From contig DATJXN010000129.1 in assembly GCA_035500095.1 (NCBI GenBank), forward strand, positions 1 through 64,000: a DNA stretch of 64,000 nucleotides. Direction: 5' to 3'. The position numbers and the translations under genes are program-made. Position 1 is the first letter of the stretch. Every line of letters starts with the position of its first letter. Source of the DNA: Candidatus Binataceae bacterium (GTDB lineage Bacteria; Desulfobacterota; Binatia; Binatales; Binataceae). The notes beneath the pieces were generated by a model that did not search any database, was not told where the DNA came from, and worked only from the letters and a program-made list of their open reading frames with translations. Positions 1 through 64,000 of this stretch are shown one piece after another.

Positions 1-845
1 TCACCACCCCAGCCGAAATGCAGTGCCGCTCCGACGCGATTCGCCGGGCGGGTAAGCGCATCGCTTTCATCCCCACGATGGGGTTTCTCCACGAAGGGCA
101 TCTCAGCCTGATGCGCGAGGGCCGGGGCCGCGCCGAAGTGGTGGTGGCGTCGATTTTCGTCAACCCCACCCAGTTCGGGCCCAACGAGGATTTCGGCCGC
201 TATCCGCGGGCCTTCGAGCGCGATTGCGAATTGATGAAGGACGTGCCGGTCGACTTCGTCTTCGCGCCGGAGCCCGAGGCGATGTATCCGGCGGGCGCGC
301 AGACCTGGGTCGAGGCGGCGGAAATCACCAGGGGACTTTGCGGAGCGCATCGTCCGGGCCACTTCCGCGGCGTTACCACGGTGGTCGCCAAGCTGTTCAA
401 CATCGTCAAGCCGCACTACGCGATGTTCGGCGAGAAGGATTTTCAGCAGTTGCGCGCGATTCAGCGGATGGTCAGGGACCTCAATTTCGATCTCGAGATC
501 GTTCCGATGCCGACCGTGCGCGAGGCCGACGGGCTCGCGATGAGCTCGCGCAACGCCTATCTCTCGCCCGAGGAGCGCAAGCGCGGCCTCAGCCTGAGCG
601 CGGCGCTCGAGGCCGCGCGCCGCGAGTTCGCCGCCGGCGCTCGCGATCCGCGAGTGCTGGTGCGTACCGCATGCGCGGTGCTGAGCGCGACGGCTGAGCT
701 GAGGATCGAGTACATCGAGGCGGTCGATTCCGAGTCGCTCGCGGAGATTTCGCATATCGAACGGCCCGTGGTGCTCGCGATTGCGGCGCACGTGGGCAAA
801 ACGCGGCTTATCGACAACGCGGTGTTTTCGCCACTTCCGGCGTAG
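1..845 (+). CDS. panC: pantothenate synthetase (5' end outside window)
   Basis: Pantothenate synthetase joins D-pantoate and beta-alanine with ATP in the cytoplasm (coenzyme A pathway). The N-terminal block FIPTMGFLHEGHLSL is the nucleotidyltransferase-fold signature with the HxGH ATP-binding motif, and the later segments FVNPTQFGPNEDF, KLFNIVKPHYAMFGEKD and MSSRNAYLS are classic PanC blocks. The frame is open to the first bases (T-T-P-A-E before the ATG at 18), and known PanC proteins have more residues before the GKR segment, so I think the true start lies upstream of the window and ATG 18 is internal. The protein ends normally at 845. The family call is secure. Confidence 0.95.
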   Translation, partial: TTPAEMQCRSDAIRRAGKRIAFIPTMGFLHEGHLSLMREGRGRAEVVVASIFVNPTQFGPNEDFGRYPRAFERDCELMKDVPVDFVFAPEPEAMYPAGAQTWVEAAEITRGLCGAHRPGHFRGVTTVVAKLFNIVKPHYAMFGEKDFQQLRAIQRMVRDLNFDLEIVPMPTVREADGLAMSSRNAYLSPEERKRGLSLSAALEAARREFAAGARDPRVLVRTACAVLSATAELRIEYIEAVDSESLAEISHIERPVVLAIAAHVGKTRLIDNAVFSPLPA

Positions 846-849
846 TTTC

Positions 850-858
850 TGGTATAAG
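850..858 (+). promoter_or_regulatory. candidate extended -10 promoter element for the oxidase operon
   Basis: Just after the panC stop the sequence reads TGGTATAAG, an extended -10 (TGn plus TATAAG) about 80 bases before the first oxidase gene. No convincing -35 is seen, which is tolerated with extended -10 promoters. Position between panC and a functionally unrelated operon supports it, but this is a pattern reading only. Confidence 0.3.
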
Positions 859-937
859 GACGAGCGAAGGCGTTAGTTTGAACCGCGGCGCGATTCGCCC
901 CCGGGCGGCGGAGCTGCGCCGGGAGGGGATCGAGCGC

Positions 938-1075
938 ATGGACGAACCGTCGCGCGAAGAATTCTCCGAGCAAAACCTTCCCCCGCCAGCCGGCACCATA
1001 TTTGTGATGGGAGCGTACATGGTGGTGCTGGCCTTGGGATGGGCTGCGATGTTCTGGCTGCTGGTGGACCGGTAG
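938..1075 (+). CDS. cytochrome c oxidase subunit IIa-like small membrane protein
   Basis: A 45-residue protein with one hydrophobic helix (about residues 20-41, GTIFVMGAYMVVLALGWAA) that ends one base before the subunit II start codon. ba3-type oxidases have a one-helix subunit IIa encoded directly before subunits II and I, and both size and position fit. I chose ATG 938 because GGGAGGGG lies about ten bases upstream; a TTG at 878 would add 20 polar residues lacking support. Small size makes the family call depend on context. Confidence 0.7.
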   Translation: MDEPSREEFSEQNLPPPAGTIFVMGAYMVVLALGWAAMFWLLVDR

Positions 1076-1558
1076 ATGGAACGTTACGAGCGGGCCTTCC
1101 TCGCGGCGAGCGCCGTGGTCCTGGTGATTTTCCTTGCCGCGCTCGCTTACAGCAGCGTCGCGATGGGTATTCACCTTCCCTCCCATAACGCGATGATCCA
1201 TTACCAGGCAGGCGACAAGCTTCGCATGGTCCTGCGCCATACGCCGCCCTTCGATCACCTGGGAGTGCGCGAGATCGCACCCGGGAAATATCAGGCGGTG
1301 GTGATCGGGCGGGTGTGGGATTTCATGCCGAGCGAAATCGACGTTCCGGTCGGCGCCGAAGTCAGCTTCGTCGCGACCTCGGCCGACGTAATCCACGGCT
1401 TCTTCATCGCCGGCACGCGGGTCAACATGATGCTCATACCCGGGTACGTTTCCGAGTTCGATTATCGCTTCACCCGGCCCGGCGAATACCTGCTGATTTG
1501 CGAAGAGTACTGCGGCCATCTGCATCACACGATGTCCGGCAAGGTGGTGGTCAAATGA
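1076..1558 (+). CDS. coxB: ba3-type cytochrome c oxidase subunit II (CuA)
   Basis: This 160-residue protein has one N-terminal membrane anchor (about residues 8-28) and a periplasmic cupredoxin domain. The binuclear CuA site is complete: His107 in VIHGFF, then Cys142, Glu144, Cys146, His150 and Met153 in ICEEYCGHLHHTM. The short single-helix form is typical of B-family (ba3) oxidases, unlike the two-helix A-family subunit II. It receives electrons from cytochrome c or a cupredoxin and passes them to subunit I. It directly follows the subunit IIa gene and overlaps the subunit I start by four bases (ATGA), so it is translationally coupled. Confidence 0.95.
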   Translation: MERYERAFLAASAVVLVIFLAALAYSSVAMGIHLPSHNAMIHYQAGDKLRMVLRHTPPFDHLGVREIAPGKYQAVVIGRVWDFMPSEIDVPVGAEVSFVATSADVIHGFFIAGTRVNMMLIPGYVSEFDYRFTRPGEYLLICEEYCGHLHHTMSGKVVVK

Positions 1559-3216
1559 GCACCGCCATCGTCGCCGAGCCGTCGGGCTTCTCGCTGCCGA
1601 AAAGCCAGCTTAACGCCGTCCGTTGGAACCTCTATTTCGGATTTGCGGTGCTTGCCGTCGGGGTCGTTATGGGCCTGGAGCAGGCGCTCAACTATGACCG
1701 CGTGGGAATCATCCAGCACTACCCGGTGGTGAAATCCTACTACCAGGGATTGACTATTCACGGCGTATTCAACGCGCTCGTGCTGACTACTGCGTTCGCC
1801 AACGGTTTCATCACACTGACGACCGCGCGCGGCCTCGGGCGCAAGCTCAACAACGCGCTGGTGCAGGCCGCGTGGTGGACGCTGTTCGTCGGTTCGCTGA
1901 TGGCCGCGTATGCGATGCTCGTCGGCAAAGCCTCGGTGCTCTATACCTTCTATCCACCGCTGCGCGCCGATTGGACATTTTATCTGGGCCTCGCGCTGGT
2001 GGTAATCAGCAGTTGGCTAATCTCCGCGGCCCAGCTCGCTGCGCTCCGTGAGTGGCGCCGCGAGCATCCGGGAGCACGGGTGCCGCTGCTCGCCTTCATG
2101 TCGATCGCGACTTACGTGATGTGGGATATCGCGTCGGCCGGGCTCGCGGTCGAAGTAGTGGTTTTGCTGCTGCCGTGGTCGCTGGGATTGCTTCCGGGCG
2201 TCGATCCGATGCTTTCGCGAACGCTGTTCTGGTTCACCGGGCATCCGATCGTCTATTTCTGGCTGCTGCCGATTTACGTCTCGTGGTACGGGTTGATTCC
2301 GCGCCAGACTGGGGGAGTGCTCTTCAGCGACACGCTCACGCGGGTCGCCTTTGTCCTGTTCATCCTGCTGGTGCCGGTCGGTTTTCATCATCAGTTCGTC
2401 GATCCGGGCGTATCGCAGGGCATGAAGTTCACCGTCGCTACTCTGACCTTTGCAATTTTCTTTCCCAGCCTGATGACCGCGTTTGCGGTGATGTACGCGC
2501 TGGAAATCGCAGGACGCCGGCGCGGCGGCGGCGGGCGGATCGGATGGTTCTTCAAGATCCCATGGTCCGATCCGTCGGTGGCCGCGCAGGTGCTGGCGAT
2601 GATCGCATTCCTCCTGGGCGGCATCTCCGGGCTGATGAACGGGAGCTTCACCATGAACCTGGAGATTCACAACACCGCGTTCATCCCCGGACATTTTCAT
2701 CTTACTATCGGCTGTGCGGTGGCTCTCTCCTACGTCGGAATTGCTTACTGGCTGATACCGTATCTCGAAGGGCGCGAGCTGTGGTCGCCGCGGGCAGCGC
2801 TGGTTCAGGCTTTTTCATATTTTTTCGGAGTGATGATTTTTTCGCACGGTCTGATGGCGGGCGGCGTGATGGGGATGCCGCGGCGCACGGATATGGTGCA
2901 CGCCTCTTATTGGCTGCCCGAATGGCGAATTCCGGGAATCATGACCGCGATCGGCGGGTCGCTGATGTTCGCGAGCATGATGCTGTTCTTCCTGATCGTG
3001 GTGATGACGGTGTCTGCCGGCAGGAAAGCCCAGCCGGGCGACCTGCCGTTCACTGCGACCGTTCAGCCGCCGCCCACCGCCGGATGGCAGCCGCGGCTCG
3101 ACCGGCTAAGCTACTGGGTGCTCGCCTCGGTCGCACTGTCGCTCGCGGTCTATGGCCCGTTCCTGGTCGCGCACTTTCCGCCTAACCTTGCGAGCGCCGG
3201 CCTGCTGTATCCCTAG
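1555..3216 (+). CDS. coxA: ba3-type cytochrome c oxidase subunit I
   Basis: Catalytic subunit of a B-family heme-copper oxidase, reducing O2 to water at the inner membrane. Reading from ATG 1555 (ATGA overlap with subunit II) gives 553 residues with many hydrophobic helices. Metal ligands are visible: His69 (LTIHGVFNAL, low-spin heme), His230 with Tyr234 (GHPIVYFW, CuB and the cross-linked Tyr), His278-His279 (VGFHHQF, CuB), and His380/His382 (GHFHLTIG, high- and low-spin heme). The frame is open upstream to 1315, but that part overlaps subunit II and is a shadow. No subunit III or heme biosynthesis gene is adjacent. B-family enzymes are commonly high-affinity, low-oxygen oxidases; that role is inferred. 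Confidence 0.95.
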   Translation: MSTAIVAEPSGFSLPKSQLNAVRWNLYFGFAVLAVGVVMGLEQALNYDRVGIIQHYPVVKSYYQGLTIHGVFNALVLTTAFANGFITLTTARGLGRKLNNALVQAAWWTLFVGSLMAAYAMLVGKASVLYTFYPPLRADWTFYLGLALVVISSWLISAAQLAALREWRREHPGARVPLLAFMSIATYVMWDIASAGLAVEVVVLLLPWSLGLLPGVDPMLSRTLFWFTGHPIVYFWLLPIYVSWYGLIPRQTGGVLFSDTLTRVAFVLFILLVPVGFHHQFVDPGVSQGMKFTVATLTFAIFFPSLMTAFAVMYALEIAGRRRGGGGRIGWFFKIPWSDPSVAAQVLAMIAFLLGGISGLMNGSFTMNLEIHNTAFIPGHFHLTIGCAVALSYVGIAYWLIPYLEGRELWSPRAALVQAFSYFFGVMIFSHGLMAGGVMGMPRRTDMVHASYWLPEWRIPGIMTAIGGSLMFASMMLFFLIVVMTVSAGRKAQPGDLPFTATVQPPPTAGWQPRLDRLSYWVLASVALSLAVYGPFLVAHFPPNLASAGLLYP

Positions 3217-3225
3217 AGTCTCACG

Positions 3226-3252
3226 CCCTCCCCCAAGACAAATGGGGGAGGG
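3226..3252. terminator. hairpin between convergent genes
   Basis: A perfect 9-bp stem (CCCTCCCCC paired with GGGGGAGGG) with a 9-base loop lies between the oxidase operon and the convergent radical SAM gene. No clear T-run follows on either side, so intrinsic termination is uncertain; the same element could be one copy of a dispersed palindrome in this genome. Confidence 0.45.
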
Positions 3253-3295
3253 GAATTGTGAAGACCTTCGCGCCAAAAATCGCGGACGGATCTTT

Positions 3296-4621
3296 CTAGT
3301 AGTAATCGACCGGGTCGATCTGCCGCTTCGCGCCGTACCAGAAGAGCATGTTCTCGGTCAGCCCCTGCCAGGTGAACTTGCCCGGCGGCATCAGCAGCCG
3401 CTTGAACATCGACTTGAACGAGTAGAACTCCTTGGTACAGCGCCAGACGCCCTCTTCGACCTGCTGCGGCGAGAGTTTGTTGGGCACGAACATGCAGCGG
3501 AAGTTGTTGGTGTACATGTCGGCGTCGGGGATGATCACGCGGCCTTCCTGCTCCAGCTTGGTGCGCATCGGCGTCCCTTTGCGCGGAGTGACCGTGTTGA
3601 AAAACGCCTCGGGCGCCTTGACTTCGTGCAGGAAGGCGAGGGTGTCATCGAAAATCCGCGGATGGTCTTCTTCGAGCCCGAAAAGGAAATTCAGCGAATA
3701 GTAAATCCCGTAATGCTCGAGGCGCTTCAGGAGCTTTTTGTAGTCCTTGGCGTGGTTCTGGATCTTGCTCATCGAGAGCAGGCTGTCCTGACTTATCGAT
3801 TCGACCCCGATGTTGACGTGGAAAACGCCGGCCTGCGCCGCAAGGTCGAGCAGGTCTTCGTCATGGTTGGAGTTGATCGTCCACAGGCACGAGAATTTGA
3901 TATTGAGCGGAATCAGGGCGCGGAACAGCTCGCGCGCGAACTTGTGCTTGCCGGTTATCTGGTCGTCGATGAACTGGAAGCGGCGAAATCCGGTAATCGC
4001 GATGACCTGCTTGATTTCCTCGACGATGTCCTCGATTGGACGCGTGCGATAGCTGCCCTCATAGAAGACCGGGATTTCGCAGAATGAGCATCGGTAGGGA
4101 CAGCCGCGGCTCGCCTGCACCGGCACCGCCTTGAACAGGTAGCGGTTGAGCTTGAGCAATTCGTGGCGCGGCCGCGGGAGGTTCTTCAGATCGTGCAGCT
4201 TGTCGGCCTTGTAGATGCGCTTGAGCTTGCCGTCCTGCCAGTCGCGCAAGAGCGGCTCCCATACGAGATCGGCTTCGCCCTGGACCACCGCGTCGGCATG
4301 CTTGAGCGCTTCCTCGGTCTGCAGCGTGGCATGGAATCCGCCCATCACGACCGGGATGCCGCGTTTGCGAAACTCGTCGCCGAGCTGGTAGGCGCGCAGC
4401 GAGGCGCCGATGGTGGTGGTCATGCCGACCAGGTCCCAGCCGGCGTCGAAGTCGAGGTCTTCGAGCCGCTCGTCGCACAGCGTCACGTCGAAGTCGCTCG
4501 GAGTAAGTCCTGCGAGCAGCGGGATCATCAGGCCCATGATCAGGCGCCAGCGGGTTTTATGCGGCGTACCGTCCAGATGGATGGTCGTCGGTTGTACCAG
4601 CAGGATACGCGGTTTCTTCAC
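3296..4621 (-). CDS. B12-binding-type radical SAM protein, substrate unknown
   Basis: A 441-residue protein with an N-terminal cobalamin-binding-like Rossmann domain (about residues 1-130: ILLVQPTT, VGMTTTIGAS, VVMGGFHATL) and a radical SAM domain carrying Cys174, Cys178 and Cys181 (CPYRCSFC) for the 4Fe-4S cluster. Downstream are the usual blocks FIDDQITG and FNTVTPRKGTPM. The DxHxxG cobalamin-lower-ligand motif is not seen, as in many members. GTG 4621 is chosen because AGGAGG sits four bases upstream. It lies 23 bases after the CDP-alcohol phosphotransferase gene on the same strand, so they probably form an operon. Relatives include methyltransferases and ring-forming enzymes, among them hopanoid HpnP/HpnR/HpnJ, but I cannot assign it to one. 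Confidence 0.8.
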   Translation of the reverse strand: MKKPRILLVQPTTIHLDGTPHKTRWRLIMGLMIPLLAGLTPSDFDVTLCDERLEDLDFDAGWDLVGMTTTIGASLRAYQLGDEFRKRGIPVVMGGFHATLQTEEALKHADAVVQGEADLVWEPLLRDWQDGKLKRIYKADKLHDLKNLPRPRHELLKLNRYLFKAVPVQASRGCPYRCSFCEIPVFYEGSYRTRPIEDIVEEIKQVIAITGFRRFQFIDDQITGKHKFARELFRALIPLNIKFSCLWTINSNHDEDLLDLAAQAGVFHVNIGVESISQDSLLSMSKIQNHAKDYKKLLKRLEHYGIYYSLNFLFGLEEDHPRIFDDTLAFLHEVKAPEAFFNTVTPRKGTPMRTKLEQEGRVIIPDADMYTNNFRCMFVPNKLSPQQVEEGVWRCTKEFYSFKSMFKRLLMPPGKFTWQGLTENMLFWYGAKRQIDPVDYY

Positions 4622-4644
4622 ACTGCCTCCTGGCGGTGCTCCGC

Positions 4645-5811
4645 TTATGCGGGCCGCCGTTCGAGCTCGCTTTGCCTATCGTGCCGATGCGTAGTCATCA
4701 ACCACATCACGAGGGCAAAGACGTAAGTGCCAAATGCCGTTCCCCAGGCGAAATAACTAATCCGATCGAGCAGCGCCAACACCACGAGCAGGTAGGCGAA
4801 GTCTCGGCCGCTTACCCGTTCCACCTGCGCAATGAATTGTTCGGCGCGTCCGCCGACGACCTTCGTAGCGCGCCAGGTGGTGATCGCGCAGAGGCCGAAG
4901 CCGATCAGCAGGATGGCGAGCAGGTAGAGGTAGGCGCGGCTCCCGCTCGCCCGATAACATCCAATCATGATACCGGCGAAGAGCGCGATGTGCACCAGGT
5001 TGTCCGTTAGAACGTCAAGCCGCGCGCCGAATCGCGACTCGGTCATCTTGAGCCGCGCAAGCTCGCCGTCGACGCCGTCAAACGTCACCGAGAAGAGAAA
5101 CATCACCGCCGCGATAAGGCGCGGCCAGTACGCCGGGATGCTGAACATCCACGCGCTCAGCAGTCCGAAGGCGGTGTTGGCGAGGGTTACCTGGTTCGGC
5201 GTGACCGCCGTGCGTGCGAGCCTCAGACTGATTCGCCACGAGAGCCGCCGATCGACCCATCGTGCCATAAGCGCGTCCGTGCCGGCGCTCTCACGACGCA
5301 ACTCGCACGCGAGGCGGCGTTCGGCTTCCTGGACGTCGGTGGGCCGGCCGTCGAGCGCGAAGGGGAGTTGCCCGGCCGCGCTGAGTTCCGAGGCGGTCGC
5401 GGCCGGTTCGTCAATGAGGAGCGCCAACGGTCCCGCCGCAAGGCTGCCGGCGCGCCTGGCGTCGGTGCTCTGGAGGCTGACGGCCTCACCCGGCCGCGCA
5501 GCCTGCTTGTCGAGCAGCCCACGCAGCTGCGACGCGGCGAGCACCAGATTCCCTCGGAGGACGATACAGGGCGCGTCGGCCGGCATTTTCTCCAGGACCT
5601 GGGCGAATGAACCGACGAAGGTGACCTCGGGATGGCCGCTGAACGAACCCAGAGACGCTCGCAACTCATCGTCGCCGGCTACGTCGCCCTCGATGAAGAA
5701 GCGCTTCACTCCGGCGCGTTGACAGATAAGCATCAGGCGTTCCAACAGCGATCGCCCGAAGATCAAATTGCCGGCGCGCGCCGGGACGTCGATTAGTGCC
5801 GTGTCGATCAA
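4645..5811 (-). CDS. CDP-alcohol phosphatidyltransferase with N-terminal nucleotidyltransferase-like region
   Basis: The C-terminal half is a membrane CDP-alcohol phosphotransferase: the motif D-G-x-x-A-R-x8-G-x3-D-x3-D is complete at residues 245-270 ([10 protein letters not shown], then GARLDVLTD), followed by several hydrophobic helices. Such enzymes move a phospho-alcohol from CDP to an acceptor alcohol, or the reverse, in phospholipid synthesis. The first ~190 residues resemble a degenerate nucleotidyltransferase domain ([15 protein letters not shown]), as in the fused inositol-phosphate cytidylyltransferase/phosphotransferase enzymes, but I see no intact GxGxR loop. The start is TTG 5811 with AAGG upstream. 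It is divergent from the HAD gene at 6011 across a 199-base promoter region. Head group unknown. Confidence 0.85.
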
Positions 5812-6010
5812 AGAAAGCCTTATTGAACAAAGGGTTTTAGACTAATAGAAGGGCGGAGTCAACGGACTGACCGTCCGGTTTGTCCAGGGCCTTTCCCATA
5901 ATCATCGGCGCTTCCTGTGCATAAGTCTTAACTTTTGCGAAACGCAGCTCAATAACTTCTTAATCGCTCTTTTTGTGGAGGCTCGTTGCGGCGGCTGATA
6001 AACTCATTCC

Positions 6011-6760
6011 GTGGCCAGTCCGAACCGGGCGATTCTATTCGACTTCGGCGGCACACTCGACCATCCATATCATTGGCTGGACCGTTTTGTGCGCCACTAT
6101 CATGCGGCCGGCGTGGGGGTTACCCGCGCTGAGCTGGACGTGGCCTATTCTCACGCCACGCAGACCGCCTACCAGGCCGGCGACGAAATCCATCGCCACA
6201 ACCTGCGAGACCTGGTTAAGCTGCTCGTCAGCCATCAGGTCGACCATCTCCATCGTCACGGGCCTGACAACGTGCGTGAGCATCTCGCGGGTCTGGGAGA
6301 GGATCGTCACGATCTCGCCTTTCGCATCGCGTCCGACTTTGCCGAGGAGTCCGCGGAGGGGCTCGCGCGCAGCCGCGGACTGCTCAAGGAGTTGTCGCGC
6401 GAATTCAAGCTCGGCGTGGTCTCGAATTTCTACGGCAATCTGCAGGTGGTGCTGGTCGAGGCCGGCATCCGCGAGCTCATCCAGGTCGCGATCGACTCCA
6501 AGCACATGCGCGTCTTCAAACCCGACGAACGGATATTCGTCGCCGCGCTGAAGGTGCTCGATCTGCCGCATAACCAGGTTGCGATGGTGGGGGACTCGCT
6601 GCACAAGGATTGCGCGCCGGCGCGAAAGCTCGGGATGCGCGCGATCTGGCTGCGCGGGCATCACGCGGGCGCGGGCGACCATCCGCAGGCCCGCGAGGCG
6701 GCCGCGATTGCACATCATACGGTCGATACGCTCGACGAATTGAAGGGCCTCAAGTGGTAA
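6011..6760 (+). CDS. HAD-superfamily hydrolase
   Basis: A 249-residue HAD phosphatase-like protein. Motif I is ILFDFGGTLD, with the nucleophilic Asp but Gly where the second (acid/base) Asp normally stands; motif II is the VVSNF block, Lys is in VFKPDERIF, and motif IV is MVGDSLHKDC. A C1-type cap lies between motifs I and II. It starts with GTG 6011 and overlaps the nucleotidyltransferase gene by seven bases. In this cluster it may dephosphorylate an intermediate, but the D-x-G variant makes efficient phosphatase chemistry uncertain. Confidence 0.85.
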   Translation: MASPNRAILFDFGGTLDHPYHWLDRFVRHYHAAGVGVTRAELDVAYSHATQTAYQAGDEIHRHNLRDLVKLLVSHQVDHLHRHGPDNVREHLAGLGEDRHDLAFRIASDFAEESAEGLARSRGLLKELSREFKLGVVSNFYGNLQVVLVEAGIRELIQVAIDSKHMRVFKPDERIFVAALKVLDLPHNQVAMVGDSLHKDCAPARKLGMRAIWLRGHHAGAGDHPQAREAAAIAHHTVDTLDELKGLKW

Positions 6761-7527
6761 GCGAACAGCCAGAAGCCCGAAATCGACGGGCCCCGCTTCG
6801 CGGCGCGATCATTGCCGCCGGCCGCGGCGAGCGGCTGCGGAGCGCGGTGCACGATCTGCCCAAGCCGCTGGTCCAGCTTGGCGGCGAGACGATGCTCGTG
6901 CGGCAGGCGCGGATGTTGCGCGAAGCTGGGGCGGACACGGTCGTGGCGTTGGTCAACTCGGAGACTTCCGCACTCCTTGCTGCCGGCGCCGTTGCGATTC
7001 CTCCCTGGATGACGCTTGCGGCGCGCGACACGGCGAGCTCGATGGAATCACTGTTCACATTGGGCGAGCATCTGCGCGGCGCATCGCACTTCCTGCTCGC
7101 CACCGTTGACGCCGTGGTCGAAGCGGCCGAGTTGCGCCACTTCGTCGGATGCGCGCTCGAACTGACCGGCGGCGCCGAGGCGCGGTTCGATGGCGCCCTC
7201 GCCGTGGTGCAATGGCGCGGCGACGAGCGTCCGCTATTCGCCGAGGTCGCGTCGGACGGTGCGATCGCGGCGCTCAGCGAGCGGGAGAGCGCGACCGTCA
7301 CCGCCGGATTCTATTACCTGCCCGCGGCGATTTTCGATCTTGCCGGGCGTGCGCGCGCAGAAGGGCTCGACGCGATGCGCAAGCTGCTCGCGATGGCGCT
7401 CGCGAGCGGGATGCGCCTTGGTGCGATCCAGCTCGCGACGACAATCGACGTGGACGAGTCGGCCGACCTCGCCGCCGCGCGCGCGATGGTCGCGGGCGCC
7501 GAGCGATCCGGCGGGAGCCGTGGCTGA
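6754..7527 (+). CDS. sugar/alcohol-phosphate nucleotidyltransferase (NTP_transferase family)
   Basis: A 257-residue protein opening with GAIIAAGRGERLR, the nucleotide-binding signature of NTP-transferases that activate a phospho-sugar or phospho-alcohol with CTP, UTP or ATP. Further support is the PLVQLGGETMLVRQ block (KP.. product loop) and the segment FLLATVDAVV at the position of the metal-binding Asp. GTG 6754 is chosen because it gives a short leader and overlaps the HAD stop; the frame is open further upstream. Overlap with genes on both sides indicates one transcript. With a CDP-alcohol phosphotransferase next door, CTP-dependent activation of the head group is the natural inference. 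Confidence 0.85.
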   Translation: MVSEQPEARNRRAPLRGAIIAAGRGERLRSAVHDLPKPLVQLGGETMLVRQARMLREAGADTVVALVNSETSALLAAGAVAIPPWMTLAARDTASSMESLFTLGEHLRGASHFLLATVDAVVEAAELRHFVGCALELTGGAEARFDGALAVVQWRGDERPLFAEVASDGAIAALSERESATVTAGFYYLPAAIFDLAGRARAEGLDAMRKLLAMALASGMRLGAIQLATTIDVDESADLAAARAMVAGAERSGGSRG

Positions 7528-7528
7528 A

Positions 7529-8365
7529 ATGCGCGCGCTCGGAATCTATCGCGAGCCCGAGTTCTCGCCGGGCAAGGTCGGACACGATGCCGCCATTCTC
7601 GACGCGGTGCTGGCCGAACTGAAGCGCCATGGCGTCGAGATCTTCGCGATCAGCGCCGCGGACTTCGTTAACGATCCGCCGGAAGGCCCGGACCTGGTGC
7701 TCGCGATGTGTCAGGGCGAGCGCGCGCTCGGTTGCCTGGTGGCGCTCGAGCAGCAGGGGGCGCTGGCGATCAATTCGGCGCTCGCAATCCGCAATTGCTA
7801 CCGCGACCTGCTCTGCGCGGGCCTTGTCCATGCCGGCGTGCCGGTGCCGACCGGCGCGCTGGTCCGGACCGGCTCGCGGCCGCCCGACCTTTCGCCGCTC
7901 GGCGTGCTGGACCTCGATTCGCCCATGTTCGTCAAGCGCGGCGACCTGCATGCGCTTGCGCCCGACGACGTGCAGCGGGTAGAAAGCCGGGGCGCGCTGC
8001 GCGCGGCGCTCGGCGGGATGGCCGAGCGCGGAGTGCCGGTCGCGTACGTGCAACAGGCGGTCGAGGGCAGGGTGGTAAAGTTTTATGGCGTTAGCGGCGG
8101 CGAGTACTTCGCCGCGCTTGGCGAAGAGGGTCGCGAAGATTCGATCTCCGAGCGGGCGCGGCTTGAGCTTGCGCGCAGCGCCGCCGCCGCCGCCGCCGCG
8201 CTGGGTCTCGAGGCGTGGGGCGGCGACGCAGTCATCGACGGCGAACGGTTCATGATGATCGATTTCAACGATTGGCCGAGTTTCAGCCGGGTGCGCGAAG
8301 CCGCGGCGCGCGCGATTGCGCGGCGCTGCCTGATGCTCGCGCGCCGGCCGCGCCAGGGCTTGTGA
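7529..8365 (+). CDS. ATP-grasp family enzyme
   Basis: A 278-residue protein with an ATP-grasp layout: an N-terminal pre-ATP-grasp region, ATP-binding Lys in MFVKRGDLHA, a second Lys in GRVVKFYGV, and the C-terminal metal-binding block MMIDFNDWPSF (Asp and Asn for Mg). This block resembles those of carboxylate-amine ligases and inositol-phosphate kinases of the superfamily. ATG 7529 is chosen with GGGAG upstream; GTG 7520 is possible and would overlap the nucleotidyltransferase by eight bases. The substrate is unknown: it could ligate an amino acid to an amine or phosphorylate an alcohol. Confidence 0.8.
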   Translation: MRALGIYREPEFSPGKVGHDAAILDAVLAELKRHGVEIFAISAADFVNDPPEGPDLVLAMCQGERALGCLVALEQQGALAINSALAIRNCYRDLLCAGLVHAGVPVPTGALVRTGSRPPDLSPLGVLDLDSPMFVKRGDLHALAPDDVQRVESRGALRAALGGMAERGVPVAYVQQAVEGRVVKFYGVSGGEYFAALGEEGREDSISERARLELARSAAAAAAALGLEAWGGDAVIDGERFMMIDFNDWPSFSRVREAAARAIARRCLMLARRPRQGL

Positions 8366-8412
8366 ACGGCTACTGAGCGAGTTTCTCTAGGAGGTCCCAC
8401 GCAGGCCGCAGC

Positions 8413-9897
8413 ATGAGCAAACCGCAATACCCGACGCCGCGAAAGGCCGGCGCTCTAAAGACCGCAAGCGGAACCGCGGCCGACAATCGATCGAAAACCG
8501 AAAACGGATCGGTTATCCCGAGCGGCACGCCGGACGCGCGCGGCCCCGGCCTTCAGCCGAAAATTACCACCGCGATTCCGGGACCGAATTCGCGCGCGCT
8601 TTTCGCCCACGAGCAAAGCCATATAGCGCCCGGCCGTCAGCGTATCTCGCTGCTCGCTGGACTTGCGTTCGACCACGGCGAGGGCGCCACGCTCATCGAC
8701 GTCGACGGCAACGTGTTCGTCGATTTTTTTGCCGGCGTCGCGGTCGCGAGCCTCGGCCATGGCCATCCGGCGCTTGCGCAGGCGCTCGCCCGCCAGGCCT
8801 CACGGCTGATCGTCGGCACTTTCGCGACGCCTGAGCGCGCCGAGGCTTTCAGGATGCTGAGCGAGGCGGCGCCCGCCGGGCTAAATCGCGCTCATCTGTA
8901 TAGCGGCGGCGCCGAGGCGGTCGAAGCGGCGCTCCGCCTTGCGCGGTCGAAGACCAAGCGCCACGAGGTCTTGAGCTTCTGGGGCGGGTTTCACGGCAAG
9001 ACCGGCGGCGTGATCGGACTTATCGGCGACGAATCCAAGCAGGGCTACGGCCCGCTGCCGGGCGGCCAATACATGGTGCCGTATGCCGACTGCTATCGAT
9101 GTCCGTTCAAGCTGGAATATCCGGGGTGCGGCATGTACTGCGTCGATTTTGCGCGCGAGCAGCTCCAGCGCGCCTCCGCCGGCGCGCTGGCGGCGGTGAT
9201 AGTCGAGCCGATGCAGGGGACGGCGGGCAACGTCATTCCGCCTGACGACTATTTGCCCGCGGTCTCGCAACTCGCGCACGAGCGCGGCGCGATGCTGATC
9301 GCGGACGAAATGATCACGGGCTTCGGCCGCACCGGACGGATGTGGGGAGTGGAGCACAGCGGTGTCGCGCCCGACATCATGACCGTAGGCAAGGGGATGG
9401 GTTCCGGATTTCCGGTCTCCGGCGTGCTGCTCAGCGATGAGTTGGGGCACAGCGAGCCGTTCGGCAAACCGAGCGCCTCGTCCTCGAGCTACGGCGGCAA
9501 TCCGCTCGCTGCGGTGGCGGTCGCCGAAACCCTGCGCACGATCCGGCACGAGCGGTTGGTTGAAAATTCCGCCGTCGTCGGTGCGTTCATGCTCGAGCGC
9601 CTGATGCGGCTCAAGGAAAAATACGAATTCGTCGGCGATGTCCGCGGCAAAGGGTTGCTGATCGGCATCGACCTCGTCCGCGATCGCAAAACCAGGGAAT
9701 TGCTCGGCCGCTCGACGACCGAGACTATCTTCATCGAGGCACTCAAGCGCGGCCTCCTCGTGATGGGCTATTTCCCGCGCATGCGGATCAATCCGCCGCT
9801 GGTCATCACGCGTGAACAGGCCGAAGCGGGAGTCGAGATCCTCGACGAAGTCTTCGCCCATGTCCGTGATCGGGTCGACTGGCGCAATGCTCCCTGA
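8413..9897 (+). CDS. class III (PLP) aminotransferase
   Basis: A 494-residue fold-type I aminotransferase of the 4-aminobutyrate/ornithine group. Visible are LYSGGAEAVEAALRLAR (cofactor phosphate loop), FHGKTGG, VIVEPMQGTAGNVIPP, LIADEMITGFGRTG (PLP ring Asp) and the Schiff-base Lys in TVGKGMGSGFP. The cysteine-rich insert CYRCPFKLEYPGCGMYC occurs in a subset of this family and may bind metal or be structural. The first ~50 residues are low-complexity and polar. It would place an amine on an aldehyde or ketone intermediate. The hopanoid aminotransferase HpnO belongs to the same class, so a hopanoid role is an alternative to the head-group hypothesis. Confidence 0.9.
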   Translation: MSKPQYPTPRKAGALKTASGTAADNRSKTENGSVIPSGTPDARGPGLQPKITTAIPGPNSRALFAHEQSHIAPGRQRISLLAGLAFDHGEGATLIDVDGNVFVDFFAGVAVASLGHGHPALAQALARQASRLIVGTFATPERAEAFRMLSEAAPAGLNRAHLYSGGAEAVEAALRLARSKTKRHEVLSFWGGFHGKTGGVIGLIGDESKQGYGPLPGGQYMVPYADCYRCPFKLEYPGCGMYCVDFAREQLQRASAGALAAVIVEPMQGTAGNVIPPDDYLPAVSQLAHERGAMLIADEMITGFGRTGRMWGVEHSGVAPDIMTVGKGMGSGFPVSGVLLSDELGHSEPFGKPSASSSSYGGNPLAAVAVAETLRTIRHERLVENSAVVGAFMLERLMRLKEKYEFVGDVRGKGLLIGIDLVRDRKTRELLGRSTTETIFIEALKRGLLVMGYFPRMRINPPLVITREQAEAGVEILDEVFAHVRDRVDWRNAP

Positions 9898-10064
9898 GGC
9901 ATGATCCCTTTCAGTCAGTTAATGAGATAGCGCTGAGATCTTTGATAAAACGACGCGCCGATACTTCAACGCTCGCCGCCGCGACGGCTCTGCATGAGGT
10001 TCAAGCAGCTGTATGGTCAGGATGAAGTGATGGGCGCCGGTCGCGAGCATTCAAGGAATACTCA

Positions 10065-10541
10065 ATGGCGGAAAATGGCGGAAACCTAGGGCTCTTCTGC
10101 GACCTCGCGGGCACGCTCGTCAAAATGGACGACACGCGCCAGCTTCCGCTCGGCCGCGACGGGAAAATCATAGTCGAGTTGCTGCCAAGCGTGGCCGAGA
10201 AGCTCCGCCCCATTCGCGACCATCTGATTTTCGTTGTGACGAACCAGGCCGGAGTCGCGCGCGGCCGCCTGACCCTGCAACAGGTCGAGGACGCAATCGC
10301 CGAGCTCGACCGCCAGCTCGGCGACATCATCACCGGATGGCAGATCTGTCCGCACGACGATGCGCACGGGTGCGCCTGCCGCAAGCCCAAGGGCGGGATG
10401 CTGACCGAGTTGGGTGCGATGTATGGGGTCGAAATGAAGGGCTCGACGATGGTCGGCGATCAGGAAGTCGACGCGGCCGCAGCGCGCGCCGCCGGAGTCG
10501 GAAACTTCGTCTGGGCGAGCGATTTCTTCGGCTGGAAGTAG
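10065..10541 (+). CDS. HAD-IIIA phosphatase, GmhB-like
   Basis: A 158-residue protein like D,D-heptose-1,7-bisphosphate phosphatase and histidinol phosphatase: no cap domain, a zinc loop with Cys/His (CPHDDAHGCACRKPKGGM) and motif IV MVGDQEVDAAAA. Motif I reads LFCDLAGTL, so the second Asp of DxDxT is replaced by Ala, which normally supplies the general acid/base. ATG 10065 has AAGGAA eight bases upstream. It follows the aminotransferase by 167 bases and probably belongs to the same pathway. Either the enzyme uses another acid/base or it is a binding or pseudo-enzyme. Confidence 0.8.
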   Translation: MAENGGNLGLFCDLAGTLVKMDDTRQLPLGRDGKIIVELLPSVAEKLRPIRDHLIFVVTNQAGVARGRLTLQQVEDAIAELDRQLGDIITGWQICPHDDAHGCACRKPKGGMLTELGAMYGVEMKGSTMVGDQEVDAAAARAAGVGNFVWASDFFGWK

Positions 10542-10674
10542 CCCGCGGTCCCTCAAGCTTCAAATCAAATCGCGAGGTTTCTTATCTATCGCTACGGAGA
10601 CGGCTTCCAGCGAATTTTGATGCGCCGCGGAAAGATTCGCTCAGCGTGATTTTTTGACTTCGGTCAAGCTCCTG

Positions 10675-11157
10675 TCAGGCTCCGATGCGTGAGGGAGACC
10701 CTGATGCGGAAAGCGTCACGTTGTTGTCGCGGCCGAGCAGGCGACAATACGCGAAGAGAGAGCTGCTGAAGAGCACCACATCCAGGCCGAGCTCCAGCCA
10801 CATCCTCGGTCGCGACGGTGCGCCGCTGCCGAAGCAACCGCAATCGAGCGTAAGACCTCGAACCAGTGCGGAGAGCAAGGCCGCGAAAAAGATCAGAGAA
10901 CTTAAAGCCACCGCCAGTGTCCCGATTTTTCTTGTTTGAGGCACAAGCAGAAGAAGACCGCATGCGATCTCGAACACAGGCAGGCTCAGCGCCAGCATGT
11001 TGATAACGGTCGCCGGCAAAATGGCGAAGGCAGCGATGGCGTCCGCAAACTGCAGCGGGTCGCGGACTTTGCCGGCACCCGCATAAATGAACAACGCGGC
11101 GAGTGCGGCCGCGATGGCCGGCACAAGGTAGTTATGGGTTCGCGTGTCGGGCGACAT
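10675..11157 (-). CDS. MauE/DoxX-like integral membrane redox protein
   Basis: A 160-residue protein with about four hydrophobic helices and the conserved block LDCGCFG, typical of the MauE family, named from methylamine dehydrogenase maturation and related to membrane disulfide-handling proteins. ATG 11157 overlaps the stop of the rhodanese gene (TGATG), so the two are coupled; the upstream extension to 11211 lies inside that gene. It is the last gene of a seven-gene minus-strand operon. A role in passing electrons or disulfides to periplasmic partners such as the TlpA protein is inferred. Confidence 0.8.
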   Translation of the reverse strand: MSPDTRTHNYLVPAIAAALAALFIYAGAGKVRDPLQFADAIAAFAILPATVINMLALSLPVFEIACGLLLLVPQTRKIGTLAVALSSLIFFAALLSALVRGLTLDCGCFGSGAPSRPRMWLELGLDVVLFSSSLFAYCRLLGRDNNVTLSASGSPSRIGA

Positions 11158-11747
11158 CACCGTACGGCCCCCCACGAGACGGGTAGCCCGGCCGCCGACC
11201 ACACTTCCCATCCGCCGGTGAAGACCCTCACGTCACTGAAGCCCAGCGTCAACAGCGCGTTGGCAACGAGGCGGCTGTCGTGACAGACGCCCCCGGAGCA
11301 ATAAACGATGATCGGTTTGTCGCTGGCGGCCTTCAGCACCGCCGACAGGCGTTGGTAATCGTGCGCGAAATCGTCCCGCGCGAGGTTGAGCGCACCGGGA
11401 ACGTGTCCCTGGATGAAAAATGGGGCAGGCCGCGCATCGAAGATCAAAGCACTCTTCTTTTCGACGGCCGTGCGAAATTCCGGAAACCCGATAGTCGGCG
11501 CGGGCGGGAGCGCGAACGGCGGTGCCGCAACCAGGGATGTTAACTCGGCATCAAATCGCTGCTCAGGCGTCTGATAGACAAGCGGAAGCGGTCGCGTCGA
11601 GAACCGATTGATAGAGAACCCTGCGGCCAGCGATATCAGTGCGATCAGAAGGACGCCGTCAACGTCACGCATAACCCGGCGAGCGATTCTCCTCACGTTA
11701 GACGGCGATATGGGATGAGTCCTCGCAATCGACGGTGTAGAGCCCAT
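11157..11747 (-). CDS. membrane-anchored rhodanese-domain protein
   Basis: A 196-residue protein with one N-terminal membrane helix (about residues 30-46) and a single rhodanese domain. The active-site loop is YCSGGVCHDS with nucleophile Cys150; the RPAPFFIQGHVPGALN block is the CDC25/rhodanese substrate region. The loop contains a second Cys (CSGGVC), unusual for simple thiosulfate sulfurtransferases. The domain probably faces the periplasm. ATG 11747 has no clear ribosome-binding site; ATG 11672 would still keep the helix. Overlap with the MauE-like gene implies joint function in sulfur or thiol redox handling. Confidence 0.85.
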   Translation of the reverse strand: MGSTPSIARTHPISPSNVRRIARRVMRDVDGVLLIALISLAAGFSINRFSTRPLPLVYQTPEQRFDAELTSLVAAPPFALPPAPTIGFPEFRTAVEKKSALIFDARPAPFFIQGHVPGALNLARDDFAHDYQRLSAVLKAASDKPIIVYCSGGVCHDSRLVANALLTLGFSDVRVFTGGWEVWSAAGLPVSWGAVR

Positions 11748-11802
11748 TAGAGTTACTGGCTCGAGTCCGAATCAGCGGTTCAGCGCCTATCGAGCAGCCG
11801 CT

Positions 11803-12213
11803 TCAGCGAGGTCCTGTACTGAGAATCATCATGAGAGATTTGCGGCCTCCTTCTTTCTGCGCATCGTCTTGATACTGTTTTCGCTCGCGCTCGGACAACG
11901 TTTCTTTCTCGCGCGCGGCGCTCGTTCTGCACTCGTCTAAACGCGCCGTCTGCTCACCCGCTACCTGTTGGCTCGGGTCATTTCTAGAAGGTCCAGGATT
12001 TTTAGAAGGCCCAGGACTTTGCGCGATGGAGTCAATTTCGTGCTCGCCGGACGCCAGTACTTGTCTGACAGATCGATTTTCGCTGTCGTCAATTTCCTGG
12101 CGCTCTTGCTGGAAATAAGCATGCCTGGGGTCCTGACCAGGCGCTGGGGGGCGCGCAGTTGCGCAGCTCGTGAACAGCGGCACCGCGAGCAATGCCAATC
12201 TCCGGCGATCCAT
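11803..12213 (-). CDS. small hypothetical lipoprotein
   Basis: A 136-residue protein beginning MDRRRLALLAVPLFTSC, a lipoprotein signal with lipobox-like FTSC; the mature part is charged, Gln/Glu/Arg-rich and low in hydrophobic content, probably extended or helical. I recognise no domain. It sits between the TlpA gene (14 bases upstream) and the rhodanese gene, so it likely belongs to the same envelope operon. Confidence 0.6.
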   Translation of the reverse strand: MDRRRLALLAVPLFTSCATARPPAPGQDPRHAYFQQERQEIDDSENRSVRQVLASGEHEIDSIAQSPGPSKNPGPSRNDPSQQVAGEQTARLDECRTSAAREKETLSERERKQYQDDAQKEGGRKSLMMILSTGPR

Positions 12214-12227
12214 GGACGTGTTGAGCC

Positions 12228-12770
12228 TCAGTGCGTAGAAGCTTGTGTGCCTGATGGCCCAGACAGCAAGGGTATCACTACGGTCGCCAGAGTTTGTTCC
12301 GTCAATGGCTTGTCGTCCGGCACCAGTTTTGCCCGCACGATTCCGTTTCTGTCGACCACATAAGTTACCGGCAGCGCGCTCGGTTCGTCGAACCCATCGG
12401 ATTTCGCCGCGTGCAGCATCGCCGCCGGATAGCTGAGCGATTGCATGACCTTGGCCACTTCGGATCGATCACGGGGACGGTCGGCACTCAGGCCGATCAT
12501 CTCCAGCCCCAGAGCGTGATAGCGTTTGTAAAAGGCGTCCAAAGCCGGCATTTCCTTCCGACATGGCGGACACCAGGTCGCCCAGACATTCACGATCGTC
12601 ACCTTGCCCCGCTCGGCCGCAAGATCGAATGTATGGCCGCTCAGTTCTTCGACTACGAGCGCCGGTGCCGCTTGTCCAACGCTGGTAGCGCAGAGCAGGT
12701 CGGAAGGCTTCATTAATGTTGCGAGTACCAACGGCAACGCGATGAGGAGAAGTCTCGATGTTGATGTCAT
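12228..12770 (-). CDS. TlpA/ResA-type periplasmic thioredoxin
   Basis: A 180-residue thiol-disulfide oxidoreductase with a signal peptide (about residues 1-28) and the thioredoxin active site WATWCPPCRKEMP (Cys67, Cys70). The cis-Pro region ALPVTYVVDRNG is present. Such proteins reduce disulfides in cytochrome c, CuA or other metal-site proteins outside the cytoplasm. It starts 11 bases after the beta-barrel gene. In this operon the likely clients are the Cys-rich barrel and the DUF2318-like protein; that pairing is inferred. Confidence 0.9.
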   Translation of the reverse strand: MTSTSRLLLIALPLVLATLMKPSDLLCATSVGQAAPALVVEELSGHTFDLAAERGKVTIVNVWATWCPPCRKEMPALDAFYKRYHALGLEMIGLSADRPRDRSEVAKVMQSLSYPAAMLHAAKSDGFDEPSALPVTYVVDRNGIVRAKLVPDDKPLTEQTLATVVIPLLSGPSGTQASTH

Positions 12771-12781
12771 TCTCTATATCC

Positions 12782-13795
12782 TCAGAAATCATAACTGAAG
12801 ATCGTCTTGATTAAGTAAGGAGTGGTTAACTGGTTTCCGTTTACAAACTGGAAGATGGGGAACTCAATGTCGGCATACCAGCGAAAATTCCGGAAGCCGA
12901 TCTCACCACCCGGGGCGAGCAGCATGCGGTCATAACCGCTGTTGGGAGTGTCTGCCTCCGAACCCAGATCGTGCGTGCGAACTGAACCGAGTATCGATAG
13001 AAACGGAGAAAGTTCCACAATCGGTCCGACGTTGCCAAAGTTGTAGAAGGCACCGAGCGCACCGTTAAACTCTTTCCCGGGAGTGTAGTTGCCCGTTGTG
13101 CTGAACGGATATTCGTACGCCGCCTGTATGTACCAGTTAAACGGGCGATCGCGGAACGTAAGGCCAACATTTCCAATCCGGTTGGGCAGATTTCCAATCT
13201 TGTAGGCACCCAGCAAGAGATCGGTGCTCCCGGTTCCGATCGAGGTGTCGCGATCAAAATCGTTGTATGTGTGGTCGCCGGTTGGAAGCTTGAATCCAGC
13301 GAGCAAACCAAGCGACATGTCCTCTGACAAGCCCGTGTACATGCCCCAAATTCGCACGTCGCCAAAATTGGCATGGTTGTACTGGTTGATGTCGTTGCCG
13401 TCGCCCTGGGTTCGGAACGTTCTGATCGTGTAGGGGACGGTCACCATCAATCCCCAGTCGCGATTGAACATGTATTGCGCACCTGCGGTCAAAAAGTGGG
13501 TCTTGATCTGCTTGTCATCATTGTTGTTGCCGGAGGACGGTCCGGTGGCGTGCCAATTGATGTACTGGTTCATGAAGTCATACTCCAACCACACCGTGCC
13601 GCCGGCGCCGTTCGGTATAAGCGATGGAGTGCCCACGTCGAAGACGCTGCATCCACAGGCGCAGGCCCAGCTCAAACTTGGGGTCAGAGTTAAAAGCAGT
13701 CCCGCCAAGAGCGACAGCCGTCCGATCGTGCGCCAGAAACTGGACGCGCCCCAACGTTGTCGCCACGAAAACCGGATCGGCCGAATGGGCCTCAT
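12782..13795 (-). CDS. outer-membrane beta-barrel protein with N-terminal Cys cluster
   Basis: A 337-residue protein. ATG 13795 is preferred because GGGGAGA lies six bases upstream; the frame extends to 13867. A signal peptide (about residues 1-45) ends at a Trp-Ala-Cys segment, and the mature protein begins with CACGCSVFDVGT. The rest is alternating aromatic/polar strands (NWYIQAAYEYPF, FRWYADIEFPIFQF) and ends in Phe (IFSYDF), the outer-membrane barrel insertion signal. The three clustered cysteines could bind a metal or be the TlpA target. The exact family is not recognised; it resembles proteins annotated simply as transporters. Confidence 0.75.
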   Translation of the reverse strand: MRPIRPIRFSWRQRWGASSFWRTIGRLSLLAGLLLTLTPSLSWACACGCSVFDVGTPSLIPNGAGGTVWLEYDFMNQYINWHATGPSSGNNNDDKQIKTHFLTAGAQYMFNRDWGLMVTVPYTIRTFRTQGDGNDINQYNHANFGDVRIWGMYTGLSEDMSLGLLAGFKLPTGDHTYNDFDRDTSIGTGSTDLLLGAYKIGNLPNRIGNVGLTFRDRPFNWYIQAAYEYPFSTTGNYTPGKEFNGALGAFYNFGNVGPIVELSPFLSILGSVRTHDLGSEADTPNSGYDRMLLAPGGEIGFRNFRWYADIEFPIFQFVNGNQLTTPYLIKTIFSYDF

Positions 13796-13896
13796 AAATT
13801 TCTCCCCGCGGCACTGCCGCACAGAAAGGCATCGACTCCCCGCTGCTGGAGCAGCGTCCGGAGTCAAAGGAACAAATTTGTTGATGCGGAGGGGTC

Positions 13897-14211
13897 TTAG
13901 GCGAAACGCTTTGGCGGCGGAGTGTCAGGAGAAAGGTCGCGTTCCAATATTCTCGCAGAAGGTTTGAACGTGATCGAACCTGAAAAGAGCAGAACGAACG
14001 GCAATGCATAGTCTGCCGAACGAGCGAAAACAATCGTCGACGGACAGGTAAAGGACTGAACCGGTTGGCAGATATTGAGTGTGAATTCCGGCTGGCTTGT
14101 ACCCGCGACAACGACAACTCCAGTTGTTAGCGGCGCGCCGCTCAGCACCAGCATGAGAGCCACTATCGAACTGAGTATTCTGAGCTCCGCCTTTGAAAAC
14201 ACCCGCTCCAT
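13897..14211 (-). CDS. small membrane or exported protein of unknown function
   Basis: A 104-residue protein with a hydrophobic N-terminal segment (about residues 11-36) and a second one (YALPFVLLFSGSI), plus two Cys (NICQPVQSFTCP). ATG 14211 has GAGGG upstream and begins ten bases after the DUF2318-like gene, so it is in the operon. No family recognised. Confidence 0.55.
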   Translation of the reverse strand: MERVFSKAELRILSSIVALMLVLSGAPLTTGVVVVAGTSQPEFTLNICQPVQSFTCPSTIVFARSADYALPFVLLFSGSITFKPSARILERDLSPDTPPPKRFA

Positions 14212-14221
14212 CGCAACGCCC

Positions 14222-14692
14222 TCAGAAGAGCCCTTTTCCCCGTTCGAGGTCCGCCGGCCTGATGTTCACGGTTTGTCTGACAATCCGCGTGGGCAGTTTT
14301 ACGGGGACGCACGACGCCAAACCCGCTTCAATCGTCTCCAAGCGGTAGTGGTTGCGGCAGTATTTGCAGACCAAATCTCCATCCGAGCTGACGTAGCCCT
14401 TGTGATAGAGGTAGCACCGCTGGCAGGCATCGAAGGCGGCTTTCGTTTGCCCGGTGGAGTCGCGCGCGAGAAGGAAGCGGATTCGTTCGCCCGCACGATC
14501 ACGGTACACGAAGAAGCGTACCTCTCCAGGCCGCAGGTTGTTGATCCCGATACTTATCTGCGGATTCGCGGTGACCTGGGTGAATCGAGGAGCCCTCGCC
14601 ATCCCAAGCAGGAGGACCGCGGCCGCAGCGAGAATAGCGCCCGAGGCCGGGAGAGCCATCCAGGGACGAAACTTTCGCGTCGAACGATTCAC
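14222..14692 (-). CDS. DUF2318-like Cys-rich metal-binding protein
   Basis: A 156-residue protein with an N-terminal membrane anchor and a domain carrying two CxxC pairs, FDACQRCY and LVCKYCRN, plus a later Cys (ASCVPV). This spacing matches DUF2318, the C-terminal domain of FtrD-type membrane proteins of iron uptake systems. The start is GTG 14692 with AGGAA upstream. As first gene of the minus-strand operon, it suggests that the operon handles a metal such as iron or copper in the envelope. The family call rests on motif pattern. Confidence 0.65.
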   Translation of the reverse strand: MNRSTRKFRPWMALPASGAILAAAAVLLLGMARAPRFTQVTANPQISIGINNLRPGEVRFFVYRDRAGERIRFLLARDSTGQTKAAFDACQRCYLYHKGYVSSDGDLVCKYCRNHYRLETIEAGLASCVPVKLPTRIVRQTVNIRPADLERGKGLF

Positions 14693-14888
14693 GGTTTCAT
14701 TTCCTACGCCACTTCAAAACCGGCGTCAACGAGAGCTTCGAGGGGAGGTTTCCAATTGCACGAAAACACATTCCCGTTCATTTGCGAAATTCCGACGCGT
14801 GAGACTCGTCCAGCGAGGCTTGCTTGACGGGCCAGACCGAAGGCGGCACACTCGATATGGTCCGATAAGAATCGGTGCCCAATGTAGT

Positions 14889-15224
14889 ATGCGGTCAGGG
14901 TATCAGATAGGTCGGTGGCGATGGACGCGCGGCGCGGCTGCGTTTCTAGCAGTCGTCCTTTTGCTCGCGCAGACAGCGGGCGCCGCGCATTTCCATCCTT
15001 TTCCGTCGGCCGAGAAATATGCGACTCCCGCCGCCGTCAGCCTCGACAACGGCCTGTGCGCGCTCTGTTTAGTTCGTTTCCATAGTCCGATAGCGTTCGT
15101 CATCGCGCCGCATCCAGCGGTGCCGTCGCCTGAGCGATGGAGCCCGCGTCGCGCAGCTCGGGTAGCGCCGTGTTCCGTCCGCAGTTCGCATCTGTTCGGC
15201 CGGGCTCCGCCCGCGTCGGTCTGA
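14889..15224 (+). CDS. small exported His/Cys protein upstream of TonB receptor
   Basis: A 111-residue protein: a hydrophobic signal region (AAAFLAVVLLLAQTAGA), then HFHPF, a CxxC-like pair (GLCALCLVRFH) and an Arg/Pro-rich tail ending RAPPASV. Small proteins with a signal peptide, histidines, two cysteines and a similar tail often precede TonB-dependent receptors, and this one sits 108 bases before such a receptor. It may bind or sense a metal. ATG 14889 lacks a strong ribosome-binding site, so I hold this gene with moderate confidence. Confidence 0.5.
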   Translation: MRSGYQIGRWRWTRGAAAFLAVVLLLAQTAGAAHFHPFPSAEKYATPAAVSLDNGLCALCLVRFHSPIAFVIAPHPAVPSPERWSPRRAARVAPCSVRSSHLFGRAPPASV

Positions 15225-15332
15225 CTCTCCTCGATTCCCAAAGCTGAGTAATCGCGTGCGGTCTTTTGGCCGTGCGCAGCGCCGCGCGCGCGATCGCGGC
15301 GGCGCGATGTTTCGCTCTTGGAGGAGTGTGAG

Positions 15333-17731
15333 ATGCGACGTTTGCATATTCTTGTATCCGGACTGGCAAGCCTCCTGTTCCTGGTGCCGCTTGCCGCCAG
15401 TGCGCGGGCGGCCAAGGCGCTATCGGAGACGACTGCCCGGCAGGCAATAACCGGGACGGTCACCGACGCGCTCGGGCGTCCGGTTCAGGGCGCGACGGTC
15501 GAACTTCAGAACAGCGCGGGCAAGACGGTCGCGAAAGCGCAGAGCGACGCGGCGGGCCGTTTCACTTTCCCCGGCATAGCGCCCGGCGTGTATGCGGTAA
15601 CGGCAAGCAAGGAGACCTTCAAAATCGCTACCGCGATCGTTAGCGTGAGCGCAAAGGGGTCTAAACCCTTGACGCTCGCGCTGCAATCGGAAGCGGCGAT
15701 CAGCATGGCGGTGGTGGCGCAGCGCCTCAACAGGGCCCGCAACGAGCTGTCGCCGGAGACCGGCGGCAGCGTCTATCGTTTCAGCCAGCAGGCGATACAG
15801 GATTTACCCAGGGCTCGAACACGGGTCTGAATGACGTGCTGCTTCAGGCGCCCGGCGTGGTGCAGGATTCATACGGCCAGCTTCACGTGCGCGGCGACCA
15901 TGCCAACCTTCAATACCGCATTAATGGCGTCCAGTTGCCGGAGGGGATAACAGGATTCGGGCAGGTGTTGAGTCCCCGCTTCGCGCAAAATATCAGCCTG
16001 CTGACCGGCGCCCTGCCGGCGGAGTTCGGGCTCCGAACGGCAGGCGTGGTTGACATCAAGACCAAGGACGGATTGCTCGATAACGGTGGCGACGTCGAGT
16101 TTTACGGCGGACAGCGCTCGACCATCCAGCCGAGCTTCGAGTACGGCGGTTCAGTTGGCAAGCTGAGCTACTTCGTGACTGGCCAGTACCTCAGCACGAC
16201 CCGCGGGGTCGAACCGCCGACGCCGGGCCCTTCGCCGATTCACGATCAATCCTATCAGGGACAGGCGTTCGGTTATTTTTCTTATTTTCTGAACTCGACC
16301 ACGCGCCTCAGCCTCATTACCGGATCGGATGCAAACCATTTCCAGATCCCGGCGAATCCGGACCAGCCGCAGGTCTTTACGCTCTCGGGCGTTCCGGCTT
16401 ATCCGTCGGCGGGTGTCGATGAAAACCAGTTTGAGCAAAACTATTTCGGAGTATTCGCTCTTCAGGGGACGATCGGCTCCAAGTTCGATTATCAGATCGC
16501 TCCGTTCAGCCGCTATTCGACGGTTTCGTTCTACCCGGATTTCGACGGCGACCTGATTTACGACGGTGCCGCTTCCAGGGTGTTCCGCAGCGATTGGGGA
16601 AACGGCTTCCAGGTCGATACGACCTACCGGGCGTTCGCGACCCATACGTTTCGCCTCGGCGGATACTTCGACGCGGAGCGCGCGGAGATCGACAACCACG
16701 AGGCGACCTTTCCGATAAACCAGACGACGGGGATTCCTTCGACGGTTCCGGTTTCGATTACCGACAACAGAGCCCTCCAGACCTGGATCTATAGTCTCTA
16801 CGCGCAGGATGAATGGAAGCCAGTTGAGAAGCTGACCATAAATTACGGCGTGCGATTCGATCTCTACGACGGTCTGACTCGAGCCGACCAGGCCAGCCCC
16901 CGCATCGGCGCCACCTACAACCTGTTCAAGAACACGACGCTTCATGCCGCGTACGCGCGCTACTTCACGCCGCCGCCGACAGAGTTGGTATCGGTCAGCG
17001 ACATCGAGAAGTTTACCAATACCACGGGCGCGGCCGCGTCGCTTGCCAACGGCAACCCGACCGTCGAGCGCGATCACTATTTCGACGCTGGAGTCACGCA
17101 GCAGGTCGTCCCCGGCCTGACCCTGGGGATCGATTCCTACTACAAAAAGGCGAGCGACCTGATCGACGAGGGACAGTTTGGGCCCGCGCTCATCTATCAA
17201 ACGTTCAACTATGCCAAGGGCCGTGTATATGGCGTAGAACAGACCGGCTCATACAATCACGAGAATCTCTATCTGTACGAGAACTTCGACTATAGTGTCG
17301 CGCAAGGCACCCAGGTTGAGTCCGGGCAATTCAATTTTGCGCCCGATGAACTCGCCGATATAGCGAATCACTATATATTTCTGGACCATGACCAGACGTT
17401 CTCGGCATCCGCCGGAGCGGTGTACATCTGGCAGGGCTTCAGATTCAGCATCGACGGAATTTACGGCAGCGGCCTTAGAGATGGCTTCGCCAACACCGGA
17501 AATCTGCCATACTACATTCAGATCGACGCTGGTATCACCAAGCGCATGATTTTGCCCCACGCCGGGCCGGTTGAAGTGCGCGCGGCGGTGATCAATCTCA
17601 ACGACCGCACCTACCAGATTCGCAACGGCACGGGGATCGGCGTGTTCGCCGCGCAATACGGACCGCGCCGCGCGTTCTACGGCGGGATAAAATGGGAACT
17701 TCCCTCGTTTGGCCATACGGCGGTCCAGTGA
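15333..17731 (+). pseudogene. TonB-dependent outer-membrane receptor with -1 frameshift
   Basis: The first part (ATG 15333, GGAGGAG six bases upstream) encodes a signal peptide and a carboxypeptidase-regulatory-like beta-sandwich (ITGTVTDALGRPVQGATV), then the plug start (VYRFSQQAIQDLP). The frame then fails; the next frame continues the plug (DVLLQAPGVVQDSYGQLHVRG, QYRINGVQLPEG) and a long beta-barrel to 17731. One missing C in the CCC run at 15807-15809 explains it: adding it gives DLPQGSNTGLNDVLLQAP and one protein of about 800 residues. It lies in front of exbB-exbD-tonB, whose intact frames suggest the system is in use, so a sequencing error is possible. Substrate unknown; iron, copper or a corrinoid are candidates. 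Confidence 0.85.
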
Positions 17732-17793
17732 GGATTAGCGAAAACCGAATCACCGAAGACTGATGAGACTGACACAGATGCGAGGTTGCGGCT

Positions 17794-18489
17794 ATGAGTG
17801 AACTGAGAGGCGCTCTTAACGAACTGCAATACGGCGGCGCGATAGTATATCCGCTGCTTTTTCTGGGCGTGGTCGCCGTACTGATCATTCTCGATCGCGC
17901 GGTAGCGTACTATCGCTCCCTGCGCCTGCCGCGCTCGCTGTCGGCGCTGGTGGAGACCTACGGGTTTCAGTGGGACGAGCTCGAGCGGCATCTGGCAGCT
18001 CTCGCGCCGGTTAACGTTTACCGGCGATTCTTCAAAGTGATTAGCGAAAATCGCGGCAAGCCGGCGTGGTGGGTCGAATCGCGCGCCGGCGACGAGGCCG
18101 GCGATATCGAGAAGCATCTGAGCCGCGGGCTCTGGATACTCGAGACCGTGGTCACCGCGGCGCCGCTGCTCGGTCTGCTCGGAACGATCACCGGCATGAT
18201 GCAGGCGTTCAAGGTAATCGGCGGGTCGGGGCTAGTGGCGCCCACGCAGGTGACGTCGGGCGTGGCGCAGGCTCTGATCTCGACCGCGCTGGGCCTCCTG
18301 ATCGCACTTTTCGCGCTCTTCGGGTTCAACTTTTTCGCGCGAACGCAATCGCAGGCGCTCGACCATCTCGAGCGCCTCGGCTCGAAGCTGATCGACCATA
18401 TTCGCCTCGACGAAGAGGAGGGCGAGGCGAAGGAACCGGTTGCGGGCGTGACTGCGCTGACGGCGCGCGAGGGGAGGGCGAAGCGATGA
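17794..18489 (+). CDS. exbB: ExbB/TolQ-type proton channel
   Basis: A 231-residue inner-membrane protein of the ExbB/MotA/TolQ family. Helix one is at about residues 15-35; the conserved pair of C-terminal helices includes TVVTAAPLLGLLGTITGMMQAF and SGVAQALISTALGLLIALFALF. With ExbD it uses the proton motive force to drive TonB. It overlaps exbD by four bases. Confidence 0.95.
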   Translation: MSELRGALNELQYGGAIVYPLLFLGVVAVLIILDRAVAYYRSLRLPRSLSALVETYGFQWDELERHLAALAPVNVYRRFFKVISENRGKPAWWVESRAGDEAGDIEKHLSRGLWILETVVTAAPLLGLLGTITGMMQAFKVIGGSGLVAPTQVTSGVAQALISTALGLLIALFALFGFNFFARTQSQALDHLERLGSKLIDHIRLDEEEGEAKEPVAGVTALTAREGRAKR

Positions 18490-18890
18490 AACTGCGCAGG
18501 GGACGGGGCTACCGGCGCGGCCGGATAGAGATCATCCCGATGATCGACGTGATGTTCTTTCTGCTGGTGACGTTCATGCTGGCCTCGCTGTCGATGCAGA
18601 GCCTCAATTCGATCACCGTCAACCTTCCGCAGGGGGAAGCGCCCAACCTTCAGCACAAGGAGCCGGTCGCCCTGACGATTACCAAGGACAGCAAGATATT
18701 TCTCGACAAGACTCCGGCGACGCTGGAGACGATGGCTTTTGCGCTGAAGAGCATGTTGCAGGGGAGCAGCGATCGCGGAGTCGTGGTCAACGCGGATAGC
18801 GCCGCGCCCGAGGGTATCGTCGTGGAAGCGATGCTGCAGGCGCGCCGCGCCGGCGTCGAGCATTTTCTGATCGCGGTCAAGCGCCAATGA
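18486..18890 (+). CDS. exbD: ExbD/TolR-type stator protein
   Basis: A 134-residue protein with a short basic cytoplasmic start, one membrane helix containing the proton-carrying Asp (IEIIPMIDVMFFLLVTFML), and a periplasmic domain. ATG 18486 overlaps the exbB stop and its own stop overlaps the tonB start (ATGA at both ends). The frame is open far upstream, but that is a shadow of exbB. Confidence 0.95.
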   Translation: MKLRRGRGYRRGRIEIIPMIDVMFFLLVTFMLASLSMQSLNSITVNLPQGEAPNLQHKEPVALTITKDSKIFLDKTPATLETMAFALKSMLQGSSDRGVVVNADSAAPEGIVVEAMLQARRAGVEHFLIAVKRQ

Positions 18891-19615
18891 GCGGCGCCCT
18901 TCAAACAGCATCGCCCTTCCTGGACGAGCCCTGGCGGCGGCTGGCGTGGACGGCGCCGCTCGCGGTCGCGATCTGGGCGGGGGTGCTGCTCGCTTTTGCG
19001 CTGGTTCTCAAGCAGACGTCCCCGCCGCTGCCCGAGCTCACGCCGATCGAGGCGCGGATCGTGGAAGTGCCCCCGCCCGCGGGCCTCCAGGGCGGTCCCG
19101 CCGCCGCTCCGCATCCCGTGGCGCCGGCACTGCCCAAGCCGAAGCCCGAGGTCCGGCGCAAAGCGATTCCGCCACCGGTTCCGCATAAGGCGAGAGCCAT
19201 ACCGCAGGCCCCGCCGTCCATCGCTGGAACGAGCAAGGCTCCGGCCGAATCCAGCGCGCCGTCCAAGGCGGCGACGGGCGCGAGCGCCGAAAGCAGCAGC
19301 GCGCCGCAGGGAAAGGAGGGCACGGGCGGGCCGGGACTCGGCAGCGACAGCCTCGGCGCGCGGGCGATCTATTCGCCGACGCCGAAAATTCCCGACGACC
19401 TGCGCGAAGAGGCTTTCCAGGCGGTGGCGGTCGCTCACTTCGAGGTTTCCTACGACGGCAGCGTGAAGGTGACGCTGGCGCAGCCGACGCCGGACCCGCG
19501 GCTGAACCAGATTCTGCTCGATACGCTCAAGCAGTGGCGTTTCTTTCCCGCGATGAGGGGCGGCGTGGCGATCGATTCCGTTTTCGATTTGCGGATTCCG
19601 ATAACCGTGCAGTAA
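18887..19615 (+). CDS. tonB: TonB energy-transducing protein
   Basis: A 242-residue protein: N-terminal membrane helix (about residues 23-41), a Pro/Lys/Ala-rich periplasmic spacer (about 55-160) and a C-terminal TonB domain (VAVAHFEVSYDGSVKVTLAQ, LKQWRFFPAMRGG, DLRIPITVQ). It would couple ExbBD to the receptor encoded upstream. It is the last gene of the exbB-exbD-tonB unit. Confidence 0.92.
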   Translation: MSGALQTASPFLDEPWRRLAWTAPLAVAIWAGVLLAFALVLKQTSPPLPELTPIEARIVEVPPPAGLQGGPAAAPHPVAPALPKPKPEVRRKAIPPPVPHKARAIPQAPPSIAGTSKAPAESSAPSKAATGASAESSSAPQGKEGTGGPGLGSDSLGARAIYSPTPKIPDDLREEAFQAVAVAHFEVSYDGSVKVTLAQPTPDPRLNQILLDTLKQWRFFPAMRGGVAIDSVFDLRIPITVQ

Positions 19616-19717
19616 GCGGCCCCGTTTACTGGTATTCGAGAAGGCTTTTTGACAGAGATCGGTCGGGGCCGCGCGCACTGGCGCACGGCCCATAAGTACG
19701 CGCGGGAGATCATGATC

Positions 19718-20575
19718 ATGAAAATCGGACTGCTGATGCCGTTCACCGAGGATACCGCCAACCCCGCCGACTTCTGCCGCACGGCAGAGGCGCTGGGCTT
19801 CGAATCGATGTGGGTGCCCGAGCATCCGATACTCCCCGTCAATCCCAAGACGCCTTTCCCGCAAGGCGGACCGATTCCGCCGGTCTATTCGCATATGGGC
19901 GATCAGTTCGTCGCGCTCAGCATGGCTGCCGCGGCGACAAAGAGGTTGAAACTCGCGACCGGCATCTGCCTGGTGCCCGAGCACAACCCGATGATCCTGG
20001 CCAAGCAGATCGGCAGCCTCGACAGCTTTTCCAGCGGCCGCTTCATCTTCGGCGTCGGCGCGGGATGGCTGCGCGAAGAGACCGAGCTGCTCGGCGGCGA
20101 CTTTCCGCGTCGCTGGACGCAGACCGCCGAATACGTCGCGGCGATGCGCGAGCTGTGGAGCAAGGGCGAGGCGTCGTTCGAAGGAAAGTACGTGCGCTTT
20201 CCCGCGATCCGCTCGTATCCGCGGCCGGCCCAGCCGGCCGGACCTCCGGTGCTGCTCGGCAGCCGCGACAAGAACGCGCTCAAGCGCGTTGCCAAGTGGG
20301 GCGACGGATGGTGCCCGATTCGCATCACCGTCGATGAGATGAAGCAGGCGACCGCCGAGTTGCGCGAGGAATGCCACAAGGCCGGCCGCGACTACAGCAG
20401 GCTCGATCTCACGGTGATGGGTTCGCTCGGCGACGAGCACGCCAAAGCCCATGACGAACTTGGCAAGTATGCCGCGCTTGGCGTCGGCCGTTTCGTGATC
20501 GCGCTGGTCGCCGGTGCGCTCGGGCCGGAGAAGTACGCGCCGGAACTCGAACGGCTGGCCAAGGTGTATCTCTGA
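19718..20575 (+). CDS. luciferase-like (LLM class) F420-dependent oxidoreductase
   Basis: A 285-residue TIM-barrel protein of the bacterial luciferase-like family: KIGLLMPFTEDTANPADF, SMWVPEHPI, ATGICLVPEHNPMILAKQ, FIFGVGAGWLREE and PVLLGSRDKNALKR are typical of F420-dependent members. ATG 19718 is chosen because GGGAG then lies nine bases upstream; ATG 19712 is also possible. The substrate is unknown. It follows tonB by about 100 bases and is probably a separate unit. Confidence 0.88.
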   Translation: MKIGLLMPFTEDTANPADFCRTAEALGFESMWVPEHPILPVNPKTPFPQGGPIPPVYSHMGDQFVALSMAAAATKRLKLATGICLVPEHNPMILAKQIGSLDSFSSGRFIFGVGAGWLREETELLGGDFPRRWTQTAEYVAAMRELWSKGEASFEGKYVRFPAIRSYPRPAQPAGPPVLLGSRDKNALKRVAKWGDGWCPIRITVDEMKQATAELREECHKAGRDYSRLDLTVMGSLGDEHAKAHDELGKYAALGVGRFVIALVAGALGPEKYAPELERLAKVYL

Positions 20576-20648
20576 AATCCTGCGGCCCAAGCGCGGACAT
20601 CTTTGCGCCGGGGAAGGCGGAGTCGATCGAAAGCAAGGCGCTGGCGCG

Positions 20649-21674
20649 ATGATGCTGCGCGGAGCGATCTCAGGCTTCGGCGAGGTTGCCGCGCAGGCCC
20701 ATCTGGCCGGATGGCGCACGCGCCCCGACGTCAATATCGTTGCGATTCACGACCCGGTCTCCGAACGGCGCCATCACGCGATGCGTCTCATCCCGAACAT
20801 ACGCGTGTATGACGATCTCGAACTGATGCTCGACGGCGAGCGGCTGGACTTTGTGGACGTGGCAAGTCCGCCCACCTATCACGCGGCGACGGCGCGGATG
20901 GCGCTTGAAGCCGGTGCTCACGTCCTGGTCGAGAAGCCGCTTTGCCTCGCGCGCGACGAGTTCGATTCGTTGCGCGACTCCGCCACAAGCCGCGGCCGCG
21001 TGCTGATGTGCGTCCACAACTGGAAGTACGCCGCCACCTATCGGCTTGCGCACGACCTCGTGGCGGCAGGGCGGGTCGGCAAAATTGGGTACCTCGCGCT
21101 CGACCGCCTACGGACGGCGCCTGCCGGTGGCGGCACCGGCATGGGTGGGCGATGGCGCCTCGGCGCGGCGAGCGGCGGCGGAATCCTGGTGGATCACGGA
21201 TGGCACGTCTTCTACCTGATGCGGTGGCTGATGGGCGGTATCGACCCCGAGGCGGTCACGGCCGTCCTCAGCGCCGGGCAGGCGGCGCCGGTCGAGGAGG
21301 TCGCCGACCTCCGCGTGATTTTTCCCGGCGACAGGATCGCCTCCACTCATCTGAGTTGGCGCGCGCCGGTGCGCCGCACTCGCGCGATGCTCTACGGCAG
21401 CGAGGCGGCGCTTGAAATCGAGGATGGCCGCGTCGTCCTGACCGCGCGGTCCGGGACATCCGAGGATCTCTCGCCTGCGCCCGAAGCCGACGACTCCTAC
21501 CATTCCGCATGGTTCGCTGGGATGGCCGCCGACTTTGAGCGGGCAATCCGCAATGAAGCTACGGCGGGGGTCGTTGCGGCGGAAAACCTGGCCGAGGCGC
21601 ATGCCGCGCTCGCCTTGACGCTGGGCGCCCAGGAATCAGCCCGGCAAGGCGGCAATCAGGTTAAGCTTCGATGA
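20649..21674 (+). CDS. Gfo/Idh/MocA-family NAD(P)-dependent oxidoreductase
   Basis: A 341-residue protein with an N-terminal Rossmann fold (GAISGFGEVAAQAHLAG), the AIHDP segment after beta-2, the family motif VLVEKPLCL with catalytic Lys, and a C-terminal domain with GGGILVDHGWHVFYLMRWL. Members oxidise or reduce sugars and cyclitols. ATG 20649 (or 20652) removes a long leader present in the open frame. It lies 74 bases after the luciferase-like gene and may be co-transcribed. Confidence 0.88.
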   Translation: MMLRGAISGFGEVAAQAHLAGWRTRPDVNIVAIHDPVSERRHHAMRLIPNIRVYDDLELMLDGERLDFVDVASPPTYHAATARMALEAGAHVLVEKPLCLARDEFDSLRDSATSRGRVLMCVHNWKYAATYRLAHDLVAAGRVGKIGYLALDRLRTAPAGGGTGMGGRWRLGAASGGGILVDHGWHVFYLMRWLMGGIDPEAVTAVLSAGQAAPVEEVADLRVIFPGDRIASTHLSWRAPVRRTRAMLYGSEAALEIEDGRVVLTARSGTSEDLSPAPEADDSYHSAWFAGMAADFERAIRNEATAGVVAAENLAEAHAALALTLGAQESARQGGNQVKLR

Positions 21675-21705
21675 ATTGCCTGTTACTTCAAGGCTTCCGC
21701 CCCTA

Positions 21706-21731
21706 TTGACTTTGGGCAACCGGCCTATAAA
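21706..21731 (+). promoter_or_regulatory. weak candidate promoter before the TetR gene
   Basis: TTGACT at 21706-21711 and TATAAA at 21726-21731 resemble sigma-70 -35 and -10 elements, but the 14-base spacing is shorter than the usual 16-18. It is the most promoter-like sequence in the 190-base gap before the regulator gene. Confidence 0.25.
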
Positions 21732-21865
21732 AGTGCTCATTGACCGGTAGGTTAGCGACGGGCCGAGGGCTATTTTCACAGCCTTCTAGGGCTTTCCATC
21801 GCCTCACCGATGAAATCGGTAAGGGTGGTCGAGAGAGACAGCCACGGTGCATCCTGCCAGAGTAT

Positions 21866-22513
21866 ATGGCGTCCGATTCGCAGCCGACTTTGCAGGAAAA
21901 ACCTCAGGATTCGCGGGATGAAATCCTTAACGCGGCGATCCCCCTGTTCGCCCGCCGCGGATTTCATGAAACTTCGATGTCCGAGGTTGCGCGCGAGGCG
22001 AAGGTCAGCAAGGCGCTGATCTTTTGGCATTTCAAGACCAAGGAGGATCTCTTCCTCGCGGTCCTCAACCGGTTGCTTGAGCCGTATTTCATCGACTTTG
22101 CCGAAGAGGTCGGAGCGCTTGACGAGCGCGCGCAGCTCCGCAAGCTGGTGCAATCGTACCTGCTTTTCGTGCGCGAGAACGCTCCTTCGGTGCGCTTCTT
22201 CCTTGGCCAACTGCTGCACGGCGAGAAGGTCCCCGAGGAACTCGCCACTCAGGTGATGAAACTGTATGACGGCTACCGTGAACTGATGGTCGACATCGTC
22301 CGCCGCGCGCAGGAGAAGAATCTTTGCTCGCGCGACATCGCGCCCGAGGCGGCTGCCAACTTCACCGTCTCGGCGCTCAACGGCTCGCTGCTGGGCTTCC
22401 TGTTCACAGGCAGCACGTCCGAAGACTTGAGCCGGGCGGTCACGATGCTCGAGGAGTGGCTGTTCCGCGATTCTGCGAATCGCCCCGCGGAAGGCGGCAA
22501 GGCTGTCGCTTGA
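21866..22513 (+). CDS. TetR-family transcriptional regulator
   Basis: A 215-residue protein with the TetR N-terminal helix-turn-helix (DEILNAAIPLFARRGFHETSMSEVAREAKVS... in the first 60 residues, then ALIFWHFKTKEDLF) and a helical ligand domain. ATG 21866 is chosen as the residue just before the DNA-binding domain; the longer frame adds a leader of unlike composition. It ends 40 bases before hpnH and heads the hopanoid cluster, so it may control it or its own transcription. Ligand unknown. Confidence 0.9.
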   Translation: MASDSQPTLQEKPQDSRDEILNAAIPLFARRGFHETSMSEVAREAKVSKALIFWHFKTKEDLFLAVLNRLLEPYFIDFAEEVGALDERAQLRKLVQSYLLFVRENAPSVRFFLGQLLHGEKVPEELATQVMKLYDGYRELMVDIVRRAQEKNLCSRDIAPEAAANFTVSALNGSLLGFLFTGSTSEDLSRAVTMLEEWLFRDSANRPAEGGKAVA

Positions 22514-22553
22514 CCCTGCTTTCCACGAACCGAATCCGGAGAATGCTCTCACT

Positions 22554-23555
22554 ATGCGAATACCGCTGAAGCTGATGCTGGACCTCGGACGCTACATGCG
22601 CCGCAAGCGGCGTGCGGGCGAGAAATACTTCCCGCTGGTGCTGATGCTGGAACCGCTGCATGCGTGCAACCTCGCTTGTATCGGATGCGGCCGGATCGTC
22701 GAATACAAGGACACGATCCGCGACCAGATGCCGCTGGAGGAGGCGCTCGGCGCAGCAGAGGAAGCCGACGCGCCGATCGTTTCGGTCTGCGGCGGCGAAC
22801 CGCTGATGTACAAGCATATTGTGCCGCTGGCCAGCGGGTTGATCGAGCAAAAGCGGCACGTGCAGATCTGCACCAACGCGATCCTGCTCGAACGCTTCGT
22901 GCGGCAGGTCGGTCCCAGCCCCTATCTGAGCTTCAACGTTCATATCGACGGCATGCGCGAGACTCACGACCGCGTGGTCGATCGCGCCGGCGTGTTCGAC
23001 ACCTGCGTGCGCATGATCAAACTTCTCAAGGAGAAGGGCTATCGCGTGCAGACCAACTCGACGATCTTCCGCGAAACCGGCGCGGAAGAGATCGAGGAGC
23101 TGGTCAGGATGCTCGGCGGGCTCGGCGTCGACGGGATGCTGCTCACACCGGGTTATCACTACCAGGTGCTGACCAACGACGAGATATACCTCAAGCGCGA
23201 AGAGATGCCGTTGAAGTTCAAGCGCGTGCGCAAGCTCGCCGACGACTATAAGATCATCAATACTCCGATATATCTCGACTACCTGGTGGGTGACCGCGAC
23301 CTTTTGTGCAGCCCGTGGACCACCGTCACGCGTAATCCACAAGGCTGGAAGGGCCCCTGTTACCTCATCACCAACGGCCACTACAAGACCTTCAGCCAGA
23401 TGCATCAGGCGACCGATTGGGAGTACTACCGCACCAAGCAGGACGTTCGATGCCGCGATTGCAAGCTGCATTCGGGCTTCGAGGGGACCGTGGCGCTGCA
23501 GTTCGGGGAGAATCTGAAGGATTCGTGGCGGATGGTGCGCCACTATATGTCCTGA
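22554..23555 (+). CDS. hpnH: adenosyl-hopene synthase HpnH (radical SAM)
   Basis: HpnH adds the 5'-deoxyadenosyl radical to diploptene, making adenosylhopane, the first step of the extended hopanoid side chain. The 333-residue protein has radical SAM cysteines Cys38, Cys42 and Cys45 (CNLACIGCG), the VSVCGGEPLMY block, and a C-terminal Cys-rich tail (VRCRDCKLHSGFEGT). Length and flanking genes match the hopanoid family. It lies 40 bases after the TetR gene. Confidence 0.95.
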   Translation: MRIPLKLMLDLGRYMRRKRRAGEKYFPLVLMLEPLHACNLACIGCGRIVEYKDTIRDQMPLEEALGAAEEADAPIVSVCGGEPLMYKHIVPLASGLIEQKRHVQICTNAILLERFVRQVGPSPYLSFNVHIDGMRETHDRVVDRAGVFDTCVRMIKLLKEKGYRVQTNSTIFRETGAEEIEELVRMLGGLGVDGMLLTPGYHYQVLTNDEIYLKREEMPLKFKRVRKLADDYKIINTPIYLDYLVGDRDLLCSPWTTVTRNPQGWKGPCYLITNGHYKTFSQMHQATDWEYYRTKQDVRCRDCKLHSGFEGTVALQFGENLKDSWRMVRHYMS

Positions 23556-23633
23556 CCGGGGCTGCCGCGCGCCGGCGGATGTCGCGCGCCGCGGGGTAAG
23601 AACGATCTTGTGATGAGGCCAGAGTAGAGTTCG

Positions 23634-24677
23634 ATGGCGGAGGAAGTGAAATCCGACCGGCGGGATCATGCGCACGACCATGAGCGAGTGCATGGCGCTG
23701 CCGCAGCTGCGAATAACGGTCAGCACACTGCCGCGGCCGACGGCCATCCGCGGGCGCAGAGCAATGCGCCGGCGTTTGAACTCGACCGCTACCTGCGCGA
23801 ACGCGCGGCGCTCGTCGAGCGCGCGCTCACCGGCGCAGTCAACGGCAGCGGTGGCGCAAGCGCTCCGGCCGGCCGCCTGTTCGAGGCGATGCGCTACAGC
23901 CTGCTGGCGGGCGGCAAACGGCTGCGCCCGGTGCTGGCTCTCGCGGCGTGCGAAGCGGTAGGCGGCAGGCTCGAGGCCGCGATGGGCTTCGCGTGCGCGA
24001 TCGAGATGATTCATACCTATTCGCTCATCCACGACGATTTGCCCTGCATGGACGACGACGACTTGCGCCGCGGCCGTCCGACCAATCACAAGATTTACGG
24101 TGAAGCGGTCGCGACGCTCGCCGGTGACGCATTGTTGACCGACGCCTTCACGGTTCTGGCGCGCTCCGGCGTGGCTTCGAGCGCCGCGCCGCCGGCGGCC
24201 CTGCTCACGACTGTCGCCGAACTGGCCGAGGCCGCGGGATCGGCCGGGATGGTGGCGGGGCAGGTGATCGATCTGCTCGGTGAAGGCCGCAACCTGACGG
24301 TGCAGGAACTGGAGTACCTGCATCGCAGGAAAACCGGGGCGTTGTTCATCGCCGCAGTGCGCGGCGGCGCGCGATTGGGCGGAGCCGGCGGGGCCGAACT
24401 CGCCGCGCTCGAGGCCTACGCGCGCGCGCTCGGCCTCGCCTTCCAGGTGATCGACGACATCCTCGACGTCGAAGCTTCGACCGAGCAGATGGGCAAGCGC
24501 ACCGGCAAGGACGTGGCGCACGGAAAGAATACCTATCCGCGCCTCATCGGGCTCGACAAATCATGGCAGCTCGCGCGCGACCTCGAGCGCCGCGCTCTGC
24601 ACGCGCTCGACGCTTTCGACCATCGCGCCGAACCGCTGCGGGCGCTCGCGAGTTTCACCGTGGAGCGGAGGCTGTGA
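23634..24677 (+). CDS. ispA: trans-polyprenyl diphosphate synthase (farnesyl/geranylgeranyl type)
   Basis: Condenses isopentenyl diphosphate with allylic diphosphates to supply FPP for squalene or GGPP. The 347-residue protein has the first Asp-rich motif DDLPCMDDDD (from residue 134), the second DDILD, the GGKRLRP substrate loop and MVAGQ. The first ~45 residues are His/Ala-rich and not conserved in the family. The two residues inside the first motif (DDxxxxD) fit the bacterial FPP-synthase type. It overlaps the next gene by TGATG. Confidence 0.93.
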   Translation: MAEEVKSDRRDHAHDHERVHGAAAAANNGQHTAAADGHPRAQSNAPAFELDRYLRERAALVERALTGAVNGSGGASAPAGRLFEAMRYSLLAGGKRLRPVLALAACEAVGGRLEAAMGFACAIEMIHTYSLIHDDLPCMDDDDLRRGRPTNHKIYGEAVATLAGDALLTDAFTVLARSGVASSAAPPAALLTTVAELAEAAGSAGMVAGQVIDLLGEGRNLTVQELEYLHRRKTGALFIAAVRGGARLGGAGGAELAALEAYARALGLAFQVIDDILDVEASTEQMGKRTGKDVAHGKNTYPRLIGLDKSWQLARDLERRALHALDAFDHRAEPLRALASFTVERRL

Positions 24678-25768
24678 TGCCGGTCGCCGCCCGGAATTTG
24701 TCCCGGCCACTCACGCCCGCCTCTGACGTGAGTCGCATCGTGGCGCGGCAGGCTGTGCTCTTTGCGCCGCGAGACCTTCGGCTTTGCGATTTCACGCCGC
24801 CCCGTCCCGGTGCCGGCGAGCTTTTGCTGCGTGTCAAATGCGCGCTCAGTTGCGGCACCGATCTCAAGACTTATCGCCGCGGCCATCCGGTGTGGCGGTT
24901 GCCCACGCCGTTTGGGCACGAGTTTTCTGGCGTGGTGGCCGAGGTCGGCGAGGGCGTGCGCGGCTTCAATGAGGGCGACGAGCTGATGGCGGCGCCCACC
25001 GCGCCCTGTGGCGCTTGCTTCCATTGCCTGCGCGGGCAGGAAAATCTCTGTCCGCAGGCGATGGAGAAGATGGTGATGGGCGCGTATGCGGATTTTCTGC
25101 TGCTGCCCGCCCATGTGGTCGCGCGCAATGCTTTTCGCAAGCCGCCGGCGCTCGCATTCGAAGAGGCCGCTTTGCTCGAACCGCTCTCCTGCGTCGTTCA
25201 CGCGCAGGCGCTCGCGCGGCCCGAGGCCTTCGAGAGCGTCCTGATAATCGGTGCCGGCGCCTTTGGTCTGCTCCACATGCTCGCGCTCCGCGCGGGTGGA
25301 GTGAGCGAGATCGCAATCGCCGGACGCGGCGCGGACCGCCTGGAGTGGGCGGGACGATTGGGCGCGGACCGCGTGATCGACGTTGCCAAGGGCGATCCGG
25401 CGGCCGAGGTGGCGCGGCTCAACGGCGGTTTCGGCCCCGACCTGGTGATCGAGTGCACGGGGCAGGTCGAGGGATGGCGTGACGCGTTCGCGCGCGTGCG
25501 CCGCGGCGGCCGGGTGGTGTTCTTCGGCGGATGCGCGGCGGGTACCGCGCTCGAGATCGACACGCGGCGCATGCACTACGACAATCTGACGCTGATTGCG
25601 CCGTTTCACTTTCGTCCGCGCGACGTGCGCCGCGCGTACGAGTTGCTCGCGGACGGCCGCCTGGGTGCCGGCCGCATCATCAATGCGCATAGTTCGCTTG
25701 CGGATATCGCTGGAGTCTTTGCGATGCTCGAGCGAGGCACGGTGTTGAAATGCGCAGTTACGCCTTGA
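24677..25768 (+). CDS. zinc-dependent MDR alcohol dehydrogenase in hopanoid cluster
   Basis: A 363-residue medium-chain dehydrogenase. The catalytic zinc region includes LSCGTDLKTYR and GHEFSGVV; the structural zinc site CGACFHCLRGQENLC is complete; the cofactor Rossmann loop is IGAGAFGLLHMLAL. ATG 24677 overlaps the ispA stop. It is not one of the named hpn genes. Its place inside the hopanoid operon makes it a candidate for a side-chain redox step, for instance reducing the aldehyde form of ribosylhopane to the polyol; that role is inference. Confidence 0.85.
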   Translation: MPVAARNLSRPLTPASDVSRIVARQAVLFAPRDLRLCDFTPPRPGAGELLLRVKCALSCGTDLKTYRRGHPVWRLPTPFGHEFSGVVAEVGEGVRGFNEGDELMAAPTAPCGACFHCLRGQENLCPQAMEKMVMGAYADFLLLPAHVVARNAFRKPPALAFEEAALLEPLSCVVHAQALARPEAFESVLIIGAGAFGLLHMLALRAGGVSEIAIAGRGADRLEWAGRLGADRVIDVAKGDPAAEVARLNGGFGPDLVIECTGQVEGWRDAFARVRRGGRVVFFGGCAAGTALEIDTRRMHYDNLTLIAPFHFRPRDVRRAYELLADGRLGAGRIINAHSSLADIAGVFAMLERGTVLKCAVTP

Positions 25769-25869
25769 GGGTTGCGCCCTCGGGAGCGTGGCGGCGCGAG
25801 GTGGCGGGGATGTTTGGGGAATCCGAATCCAGCGGCCCGGCCGAATAACGAGCGGGAATTCCGAAGCCT

Positions 25870-27873
25870 ATGAGTGAAGCTATCGACATGGTCAACGGCA
25901 GAGTTGCGGAGCCGGCGCCGGAGCACGCCGCCGAGCAGAGGTCGGCGGCGGCGTCGCCGCGCGACGAATTTGCCGCCAAGCTCCAGTCCTGCATCGACCG
26001 CGCGCAGCGCGCGCTGCTCGCGCTGCAGCGTCCCGAGGGCTACTGGCAGGGTGCGCTCGAAGCCAATGCCGAGATGAACTCGGAGTACATCATCTTCAAC
26101 CGCTTTATGGGCGTGCACGATCCCGAAACGGACGCCAAGCTCAAGCGCCATCTGCTCGATCTGCAGCAGGCCGACGGAAGCTGGAATCTGTTTCCGGGCG
26201 GCGAGGGCGATCTCTCGACCTCGATCGAAGCTTACTTCGCGCTCAAGCTGACCGGACTGCGCGCCGGTGACGAACAGCTGATGCAGGCGCGGCGATGGAT
26301 CCTCTCGCGCGGTGGAATCGCCCGCTCGGGCACGCTCGCGCGCTTCTACCTCGCGGCGATGAACCAGGTGCCGTGGGATTGCACGACCGCGGTGCCGGTG
26401 GAGTGGCTGCTCACGCCCAACTGGCTCCCGGTCAATATCTACGAGCTTTCTTCATGGGCGCGCGGCACGCTGGTTGCCCTGATGCTGCTCCGCGCGGGGC
26501 GTCCGGTGGTCGAAACCGACTGGCGCGAGGGCGTCCTCGAACTCTATATCCAGCCGCCGCATTTCACCAAGTTCGAATTGCCGCGCCCGCGTCGCTTCTG
26601 GTCGCCGCGCCATCTTTTCAATCTCGCCGACCGGCTCCTGCGCCTCTACGATCGCCATCACCTCAAGGGCATGCGGCGCAGGGCGATCGCGGAGGCGGAG
26701 CGCTGGTTGCTCGAGCATCAGGACGCCAACGGATCGTGGGGCGGAATTCAGCCCTGCTACCTGCTGAGCACGATGGCGCTCAAGGGGCTCGGCTACCGCA
26801 ACGACCATCCGGTGATCGAAAAAGCACTCGCGGCGACGCGCGAGCTGATCTGGGATCAGGGCGATTCGATTCTCTTTCAGCCGTGCGTGTCGCCCAATTG
26901 GGACACCGGGCTCGCCGCCAAGGCCTTGATCGATTCGGGCCTCGCGCCCGACCATCCGGCGCTGCGTGACGCGGCCAAATGGCTCATCGATCATCAGATA
27001 CTCAAGCGCGGCGACTGGTCGGTCAAGCGGCCCCACCTCGAGCCCGGCGGATGGGCGTTCGAGTTCTACAACGACTGGTATCCCGACGTCGACGACGCCG
27101 CAGTCATTCTGATGGCGCTCGCGGATTCCGACGCGGACGACGCCGCCGCGCGCGAGCGCGCGATCAGCCGCGGCGCCAACTGGGTGATGGGTATGCAATC
27201 GAAGGACGGCGGTTTCGCCGCTTTCGATGTCGACAACGATGCCACCTGGTTCAACTACGCGACCTTCGCCGCCGACACCGAGGCAGCCACCGATCCGAGC
27301 TGTCCCGATTTGACCGGCCGCGTGCTCGAGATGATGGCGGCGGTCGGCTACCGCTCCGACCACCCGGTTGCGCGCCGCGCTATCCGATGGCTCAAGCACG
27401 AGCAGGAGAGCGACGGTTCGTGGTGGGGGCGATGGGGCGTCAACCATATCTACGGCACCAGCGCCGCACTGTCGGGGTTGCGGGCGATCGGCATGAGTCC
27501 CTCCGAGCCGTGGATTCAGCGTGCCGCAGCCTGGCTCAAGTCGAAACAGAACGCGGACGGCGGATGGGGCGAGAGCTGTCTGAGCGACAAGGAACCGGCG
27601 TGGCGCGGCCGCGGGACCAGCACACCGTCGCAGACCGCGTGGGCGATGATCGGGCTGCTGGCCGCCGAGGACGGTATCAGCCCCTACCTGGTCCGCGGTC
27701 TGCAATGGTTCGTCGAGCGACAGCGCGAAACCGGCGATTGGGAGGAGACCGAGTTTACCGGAACCGGCTTTCCCAATCATTTCTACCTGCGCTATCACCT
27801 CTATGCGCATTATTTTCCCCTGATGGCGCTGGGACGCCTGCGCAAGCGGATGATGGAGCTCGCTGCCAACTGA
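25870..27873 (+). CDS. shc: squalene-hopene cyclase
   Basis: Cyclises squalene to hopene/diplopterol at the membrane. The 667-residue protein has the catalytic acid motif D-V-D-D at residues 406-409 (YPDVDDAAV), repeated QW motifs such as QQADGSWNLFPGG, QDANGSWGG, QESDGSWWGRWG and QNADGGWGES, and the ending NHFYLRYHLYAHYFPLMALGR typical of bacterial cyclases. The N-terminal ~35 residues are variable. It is followed 16 bases later by dxr. Confidence 0.97.
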   Translation: MSEAIDMVNGRVAEPAPEHAAEQRSAAASPRDEFAAKLQSCIDRAQRALLALQRPEGYWQGALEANAEMNSEYIIFNRFMGVHDPETDAKLKRHLLDLQQADGSWNLFPGGEGDLSTSIEAYFALKLTGLRAGDEQLMQARRWILSRGGIARSGTLARFYLAAMNQVPWDCTTAVPVEWLLTPNWLPVNIYELSSWARGTLVALMLLRAGRPVVETDWREGVLELYIQPPHFTKFELPRPRRFWSPRHLFNLADRLLRLYDRHHLKGMRRRAIAEAERWLLEHQDANGSWGGIQPCYLLSTMALKGLGYRNDHPVIEKALAATRELIWDQGDSILFQPCVSPNWDTGLAAKALIDSGLAPDHPALRDAAKWLIDHQILKRGDWSVKRPHLEPGGWAFEFYNDWYPDVDDAAVILMALADSDADDAAARERAISRGANWVMGMQSKDGGFAAFDVDNDATWFNYATFAADTEAATDPSCPDLTGRVLEMMAAVGYRSDHPVARRAIRWLKHEQESDGSWWGRWGVNHIYGTSAALSGLRAIGMSPSEPWIQRAAAWLKSKQNADGGWGESCLSDKEPAWRGRGTSTPSQTAWAMIGLLAAEDGISPYLVRGLQWFVERQRETGDWEETEFTGTGFPNHFYLRYHLYAHYFPLMALGRLRKRMMELAAN

Positions 27874-27889
27874 AGCTCGAGAGGCAGGC

Positions 27890-29065
27890 GTGAAGGCGGT
27901 CGCAATTCTCGGCTCGACAGGCTCGGTCGGCGTCACCACGCTTGACGTGGTCGAACGTTTCCACGACCGGTTTCGCGTAGTCGCGATCGCCGCGGGCAGC
28001 AATATCGACCTGCTCGTCAAACAGACCGAGCGCCACCGGCCCGAAATCGTTTCGGTGGCGACCGCCGAGCTCGCGAGCGAACTGAAGCGCCGCCTCGGGC
28101 CGGCGTGTGGCGTGGAGATTTGTCATGGACGCGAGGGTGCGATCGCCGTGGCAACGCATCCGGCGGCCGCGATCGTCGTTTCGGCCTTGGTCGGTGCGCT
28201 CGGCTTGGGCCCCACGCTGGCCGCGATCGCTGCCGGCAAGGATATCGCGTTCGCCAACAAGGAAGTGCTGGTGGTCGCGGGCGAGATGATGACCGCCGCA
28301 GTGCGCGAGCGCGGAGTGCGCCTGCTGCCGGTGGACAGCGAGCACAACGCGATTTTCCAGTGTCTCGAGGGCCGCGGGCGCGCCGGCCTCAAGCGCATCG
28401 TCCTGACCGCGTCGGGCGGTCCGTTTCTCCGCCTGCCGGCCGATCGCTTCGCGTCGATAACCGTGGCCGAGGCACTCAACCATCCCACCTGGCGGATGGG
28501 CAACAAGATCACCATCGACTCGGCGACCCTGATGAACAAGGGATTGGAAGTGATCGAAGCGCACTGGCTGTTCGATCTTCCCGCCGAGCGCATCGACGTC
28601 GTCATCCATCCGCAAAGCGTCATTCATTCGATGGTCGAGATGATCGACGGTTCGGTGATCGCCGAGATGGCCGAGCCCGACATGGCGATCCCGGTTGCCT
28701 ACGCGCTCGCGTTTCCCGATCGCCTGCCGCTTGACCATCTGAAGCCGCTCTCGCTGGTCGAGCGCGGCAACCTGACTTTCGAAGAGCCCGACCCGGCGCG
28801 CTTTCCGTGCCTTGGTCTCGCCTACCATGCGCTCGAGGCGGGCGGCACGATGGCGGCCTGTCTCAACGCGGCGAACGAGGAGCTGGTCGCGGCCTTTCTC
28901 GGCGGGCGTTCGCGCTTCGCCGACATTCCGCGCCATCTCGAAACCGTGATGACGCGTCACACGAACTGCCCTGCGCGCACGCTCGAGGATCTCTACGAGG
29001 TCGACGGGTGGGCGCGCGCCCAGGCGCGGGAGCTGATCGGACAGGCGCCTGCCGCAAGCCTCTGA
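27890..29065 (+). CDS. dxr: 1-deoxy-D-xylulose 5-phosphate reductoisomerase
   Basis: Second step of the MEP pathway, making 2-C-methyl-D-erythritol 4-phosphate with NADPH. The 391-residue length is standard. Visible: VAILGSTGSVGVTTLDVV (NADPH loop), FANKEVLVVAGE, VDSEHNAIFQCL (metal Asp/Glu), NHPTWRMGNKITIDSATLMNKGLEVIEA region, and HPQSVIHSMVE. It starts with GTG 27890 after GAGAGG. Its place between shc and hpnC links precursor supply to hopanoid synthesis. Confidence 0.97.
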   Translation: MKAVAILGSTGSVGVTTLDVVERFHDRFRVVAIAAGSNIDLLVKQTERHRPEIVSVATAELASELKRRLGPACGVEICHGREGAIAVATHPAAAIVVSALVGALGLGPTLAAIAAGKDIAFANKEVLVVAGEMMTAAVRERGVRLLPVDSEHNAIFQCLEGRGRAGLKRIVLTASGGPFLRLPADRFASITVAEALNHPTWRMGNKITIDSATLMNKGLEVIEAHWLFDLPAERIDVVIHPQSVIHSMVEMIDGSVIAEMAEPDMAIPVAYALAFPDRLPLDHLKPLSLVERGNLTFEEPDPARFPCLGLAYHALEAGGTMAACLNAANEELVAAFLGGRSRFADIPRHLETVMTRHTNCPARTLEDLYEVDGWARAQARELIGQAPAASL

Positions 29066-29066
29066 C

Positions 29067-29999
29067 GTGGACGCCGAGGGCGCGAACCACCCGAACTCCG
29101 CCGTGCTGGCAGACGGCGCGCGCGACGCTGCAGTGACGCCGGCCGCGGAGTCCGATTCCGCAGCGCTCGCCGCAGCTTACCAATTATGCGGGCGGCTCGC
29201 GCGCTCGCACTACGAGAACTTCACCGTCGCGTCCTGGCTGATGCCGCGTGCGATGCGCAAGCACTTGCATGCGATTTACGCTTACGCGCGCATGGCCGAC
29301 GACTTTGCCGACGAGGAGCGTAGCCTCGCCCGGCTCGACGAATGGGAGCGCGAGCTCGATTTCGCCTACGCCGGGGCGCCGCGCCATCCGGTGTTCGTGG
29401 CGCTCGCCGACACCGCGCGCCGTTTCGATATTCCGCGCGAGCCCTTCGCAGACCTGCTGCGCGCGTTTCGCTCCGATCTCGACTTTCGCGGCTTCGAGAC
29501 CATCGACGACCTGCTGGGCTATTCGCGCTACTCGGCCGATCCGGTCGGGCGCATCGTGCTCTACCTGTTCGGCTACCGCGACGCCGAGCGGCAGCATCTG
29601 TCCGACCGGGTGTGCAGCGGCCTGCAACTTGCGAACTTCTGGCAGGACGTCGCGATCGATCTCGAAAAGGGGCGCGTCTATCTGCCGCGGGCGGACATGG
29701 CGCGGTTCGGGGTAACGGTCGAGGACCTCCGCGTGCACAACGCCAACTCGAGCTTCGCGGCGTTGATGCGGCATGAAGTTGCCTGCGCGCGCGGATTGCT
29801 GCTCGCGGGCGCGCAGCTCGCCGCGATGGTGGACAAGCGGCTCTCGCGCGACATCAGGATGTTCGCCGGCGGCGGGCTCGCGATCCTGCGTGCGATCGAG
29901 CACGCGGGCTACGACGTGCTGCACCGCCGTCCGGCGCTCGGCAAGGTCGATTACCTGCGCCTGGGATGGCGGGCGCTGCGAGGACGGCTTGAAGCCTGA
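29067..29999 (+). CDS. hpnC: HpnC squalene-pathway synthase
   Basis: HpnC converts presqualene diphosphate to hydroxysqualene in the bacterial HpnCDE squalene route. The 310-residue protein is a trans-isoprenyl diphosphate synthase relative with Asp-rich motifs YARMADDFADE and NFWQDVAIDLEKGRVYLP. It starts at GTG 29067, one base after the dxr stop. Distinguished from HpnD by sequence type (HYENFTVASWLMP) and gene order C-D-E. Confidence 0.93.
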   Translation: MDAEGANHPNSAVLADGARDAAVTPAAESDSAALAAAYQLCGRLARSHYENFTVASWLMPRAMRKHLHAIYAYARMADDFADEERSLARLDEWERELDFAYAGAPRHPVFVALADTARRFDIPREPFADLLRAFRSDLDFRGFETIDDLLGYSRYSADPVGRIVLYLFGYRDAERQHLSDRVCSGLQLANFWQDVAIDLEKGRVYLPRADMARFGVTVEDLRVHNANSSFAALMRHEVACARGLLLAGAQLAAMVDKRLSRDIRMFAGGGLAILRAIEHAGYDVLHRRPALGKVDYLRLGWRALRGRLEA

Positions 30000-30018
30000 G
30001 GGCATCGCGGTTGCCTCG

Positions 30019-30918
30019 ATGCCCGCGGCGGATGCGGCGCTGCGGGAGGATTACGCGCGCTGCGCGTCGATCACGCGCCGCTCCTCGTCGAATTTCTACT
30101 ATGCCTTCATGCTGTTGCCGGCCGAGCGGCGCTATGCGCTCTACTCGGTCTATGCCTTTTGCCGATTCGTTGACGATATTGCCGACGATGACGCCGGCGG
30201 GGAGGCGAAGCGCAAGCCGGCCGAGTTGCTGGCGCTCTGGCGCGGCGAGCTCGATCGCGTGTACACCGGCGCGCCGACTCATCCGATCTCACGCGCGCTA
30301 GCGCACAACGTGCGCCGCTTCGCGATCCCGCGCCACTACTTCGAGGAAATTATCGACGGCGTCGAGATGGACCTCGGGCGCAAGCGCTACGCGACCTTCG
30401 AAGAGCTGCGCCTGTACTGCTACCGCGTCGCCTCGGCGGTCGGTCTGGTGTGTATCGAGATTTTCGGTTACCGCAATCCGCGCACGCGCGAGTACGCGGA
30501 AAATCTCGGCCTCGCCTTCCAGCTTACCAATATTATCCGCGACCTGAGCGAGGACGCGGCCCGCGGCCGAATCTATCTGCCGCTCGAGGACCTCGCGCGT
30601 TTCGGCGTGAGCGAAGACGATATCCTCGGCGGCGCCGACACGCTCGAGCTGCGCGGCCTGCTCGAGTACGAAGTCGAACGCGCGCGCGCATTCTACACGC
30701 TGGCCGAGAGCGCGCTTCCCGCGGAAGACCGCGCCGCCCTGGTCTGTGCCGAAGCGATGCACTCGATCTATCGCGCGCTGCTCGAGCGGATCGCGAGCAA
30801 AGGATGCGGCGTGGTCGGCCGCCGTCATCGTATCTCCACTCCGCGCAAGCTCTACCTGGTCGGCCGCACCTGGGCGGGCACGCGGCTGATGACGCGGGGG
30901 CAGGTGCGCGATGGTTGA
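30019..30918 (+). CDS. hpnD: HpnD presqualene diphosphate synthase
   Basis: HpnD condenses two FPP into presqualene diphosphate. The 299-residue protein has SSSNFYYAFMLLPAERR, the Asp-rich FCRFVDDIADDD, and AFQLTNIIRDLSEDAARGRIYLP. ATG 30019 is chosen, 19 bases after hpnC; the frame is open upstream through hpnC. It overlaps hpnE by eight bases. Confidence 0.93.
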   Translation: MPAADAALREDYARCASITRRSSSNFYYAFMLLPAERRYALYSVYAFCRFVDDIADDDAGGEAKRKPAELLALWRGELDRVYTGAPTHPISRALAHNVRRFAIPRHYFEEIIDGVEMDLGRKRYATFEELRLYCYRVASAVGLVCIEIFGYRNPRTREYAENLGLAFQLTNIIRDLSEDAARGRIYLPLEDLARFGVSEDDILGGADTLELRGLLEYEVERARAFYTLAESALPAEDRAALVCAEAMHSIYRALLERIASKGCGVVGRRHRISTPRKLYLVGRTWAGTRLMTRGQVRDG

Positions 30919-32287
30919 GGATCGCGACGTGGTCGTGATCGGCGGCGGATTCGCCGGGCTCAGCGCGGCCGTGGCGCTTGCCCAAGTCGGGTTTCGTGTC
31001 GCCGTGCTCGAGAGCAAGCCCGCGCTCGGCGGCCGCGCATATTCATTTGCCGACCCCGAGACCGGCGATTTCGTCGACAACGGCCAGCACGTGCTGATGG
31101 GATGCTATGCCGAGACGCTCAGGTTTCTCGACCGTATCGGGCAGACCGGCCAGCTCGTGTTTCATCCCAACCTGGCGATCGAGATGCTCGAGCGCGACGG
31201 ACGCGCGGGCGTGCTCAGGACCGCGCGCTTGCCGGGGCCGCTGCACATGACCGCCGGGCTGATGCGGTACGGGCTGCTGACCCCGCGCGAGCGGATGAGC
31301 GTGCTGGTGGCGGGGCTCAGGATGCTCCGGATGCGTCGGCGCGACCGTGCACGGCTGGCCCGGACGACCGTCAGCGGCGTGATGGACCTGCTGGGGCAGG
31401 GCGAACGGGCGCGGCGGTGTCTCTGGTATCCGCTCGCGATCGCGACGCTCAACGAGGACCCTGAAGTGGCCTCGGCCGCTCTGCTGGCCGAAGTGCTGAA
31501 GCGGGCGTTTTTTTCGCGCCGCGCCGATTCCGCCTTCGTCTACGCGAAGGTCGGACTTAGCGATTTATATTGTCCCGCCTCGGTGCGGATGATCGAGGCG
31601 GGCGGTGGTCTGGTCGAAACCCGCACGAGGGTCGATGCGCTCGAGCTCGGCGCCGACGGCAGAGTATCGTGCGCGCGCCTGCGCGACGGACGCCGCCTGA
31701 AAGCGAGCAACTTTATCGCCACGGTCCCGCCCGCGCAGCTCGTGCGTCTGCTGCCGGAAGAAGCCGCTGCGGGCCCGTTCTTTGCCCAGCTGGGCGAGAT
31801 TGAGTATTCGCCGATCGTTTGCGTCCACGCGTGGTACGATCGCGAAGTGACCGACGCGCCGTTCGTCGGTTTCGTCGGCACGACTACTCAATGGTTGTTC
31901 AACAAGCGGCGCATCTTCGCCGAAAACGGCGCGCGCGCCAACGGCTATTTGAGCTTCGTCATCAGCGGCGCGCGTAGGCTGGTCGACGTCGGCAATGAAG
32001 AACTGCTCGACCAGGTCACGGACGATTTGCATACGATGATCCCCGCGGCGCGCCAAGCGCGTCTGATCAAAGCGCTGGTCCTCAAAGAAAAACGGGCCAC
32101 GATGGCGCCGTCGCCCGACTGCGATCGTTTGCGGCCAGGCCTCGCGACTCCGATCGACAACTTCTTTCTCGCCGGCGACTGGATCCAGACCGGCCTGCCG
32201 GCGACGATCGAAAGCGCCGTCAAATCCGGGCAGGCCGCGGCCGCCGCCGTCGCCGCGCGCGTCAGCGGTTCGGCCCTTTCCGCCTGA
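30911..32287 (+). CDS. hpnE: HpnE hydroxysqualene dehydroxylase (FAD-dependent)
   Basis: HpnE reduces hydroxysqualene to squalene, completing HpnCDE. The 458-residue flavoprotein begins DVVVIGGGFAGLSAAVALAQ (FAD-binding GxGxxG), followed by ESKPALGGRAYSF, and ends with the second FAD block NFFLAGDWIQTGLPATIESAVKSG. It is related to phytoene desaturases, but position and sequence fit HpnE. It overlaps hpnD. Confidence 0.93.
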   Translation: MVEDRDVVVIGGGFAGLSAAVALAQVGFRVAVLESKPALGGRAYSFADPETGDFVDNGQHVLMGCYAETLRFLDRIGQTGQLVFHPNLAIEMLERDGRAGVLRTARLPGPLHMTAGLMRYGLLTPRERMSVLVAGLRMLRMRRRDRARLARTTVSGVMDLLGQGERARRCLWYPLAIATLNEDPEVASAALLAEVLKRAFFSRRADSAFVYAKVGLSDLYCPASVRMIEAGGGLVETRTRVDALELGADGRVSCARLRDGRRLKASNFIATVPPAQLVRLLPEEAAAGPFFAQLGEIEYSPIVCVHAWYDREVTDAPFVGFVGTTTQWLFNKRRIFAENGARANGYLSFVISGARRLVDVGNEELLDQVTDDLHTMIPAARQARLIKALVLKEKRATMAPSPDCDRLRPGLATPIDNFFLAGDWIQTGLPATIESAVKSGQAAAAAVAARVSGSALSA

Positions 32288-32296
32288 GCAAGGCAT

Positions 32297-33328
32297 ATGG
32301 CTTCGCAACCCGCATTGGTAACAGGCGCGAACGGCTTCGTCGGATGCTACGTGGTGCGGGCGCTGCTCGCGCGCCAAAGACCGGTGCGCGCGCTGGTACG
32401 CAAGGGCGCGGATCTGCGGGCGCTCGAAGGCCTGGCGTGCGAATTCGCGTGGGGCGACCTGCGCGATGCAGCGGCAGTGGAGCAAGCGGCGCGCGGATGC
32501 GAGGAGATCTATCACGTCGCGGCGGACTATCGATTGTGGGTGCCCGATCCTGCGCCGATGTACGCCGCCAACGTCGAAGGCACGCGCAATGTGATGGCCG
32601 CGGCGCGCCACGTCAAGGTCCGCCGCGTGATTCATACCAGCACGGTCGGCGCAATCGGTATCCCGCACGGCGAGTCCGGACGCGAGGATACGCCGGTGAC
32701 GCTCGCCGACATGGTGGGGCCGTACAAGCGATCGAAATTCATGGCCGAGCAGGTGGCGCTCAAGGCGGCGCGCGAAGGCCTGCCGGTCGTGATTGTCAAC
32801 CCGTCCACGCCGATTGGCGCGAGCGATTACAAGCCGACGCCGACCGGCCGGATCATCGTCGATTTTTTAAACCGCAGGATGCCGGCGTTCGTGGATACCG
32901 GGCTTAACCTGGTTGACGTCGAAGACGCCGCAGCCGGGCATCTGCTGGCCGCCGAGCGCGGCTTGATTGGCGAGAAATATATCCTCGGCGGCGAAAACCT
33001 GACGCTCGAAGAGATGCTCGGCCGCCTGGCAAAGCTGTCGGGGCTGAGTGCACCCAAGATTCGCATTCCCTATGCCGTCGCGTGGACGTTCGCGCTCGGC
33101 GCCGAGGCGGTCGCGCGCACGATAACGCGGCGCGCGCCGCGCGCGAGCCTGACCGAGGTGCGGATGGCGCGCAAGCGGATGTTCTTCGATTCGTCAAAGG
33201 CGCGCGCCGCACTCGGATACGCGCCGCGCTCAATCGACGACGCGCTCGCGCGTGCGATCGAATTTTTTCGCGCCACCGGCGCCGTGCGCGAGGGGCAGGG
33301 TGCGTCGGCGGCGACACGCCGTGCCTGA
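32297..33328 (+). CDS. hpnA: HpnA hopanoid-associated sugar epimerase
   Basis: A 343-residue NAD-dependent epimerase/dehydratase: ALVTGANGFVGCYVVRALL (TGxxGxxG), the catalytic Tyr/Lys in GPYKRSKFMAEQ and the Ser/Thr in IHTSTVGAIG. The segment YHVAADYRLWVPDP is typical of the hopanoid-associated group. The exact reaction is not established; a role in side-chain or sugar tailoring is assumed. It starts nine bases after hpnE. Confidence 0.9.
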   Translation: MASQPALVTGANGFVGCYVVRALLARQRPVRALVRKGADLRALEGLACEFAWGDLRDAAAVEQAARGCEEIYHVAADYRLWVPDPAPMYAANVEGTRNVMAAARHVKVRRVIHTSTVGAIGIPHGESGREDTPVTLADMVGPYKRSKFMAEQVALKAAREGLPVVIVNPSTPIGASDYKPTPTGRIIVDFLNRRMPAFVDTGLNLVDVEDAAAGHLLAAERGLIGEKYILGGENLTLEEMLGRLAKLSGLSAPKIRIPYAVAWTFALGAEAVARTITRRAPRASLTEVRMARKRMFFDSSKARAALGYAPRSIDDALARAIEFFRATGAVREGQGASAATRRA

Positions 33329-33348
33329 GGTCTAAGAGAGCCTAGGCG

Positions 33349-34248
33349 ATGCATCTGCTGCTTTCGACAATAGCGCTCAGACCATACGTGTTCGTGTTCC
33401 TCGGCTGCTACCTCGTAATCGCGATCGTCAACTTCGGCCTGCCCACCACGGCCCTGTTCAGCGCGCTGACTTATACCGTGGCGTGGGCCTGCGAATGGAG
33501 TTCCGTGCACAACGGCTTTCCCTTCGGGCTCTATCATTACATCCCGGCGACGCGCGGCCGCGAGATCTGGATCGCCGGCGTGCCGTTCATGGATTCGATT
33601 TCGTTCACGTTTCTGTCGTTCGCGAGCTACACGCTCGCGCTCCTGCTGAGCGCCCCGCTCTATCGGCGCGGATTCGACGTGCGCACGCTCGACACGTGGG
33701 CGATTCGGCGCTCGCCGCGGGTGTGGCTGATGGCGGCACTGTTCATGGTGATGATCGATATGCTGGCCGACCCGCTGAGCGTGCTCGGCAATCGCTGGTT
33801 TCTCGGCCGGATCTTCTGGTACGACCCGCCGGGACCACATTTCGGCGTGCCGATCAGCAACTACCTCGGATGGCTCTTCGTCGCCGCGATCACGGTCGCG
33901 ATTTTCCAATGGCTGGATCGGCGGCTGAATCGCGGCGGCACGAGGCCGTTTGGCGCGATGCCGGCGGCGCCGTCGCGCGCGCTGTGGGGGCCGGGGCTGT
34001 ATGGCGGAGTGGTCGGCTTTGCGATCGTGATGCTCTTTCGCGTCGGCCCAGGCGAAATCGCCTGGTCGGGAATGTTTATTTTCATCCCGCTCATCGCACT
34101 TGCGCTGAACATCGTGACCCGCGCCGAGTGCTGGGGCGGCGCGGCCGCCGTGGAGCGCCATCTGGCGGACTTTCCCTATGAGCGATCGCTGGCGGTCTGG
34201 AACGCAACGTCGCCGCAGCCCCTGTGGAGGCGGCGAGGCGCCGCCTAG
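33349..34248 (+). CDS. DUF422 carotenoid biosynthesis membrane protein (CruF-like)
   Basis: A 299-residue protein with about seven hydrophobic helices and the family blocks EWSSVHNGFPFGLYHYIP, VPFMDSISFTFLSF and MIDMLADPLSV. DUF422 includes carotenoid 1',2'-hydratases CruF and the bacterioruberin hydratase, which add water to terminal double bonds. No phytoene synthase or desaturase is in the window besides the hpn genes, so its substrate could be a C30 or C40 carotenoid, or another terpenoid. It follows hpnA by 20 bases. Confidence 0.82.
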   Translation: MHLLLSTIALRPYVFVFLGCYLVIAIVNFGLPTTALFSALTYTVAWACEWSSVHNGFPFGLYHYIPATRGREIWIAGVPFMDSISFTFLSFASYTLALLLSAPLYRRGFDVRTLDTWAIRRSPRVWLMAALFMVMIDMLADPLSVLGNRWFLGRIFWYDPPGPHFGVPISNYLGWLFVAAITVAIFQWLDRRLNRGGTRPFGAMPAAPSRALWGPGLYGGVVGFAIVMLFRVGPGEIAWSGMFIFIPLIALALNIVTRAECWGGAAAVERHLADFPYERSLAVWNATSPQPLWRRRGAA

Positions 34249-34258
34249 CGCTCGCTCG

Positions 34259-35005
34259 TCAAACCCCGGGCTGTATCAGCACCGCGAGCGCGTCGGCCAG
34301 CGCCGCCGTCGCTCGGTTGACGCTCCGCATCATCCGCGCGAGCCCCGGGACCGCTGACGGATTGCGCATGACGAAGGCGGCGGCCGCAAGCGGCCGCACC
34401 TCGCCGTCTGCCCCCGCCAGTTCCGCGCCCACGATCTCCTCGTCAACGGTGTCGAGCACCGCGCGCAGACAGGCAAAGCGAATGCGGCGTCGGCGCGCCT
34501 CTGCAGCGATCCCGGCGCTTTCCATATCGACCGCGAGCGCGCCGGTCCTCGCGCCCGCGTCACGCTTGGAGCGGCCATCCTTGAGAACCCGAATGGCGGT
34601 CAGAATCGGTCCGATCGTGAACCTTATCCGCCCGGCCGCGAGCGCGGACTCGAAGGATGCGAGATCGGTTGGGTTGGCCGCGATCGTCTCACCGTTCGGG
34701 ACAGGGCTGCGGTCAAGGATGAGACGATCGGCGAGGACCAGGTCGCCGGTTTGCAGCTTCTCGGTCAGTGCCCCGGCAAGGCCGGTCGCGATCGCGAGAT
34801 CGACCGGCGCGAGCGATTCCATCGCGCGCCGCGCCGTCTCGGCGGCCCGGTCAATGCCGAGTCCCGTGAACACACCAACGACTTCCGTTGCGCCGAGACG
34901 GCCGCGAAAGCCGCGCAAGCCGCCGATTCCAAGCGCGGTGCGGCGTTCGATCCTGCGCTTGAAGACGGCGGCTTCGCGCGCAAATGCGTAAAAGATCAGG
35001 ATCAC
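34259..35005 (-). CDS. hpnG: HpnG-like nucleosidase/phosphorylase
   Basis: HpnG removes adenine from adenosylhopane to give ribosyl- or phosphoribosylhopane. The 248-residue protein has the purine-phosphorylase layout: ILIFYAFAREAAVF, VGVFTGLGIDRA, LAIATGLAGAL and the substrate-binding block LAVDMESAGIAAEA with catalytic Glu. I prefer GTG 35005 because homologues start right at the first beta strand; ATG 35086 would add 27 Arg/His-rich residues. It is convergent with the DUF422 gene and divergent from hpnK, so its transcription differs from the rest of the cluster. Confidence 0.85.
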   Translation of the reverse strand: MILIFYAFAREAAVFKRRIERRTALGIGGLRGFRGRLGATEVVGVFTGLGIDRAAETARRAMESLAPVDLAIATGLAGALTEKLQTGDLVLADRLILDRSPVPNGETIAANPTDLASFESALAAGRIRFTIGPILTAIRVLKDGRSKRDAGARTGALAVDMESAGIAAEARRRRIRFACLRAVLDTVDEEIVGAELAGADGEVRPLAAAAFVMRNPSAVPGLARMMRSVNRATAALADALAVLIQPGV

Positions 35006-35118
35006 TGGAGTTTCAGCTTGAGCGCCGCCGCGTTTGCCAGCAAAATTGCGCCAATGGCGAGGCGCGTGCATAGGATTGTGACACAAGCGCGAGGGATTGT
35101 GCGCGCGCGAGCCGGCCG

Positions 35119-36009
35119 ATGACGGAGGCCAATTCCGCCAACTCTGGCGATTCCGATAAGTCGGTCATTTTCACCGCTGACGATTTCGGCGCCTCCGCCG
35201 AGGTCAACGCCGGTATCCTGCAGGCCTATCGCCAGGGCGTGCTCCGCGGGACGAGCCTGATGGTGGCGGCGCCGGCGCGCGACGAGGCGATCGCCGCTGC
35301 TCGCGAATGTCCCGGTCTTGATGTCGGGCTTCATCTCGTCGTGTGCCAGGGCAGGAGCGTGCTGCCGGCAGCGCGGCTCGGCGCGTTGGTCGATGGCTCG
35401 GGCCGCTTCGTCGAAAAGCCGGTGGAGGGCGGGATGCGCTACTTTTTCGATCGGAGCCTGCGCGCCAGCCTCGCGGATGAGTGCCGCGCCCAGATCGAGC
35501 TGCACCTCGAGCTGGTCGGCTATCTCAATCACATCGACGGCCATCTGAACTTCCACGTTCATCCGGTCATCTGCGATATCCTGCTCGACCTCGCTTCGGA
35601 ATACCGCGTGCCTTGTATCAGGCTGCCGCGCGAGCCGGTGTTCACGACGCTTAAGCTCGCGCGCGACAACGCGGCGCGCAAGCTGGTCGAGGCCCTGATC
35701 TTTCGCACGCTCTCGCGGCGGACGCGCCGAAAGATGAACCAGCGCGGGATCAAGTCCACCGACTGGCTTTTCGGCCTCCATCAAAGCGGCAATCTGACCG
35801 AACATTATGTGCTCGACGTGATCGCGCGCCTGCCTGCCGGAGTTACCGAGATTTATGGGCATCCGGCGGCGAGCATCGGCCGCGGCCGGCCTCCGGAGGC
35901 GGCGGAACGCGAGGTCGAGATCCTGACCAGCCCGCTTTTGCCGCTCGCGCTTGAGCATGCGGGCGCGCGGCTTACGAACTTCGCCGAGCTCGCGCGCATT
36001 GGCCGCTGA
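35119..36009 (+). CDS. hpnK: HpnK/YdjC-family deacetylase
   Basis: A 296-residue YdjC/ChbG-type protein. Metal ligands are seen in VIFTADDFGAS (DD) and HIDGHLNFHVHP (His residues), and the fold blocks GLDVGLHLVVCQG and TEIYGHPA fit. HpnK is the hopanoid-associated member, thought to deacetylate a glycosylated side-chain intermediate. It starts with ATG 35119, 114 bases from the hpnG start. Confidence 0.85.
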   Translation: MTEANSANSGDSDKSVIFTADDFGASAEVNAGILQAYRQGVLRGTSLMVAAPARDEAIAAARECPGLDVGLHLVVCQGRSVLPAARLGALVDGSGRFVEKPVEGGMRYFFDRSLRASLADECRAQIELHLELVGYLNHIDGHLNFHVHPVICDILLDLASEYRVPCIRLPREPVFTTLKLARDNAARKLVEALIFRTLSRRTRRKMNQRGIKSTDWLFGLHQSGNLTEHYVLDVIARLPAGVTEIYGHPAASIGRGRPPEAAEREVEILTSPLLPLALEHAGARLTNFAELARIGR

Positions 36010-36126
36010 CGCGTCGCGCGGTACTGTATCTCGAAGGCAGCGCGGACGCTTTCGCGCCGGCGCGCAGACTCGGGCAAGCTCAAGCATCAGCAAGGCAACG
36101 TCAGAATATCCAGGAAGGCATTATCA

Positions 36127-38709
36127 ATGATGGATCAGGAAGGCGCACCGCTCGCCGCCGAAAAGACAACCGAATACCGGCTTCCTGCCGACGTGGTGCC
36201 GGACCGCTACGAGATAAGCCTCACGCCCGATCTCCGCTCGTTCACTTTCGCGGGTGAAGAGAACGTGACCGTGCGCGTTCTCACCGCGACCGCCGAGGTC
36301 GTGTTGAACGCGCTCGAGCTGGAGATCGATCGGGTGAGCGCCGCGCGCGGCGGGGTCACGGTCGCGGGCAAGGCGGTGCTGGAACCCGCACACGAGCGGG
36401 CGCGCCTTACCTTCGAGCGCGCGCTGGAACCGGGCGAATGGACGCTCAGGATCGCCTTTCGCGGCGTGCTGAACGACAAGCTGCACGGCTTCTATCGCAG
36501 CAACTACAAGGACGCCAAGGGCGAGACTCATCTGGTCGCCAGCACGCAGTTCGAAGCGACCGACGCGCGCCGCGCGATCCCCTGCTGGGACGAGCCCGCG
36601 CTCAAGGCGCGGTTCAAGGTGCGGCTGGTGATCGACGAAGGGCTGACCGCGTTTTCCAATGCCGGCATCGAGAGCGAGCGCAGTCTTGGCGGCGGCAAGA
36701 AGGAGATCGTCTATAAGGAGACGATCAAGATGTCGACCTACCTGCTCGCCTTCATCGTGGGCGAGTTCGAGGCGACGGAGCCGGTGGACGCGGGAACCCC
36801 GCTGCGCGTCGCGCACGTACCCGGGAAGCGCGCGCTCACCGCGTGGGCGCGCGAGATCGGCGCCTTCTCGCTCAAGTGGTTCGCCAATTATTACGAGCTG
36901 CCCTATCCGGGCGACAAGCTCGATCTGATCGCCATTCCTGACTTCGCTTCCGGCGCGATGGAGAACCTGGGCGCGATCACCTTCCGCGAGACGGCGCTGC
37001 TGATCGACGAGAAGAGCGCCGCGCGCGCCGAACTCGAGCGCGTGGCCGACGTCGTCGCGCACGAGAACGCCCACATGTGGTTCGGCGACCTGGTGACGAT
37101 GAAGTGGTGGAACGGGATCTGGCTCAACGAAGCCTTCGCCACCTTCATGGAGATGCTTGCGGTTGACGCCTGGAAGCCGCATTGGAAGCGCTGGGAGAGT
37201 TTCTCGGTGTCGCGGACGGCGGCGATGGCGATCGACGCGCTGAGCAGCACGCGGCCGATCGAGTTCACCGTGCTGAGCCCCGAAGACGCGCGCGCGATGT
37301 TCGACGTGCTGACCTACGAGAAAGGCGCCTCGGTGCTGCGGATGCTCGAGCAATATCTGGGCGCGGAGCGTTTTCGCAGGGGTATCGCCGACTATCTTCG
37401 CAAGCATCAGTTCGCCAACGCCGAAACCGGCGATCTGTGGGACGCGCTGGAGCGCGCCTGTGATGAACCGGTGCGCAAGCTGATGGATTCGTGGATCTTC
37501 CAGCCCGGCTTTCCGATGGTTGAGGCGGCCCTGGGAGCCGACGGACGGTCACTCCTCCTACGTCAGCGCCGCTTTTTGTATCTCGCCGAAGGCGCCGGCG
37601 CCGCCCACGAACAGCTCTGGCAGGTGCCGGTGATGGTGCGGGCGAAGACCGACCAGGGGATCGCGACCCAGCGTTTGCTGCTCGACGGCCGCGAAGCCAC
37701 GCTCGACCTGGGCGGCCGGGTCGAGTGGGCGCTGCTCAACGAGGGCGGCCACGGCTTCTACCGCGTGCGTTACGCCGCCGATCTGCTCGCGGCACTGGGC
37801 CGTAATCTCGGCGATCTCAAGGGAGTCGAGCGCTACGCGCTGGTCAGCGATTCATGGGCGGCGACCGTGGCCGGAATGATGCGGCTTGCGGATTTCCTGC
37901 CGATGCTCCGCGCGATGCGCGGCGAGACCGACCTCAACGTGTGGCGCGCGATGCTCGCGCCGCTCGGCTACCTCGACATGGTCGCGACCGAAGCCGAGCG
38001 CCCCGCGTTGGCCGCGGCCGTACGCGCGATCGTGGGCGAGGCTGCGGCGCGCCTTGGATGGGACCCGCGCCCAGGCGAGGACGAACTGGTGCGCCAGTTG
38101 CGGGGCACGCTCTGGGGCTCGCTGGGTACGCTTGGCGGCGACGCCGATGTTCAACGGCGCGCAGCCGAGATGTACGCGCGCTACATCAAGGACCCGGCGT
38201 CGGTGGATCGGGATCTGGTGCCGCCGATGGTAGGAATACTGGCTTACGCCGGGGACCGCGCGCGTTTTGAGGAATTCAAGAAACACTTTAAGTCCGCACG
38301 AACCCCTCAGGAGGAGCAGCGCTACCTCTTCTCGCTGGCCGGATTTCGGCGGAGCGAGCTCTTGCGCGAGACCATGGAGATGACGCTCTCCGGCGAGATC
38401 CGCACGCAAAACGCGCCCTACGTGATGCATTCGTTGCTATCCAACAATGCCTGTCGTTACGAGGCGTGGGACTTCGTAAAGAAGCACTGGGACGAGATGA
38501 TCCGCAAGTTCCCGGACGCCGCTTTGCCGCGGATGTGCGAGGCGGTCGTAGGATTGCTCGACCGCGAGCGCGAGGTGCACGAATTTTTCCAGGCCCATCG
38601 CGTCAGGCTCGGCGGCAAGATAATCGACCAGCATCTGGAACGGCTGCGTGTGGCGGTAGCGTTTCGCAGGCGCGAAGGCGCAAACATGACCGCCTCGCTC
38701 AAGGGCTGA
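36127..38709 (+). CDS. M1-family zinc aminopeptidase
   Basis: An 860-residue metallopeptidase of the aminopeptidase N/puromycin-sensitive group. Zinc ligands His312, His316 and Glu335 are in VVAHENAHMWFG and LNEAFATFME with the standard spacing, and the exopeptidase motif GAMENLGA is present. A C-terminal ERAP1-like helical domain fills the second half. No signal peptide is seen, so it is probably cytoplasmic and used in peptide turnover. Family M1 usually has Gln or Leu around the HExxH; the Asn in HENAH is a minor variant. Confidence 0.95.
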   Translation: MMDQEGAPLAAEKTTEYRLPADVVPDRYEISLTPDLRSFTFAGEENVTVRVLTATAEVVLNALELEIDRVSAARGGVTVAGKAVLEPAHERARLTFERALEPGEWTLRIAFRGVLNDKLHGFYRSNYKDAKGETHLVASTQFEATDARRAIPCWDEPALKARFKVRLVIDEGLTAFSNAGIESERSLGGGKKEIVYKETIKMSTYLLAFIVGEFEATEPVDAGTPLRVAHVPGKRALTAWAREIGAFSLKWFANYYELPYPGDKLDLIAIPDFASGAMENLGAITFRETALLIDEKSAARAELERVADVVAHENAHMWFGDLVTMKWWNGIWLNEAFATFMEMLAVDAWKPHWKRWESFSVSRTAAMAIDALSSTRPIEFTVLSPEDARAMFDVLTYEKGASVLRMLEQYLGAERFRRGIADYLRKHQFANAETGDLWDALERACDEPVRKLMDSWIFQPGFPMVEAALGADGRSLLLRQRRFLYLAEGAGAAHEQLWQVPVMVRAKTDQGIATQRLLLDGREATLDLGGRVEWALLNEGGHGFYRVRYAADLLAALGRNLGDLKGVERYALVSDSWAATVAGMMRLADFLPMLRAMRGETDLNVWRAMLAPLGYLDMVATEAERPALAAAVRAIVGEAAARLGWDPRPGEDELVRQLRGTLWGSLGTLGGDADVQRRAAEMYARYIKDPASVDRDLVPPMVGILAYAGDRARFEEFKKHFKSARTPQEEQRYLFSLAGFRRSELLRETMEMTLSGEIRTQNAPYVMHSLLSNNACRYEAWDFVKKHWDEMIRKFPDAALPRMCEAVVGLLDREREVHEFFQAHRVRLGGKIIDQHLERLRVAVAFRRREGANMTASLKG

Positions 38710-38972
38710 GACGCGCGGGGCAATCGTCGCGACGCAAATAGATAACGACTCCGGGGCTGAGGGAGACGCATCCATGGCGCTCTTGCGGCCTGACGAATTC
38801 CTTTGCGCAGCTCATCGCACAGACCCCCAATCTGTTAGCAACTGACATCCGCCAAGTTAATAAATCTGGTGTTACGCGACGTATGACGCGCATTTTTTTC
38901 TTGCTTTGCTTGTTGCCGAGCGTTAACGTGCGTTCGTTCTTGTTCATCATTTCGTTTGAGGGGGAAAATTTT

Positions 38973-40329
38973 ATGTCCGAAGGTTGAAGCAGGCCTCGGC
39001 TGCTGGGGTTGTTGATGCTCGGCTTGGGACTCGCCGTCGGCTTAGGCGCGTGCGGGGGTGACCACAACGGAAGACCGCCGAAACACGCAGCACCTCCTCC
39101 TCCGCCGTCGCCGACACCCACTCCCGGACCGCCGCCTACGGCGTGTTTGCCCAGCGCCTCGCTGTCGGTGCTGGTGCAGGGTGGAAACGTTCTATCTTAC
39201 GTTCCTAAAGGTGCCTGGGATGGGAGCACCAGCGGCGTTTCGTTGATCCAGGTAGAGGGCTCGGGCGTTGCCTCGGCTGTGATCCCCACCGGCTCCGTCG
39301 TCAATTCATGCTCGTCGAACTCGACAACCGGGGAGACCGTGCGTACGGCGAACGGTAGCGCAGTCTACCTGATCAACGGGACGTCCGTGACGAGTACGCT
39401 GCACAGCTCCGGAACGGGGAAAATTAGTTTTTCGGGGGGCGAGTGCACGAACTGCGGCGTGATCATCAATTCCACGACCAACCAGGCGCTGTTAACACTC
39501 AGCACTGCCAAGGGTGCCGGATTCCAGTTCCTGGATCTCGCAAACAATACCTTTGAGGCCCCCTTTCCGTCACAAACGTCTCCGCAGCGGGTTTCGGAAG
39601 ACGCAGCGATAGATCCCGTTCGCCATCTGCTGCTCTCGGCCACCGAAGGGAGCACTTATGAGGTGGGCGACATTACTGACACCACTACGCCCAAATTGTT
39701 CGAGAACAATACGTCGGGCGGCGTTTTTGAGGGAGAGTACGATTCGTCGGCCGAAGACTGTACCACTGGCGTGGCGCTGGCCACGGACGAATTTACGGGC
39801 AATCTCTATCTGGCCGACCTGAGCCAGGCCGTATTCACACCCGGCTCGCCCGGCACCTGGACGGCGCCGCAGCGCCTGCAGAACTTTCCCGAGTTCGAGA
39901 GTTTCTCGGCAGGTACTGACGCGGTTTCGGTGGCGGGCGATACGCATATCGCGGTCGTGAACGGCGAATTCGGCGGAAATCGCTTTGGCGCCGTCGTGCT
40001 GCCGTCGAGCTCCGCCAGCGGAGGCAAGGTTCCGGGCGTGTCCGACTACATAAGCCTGCACGATTCCCAACACTCCTGACAAATCAACCTTTGAAACGGG
40101 CGATGACCCCCACACCACCACGGCGTATGCCAGCCCGAATACGGGCGACGCTATTGCCCTGGTGGCCAATTCGAATCCTCCGACCTGGGTTGCGCAGATT
40201 GACATGAGCAAGCTGCTCAATCCGTCGATCGTGCCGCGGATAAAGAACGGCTTTACCAGCAAGCACACATGCAATCCGTCCGTCGACCTGGAGGCGGCGG
40301 GAATCGTGAAGTTTATCGCGGTTCCGTAG
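38973..40329 (+). pseudogene. broken lipoprotein gene with premature stop and frameshift
   Basis: ATG 38973 has an excellent ribosome-binding site (GAGGGGG, eight bases upstream) but reads M-S-E-G-stop; the same frame then continues as a lipoprotein signal (LLGLLMLGLGLAVGLGACGG) with lipobox LGAC, a Pro-rich linker and about 330 residues of Gly/Ser/Thr-rich beta-type sequence. That frame ends at 40079, but another frame carries clearly related sequence (TPDKSTFETGDDPHTT, then ALVANSNPPTWVAQ) on to 40329. The shift must lie between 40054 and 40077. Two lesions make a decayed gene the simplest reading; TTG 39009 could still start a truncated protein. I recognise no family; repeats of the FxDLANNTF kind suggest a beta-propeller. 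Confidence 0.7.
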
Positions 40330-40353
40330 GATCAGGGAGATTCGGCGATAAGC

Positions 40354-40398
40354 AAAGCCGCGACGGCGGCCGCGTAACCGCGGTCGCCGTCGCGCTTT
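40354..40398. terminator. strong bidirectional hairpin terminator
   Basis: A 15-bp stem (40360-40374 with 40379-40393, one G-T pair) with a four-base TAAC loop, extended by five more pairs (AAAGC with GCTTT) beyond a single bulged C. The flanking A and T runs make it a plausible intrinsic terminator for both the plus-strand lipoprotein pseudogene and the minus-strand enoyl-CoA hydratase gene. Confidence 0.7.
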
Positions 40399-40456
40399 AT
40401 AGGAGTGGTAAGCGGCCTGCGTCTCGTCAATTGATATGCGCTACTCGTGATACGCG

Positions 40457-41251
40457 CTACTCGCCCTTGAATTTGGGCGGGCGCTTTTCAAGAAATGAAG
40501 TGATTCCTTCGGTGCCGTCGGCGGTGCGCGCCATGTCAGCGATCCATTCGGTCTCGAGCTCCATCTGATCCTCGAGCGTCCGAATGGCGCTTTCGGCAAA
40601 CAAGCGTTTGACGCCCCCGTAGGCGCGCGTGGGGCCCTCTGCGAGGCCCTTGGCCAGTCCCTCGGCGGTGGCCATCAGCTGGTCGTCGGGAACCACGCGG
40701 GTGACGATACCCATGTCGCAGGCCTCGCGCGCCGTGAGCACGCGGTTGGTCAGCGTCAGGTCCATCGCGCGCCGCAATCCCACGATTCGCGGCAGGAAAT
40801 AGGTTGACGACCCGTCCGGGGTGAGCCCGGCTCGCGTGTAGGCCATCGTGAAGCGCGCCGACTCGGCCGCGACCACGAGGTCGCCCGCGCATGCGAGACT
40901 CATCCCCGCGCCGCCTGCCGCGCCATGGATCGCCATCACCACGGGCGCCCGCATCCGGTTGAAACGCGAGACCGCCTTGTGCAGATGAAAGGTCACCTTC
41001 TTCAGGAATGTCGGCAGCATCTCCTTGGGCTGCGCGCCGAAGCTCTTGAGGTCGCCGCCGGCGCAGAAGATTTTGCCCGCCGCGCTGATCAATACCGCGC
41101 GCACGCTCGGGTCCTCTTCGCAGCGCAGCGACACTTCCATCAGGTCGTGCGCGAGTTCGGCGTTGAGCGCGTTGGCCGCGTTGGGCCGGTTGAGCGTGAT
41201 GTGTGCCACGTGGTCGCGGACGTCGAAGAGGATCGTCGAATATTCGGACAT
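40457..41251 (-). CDS. enoyl-CoA hydratase/isomerase family protein
   Basis: A 264-residue crotonase-fold protein: HITLNRPNAANALN, the oxyanion block KIFCAGGDLKSFG, and HGAAGGAGMSLACAGDLVVA. ATG 41251 is used, since the longer frame adds a basic leader. Members hydrate enoyl-CoA or isomerise acyl-CoA in fatty-acid and aromatic degradation; in the second active-site block the usual Glu positions are only partly matched, so the exact reaction is open. It lies 105 bases after the dehalogenase gene on the same strand. Confidence 0.88.
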   Translation of the reverse strand: MSEYSTILFDVRDHVAHITLNRPNAANALNAELAHDLMEVSLRCEEDPSVRAVLISAAGKIFCAGGDLKSFGAQPKEMLPTFLKKVTFHLHKAVSRFNRMRAPVVMAIHGAAGGAGMSLACAGDLVVAAESARFTMAYTRAGLTPDGSSTYFLPRIVGLRRAMDLTLTNRVLTAREACDMGIVTRVVPDDQLMATAEGLAKGLAEGPTRAYGGVKRLFAESAIRTLEDQMELETEWIADMARTADGTEGITSFLEKRPPKFKGE

Positions 41252-41356
41252 GGTTTTTCCTCCGCTCCGGTCGAGTTCTCCGGATCGAATCGTCTGGATC
41301 GAATTTCCCGTCACCAATTAGATCAACCGCGCAGCTTTCGCGCAACCGCGCGTCGC

Positions 41357-42241
41357 TCAGAGCGCGCCATACCAGTCGGCGATAGCAGAGCCGATCTCGT
41401 GCGGCGAGTCTTCCTGGATGAAATGGATGCCCCTGACGGTCACCTCGCGTTGATTGGGCCAGCGCCGGCAGAACTCGCGCTGCGGGCCGATCAGGATCGC
41501 GCCCGGGTCGGCGTTGATGAAAAGCTTTGGCACCGGACTTTGCGAGAGCCATGCGGCGTATTCATCGACCAGCGCGGCGACGTCGGCCGGCTCGCCGTCG
41601 AGCGGAATCTGCCGCGGCCATGTTAGCGTCGGGCGGCGCGATTCCCCGGGCTCAAGGAACGGGCGGCGGTAGGCCTCCATCTCGGCGGGTTCGAGCTTGC
41701 GGATTACGCTGCCGGGCAGGATCCGTTCGACGAAAGTGTTGCGCTTGAGGATCAGGTCTTCACCGGCAGGCGAGCGCAGCGCCTCGAACAGTGGACGCGC
41801 CTGCTGGTTGAATTCGCTCGACTTGAGCGGCCGCACGATCGCTTCCATGTAGGCGATTCCTTTGACCGCGCCGGCATTGCGCCGCGCCCAATGAAAACCC
41901 AGCGACGAGCCCCAGTCATGAACCACCAGCGCCACCTTCTGACCGGCGAGGCCGAGCGCGGCGAACCATGCGTCCAGATAGCGGACATGATCGGCCAGAC
42001 GGTATGAACCATCGGGCGCTTTGCCCGAATCGCCCATCCCGGCAAGGTCCGGCGCGAGGCATCGCGCGTGCGGCGCGAGGTGCGGGATGATGTTGCGCCA
42101 GAGGTAGGACGAGGTCGGATTGCCGTGCAGAAAGACGATCGGGTCGCCTTGACCGACGTCGACGTAGGTCATCGCGACGCCGGCGGCGTCGAGACGTTTG
42201 CGCGGATGCGGATCGGCGGGCGAAATTGACGCGTTGCTCAT
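41357..42241 (-). CDS. haloalkane dehalogenase
   Basis: A 294-residue alpha/beta hydrolase. The nucleophile is Asp109 in [14 protein letters not shown], the catalytic acid is probably Glu133 (AYMEAIV) and the base His273 ([10 protein letters not shown]). Halide-binding Asn41 ([14 protein letters not shown]) and Trp110 are both present, the marks of haloalkane dehalogenases of the DhaA/LinB subfamily (HLD-II) rather than epoxide hydrolases. The enzyme replaces a halogen with a hydroxyl using water only. ATG 42241 is taken. It is divergent from the FAD oxidase gene. Confidence 0.9.
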
Positions 42242-42434
42242 CGTTGGGTCCCGATTTTTCGTTGGTGAAGGTTGCTCCCCTCGAGACATACGGCCGGGCC
42301 GCGCGCCATGCAAGGTGCGTGAGCTTATGGCCTTGCGCCGCGCGTGGCGCAGGGCCGTTGGCGTGATTCGGTTTGCTCCGCGGGCCTAACGGTTGCACAA
42401 TTATCGCCTCACGATACCGGAGGACCGATCGAAT

Positions 42435-44051
42435 ATGGCCGAGCAGCGCAAGCGCAGCTTCTGGGGATGGGGTTACGAGGATCAGCAGCCTACCGCCGAG
42501 CAGTTGAAGAATCTCGCGGAGCGGATGGCGAAACGGTTCGGGCTCGCGCCGCTCAAGATCACGCCGCCGCCGCGCGCGGACGAGCTCAATCTGCGGCCGC
42601 CGCGGGTAAAGCCGCCCGACGCGCTCGCCGCCATCTGTTCCGCCAGCACCCACGATCGCGCCGGCCATAGCTACGGACGCAGCTATCGCGACGTGGTGCG
42701 CGCGTTTCGCCGCTTCTATCCCAATCCGTTCGACCTCGTCGCCTATCCGCGCGACGAAGCCGAGCTTGGCCGCGTGCTCGAATGGTGCGACCGGGAGCGG
42801 CTCGCGGCGGCGCCGTACGGGGGCGGCTCGAGCGTGGTGGGCGGGGTCGAACCGCCTGCGGGCGGCGACTGGCGCGGATCGGTGTCGATCGATCTGACGC
42901 GCCTTGACCGCGTGCTCGAAGTCGATCGCGCCTCGCGCGCGGCACGGATCCAGGGCGGCGTGCTCGGTCCCGCGCTCGAGGACCAGTTGCGTCCGCACAA
43001 CTACACGCTGCGCCACTATCCGCAGTCCTTTGAATTTTCAACGCTCGGGGGATGGATCGCGACGCGTTCGGGCGGTCATTTTGCCACGCTCTACACCCAC
43101 ATAGACGACTTCGTTGAATCGGTCCGCGTACTCACGCCGACCGGCGTAGTTGAATCGCGCCGGCTGCCGGGCTCGGGCGCCGGACCCAGTCCGGACCGCA
43201 TGTTCATCGGCTCGGAGGGCATCCTCGGCATCATCACCGAGGCCTGGATGCGCCTGCAGGACAGGCCGAAGTTTCGCGCCGGCGCCGCCGTCGCGTTTGC
43301 CGATTTCCTCGCCGCGGCCGATGCAGTGCGCGCGGTCGCGCAGGCCGGGCTCTATCCCGCCAACTGCCGGCTGCTCGACGCTGGCGAGGCCGCCAATGCG
43401 GGCGCCAATCAGGGCGAGGCCTCGGTGCTGGTGCTGGCCTTCGAGTCGGCCGACCATGAGCTGGGGCCGTGGATGAAGCGCGCGCTCGAAATCTGCGCCG
43501 ATCTCGGCGGCAAGGTGCCCGAGGGCGCGGGCCGCACGCGCACCGACGCCGAGGCCACGCACGAAGGCGCGGCGGGGGCATGGCGCGAAGCCTTCATCAA
43601 GGCGCCGTACTTGCGCAATTCGCTGGCGGCGATGGGAATCATCACCGACACGTTCGAGACCGCCATTACATGGGATCGCTTCCCCGCGTATCACGCCCAA
43701 TTGATGGAAACAGGAACTGACGCGATCCGGCGCATCTGCGGCCAGGGCACGATGACCTGCCGTTTCACCCACGCCTATCCGGACGGCCCCGCACCTTACT
43801 ACACGATTCTCGCGCCGGGTAAGCCGGGCAGCGAGATGGAGCAATGGGACGAAATCAAGGCGGCGGTGTCGGAAGTGATCGTGAAGTTCGGCGGCACGAT
43901 CACGCATCACCACGCGGTCGGCCGCGACCATCGTCCCTGGTACGACCGTCAGCGGCCCGAAGGTTTCGCGCGAGCTCTGAAAGCCGCCAAGCGCGCGCTC
44001 GATCCGCACGCGATCATGAATCCCGGCGTCCTGATCGATCCGGAGCGGTGA
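42435..44051 (+). CDS. FAD-linked oxidase, alkyldihydroxyacetonephosphate synthase-like
   Basis: A 538-residue VAO/PCMH-type flavoprotein. It has the FAD-binding block AAAPYGGGSSVVGGVEPP, the second block GGWIATRSGGHFATLYTHIDDF, and the C-terminal HHHAVGRDHRPWY, which matches the His-rich motif of alkyl-DHAP synthase, used in ether-lipid synthesis. FSTLGGWIATR and FIGSEGILGIITEA also fit that family. Bacterial homologues often act on other 2-hydroxy acids, so ether-lipid synthesis is possible but not proven. ATG 42435 gives a start before the conserved WGWGYED segment typical of this group. Confidence 0.88.
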   Translation: MAEQRKRSFWGWGYEDQQPTAEQLKNLAERMAKRFGLAPLKITPPPRADELNLRPPRVKPPDALAAICSASTHDRAGHSYGRSYRDVVRAFRRFYPNPFDLVAYPRDEAELGRVLEWCDRERLAAAPYGGGSSVVGGVEPPAGGDWRGSVSIDLTRLDRVLEVDRASRAARIQGGVLGPALEDQLRPHNYTLRHYPQSFEFSTLGGWIATRSGGHFATLYTHIDDFVESVRVLTPTGVVESRRLPGSGAGPSPDRMFIGSEGILGIITEAWMRLQDRPKFRAGAAVAFADFLAAADAVRAVAQAGLYPANCRLLDAGEAANAGANQGEASVLVLAFESADHELGPWMKRALEICADLGGKVPEGAGRTRTDAEATHEGAAGAWREAFIKAPYLRNSLAAMGIITDTFETAITWDRFPAYHAQLMETGTDAIRRICGQGTMTCRFTHAYPDGPAPYYTILAPGKPGSEMEQWDEIKAAVSEVIVKFGGTITHHHAVGRDHRPWYDRQRPEGFARALKAAKRALDPHAIMNPGVLIDPER

Positions 44052-44087
44052 CCCGCCGAAACGGTGACCGGCCGGAGAGTGCGGCGC

Positions 44088-44393
44088 TCAGTCGTTGTCG
44101 AGCCCCAGCGCCTTGCGCGCCGCCGGGCTCATCCGATGAGGGGTCCAGGGCGGATCCCACACCATCTCGACCTTGGCTTCTTCGCATCCCGGGATGCCGA
44201 GCAGCTTGTCCTGGATCTCGCTCGCGATCATCGCGCCCATCGAGCATCCCGGCGCCGTCAGCGTCATCTCGACCGTGATCACGCCGCCCTTGATTTCAAC
44301 GTTGTAAACGAGTCCGAGGTCGACGATGTTGACCGGCATCTCGGGGTCGTAACACTCGCGTAGCACTTCGTAGACTTCTTCTTCGCTGTACAT
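44088..44393 (-). CDS. MIP18/DUF59 family protein (SufT-like)
   Basis: A 101-residue DUF59 protein with DPEMPVNIVDLGLVYNVEI and LTAPGCSMGAMIASEI, the latter containing the conserved reactive Cys. Relatives SufT and PaaD aid iron-sulfur cluster assembly or are subunits in phenylacetyl-CoA oxidation. No other suf or paa gene is adjacent, so SufT-like is preferred. It is convergent with the FAD oxidase gene and divergent from the TPR gene; ATG 44393 removes a 13-residue leader. Confidence 0.85.
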   Translation of the reverse strand: MYSEEEVYEVLRECYDPEMPVNIVDLGLVYNVEIKGGVITVEMTLTAPGCSMGAMIASEIQDKLLGIPGCEEAKVEMVWDPPWTPHRMSPAARKALGLDND

Positions 44394-44521
44394 CGCGCGC
44401 TTCCCGCCCGACGCCCGGTGGTTTTGCGGCATCGGGCATCGATTGCTGTAGTATATAGAAACAGCGCGCGCGGCAGGAACGGCGCCCGGCCGGCGCGAAC
44501 GCAGCCAACGGAGGTTAACGC

Positions 44522-44869
44522 ATGCCCGACAAGGAGGAGCTTTACGACGCCGCGGTCGATCTTTACGCCGACGGCAGGTACGACGAGGCGATCGAGGTGT
44601 ACGAAAATGCGCTCCGGGAGGATCCGCGCTACGGCGACGCGCTGCACGGGCTGGTGATGTGCTACCAGGCCAAGGGCGACCTCGATACCGCGATCGAGCT
44701 CACCAAAAAATATATCGCCCAGGACCCCGAAGACATTCTCGCGTTCACCAACTTGAGCATGCTCTATCAGAAGAAGGGGATGATTAAGGAGGCCGAGGAG
44801 GCCGGCGCCGAAGCCCGGCGGCTCGACTGGAAACGCCAGCTCAAGGAAGGCCCGGCGGGGAAAAAATAG
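44522..44869 (+). CDS. tetratricopeptide-repeat protein
   Basis: A 115-residue protein of about three TPR units: DLYADGRYDEAIEVYENAL, ALHGLVMCYQAKGDLDTAIE and AFTNLSMLYQKKGMIKEA, each with the A/G-x-x-Y pattern. No signal peptide. It ends nine bases before the SDR gene; a scaffold role is likely, partner unknown. Confidence 0.85.
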   Translation: MPDKEELYDAAVDLYADGRYDEAIEVYENALREDPRYGDALHGLVMCYQAKGDLDTAIELTKKYIAQDPEDILAFTNLSMLYQKKGMIKEAEEAGAEARRLDWKRQLKEGPAGKK

Positions 44870-44878
44870 GGGAGGGCA

Positions 44879-45637
44879 ATGAAGCTCAAAGACAAGGCGG
44901 TGCTGATAACCGGCGCGGGGTCGGGGCTGGGGCGCGAGATGGCGCTGGTGTTCGCGCGCGAGGGCGCGAAGATCGGCGTCAACGACGTGCGGCCCGAGGC
45001 GGCGCAAAACGTGACGACCGAGGTTGAACGGGCGGGCGGCCGCGCGCTCGCCCTGGTCGCCGACGTCACCGACAGCGCCGCAGTCAGGAAGATCTTCGCC
45101 GACTTCGTCGCGGCCTTCGGCACCATCGACGTGCTGATCAACAACGCCGGTATCGGCCGCGTGCGCCCCGGCAGCGAAGCGACTCCCACCGCCGAAAAGA
45201 GCGACGAGGACTGGCACAAAATGATCGCCACCCACCTCGACGCGACTTTCTACTGCACGCGTGAAGCGCTCAAGGTCATGCTTCCCAGGAAGTCCGGCCG
45301 GATCATCAACCTCGGTTCGATCGTCGGCCTGACCGGCATCGAGATGGCCGCCGACTACGGCGCCGCCAAGGGCGGGATAATCTCGTTCACCAAGTGCGTC
45401 GCGCGCGAGGTTGTCCGCGCCGGCATCCTGGTCAACTGCATCGCGCCCGGCTTTATCGAGACGCCGATGACCGCGCCGCTTGGGCCAGAGTTGAGGCAAA
45501 TTGCGATCGCGCGGACGCCGGCCGGGCGTTTCGGCGAGCCGCGCGACATCGCCGCCGCCGCGCTTTACCTCGCCGGCGACGATGCATCGTTCATGGTCGG
45601 ACAGGTGATCAGTCCCAACGGCGGCTATGTGATCTGA
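44879..45637 (+). CDS. short-chain dehydrogenase/reductase (FabG-like)
   Basis: A 252-residue classical SDR: LITGAGSGLGREMA (cofactor loop), NNAGIG, catalytic Ser in INLGSIVG, and Tyr/Lys in ADYGAAKGG. The NDV stretch after beta-2 (VNDVRPEA) favours NAD. It could be a 3-oxoacyl-ACP or 3-hydroxyacyl-CoA dehydrogenase. GGGAGGG lies just before ATG 44879. Confidence 0.9.
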   Translation: MKLKDKAVLITGAGSGLGREMALVFAREGAKIGVNDVRPEAAQNVTTEVERAGGRALALVADVTDSAAVRKIFADFVAAFGTIDVLINNAGIGRVRPGSEATPTAEKSDEDWHKMIATHLDATFYCTREALKVMLPRKSGRIINLGSIVGLTGIEMAADYGAAKGGIISFTKCVAREVVRAGILVNCIAPGFIETPMTAPLGPELRQIAIARTPAGRFGEPRDIAAAALYLAGDDASFMVGQVISPNGGYVI

Positions 45638-45656
45638 GCCGCTCCCGCCCGCAGCC

Positions 45657-47207
45657 GTGAATTCGCGACCCGCAATCGAGCGCGTAGCCGGCGTGATGGT
45701 GCCGCTGTTTTCGCTGCGCGCGCGCGAGGACGCCGGAATCGGTGATATCGCGGCGCTCGGCGCAATGGTCGAGCTTGCGGCGGCGATGCGTCATCGCGCG
45801 ATACTGCTGCTGCCGCTCGACGAGACCTCGCCCGGAGAAGCGAGCCCTTACACTGCGCTCAGCCTGTTCGCGATCGATCCGATTTACGTCGGCCTCGGCG
45901 GACTGGCGGGCGTCGGGCGGGAGAGGATGGACCATGTGCGCCGCGCGCTCGCCCGCGTGCCATTGAGCGATCGCCTGACGATTCGCGCGGCGCGGCGCGA
46001 AGTGCTCGAGGCCGCGTTCGTTCATTTCACGGTGCAGGGCAGCGAGCGGGAGACAGTCGCGGAGTTCGCGGCGCGCCATCGCGGATGGCTCGGCGACTAC
46101 GCGCTCTTTCGCGCGCTCAAGGATCGGTTCGCCTTCGCTCCGTGGGAGGCATGGCCGCAAGAACTGCGAAGGCGCGACCCCGCCGCGCTCGCGCGCGCCA
46201 GGGCGGAGCTTGCGCAGGCGATCGACAGATACGTGTACTGGCAGTTCCTGGCACATCGCCAGTGGACCGAGGCGCGCGCGCGAGCGCGCGCGGCCGGCGT
46301 GATGCTCGGTGGCGACCTTGCTTTTTCGCCCGGGCGCGACAGTGCGGACGTGTGGGCCAACCAGGAGCTGTTCGATCTCGGACGCTCAGTAGGCGCGCCA
46401 CCCGACGGCTTCAATCCGCAGGGTCAACGATGGGGCCTGCCGGCGCCGCGCTGGGAGCGGATTCGCGCGAGCGGGTTCGACCTGCTGCGAAAACGGATCC
46501 GGCATGCGCGCGAACTTTACGATTTCATCCGCGTCGATCATGTCGTCGGGCTCTATCGCACCTTTTCGTTCGGCCTCGCGCCCGGATCGCACGGCGCCTT
46601 CTGGCCGGCGGCCGAGCCCGAGCAGCGCGCGCAGGGCGGGGCGGTGATGAACGCGATTCTCGACGAGGCGGGCGCGATGATCGTCGTCGCCGAGGATCTC
46701 GGCGTGATACCGCCGTTCGTCCGCGCCTCGCTGAGCGCCCTGGGCGTGCCGGGATACAAGGTGATGCGCTGGGAGAAGACCGACGAGGGTACGCCGACGG
46801 AGGCCTTCGTCGCGCCGGCGAGCTATCCCGAGCTTTCGCTTGCCACCACCGGGACGCATGACACCGACACGCTGGCCGAATGGTGGGACACGGCGCCGCC
46901 GGAGGAGCGCACGCGGATGCTGCGGATGCTCGCGCTTGCGCCCGCGGGCGCGAGCGACGCCCCCGTCGCGATCAGCAGGGTGCTCGACGCGATACTGACT
47001 GCCCTATACGCATCGCCCTCGCGGATCGTGATCATTCCGATTCAGGATCTCTTCGGATGGCGCGAGCGGATCAATTTCCCCGGCACGGTGGGGGCGGCGA
47101 ACTGGTCCTGGCGCCTTCCGGTCGCGATAGAGGACGTCCGCCGCGATCCGGCATTTGCCGCACGCATCGAAAAGCTCCGGAATATGGCCGTTCGGGCAGG
47201 AAGATAG
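45657..47207 (+). CDS. malQ: 4-alpha-glucanotransferase (GH77 amylomaltase)
   Basis: A 516-residue GH77 enzyme that transfers alpha-1,4-glucan segments in maltodextrin/glycogen use. The catalytic Asp is in FIRVDHVVGLYR, the acid/base Glu in VVAEDLGVIPPFVR, and the third conserved Asp in GTHDTDTLAEWW. It starts with GTG 45657, about 20 bases after the SDR gene. No other glycogen genes are in the window. Confidence 0.93.
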   Translation: MNSRPAIERVAGVMVPLFSLRAREDAGIGDIAALGAMVELAAAMRHRAILLLPLDETSPGEASPYTALSLFAIDPIYVGLGGLAGVGRERMDHVRRALARVPLSDRLTIRAARREVLEAAFVHFTVQGSERETVAEFAARHRGWLGDYALFRALKDRFAFAPWEAWPQELRRRDPAALARARAELAQAIDRYVYWQFLAHRQWTEARARARAAGVMLGGDLAFSPGRDSADVWANQELFDLGRSVGAPPDGFNPQGQRWGLPAPRWERIRASGFDLLRKRIRHARELYDFIRVDHVVGLYRTFSFGLAPGSHGAFWPAAEPEQRAQGGAVMNAILDEAGAMIVVAEDLGVIPPFVRASLSALGVPGYKVMRWEKTDEGTPTEAFVAPASYPELSLATTGTHDTDTLAEWWDTAPPEERTRMLRMLALAPAGASDAPVAISRVLDAILTALYASPSRIVIIPIQDLFGWRERINFPGTVGAANWSWRLPVAIEDVRRDPAFAARIEKLRNMAVRAGR

Positions 47208-47330
47208 CGGGAAGATAGGCCGCTCCAAACCACCTCAGACTGTGCTTGAGCGCCTGATTGCGTCCGCCGCGCGGGTCAGTAATCATCGTCCAGGTAACTC
47301 TGGCACGCCTGCGTCTTCGGAACGCGGCGG

Positions 47331-48698
47331 GTGAGGGATGGAAATTGCGAAGGGGAGGATGGGGCCGTCATATCCACCGAACAAGCAGAGTCGCAGCCTA
47401 GCTCGCTGCTTCGCAGAGTGCTGCTGGTGCCGCTGTGGGCGGCGGTAGCAATTGAGGTGGTGATCCTAATTGCCGCGTTGCCCGGACGCGCCAACAAGTG
47501 GGATTACAGCATCTACTACAGTTCGGCGCTCGCGATGCGCGAAGGGATGAATCCCTACACGACCGACCTGACGCCGCTCGCCCGTTCGCTCGGTTTCGAG
47601 CTGGACAAGATCAACCACGCGACCGATCCACCGACCTTCGTGATGTGCTTCGTGCCGCTGACGCTGCTCGCGCCGCGGCCGGGTTTTTATGTGTGGACCG
47701 CGATCAACGCGGCCTCGTTCCTGCTCGCGCTCATCCTGCTTTTTCGATGGACGCCAGGTCTAGGCCGCGATCCGGCGTTGGCGCTCGCCGCGGTGATACT
47801 GCTCTTTCCGCCCGTGATCGAGCATCTGGCCTGGGGCCAGAACAAGATGCTGGTTCTGCTGATGTTCGTGCTGATGCTGCGATGGCTGGAGCGCGGGAGG
47901 GACGCCGCGGCGGGGTTGATGCTGGCGGTCGCAGCTCTGTTGCGCGCGTTCCCGCTACTGCTGATCGCTTACCTGGCGCTGATGAAGCGATGGCGCGCCG
48001 TCGGATACACGATCCTTGGACTGGCCGTCGGCGGATTGCTGACGCTCGCGCTGGCGGGGGTCGGCAGCACGATGAGCTTCGTGCTGGCGCCGACTTATCT
48101 GACCGAACAGTGGCGGGAGGCGCTGCCGGGCAATATCGCACTTGGTCCGACGATAGCGCGGATGTTCTGGTACTTCTTCGGGCTCCATCTGGGAACCACG
48201 CTTGGATGGGCGCAGAAAATCACCACGCTAGGGGCTGAACTGGTTCTGCTCGGCCTCGCGATAAAAGCTACAGTATCGCGGCCCGCGGATGGCGATCCCG
48301 ACGGCCGGCTTTTCGTGCTGTGGATGATGACTGCGATTCTGAGCTCACCCACCTCATGGTTCTACTACCTGGTGCTGCTCGCGATTCCGATGGTCAGGCT
48401 GAGCGCCGCGGCGGCCAACGACCGGACCAGCGCGCGCGCTCTCTGGGCGGGCGTTGCGTGCTACACGCTGGCGTGGCTCTACTTCAGCGGGGTCGATATG
48501 CACTCGCAAGAGCTCGCCCTGCATCCGAACACGCTGCTGTGGCGCGTCGGAGCCTCGCCGGTGGCGCTGACGGCGTACCTGTCGCTCTACTGGTTCACGA
48601 CCGATTCGGATGCAGCCGATCGATTGATGGCCGAATCGCGAGCTTCGCAGGCGGCCGATTCAATCGGCGAGGCGCAGCCCGCTCGCACCGCAGTCTGA
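47331..48698 (+). CDS. GT87/DUF2029-family membrane glycosyltransferase
   Basis: A 455-residue multi-pass membrane protein like polyprenyl-phosphate-dependent mannosyltransferases (DUF2029). The first extracytoplasmic loop has WDYSIYYSSALAMREGMNPY with the acidic residue expected for the catalytic site, and helices continue to the C terminus. The GTG 47331 start gives a short polar leader. It is a paralogue of the protein at 51595: both share the ALPGR and YY-(A/S)-x-x-x-x-MR(E/Q)G-x-NPY block. Probably builds an envelope glycan using lipid-linked sugar from the GT2 fusion protein. Confidence 0.85.
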   Translation: MRDGNCEGEDGAVISTEQAESQPSSLLRRVLLVPLWAAVAIEVVILIAALPGRANKWDYSIYYSSALAMREGMNPYTTDLTPLARSLGFELDKINHATDPPTFVMCFVPLTLLAPRPGFYVWTAINAASFLLALILLFRWTPGLGRDPALALAAVILLFPPVIEHLAWGQNKMLVLLMFVLMLRWLERGRDAAAGLMLAVAALLRAFPLLLIAYLALMKRWRAVGYTILGLAVGGLLTLALAGVGSTMSFVLAPTYLTEQWREALPGNIALGPTIARMFWYFFGLHLGTTLGWAQKITTLGAELVLLGLAIKATVSRPADGDPDGRLFVLWMMTAILSSPTSWFYYLVLLAIPMVRLSAAAANDRTSARALWAGVACYTLAWLYFSGVDMHSQELALHPNTLLWRVGASPVALTAYLSLYWFTTDSDAADRLMAESRASQAADSIGEAQPARTAV

Positions 48699-48842
48699 CG
48701 CGGGCGCCTCGCGCGAGCGCCCGGGCCGCATCGCATTGCGGGCCGGCTGATGGCATGTTAACCGGGATCGATTCGCCGCCGCCGGTAAAAACGGCAGGGC
48801 CGCACGATCCGGCGCGCACCAAAGAGACGGATACTCAGGACT

Positions 48843-50330
48843 ATGGGGGCAGCACGGCAAGATCCGGAGCTTCGGCATGAGGGCGCGCCGCCGCAGGCGA
48901 ATGGCAAAGAAGCGTCATTGTTAGCGCGCTACCACGCGGAACGCATCAGGTTCTGGAACGGTTACGTCCGCAAACCGGCAAGCGCTGCTTACTATCGGCG
49001 GCTCGCCGATATCTATCGCTATCTCGTTCCTCCGCGAAGCCGTGTGCTGGAGCTTGGGTCCGGCACGGGCGACCTGCTGGCCGCGCTCGAGCCCTCGCTG
49101 GGCGTCGGCGTCGATTTTTCGCCCGAGATGCTCAAGCGCGCTGTGAGCAAGCATCCTCAGCTCCGCTTCGTACAGTGCGAGGTCGATCGGCTGAGCCTCA
49201 AGGGCAAGTTCGACTACGTCATCCTTTCCGACCTGGTCAACGATCTCTGGGACGTGCAGACGACGATCGAGCGGATCGCTCCGCTCTGCACGCCGGCGAC
49301 GCGCGTCATCATCAACACCTACAGCCGGCTGTGGACGCTGCCGCTGGGGATCGCGGCGCGCCTGAAACTCGCCAACGAGCCGGTGCAACAGAACTGGCTG
49401 ACGCTCGAGGACCTGGACAACATGCTCGCGCTCGGCGGCTTCGAGGTGATCCGTCAGTGGCAGGAAGTTCTTTTTCCTGCCGCGGTCCCGGTGCTCGGGC
49501 CGCTCTGCAACCGCTTCTTGGTGAAACTGTGGCCGCTGCGCCACCTGGCGCTCACCAATTTTATTGTTGCCCGTCCGGCGCCCGGGACCGTAACCGAGCC
49601 GCGCGGTCCCGAGCCTGTGGTCAGCGTGATCGTCCCGGCGCGCAATGAAGCCGGCAACATCGAGAACATCCTCCGTCGCGTGCCCGAGATGGGCGCGGGC
49701 ACCGAGATCGTTTTCGTCGAAGGCCACTCGCGCGACGACACTTACGCCGCGATCGAGGCGGCGATCGCGCGCCATCCGGAACGCCGGATGCGGCTGATGC
49801 GGCAGGGCGGCAAGGGCAAGGGCGATGCGGTGCGCCTGGGGTTTGCCGAGGCCGCGGGCGAGGTGCTGATGATCCTCGACGCCGATCTGACCGTGCCGCC
49901 GGAGGATTTGCCGCGCTTTTATCGCGCGCTGCGCTCGGGACGCGGCGAATTTATCAACGGCGTGCGCTTCGTCTATCCGATGGAGAAGCAGGCGATGCGC
50001 TTTCTGAATTTCCTCGGCAACAAGTTCTTCAGCCTGGCGTTCTCGTGGCTGCTCGGTCAGAACGTCAAGGATACGCTTTGCGGGACCAAGGTGCTGAGCC
50101 GGACCGACTACGAGACGATCGCCGCGAATCGCGCCTATTTCGGCGACTTCGATCCGTTCGGCGATTTCGATCTGATCTTCGGCGCCGCCAAGCTGGATCT
50201 CAAGATCGTCGACCTGCCGGTGCGCTACCATGAACGAACCTATGGCCAGACGAATATCCAGCGCTGGACGCACGGGTTGCTGCTGCTCAGGATGTTTGCT
50301 TTCGCGCTGCGGCGGATGAAATTCGTGTGA
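48843..50330 (+). CDS. methyltransferase fused to a GT2 polyprenyl-phosphate-type glycosyltransferase
   Basis: A 495-residue two-domain protein. Residues about 30-250 form a SAM-dependent methyltransferase: motif I is VLELGSGTGDLLAAL, then GVGVDFSPEML. Residues about 265-495 form a GT-A glycosyltransferase: VSVIVPARNEAGNIENIL and the metal-binding DAD at 346-348 (ILDADLTVPPEDL), like dolichol/undecaprenyl-phosphate sugar synthases. No long membrane segments follow. The fusion suggests one protein methylates and transfers in the same pathway. It lies between two GT87-type genes. Confidence 0.88.
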   Translation: MGAARQDPELRHEGAPPQANGKEASLLARYHAERIRFWNGYVRKPASAAYYRRLADIYRYLVPPRSRVLELGSGTGDLLAALEPSLGVGVDFSPEMLKRAVSKHPQLRFVQCEVDRLSLKGKFDYVILSDLVNDLWDVQTTIERIAPLCTPATRVIINTYSRLWTLPLGIAARLKLANEPVQQNWLTLEDLDNMLALGGFEVIRQWQEVLFPAAVPVLGPLCNRFLVKLWPLRHLALTNFIVARPAPGTVTEPRGPEPVVSVIVPARNEAGNIENILRRVPEMGAGTEIVFVEGHSRDDTYAAIEAAIARHPERRMRLMRQGGKGKGDAVRLGFAEAAGEVLMILDADLTVPPEDLPRFYRALRSGRGEFINGVRFVYPMEKQAMRFLNFLGNKFFSLAFSWLLGQNVKDTLCGTKVLSRTDYETIAANRAYFGDFDPFGDFDLIFGAAKLDLKIVDLPVRYHERTYGQTNIQRWTHGLLLLRMFAFALRRMKFV

Positions 50331-50459
50331 GTCTATCCGGGCGGCCCCCGCTTCATGCCCGCGCCGCATTCCTGTAATAGATTTACAGCCGCGCCCGAAC
50401 CCGGACCGTCCTGCAGTGACGGCCGCAGGCGGGCGCGAAAAGGCGGAGGGCGGGAGTAA

Positions 50460-51449
<990 letters not shown>

Positions 51450-51594
51450 GGGGATTCCGGGCCGGCGAGGATGGCGCACGCGGCGTCGCTCGCGACTGTT
51501 CGCTCCTGGTTTCCCGGGCGAATAACCTGAGCTGACCGCGCGCAGCGGCGCGCCAGCGCCCGCGCGACGGTGGTGGTGGAGTTGGGGAAGGTTG

Positions 51595-52923
51595 ATGAGC
51601 ATCGCTGAGCCACATCCGCAGGAGGCGGATGCCCATCGCGAGCCCGCCTCGTCCGCGCAGAGTGTGCGGCGGCCCGCGCTGACGATCGAAGGAATCCTCG
51701 CCGCGATACGCCATCCGCTGATGGTGGCGTTTCTCTGTCTTGCCGCCTTGATTCAGGTTTACCGAACGGCCGCCGCGCTACCGGGCAGAATCCACGAAGA
51801 AGACTTTGCCGACTACTATGCCGCCGGCACGATCATGCGGCAGGGCGAGAATCCCTATCGCAGTTCTCTCGTCGCCGCCGGCGCTCAATTCGGACTGCAT
51901 ACCAAGACCAACCAGCAGGATCAGATCATCCCGGAAACGCCGATCTTTCTCCTGATTCTGAAGGAGCTAGCGGCGCTGCCGCTGACGCAGGCGTACTGGA
52001 CTTGGATCGCGATCAACTTTGCGGCCCTGATAGCGGCCTTTTACGTTTTGCTCGGCCCCGCAAGCGGGCTCAGGCCGATGGACGCCTGCTTGATGATCGC
52101 GCTCGCCCTGATCTATCCACCGCTCATCGATCTCTTCGTGACCGCGCAGAGCCAGTTGCTCGTGATTCTGGGGCTCGCGTTGAGCATCCGATGGCTCGCG
52201 AGAGGGCGTGAAGGTCTCGCGGGCCTGATGCTCGCAGCGTTGACGCTCGTGCGCGGCTATCCGGCCCTGCTCGGTCTCTATTTGCTGCTCACGCGTAAAT
52301 GGCGCGCGCTGGCCTTCATGGCGGCCGGTGGCATTCTGGGGATCGCCGTTTCCGCGGCGGCGATCGGATGGAACGTGATCCTGGATTTCCCGCACGGGAT
52401 GCTTTCGACTGGCGTGGATCGCGAATTCCTGAGGCTTGGATGGAATACCGCGCCCGCTTCGTTCATCTGGCGCATATGCTTCTATCTCAACGGATGGAAG
52501 CTCGGACCCGCGGGCGATCGCTTCGCGCATATTTTGGGGTATGGTGCTTCGCTTGCGATCATGGCGTTCACCCTTAAAGCCACGCTCACGCGCGGGGCCG
52601 CGCCCGATCGCGATTGGCGCCTGTTCGCCTTGTGGACGGTTACGTCGATCGAGGTGCTTCCCGTCTCATGGCTGAATTACAACACGCTGCTGTTCGTTCC
52701 GTTCGCGTTGATCGCGTCGGCCGGAGTTTCAGATCGCGTCAGCGACCGCACGGTATGGGCAGCGATGCTGAGCTATTTCCTCAGCGTGTTCGCTTTCGGC
52801 GGGCTGCTCTTCCTCGATCCGCGCTTTCCGATAGCATTCGTGGTGCTGGTCGCGGAAAGCAAATCGGTTGCGGTGATGGTCGGTTACCTGTCAGCGTACT
52901 GGTTTGCCACCGACGAGACGTGA
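51595..52923 (+). CDS. GT87/DUF2029-family membrane glycosyltransferase (second copy)
   Basis: A 442-residue multi-pass membrane protein, paralogue of the one at 47331 with the same loop pattern (DFADYYAAGTIMRQGENPY). ATG 51595 has GGGGAAGG upstream; TTG 51592 would add one residue. It likely adds another sugar to the glycan made by this locus. Confidence 0.85.
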   Translation: MSIAEPHPQEADAHREPASSAQSVRRPALTIEGILAAIRHPLMVAFLCLAALIQVYRTAAALPGRIHEEDFADYYAAGTIMRQGENPYRSSLVAAGAQFGLHTKTNQQDQIIPETPIFLLILKELAALPLTQAYWTWIAINFAALIAAFYVLLGPASGLRPMDACLMIALALIYPPLIDLFVTAQSQLLVILGLALSIRWLARGREGLAGLMLAALTLVRGYPALLGLYLLLTRKWRALAFMAAGGILGIAVSAAAIGWNVILDFPHGMLSTGVDREFLRLGWNTAPASFIWRICFYLNGWKLGPAGDRFAHILGYGASLAIMAFTLKATLTRGAAPDRDWRLFALWTVTSIEVLPVSWLNYNTLLFVPFALIASAGVSDRVSDRTVWAAMLSYFLSVFAFGGLLFLDPRFPIAFVVLVAESKSVAVMVGYLSAYWFATDET

Positions 52924-52956
52924 ATCATTAGCCGCCACACCGACAGCGCCGATAGA

Positions 52957-54045
52957 ATGCTCGGGGCAGGCGCGCTGCTCCTGACGCTCGCGCTCGCGTT
53001 CGCCGCCTCTGGATGCGCGACGGCGCCGCCGCAGGCCGCGATGAATCAGCTTGGCAACCGGGTCGAGGCCGGCCGCGACACCACGACGCCCGCGTTTGCC
53101 CATCCTCCGACCGGCCGCCTCGGAATCCACGCTCCGTATGCGATCGCGGCGAGCGCGGACGGCCTGTGGTTTACGCAGTACAGCGCTCCGGCGCTGCTCC
53201 AGATGCGGTACGGCGGCGCGTTTCGGCGCATGGACCTCGATCCAGACGGCTTTCCGGAGCGGCTGACCGTGGCGCGCGACGGCGCGGTCTGGTTCACCGA
53301 TCCGCAGGGCAATCGCCTCGGACGCCTCTTTCCCAATGACAGCAAGGCAGACTACTTTCCGCTGCCCGTGTACAGGAGCGGGCCCGCGAGTATCGTGGCA
53401 ACGCCCGACGGCTCGATCTGGTTTACCGAGCACGCCGCCGACCAGATCGCCATCTTCGTCACGCCGGGAGCCGACCGTCCCACGCTGGGCAGCCACGGCT
53501 TCAAGGAGTTTTCGCTGCCGCAAGGCGGTGGACCGGCAGGAATCGCTGCGGCCCCCGACGGCAGCCTCTGGTTCGCCGAGAACTCGGGCAACCGCATCGG
53601 TCGAATCGATCTGGCATCAAACTCCGACAAGGCTGCGATCACCGAGTTTCAGCTGCCGGTCCCGCATAGCCATCCGAACAGCGTCGCCGTGAGCAGCGAC
53701 GGCAATGTCTATTTCACCGAACTTGCGGCGAGCCGGATCGGCATGGTCACTCCGCAGGGGCAGGTGACCGAGATGGTGTTGCCGGTAGAAGGACCCGCGC
53801 TCGATATCGTCGCGGGGGGCGATGGCAGTATCTGGATCACGGTCCCGAGGTCGCATGCGATTTGCCGCCTGCGTCCAGGCAGTTCGCCCGGGACTCCGAT
53901 CGATGTTTTCACGCTTCCGCCGACGGCGATTCCGGCCTTTATCGCGGCAGGCAAGGACGGAAATCTCTACTTCACCGAGCCGACGGGAAAGATCGCCCGT
54001 TTCACGCCCGCTGGCGCGATCACCGAATTCCACCTGTCCAACTAG
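52957..54045 (+). CDS. beta-propeller lipoprotein, virginiamycin B lyase-like
   Basis: A 362-residue lipoprotein (signal with lipobox ASGC) followed by repeated propeller blades of the Vgb/SMP-30/NHL type: DGLWFTQYSAP, DGAVWFTDPQGNRLGRL, DGSIWFTEHAADQIA, DGSLWFAENSGNRIGRI, DGNVYFTELAASRIGMV, DGNLYFTEPTGKIARF. True virginiamycin lyase has specific metal residues that I cannot confirm, so lyase activity is doubtful; a binding or other lyase role in the periplasm is more cautious. Confidence 0.82.
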   Translation: MLGAGALLLTLALAFAASGCATAPPQAAMNQLGNRVEAGRDTTTPAFAHPPTGRLGIHAPYAIAASADGLWFTQYSAPALLQMRYGGAFRRMDLDPDGFPERLTVARDGAVWFTDPQGNRLGRLFPNDSKADYFPLPVYRSGPASIVATPDGSIWFTEHAADQIAIFVTPGADRPTLGSHGFKEFSLPQGGGPAGIAAAPDGSLWFAENSGNRIGRIDLASNSDKAAITEFQLPVPHSHPNSVAVSSDGNVYFTELAASRIGMVTPQGQVTEMVLPVEGPALDIVAGGDGSIWITVPRSHAICRLRPGSSPGTPIDVFTLPPTAIPAFIAAGKDGNLYFTEPTGKIARFTPAGAITEFHLSN

Positions 54046-54182
54046 AACGGCTTCGCGCGATTCCCCGGCGCCCGCGCCGGCCCGTCCGACGATGCGGCGC
54101 GGGACTGTTCCGCCGGCGAAGATTTGCGCTATAAGCGATTCAGTTTTTCCGAAGACCAAATCGACCAAATCGAGGTATTGCG

Positions 54183-55082
54183 ATGGGCAAACTTGACGGT
54201 AAGGTTGCCGCCGTCACCGGCGGCGGACGCGGGATCGGCCGCGGAGTGGCGCGGGCGCTGGCCGCCCAGGGCGCCGCGGTCGTGGTCAACGACCTCGGCG
54301 TGAGTCTTGGCGGACAGAAGGAAACCGTTTCGCCCGCGGACGAGGTGGTCAAGGAGATCGTGGCTGCAGGCGGCAGGGCGGTTGCCAATCACATGGATAT
54401 CGCGAGCGTCGCGGGCGGCGAGGGCCTGGTCAACCAGGCGATCAAGGAATTCGGCAAACTTGACATCCTGGTCAACGTCGCGGGCATCCTGCGCGACCGA
54501 ATGATCTTCAACATGAGCGAGCAGGAGTGGGACGACGTTATCCGCGTCCATCTGAAGGGCCACTACTGCACAATCCGTCCGGCCAGCGCTCATATGCGCG
54601 AGCGCAAAACCGGACGCATCATCAACTTCTCCTCGAATTCCGCGCTCGGCAGCCCCGGCCAGCCCAACTACGGCGCGGCTAAGGCGGGCATCCTCGGGCT
54701 TACCTACAGTTGCGCGGTCTCGATGCAGAAGTACGGCGTGACGGTCAACGCGATCATGCCCGGCGCGGCGACCCGCATGACCGACTCGATTCCGGCCGGC
54801 CGGATGCCGGGTGCGAGCGGGCTTGCGGCGAGCGAGAGCGCCGAGGGCACGCCGCGCGACCCGGCCAACGTCGCGCCGATAATCGTCTATCTGGCGAGCG
54901 ACCAGGCGGCCGAAGTGACCGGGCAGTGCTTCGGCGCGTCGGGTTACCGGATCTCGCGCTATACGCACATGAAGATGGACCGCACGATCATCAGCGACGG
55001 CCCGTGGGACATCGACAAGCTCTTCGAGATTTTCAAATCGACGCTTGGACAAGGGCTCGAAGCGGTGAACATGTTCGCCTGA
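54183..55082 (+). CDS. short-chain dehydrogenase, HSD17B4-like 3-hydroxyacyl-CoA type
   Basis: A 299-residue SDR with AAVTGGGRGIGRGVARAL, the VVVNDLGVSLGG stretch typical of the peroxisomal multifunctional protein dehydrogenase group, catalytic Ser in INFSSNSALG and Tyr/Lys in PNYGAAKAG. The C terminus is longer than in FabG-type SDRs. A role in acyl-CoA or steroid-like side-chain oxidation is plausible. Confidence 0.87.
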   Translation: MGKLDGKVAAVTGGGRGIGRGVARALAAQGAAVVVNDLGVSLGGQKETVSPADEVVKEIVAAGGRAVANHMDIASVAGGEGLVNQAIKEFGKLDILVNVAGILRDRMIFNMSEQEWDDVIRVHLKGHYCTIRPASAHMRERKTGRIINFSSNSALGSPGQPNYGAAKAGILGLTYSCAVSMQKYGVTVNAIMPGAATRMTDSIPAGRMPGASGLAASESAEGTPRDPANVAPIIVYLASDQAAEVTGQCFGASGYRISRYTHMKMDRTIISDGPWDIDKLFEIFKSTLGQGLEAVNMFA

Positions 55083-55172
55083 GGGCGAAGCGGCGTGCGG
55101 ATGCCTGGACGGCGCGTCAACGCCGTGCAAGCCGCCACGCGTCCGTGCAGGTCTGTGCTAACCTCGCCCGGT

Positions 55173-56060
55173 ATGCCGCCGCAGCCGCAATTCCTCGTCG
55201 GTACCGCGTCGTGGACCGATCCGACGCTGGTGAAGTCGGACATCTTCTATCCGCCGTCGCTCAAGACCGCCGAAGATCGCCTGCGCTTCTATGCCTCGCA
55301 ATTCAACACGGTCGAAGTCGACTCCACCTACTATGCGCTGGTCTCGGAGCGTAACGCCGAGCTTTGGGCCGAGCGCACGCCGCCCGGCTTTGTCTTCAAC
55401 ATCAAGGCCTTCGCGATGCTGACGCAGCATCCGGTGGACACGGCGCGGTTGCCGATCGCGCTGAAGGAGATCCTGCCGGCGGACGAGGGCGGGGCGGCGC
55501 GCCTGCGCCATCCGCCGCGCGAGACGCTGGAGATGGCGTTCGGGATGTTCTGGAGCGCACTCGAACCGCTCCGCGCCGCGGGCAAGCTCGGCCATCTGCT
55601 GTTCCAGTTCCCCCCGTACTTCACCGCGCGCCCGTCCAACCTCGACTATATCGCCGGGCTCAAGGAGCGGATGCCCGGCGCGGCGATCGCGATCGAGTTC
55701 CGCCACAACAGCTGGTTCGAGGGCGCAGAGCGCGCCCCGACGCTCCGCTTTCTCGAGCGCCACGGCCTCACTTTCGTTTCGATCGACACGCCGCCTGGCA
55801 CCGTGGAGTCTGTGTTCGCGGTCACCGGCCCGGAGGCGTACGTGCGCTTCCACGGCCGCAACCGCGAAAACTGGTACAAGCGCGGCGGCGGCGCCGCCGA
55901 GCGCTTCAAGTATCTCTATGCGGAGGCCGAGCTGGCGCCGTGGGCCGAGCGGTTGAAATCGCTTACCGGCGTGCGCCGCGCGAGCGTTATCTTCAATAAC
56001 TGTTACAGCAACTTCGGCGTGATGAACGCCGCCACGATGGCGCAGATGCTCAAGCGCTGA
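55173..56060 (+). CDS. DUF72 family protein
   Basis: A 295-residue DUF72 (YecE-like) TIM-barrel protein: FLVGTASWTDPTL, VEVDSTYYAL, FVFNIKAF, LGHLLFQFPPYF, IEFRHNSWF and YVRFHGRN. ATG 55173 is preferred because the earlier frame start adds 26 residues not found in the family. Function unknown; no catalytic assignment is made. Confidence 0.88.
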   Translation: MPPQPQFLVGTASWTDPTLVKSDIFYPPSLKTAEDRLRFYASQFNTVEVDSTYYALVSERNAELWAERTPPGFVFNIKAFAMLTQHPVDTARLPIALKEILPADEGGAARLRHPPRETLEMAFGMFWSALEPLRAAGKLGHLLFQFPPYFTARPSNLDYIAGLKERMPGAAIAIEFRHNSWFEGAERAPTLRFLERHGLTFVSIDTPPGTVESVFAVTGPEAYVRFHGRNRENWYKRGGGAAERFKYLYAEAELAPWAERLKSLTGVRRASVIFNNCYSNFGVMNAATMAQMLKR

Positions 56061-56130
56061 CGGACTGACGGCCGGTGCGAAAACAGGCGCGGCGGGGTCG
56101 CGCCGAAAAGATGGAATCGGGACGCAAACA

Positions 56131-56820
56131 ATGAAGGCCACGCTCTACCAGTTCGCTACCAGTCCCTTCTGCTCCAAGGTGCGCAAGATTCTCGATTACA
56201 AGGGCGTCGATTATCAGATCGTCGAGGTCGATTATATCGAGCGCAAGGAATTGATCGCCGCTTCGGGCCAAATCATGGTTCCGGCGCTGAGGCTCGAGGA
56301 CGTAGGCGGCGCGGGCGCGAACGAGTCGATAGTCGATTCCGACCGGATTGCGATGCGCCTGGAGGCGCTCGTTCCCGAGCCGACGATTCTGCCGGCGCGC
56401 AGCCGCGGCCTGCATCTGGCGCTCACCCGCTATATCGACAGCGGAGTCGAAGAGGCGCTATTTTGCACCGCGGTTCCCGACGAGGAACGATACTTTGCCC
56501 GCCAGGGCGCCGACCGGCTCGCGATGTTTCGCTTCATTCGCGATCGCAAGTACGGCGCCGGATTCTGCGACCGGATGGAGCGCGAGCACGAGGCCAACCT
56601 GGTCCGCGCGCGCGAGGTGCTGGAGCCGTTCGAGATGGCGCTCGAGCACGGCGCGTTTTTGTTCGGCGGGCCGGGGCTTGCCGATTTCGCCCTTTACGGC
56701 CAGTTGCACTTCCTCGCGCTTTCGGGCGTGCTCAAGATCCCGCACGAACTGCCACGCCTGCGCGAGTTCTACGGCCGCGTCGATCGAATTACCGCGTCGC
56801 TCGAGGAGCCGGGAGCCTAG
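56131..56820 (+). CDS. glutathione S-transferase-like protein
   Basis: A 229-residue protein with an N-terminal thioredoxin-like domain (LYQFATSPFCSKVRKILDYKG, with Ser-Pro-Phe-Cys at the active site) and a C-terminal helical domain. The SPFCxKVR pattern matches GSTs and omega-like glutathionyl transferases. Substrate unknown. Its last bases overlap the end of the convergent VanZ gene. Confidence 0.85.
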   Translation: MKATLYQFATSPFCSKVRKILDYKGVDYQIVEVDYIERKELIAASGQIMVPALRLEDVGGAGANESIVDSDRIAMRLEALVPEPTILPARSRGLHLALTRYIDSGVEEALFCTAVPDEERYFARQGADRLAMFRFIRDRKYGAGFCDRMEREHEANLVRAREVLEPFEMALEHGAFLFGGPGLADFALYGQLHFLALSGVLKIPHELPRLREFYGRVDRITASLEEPGA

Positions 56821-57263
56821 GCGATTTCGATCACCGCTCCATGCAGGCAGCGGCTGAAGAGCGCGCCGGTCGAGTCCAGCGCCACGTCGTAGAGCGACGG
56901 GCCGCGGTTGGGCACGAACAGCTGATGGCCTTCGTCAAGAAGCGCGTATATCACACACAGGCCGAAGGCAAAGTAGGGGCGTTCGCGCAGTGGCCCGCTG
57001 ACGAGCAGCCAGAACAGGATCGCGTAGTTGACGAAGTGCGCGGCCTTGCGCACCAGGTCATGCCCGAGCGAGATCGTTGCCGCGCTGGCGCCGGGCATCA
57101 AAAAGCGCAGGATCGGATCGATTATTCTCGAAGTGTTCTCAGCCGAGAAGTACGAAGTCGAGAAGCAGAAGATGATCAACGCCCAGAGCGCTACCGGCAG
57201 CCATTTGGTCATCGATCGTTCGGCTGATTGTGCGGTTGAACTCGCCGCGAGCGCGCCGCTCAT
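56817..57263 (-). CDS. VanZ-family membrane protein
   Basis: A 148-residue protein with about four hydrophobic helices and VanZ blocks: RKAAHFVNYAILFWLL and LDEGHQLFVPNRGPSLYDV with the acidic and His residues at the usual places. VanZ is named from glycopeptide-resistance clusters, but most homologues are not linked to resistance, and none of the other van genes are here. The stop overlaps the GST stop on the other strand. Confidence 0.8.
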   Translation of the reverse strand: MSGALAASSTAQSAERSMTKWLPVALWALIIFCFSTSYFSAENTSRIIDPILRFLMPGASAATISLGHDLVRKAAHFVNYAILFWLLVSGPLRERPYFAFGLCVIYALLDEGHQLFVPNRGPSLYDVALDSTGALFSRCLHGAVIEIA

Positions 57264-57508
57264 GCGTCACTTCCTGTCCTTACGAAACGAAGCATTGCGA
57301 CGAAGCATTGCGGCCTGATTGATTCGGCCGTGCGGCGGAAAAGCTGTCTCGTGCCCATTCTCTCTCGTTTCCTTTGCGTCGCCGTTCAAGGCTAGCATGG
57401 GTTGGAGACCCTTCAAACTCCGCGACATCGAAGAGGCAACCTCGGTGCCGGGAGAGCAGGGCAAAATGTAGCCACGGATCTGGCGATTCAGGAAAGGAAT
57501 TAACGTCT

Positions 57509-59026
57509 ATGAGCCGGACTTGGACTATTGCCGAGACGCATCCCGTTCCGCCCTGCACGATCGTAATCTTCGGCGCCTCGGGCGACCTTGCCGCGCGCAA
57601 GCTGCTGCCCGCGCTTTACAATCTCGAGCATTGCGGCCAGAACGCGATCCCGCCCAAGAGCGCCATCCTGGGCTTCGCGCGCCGCGAGATGACGCCCGAG
57701 GCGTTTCGCAGCAAGGCGCGCGAGGCGGCCGAGCGCTACTCGCACCTCAAGATCGACGAGGCCTGCTGGCAGCGCTTCGCGCGCAACCTGGACTATCTCT
57801 CGGGGATGGACCGCCCTGACGGGTTCACGCGTCTTAAGCGCCGCCTGGAGGAAATCGAAAAAGAGCGCGAGCTCCCGCCGAACCGCATCTACTATCTCTC
57901 GATGCCGCCTGAAGCGATCAACGAGACGGTCGAAAAACTCCACGAGGCCGGGCTGATCGTGCCGCCCGAGTCGCCCTATTTCAGCCGGATCGTGGTCGAG
58001 AAGCCGATCGGCCACGACTTGCACAGCGCCCTGCAGATCATCAGCTCGATGCGCAGGTTCTTCGACGAGAGCCAAATCTTCCGCATCGACCACTACCTCG
58101 GCAAGGAGACGGTTCAGAACCTGATGGTGCTGCGCTTCGCGAACAGCATCTTCGAGGAGATCTGGAACAATCGCCGCGTCGATCACGTCCAGATAACCGT
58201 GTCCGAGGAGGAGGGTCTGGGAACGCGCGCGATGTACTACGACGGCGCCGGCGCGCTCCGCGACATGATGCAGAATCACATGCTGCAGGTGATGTCGCTC
58301 ACCGGGATGGAACCGCCGGTGTCGCTCGCCGCCGACGCGGTCCGCGACGCCAAGGTTAACGTCATCCGTTCACTGCGGCCCTACGAACCCGAAGACGTCG
58401 GCAAGCTGGTCGTGCGCGGCCAGTACGCCGCGGGCGAGATGGGTGGCAAACGCGTCCCCGGCTACCTGCAGGAGGAGGGCATCCGCGAGACTTCGCGCAC
58501 CGAGACGTTTGTCGCAATGAAAGCTCTGGTGGATAACTGGCGATGGGCGGGAGTGCCCTTCTATCTGCGCACGGGCAAGCGGCTGCCGCGGCGCGCCAGC
58601 ACCATCTTCGTCCAGTTCCGGCGCGTGCCCGATATTCTGTTCAACCGTCGGGTTTCGCTTTCGCCCGACGTGCTTGCGATCCGAATCCAGCCCGACGAGG
58701 GGTTTTCACTCGAGGTGCTGGCCAAGCGGCCCGGCCTGGATATTTCGATTCAGCCGGTGCGGATGGATCTTTCCTATGCGGCGGAGTTCGGCAACGATTC
58801 GCCCGACGCCTACGAGCGTCTGCTGCTCGACGTGATGGCGGGCGACCATACGTTGTTTCTCGGTTCGCGGTTCGTCCAGCGATCGTGGGAATTCGTGCAG
58901 GGGATTCTCGATCGATGGCAGGCGGACCCGGGAATTCCGCTCGAGCCGTATGCGGCCGGGACCTGGGGACCCAAGGCGGCCGACGATTTGATTCGCGCCG
59001 ACGGCCGCGAGTGGTACGAGCCATAG
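57509..59026 (+). CDS. zwf: glucose-6-phosphate 1-dehydrogenase
   Basis: Oxidises glucose-6-phosphate to 6-phosphogluconolactone, giving NADPH. The 505-residue protein has the cofactor loop IFGASGDLAARKLLPAL, the EKPIG block and the active-site signature RIDHYLGKE (His195). ATG 57509 has AGGAAAGGA upstream. Neighbouring 6-phosphogluconolactonase and gnd genes are not present in this window. Confidence 0.96.
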   Translation: MSRTWTIAETHPVPPCTIVIFGASGDLAARKLLPALYNLEHCGQNAIPPKSAILGFARREMTPEAFRSKAREAAERYSHLKIDEACWQRFARNLDYLSGMDRPDGFTRLKRRLEEIEKERELPPNRIYYLSMPPEAINETVEKLHEAGLIVPPESPYFSRIVVEKPIGHDLHSALQIISSMRRFFDESQIFRIDHYLGKETVQNLMVLRFANSIFEEIWNNRRVDHVQITVSEEEGLGTRAMYYDGAGALRDMMQNHMLQVMSLTGMEPPVSLAADAVRDAKVNVIRSLRPYEPEDVGKLVVRGQYAAGEMGGKRVPGYLQEEGIRETSRTETFVAMKALVDNWRWAGVPFYLRTGKRLPRRASTIFVQFRRVPDILFNRRVSLSPDVLAIRIQPDEGFSLEVLAKRPGLDISIQPVRMDLSYAAEFGNDSPDAYERLLLDVMAGDHTLFLGSRFVQRSWEFVQGILDRWQADPGIPLEPYAAGTWGPKAADDLIRADGREWYEP

Positions 59027-59196
59027 GAGCGGTGGATGGAGCATTTTTGTCGATATTTCAAGAGCTTGGATACGGAAGCCATCGAAACTTAAAGCGTTGG
59101 ACAAATTTGCGCGCAGCCGTCCGCGAACAATCGTTCACAGGCTCTCGACAGGCTTATCAACAGTCTCGAGGCTGAATTTGTGCGTTGCCCTGGCGA

Positions 59197-59397
59197 CTAG
59201 GCATGCTGATGCATGTGCATCGGGCATTGCGCGCCATTGCTGCCGCCCTTGCAGCACGCCTGCGACGGACAGCAGGCCTGCTTGCTCTGGCAGCAGGCGG
59301 GCGTATCGGCGATACGGCTGGCCAGCACGTAGCCGCTCGTTCCCAAAACACCAACCAACACCATCGCGGCCAATCCTTTAAGCGATATCAGTTTCAT
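59197..59397 (-). CDS. small Cys/His-rich exported protein
   Basis: A 66-residue protein: hydrophobic signal region (about residues 5-27) followed by clustered cysteines (ACCQSKQACCPSQACCKGG) and a His/Met tail (CPMHMHQHA). ATG 59397 has AAGGGAG upstream, so it looks expressed. Seven cysteines in about 25 residues plus the His/Met tail suggest binding of copper, zinc or mercury in the periplasm. No named family recognised. It is convergent with zwf and divergent from the thiolase gene. Confidence 0.7.
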   Translation of the reverse strand: MKLISLKGLAAMVLVGVLGTSGYVLASRIADTPACCQSKQACCPSQACCKGGSNGAQCPMHMHQHA

Positions 59398-59653
59398 TGC
59401 CGGCTCCCTTTCCAGGTGGGTTTCGCTTGTGACCTTCCGCTCTCCCGCGCAGACGATTATAGGCTCGCGCCAGACTTACGGCAAAGGCGCGACGTGCGAG
59501 TTCCCGTCGCCGCCACCTGTGGCGCTTACGGCGGAGCGTGCGCTAACGTAGGGGGCCAGACGACCGAGGGCTCCTACATCATATTCGACAGCGCCATTTA
59601 CGCCCCGCCGCCCTCGGCTATTGCGCGGCGCGACTCAGCTAAGGAGATCAACG

Positions 59654-60892
59654 ATGGCCAACTCACAGAGCGTCTATATCCTAGGCGGCGGACAGAGCGA
59701 CTTCGCGCGCAACTGGAACAAAGAGGGTAAGCATTTCACCGAGGTGATGCGCGAGACAGTTGGCGGCGCGATGGAGCAGGCGCGAATCGAGCCGCGCGAC
59801 ATCCAGACCGCGCACGTGGGCAACTTCGCTGCCGAGCTCTACGGCAAGCAAGGCCAGCTGAACGCCTTTTTTCTCGAGATCGATCCGCAATTCTCGGGAT
59901 TGCCGACCTCCCGTCACGAGGCCGCCTGCGCCTCCGGTTCGATCGCGATTCTCGCCGCCGCGGCCGATATCGAAGCGGGTCATTACGACGTCGCCGGGGT
60001 GGTCGGTCTGGAGCAGATGAAAACGGTCGATTCCGCGACCGGCGGCGACTTCCTCGGCACCGCTGGATGGTACGAGCGCGAGTGCAAGGGCGTCGCCTAT
60101 CCTTTCCCGGCGCTTTTTGGGCGTCTCGGCGACGAATACGACCGGCGCTACGGACTCAAGGACGAGTACCTGGCACGCATCTCGTCGATCAACTTCGCCA
60201 ACGCGCGGCACAACCCTCTCGCGCAGACGCGCGGCTGGCCCAACGCCGAGACCGACGCGCAGCAGGCGAAGAAATTCGAGCAGCCGATCGCGGGCCGCAT
60301 CAGGGTGCGCGATTGCTCGCAGGTGACCGACGGCGTCGCGGTGCTGTTCCTGGCTTCGGAGAAATTCGCCGCCGAGTACGCGAAGCGGCGCAATCTGAAG
60401 CTCGAGGATCTTCCGCGTATCCTCGGCTGGGGCCATCACACGGCGCGGATCGAGTTCGACAAGAAGATCGCCGAAAGCCGCGAGGACCTCTACGTGCTGC
60501 CGCATACACGCGAGGCTATCGTCGACGCCTTTCGCCGCGCCGGCCTCTCCGGCGTGGCGGAGGTCTCGGGGATCGAGACGCACGATTGCTTCACGACCTC
60601 GGAATACATGGCGATCGATCATTTCGGCATCACCAAACCCGGAGAGTCGTGGAAGGCGATCGAGGAAGGCGCGATCGAGATGGGCGGCAAGATCCCGATC
60701 AATCCGAGCGGCGGACTTATCGGCGTGGGCCATCCGGTCGGCGGCACCGGCGTGCGCCAGATGCTCGATTGCTGGCGCCAGGTGAGCGGCGCGGCGGGCG
60801 ACTACCAGGTCGAAGGCGCGGAACGCTTCGCGATGCTGAATATCGGCGGGAGCGGCACGACCAGCTGCGCCTTCGTGGTGGGCAAGCACTAG
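59654..60892 (+). CDS. thiolase-fold acyl-CoA acetyltransferase (SCP-x/AcAT type)
   Basis: A 412-residue thiolase-like protein. The nucleophile is Cys92 (EAACASGSIAIL), the conserved NPSGGLIGVGHPVGGTG block has the catalytic His, and SGTTSCAFV gives the second Cys. AAGGAG lies a few bases before ATG 59654. SCP-x-type thiolases cleave 3-ketoacyl-CoA with branched or sterol-like chains; the exact substrate is unknown. It begins the three-gene unit with the thioredoxin-fusion and selenoprotein genes. Confidence 0.87.
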   Translation: MANSQSVYILGGGQSDFARNWNKEGKHFTEVMRETVGGAMEQARIEPRDIQTAHVGNFAAELYGKQGQLNAFFLEIDPQFSGLPTSRHEAACASGSIAILAAAADIEAGHYDVAGVVGLEQMKTVDSATGGDFLGTAGWYERECKGVAYPFPALFGRLGDEYDRRYGLKDEYLARISSINFANARHNPLAQTRGWPNAETDAQQAKKFEQPIAGRIRVRDCSQVTDGVAVLFLASEKFAAEYAKRRNLKLEDLPRILGWGHHTARIEFDKKIAESREDLYVLPHTREAIVDAFRRAGLSGVAEVSGIETHDCFTTSEYMAIDHFGITKPGESWKAIEEGAIEMGGKIPINPSGGLIGVGHPVGGTGVRQMLDCWRQVSGAAGDYQVEGAERFAMLNIGGSGTTSCAFVVGKH

Positions 60893-60918
60893 CGCGTGAT
60901 GCGGAGGGCGGGCTGAAA

Positions 60919-62508
60919 ATGCCGGAATCGCTGCCGAGCTTCTCTCGCGTCGATCAGCACGGCTGGACGTTTTCTTTTCCCGACCATCCAGCGCTGCTCT
61001 GCTTCGTCAAGGAGGATTGCCCGACGTGCGGGATGACGATGCCGCTTATCGAGGCGGCGGCGGTGGCGTTTCAGGGCGAGCTTGACGTGCTCGCGATCGG
61101 GCAGGACGCGGCGGGCAACGCCCGGCTGCTGGAGCGGCACAAGCTTAACGTGCCGATGATCGACGACTCGGACCTCAAACTCTCCTACGCCTTCAACGTC
61201 GAGATCGTTCCGACAGTGGTTCTCGCCGACGCCGGCGGCGCTCAACTCCGCCGTTTCGAAGGCTTCGACAAGTCCGACTGGCAAAGCGTGATCTCCGAGG
61301 CCGCGCACCTCGCCGGCGGCCCGGAGCTCCGTATCGACTGGAGCGCGTACCCGCAGTCGCGCCCCGGATGCGGCTCGAAGTCGGTCGAGCCCGGCGTGGC
61401 CGAGCGGCTCGCCGCCGAAGCCTCGGGCTCGCCTCTGCGCGCGCGGCAGATCGAGCTTGGCGCCGAGGAAGACCCGTTCGAATTCATGTTCGAGCGCGGA
61501 CTCACCGACGGTCTGCCCGTGATCCCGCCCACGCCCGAGCGTGTGATGCGGATGCTCGCAGGGACGCGGCGCGATTCTCAGGAAGTGATCGCGACCGTGC
61601 CGCCGAACCTCGCGCCGCTCACGATCGAGAAGGTCGCGGCCAACGCGGTGATGGCCGGATGCCGGCCCGAGTATCTGCCGGTCGTGATCGCGGTGCTCGA
61701 AGCGGTCTGCACCGATGAGTTCAATATTCACGGCGTGATGGCGACGACGGCCGGCGCCACGCCGACGATCGTCGTCAACGGCCCGATCCGCCATCGGCTC
61801 GGGATGAACATGAAAATCGGCGTGCTCGGCTCGGGCAATCGCGCCAACGCGACGATCGGGCGCGCGGTCAAGCTCGCGTTGCGCAATGTCGGCGGTGCGC
61901 GCCCGGGCGAGATCGAACGCACGGCGCTTGGCGGCCCGGGCAAGTACACCGCCTGCTATCCCGAATGGGAGGAGCGGAGCCCGTGGGAGCCGCTCCACGT
62001 CGAGCGCGGGTTTCGCCGCGAGGACAGCGTGGTCACGGTCTTCGGACTAGAGCCGGCGCCGCGGCTGATTGTCGATCAGCTCTCGCGCACCGCCCACGCC
62101 CTTGCCGGGAGCCTCGGCATGGCGCTCGAGAGCTGCTGGCATCCCAAGCTCCACGCCTACGGCGAAATCCTGCTGGTCATCTCGCCCGAGCACGCCGACA
62201 CCATCGCGCGCGACGGCTGGAGCAAGGCGCAGGTGCGCAATCGGATCCAGGAGGCGAGCGCGCGGCCGATCCGCGAGCTTTTGCCCGGCATCGACGCGGG
62301 CGAAGGGATGGCGCTCAGGCATTTCGGGCTCGCCAATCCGACTGCCGAACAGCTCGAACAGCGGATCCCCAAGTTCCGCAAGGCCGAGAATATCAATATC
62401 ATGGTGGCCGGCGGCGAAGCGGGAAAGTTTTCGAGCGTGTTCGGAGGATGGTTCAGCGGACCGATGGGCTCGATCAGCGTGAGCCGGAAAATCGAGGAGG
62501 TGCCATGA
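60919..62508 (+). CDS. thioredoxin-domain protein fused to large domain of unknown function
   Basis: A 529-residue protein. Residues 1 to about 130 look like a thioredoxin fold with a redox pair in EDCPTCGMTMPLIE (Cys34, Cys37) and the cis-Pro area VEIVPTVVLADAGG. From about residue 145 (SRPGCGSKSVEPG) a second domain of roughly 380 residues begins, with GLTDGLPVIPPTPERV and ATTAGATPTIVVNGPIRHR, not recognised as a named enzyme. ATG 60919 is 26 bases after the thiolase stop. The stop overlaps the next start (ATGA), so it is coupled to the selenoprotein gene: the CPTC pair may reduce the selenoprotein. Function unknown. Confidence 0.75.
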   Translation: MPESLPSFSRVDQHGWTFSFPDHPALLCFVKEDCPTCGMTMPLIEAAAVAFQGELDVLAIGQDAAGNARLLERHKLNVPMIDDSDLKLSYAFNVEIVPTVVLADAGGAQLRRFEGFDKSDWQSVISEAAHLAGGPELRIDWSAYPQSRPGCGSKSVEPGVAERLAAEASGSPLRARQIELGAEEDPFEFMFERGLTDGLPVIPPTPERVMRMLAGTRRDSQEVIATVPPNLAPLTIEKVAANAVMAGCRPEYLPVVIAVLEAVCTDEFNIHGVMATTAGATPTIVVNGPIRHRLGMNMKIGVLGSGNRANATIGRAVKLALRNVGGARPGEIERTALGGPGKYTACYPEWEERSPWEPLHVERGFRREDSVVTVFGLEPAPRLIVDQLSRTAHALAGSLGMALESCWHPKLHAYGEILLVISPEHADTIARDGWSKAQVRNRIQEASARPIRELLPGIDAGEGMALRHFGLANPTAEQLEQRIPKFRKAENINIMVAGGEAGKFSSVFGGWFSGPMGSISVSRKIEEVP

Positions 62509-63023
62509 CTCGAATCGTTGACCCGACCGACGAACGCGCACCGCTAAGCCGCACGCTCGCGCAGCGTCCGCGGGAGTTGCGCGGCGTGGCGGCGCTGCTC
62601 GATATCGCCAAGCCGCGCGGTGACGTCCTGCTCGACCGGATCGAGCAGCGGCTCGCCGAGCGCGCGCCCGGCATTACGCTTAAGCGCTATCGCAAACCGA
62701 CTTTCGCCAAGCCGGCGCCCGACGACTTGCGCCGCAGGATCGCCGAGGAGAGCGACTTCGTCATCGAAGCGCTCGCCGATTGAGGGTCGTGTACAACGTG
62801 CAGTGTGCACGACTCCGTCTGGTTTGAAGTGAACGGCAAGCCTTCGGTGGTGGTGGCGTCGTCGACGTTCGTCGATGCGGCCGAGGCGCAGGCGCGCGCG
62901 CTCGGATTGCCGGAGGTCCGGCGCATCTTCGTGCCACATCCGATCCAGGACGCGACCGACGATGAAATGCGGGCCAAGGCCGACGCGATCGTCGAGGGGC
63001 TGATCGAGGCGCTGACGAGCTAG
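62505..63023 (+). CDS. UGSC-family selenoprotein with in-frame TGA (Sec93)
   Basis: Read through the TGA at 62781-62783, the frame gives 172 residues with selenocysteine at position 93, in EALAD-U-GSCTTCSVHD. Before it lies a charged helical region (RPRELRGVAALLDIAKPRGD); after it, 79 more residues to TAG 63021-63023 (SVWFEVNGKPSVVVAS, VRRIFVPHP), without other stops in that frame. The downstream frame starts no good ATG of its own, and U-G-S-C followed by T-x-C is the mark of the UGSC selenoprotein family known from metagenomes. A hairpin follows the TGA directly. Sec would form a redox pair with Cys96 or Cys99. SelA/B/C/D are not in the window. ATGA overlap couples it to the upstream gene. 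Confidence 0.85.
62784..62815 (+). promoter_or_regulatory. SECIS-like hairpin after the TGA codon
   Basis: Directly after the TGA, GTCGTG (62786-62791) pairs with CACGAC (62808-62813), extended inward by T-G, A-T, C-G and A-T pairs and outward by G-T and G-C, giving a 12-bp stem around the eight-base loop ACGTGCAG. Bacterial SECIS elements are short hairpins just 3' of the UGA within the coding region, with a G early in the loop; here G62798 lies 15 bases after the TGA, at the short edge of the usual range. Confidence 0.65.
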
Positions 63024-63083
63024 CGCGGCGCGGCGGCGAGAGGAGGGCGCGGGCATTGCACGGCGCCCGGGTAGGATCCGAAG

Positions 63084-64000
63084 ATGGCGAGGAGCAAGCC
63101 GCAGCTATTCGATACGGCCGATCCCGAATCAAACCTGCCGCCGGCGCTGGAGGCCGAGTGGTCGTCGGAAGGCGGGCTCCCGCCGGCGCCCAATCTGCGC
63201 CCGTTGCTTGCCCCGCGGCCTCATCGAATCATCGTCAAGGCGGTCAACTGGCTCGGCGACCTCGTGATGAGCGGGCCGGCTCTGCACGCGATTCACGACG
63301 CGTTTCCCGGCGCGCATCTCGCCGTGCTCGTGCGCAGCGAGCTTGCCAGCTTCTTCGACGGCGCGATGTGGGTCAACGAGGTTATTCGGTATCGGGTGCG
63401 CGGCGGCTTGACCGGGCTTGGCGACCAGCTTTCGATAATCAGGCGGATTCGCGCCGGGCACTTCGATCTCGCGGTGGTTTTTCCCAACAGCTTCCGCTCG
63501 GCGATGTGGATGGCGATGGCCGGAGTGCTGCGGCGCGCCGGCTATGCGGGCGACCGCCGCAGCTTCATGCTGACCCACAAGGTCGCGCCGCGCGCCGAGG
63601 TCGAGAACGCACACCAGGTCCATCACTGGCTCACGATGGTCGCTGAGACGATTGGCGCGAAGGGCGACGCCGAGGCCTACCATCTCGACGTCAACCAGCA
63701 GAGCCGCGAGCGGATACGCGCGTGGCTCGCCAACCGCCGCTTGCGCCCGGAGCGCCGGTTGATCGCGCTTGCGCCCGTGGCGGCCTACGGGCCGGCCAAG
63801 GAATGGCCGGTTGAGCGCTACGCCGCGCTGATCGATCTTTTGGCTGAGCGGCATGGCGCGGAATGCGTGCTGGTCGGCGGGATCGACGATCGCACCCGGT
63901 GCCTGGAGATCGCGCAGCGGTGCAAAAACGCCGTGCTCGTCGCCGCCGCCGAGACGACCGTGGGCGAACTTATCGCGCTGCTCTCACTGTGCCACGGCTT
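63084..64000 (+). CDS. waaF: heptosyltransferase II-like GT9 glycosyltransferase (3' end outside window)
   Basis: From ATG 63084 the frame stays open to the last base. After a 45-residue Pro/Glu-rich leader come IIVKAVNWLGDLVMSGPALHAI, VFPNSFRSAMWM, APVAAYGPAKEWPVERYAAL and VGGIDDR, matching ADP-heptose:LPS heptosyltransferases (GT9), which build the LPS inner core. The truncated C terminus and the family's range (WaaF, WaaC) make the precise acceptor uncertain, but heptosyltransferase II is the best fit. About 305 residues are visible. Confidence 0.88.
   Translation, partial: MARSKPQLFDTADPESNLPPALEAEWSSEGGLPPAPNLRPLLAPRPHRIIVKAVNWLGDLVMSGPALHAIHDAFPGAHLAVLVRSELASFFDGAMWVNEVIRYRVRGGLTGLGDQLSIIRRIRAGHFDLAVVFPNSFRSAMWMAMAGVLRRAGYAGDRRSFMLTHKVAPRAEVENAHQVHHWLTMVAETIGAKGDAEAYHLDVNQQSRERIRAWLANRRLRPERRLIALAPVAAYGPAKEWPVERYAALIDLLAERHGAECVLVGGIDDRTRCLEIAQRCKNAVLVAAAETTVGELIALLSLCHG

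Follow-up and report, generated by a model that had tools for sequence, protein, structure and literature searches.

The 64,000-nucleotide stretch of DNA analysed here (hereafter the window) codes on its forward strand for a UGSC-family selenoprotein whose start overlaps the end of a gene for a fusion of a thioredoxin-like domain with a large conserved domain, here termed X. Our overall reading, to which we assign a probability of roughly 60%, is that the UGSC protein, decoded with selenocysteine (Sec), and the thioredoxin–X protein constitute one enzyme of the GrdB/PrdB type, including the mechanism set out below. The two elements for which evidence is newly provided, namely the kinship of the active half to glycine and proline reductases and the near-constant single partner, make the function of this family testable.

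The UGSC reading frame and its SECIS

The UGSC gene (62505..63023, + strand) starts with the ATG at 62505 and ends with the TAG at 63021–63023, with a single internal TGA at 62781–62783 (codon 93) flanked by EALAD-U-GSCTTCSVHD in the read-through translation. The 172-aa product matches PF24696 'UGSC' over residues 4–171 (163 bits versus a cut-off of 25, E 9.6e-48) and NF041046 'UGSC family (seleno)protein' (160.4 bits versus a curated cut-off of 125); it is thus an unexceptional member of a family known since 2008. When each half was searched alone, residues 1–92 before the TGA aligned with positions 1–92 of PF24696 (E 5.6e-16) and codon 91 onward with positions 92–171 (E 1.1e-25). Further, comparison with two same-genus relatives placed 23 of 32 and 21 of 26 of the differences after the TGA at third codon positions, with synonymous codon changes exceeding the non-synonymous ones. 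The halves therefore match adjoining stretches of one profile and the differences past the TGA are mostly at third positions, which establishes that the gene is coding on both sides of that codon. These results bear out an initial sequence-only reading, which had recognized the open frame through codon 93, the protein-like sequence beyond it and the membership in the UGSC family.

UGSC genes were found in 67 of 96 related genomes, with up to 12 per genome, and nearly all of them have exactly one in-frame TGA. In an alignment of 52 proteins two positions are invariant, Phe122 and residue 93 (always Sec or Cys), while Gly94, Ser95, Cys96, Asp103, His145 and Pro146 vary very little. The homologues thus align U or C at residue 93, as the sequence-only reading required: most use TGA, others are Cys forms (nine of which were examined), and in a single one, from Candidatus Blastococcus massiliensis, the codon is TAG. 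The last agrees with the use of Sec-TAG by Geodermatophilaceae, UGSC genes included, reported in PMC5330540. Compared with the rest of the family, nothing essential differs in the window: the full-length match, UGSC motif, in-frame TGA and SECIS are held in common, many relatives being likewise TGA-coded, and the partner is a separate overlapping gene with an N-terminal thioredoxin domain.

The 12-bp hairpin that had been noticed directly after the TGA is present exactly as described (62784..62815; arms 62784–62795 and 62804–62815), with a folding z of −2.88 relative to shuffles within the window. However, it is not the conserved SECIS: only 12 of 135 homologues preserve its seven core pairs in full, whereas in 129 of 135 TGA homologues from many phyla a shorter nested stem of 5 bp is completely paired. 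This conserved core (62797..62811) comprises the stem 62797–62801/62807–62811 and the apical loop AGUGU at 62802–62806, and competes with the 12-bp hairpin for one shared 3′ arm. Across the 135 TGA homologues, positions +14..18 and +24..28 after the TGA are paired in 96–100% of cases, and the loop-closing pair covaries, with C–G swapping with G–C. As the loop starts with A-G-U, the seventh codon after the TGA is AGT wherever it specifies Ser (118 of 118 Ser cases, a count among related sequences spanning several phyla rather than a probability), compared to a background of 7% among the Ser codons of the adjacent X genes; the nine Cys forms that were examined never have AGT at this position. 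An Rfam scan of 62000–63300 returned nothing above chance and no SECIS match. The comparative evidence strongly supports a putative SECIS after the TGA.

The host genome, a 3.62 Mb draft that is 95% complete, codes for the full machinery for Sec insertion, with all four components that had been proposed as a check on the read-through found above their cut-offs: selA (561 bits versus 268), selB (377 versus 242), selD (385 versus 125; itself with one in-frame TGA) and selC, the tRNA-Sec (68.6 versus 47). We infer that the TGA is almost certainly translated in vivo as Sec by SelB using the SECIS core at 62797–62811. Under the default genetic code the region does yield two ORFs, as foreseen in the sequence-only reading, and the record of a Paracoccus ferrooxidans plasmid annotates exactly such a split UGSC, as would be expected if these were two separate genes or a pseudogene, with the TGA either ending translation or stemming from an error in the assembly. 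Nevertheless, the retention of the TGA in more than 130 homologues, with Cys or TAG in others, the constraint on the SECIS, the full Sec machinery and the purifying pattern on either side of the TGA render that explanation hardly credible.

The thioredoxin–X partner and its gene neighbourhood

The partner gene (60919..62508, + strand; start inferred from the frame) codes for a 529-aa protein and shares a 4-nt ATGA overlap with the UGSC start. Its N-terminal part is a thioredoxin-like domain (60919..61340; PF00578, E 4.5e-6) with a CPTC motif at 61018–61029, a fusion that is also found in relatives. This is followed by domain X of ~370 aa (61378..62505), which almost always accompanies UGSC, as its neighbour or fused to it, and matched no Pfam or NCBIfam family in profile searches. 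Thus, the coupling to a thioredoxin-like protein proposed in the sequence-only reading holds as regards the PF00578 domain upstream, but the main partner is the much larger, unrelated domain X situated C-terminal to it.

The pairing of UGSC and X is seen from both sides. An X gene accompanies UGSC on the same strand at 62 of 63 sites in relatives, in most cases overlapping it or lying no more than about 225 bp away; ten of the sites show UGSC and X fused in one frame, one has X 1.2 kb away and one is without X. The host genome itself has one X and one UGSC. Conversely, when named genomes were scanned with X alone, 77 of the best 80 of 584 loci were found to hold a UGSC gene, which in 75 of these 80 contains one TGA. 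The same best 80 loci include Gammaproteobacteria, Alphaproteobacteria, Chloroflexi, Actinomycetota and Acidobacteria; X is also present on haloarchaeal plasmids, where it adjoins a Cys-form UGSC. Compact sel islands are another feature of this set of 80: 18 loci contain both selA and selB, tRNA-Sec was detected in all 13 of those 18 that were scanned for tRNA genes, selD is additionally present in five loci, and the order selA, selB, tRNA-Sec, Trx-X, UGSC is seen in eleven.

Of 140 loci, about 50 gave a thioredoxin-like match, which in most cases lies directly upstream of X and is fused to it, as in the window; 50 background loci retrieved for unrelated purposes gave none. Other arrangements include trxB-trxA-X-UGSC in Arthrobacter and X-UGSC-trxB in Roseovarius. 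The 2008 GOS paper (PMC2398784) describes a fusion of UGSC to a conserved 'Unknown_1' domain, which we liken to X, fused to UGSC at ten sites, solely by this shared fusion. A natural UGSC–X fusion was modelled as one body with a pTM of 0.92, which suggests a defined interface between the two. A Foldseek search of PDB with the whole fusion gave no match at E ≤ 0.001, its best 50 being mostly short Rossmann/flavodoxin-type matches, and sequence searches of PDB with UGSC and X gave nothing convincing apart from thioredoxin.

Upstream of the partner gene in the window lies a thiolase gene (59621..60892, + strand; NF004936, acetyl-CoA acetyltransferase), which is kept in three close relatives and is possibly associated with the UGSC locus. 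Across loci, the neighbours include solute-binding proteins, CoA transferases, amidohydrolases, thiolases, lyases, MmgE/PrpD and RraA-like proteins. In a search for a common pathway, the sel genes were the sole clearly recurring neighbours; thiolase, amidohydrolase and solute-binding proteins recurred weakly. The neighbours of UGSC–X fit small-molecule catabolism, but as they vary widely apart from the sel genes, no substrate can be named from context. One relative from the same class (G041) has 12 UGSC matches distributed over several contigs, several of them beside solute-binding-protein genes, suggesting that its copies are substrate-specific paralogues. In Sporomusa termitida and Vibrio europaeus plasmids, Met replaces Sec in UGSC–X fusions (GDMGTS and ADMGTS; loci L227, 5320–7044, and L230, 5362–7047), which are found near genes for aconitase X and DUF126. 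Thus, part of the superfamily either works without the redox residue or has lost it. On the opposite strand of the window, at 59197–59397, lies a Cys-rich ORF of 66 aa. Its N terminus is signal-like and motifs containing CC recur in it; the product may be a small protein that binds metal.

Fold and kinship to GrdB and PrdB

An AlphaFold2 model of UGSC (pLDDT 95) shows five parallel strands alternating with helices and places Sec93 at the start of a helix. Foldseek ranks flavodoxin-like proteins highest among the PDB structures (E 2.7e-5, TM about 0.5), and no thioredoxin is found among the best 50 matches to the model. The Sec half of UGSC hence models as a flavodoxin-like rather than a thioredoxin fold. 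The latter, suggested for UGSC in the 2008 GOS paper (PMC2398784), is at odds with the topology of the model and with the flavodoxin-like matches.

We then used hhalign to compare the UGSC profile with a profile of 26 proteins of the GRDB family, whose sequences were continued beyond the in-frame TGA. This returned a match with a probability of 96.6% and E 5.9e-10, in which Sec is aligned to Sec and to whose extent, about 83 columns, the homology is limited. With both Sec columns masked, the match persisted at E 1.6e-8, as against 0.018 for the best of 40 column shuffles and 0.06 for the reversed profile. These profile comparisons show homology between the Sec half of UGSC and the Sec-bearing C-terminal region of the GrdB/PrdB reductases. 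As full-length GRDB proteins from related genomes (L107–L112, L203–L208) made clear, PF07355, the Pfam model for GRDB, breaks off immediately in front of the Sec codon and leaves out the catalytic C-terminal region. For this reason UGSC does not match the Pfam model as it stands, and reading past the TGA restored the match; this is perhaps also why the link was overlooked earlier. A Pfam search of UGSC found no PF07355 match at the family threshold, and the long N-terminal part of GrdB is lacking.

The two systems are alike in other respects too: U-G-x-C stands over U-G-x-C in the C-terminal Sec region; GrdB/PrdB use thioredoxin or a thiol reductant, while the UGSC partner has a fused thioredoxin; and the Sec subunit is encoded beside a large partner, GrdE adjoining GrdB in relatives as X adjoins UGSC. 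The partner X, however, is not GrdE-like (probability 0.2%, E 0.28 in profile comparison with GrdE) and displays no homology to GrdB, including its N-terminal part. The host genome lacks GrdE, and the sole PrdB-like protein in it is a short one; the analysis identified no pyruvoyl precursor, and PDB offered no solved relative of GrdB. Passages on UGSC in the indexed open-access papers that were searched (subscription journals fall outside this set) state neither the GrdB kinship nor the near-constant partner nor the sel islands. Together, the GrdB relationship, the steady partner, the built-in thioredoxin and the compact sel islands turn an 'unknown redox protein' into an enzyme that can be expressed and has a predicted reaction type.

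Proposed function and its alternatives

Glycine reductase binds its substrate through protein B (GrdB + GrdE) and splits off ammonia by Sec-dependent chemistry, with thioredoxin as the reductant; proline reductase cleaves the ring C–N bond, and a GrdB-like pair has been proposed to cleave the C–F bond of fluoroacetate (PMC10298544, PMC10838667). The likely function of UGSC is a thioredoxin-driven, Sec-based reductive bond cleavage. The UGSC protein, translationally coupled to the thioredoxin–X fusion and probably forming one enzyme with it, would provide the GrdB/PrdB-type catalytic domain. Based on the homology of the Sec region to GrdB, we propose that the selenolate at the helix start would attack an activated carbon–heteroatom bond of a small, probably carboxylate-type substrate. 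Cys96 of the UxxC motif would resolve the adduct to a selenenylsulfide, which the fused thioredoxin domain would then reduce back, with X supplying the substrate-binding scaffold in place of GrdE/PrdA. As X has no homology to GrdE or to the N-terminal part of GrdB, substrate activation would have to differ from that in glycine reductase.

The suggestion made for the family in 2008, a thioredoxin-like fold and a general oxidoreductase of the thiol-disulfide or peroxide type, would accord with the U-x-x-C motif and the fused thioredoxin. Yet the high-confidence model has a five-stranded parallel flavodoxin-like sheet with flavodoxin-like proteins as its best PDB matches, the profile homology is to GrdB, and a plain thiol oxidoreductase needs no near-constant partner of 370 aa; we accordingly regard this as improbable. 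Slightly better placed, though still unlikely, is the reading that in catabolic pathways Sec helps to activate the substrate, acting as ligand or nucleophile in a reaction of the transferase, isomerase or lyase-like kind rather than in bond cleavage. This would accord with the lyases, CoA transferases, MmgE/PrpD, RraA-like and solute-binding proteins among the neighbours, and with the branch featuring Met in place of Sec, but the thioredoxin fusions, the adjacent trxB genes and the near-invariant second Cys point instead to a redox cycle. A broader proposition, which we advance only tentatively, is that UGSC and X form a widespread two-component reductase across many groups, including aerobes, combining GrdB-type selenolate chemistry with X in place of GrdE, and with paralogues, as many as 12 in one genome, that have diversified in substrate. 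If so, thioredoxin-dependent reductive cleavage of C–N, C–S or C–halogen bonds, a chemistry described to date chiefly in anaerobes, would extend to these organisms.

The host genome contains a second selenoprotein family: a short GRDB/PrdB-like protein on contig C145 (about 65908–66270 plus downstream; L214) has an in-frame TGA in the motif VPA-U-PVCHQSVGLI, and relatives of it are found in many related genomes. Standard annotation breaks UGSC genes in two; on the Paracoccus ferrooxidans plasmid pFER4, a TGA-coded UGSC (L225, 5381–5950) is annotated as two hypothetical proteins, with selB located 4.4 kb downstream of the split gene.
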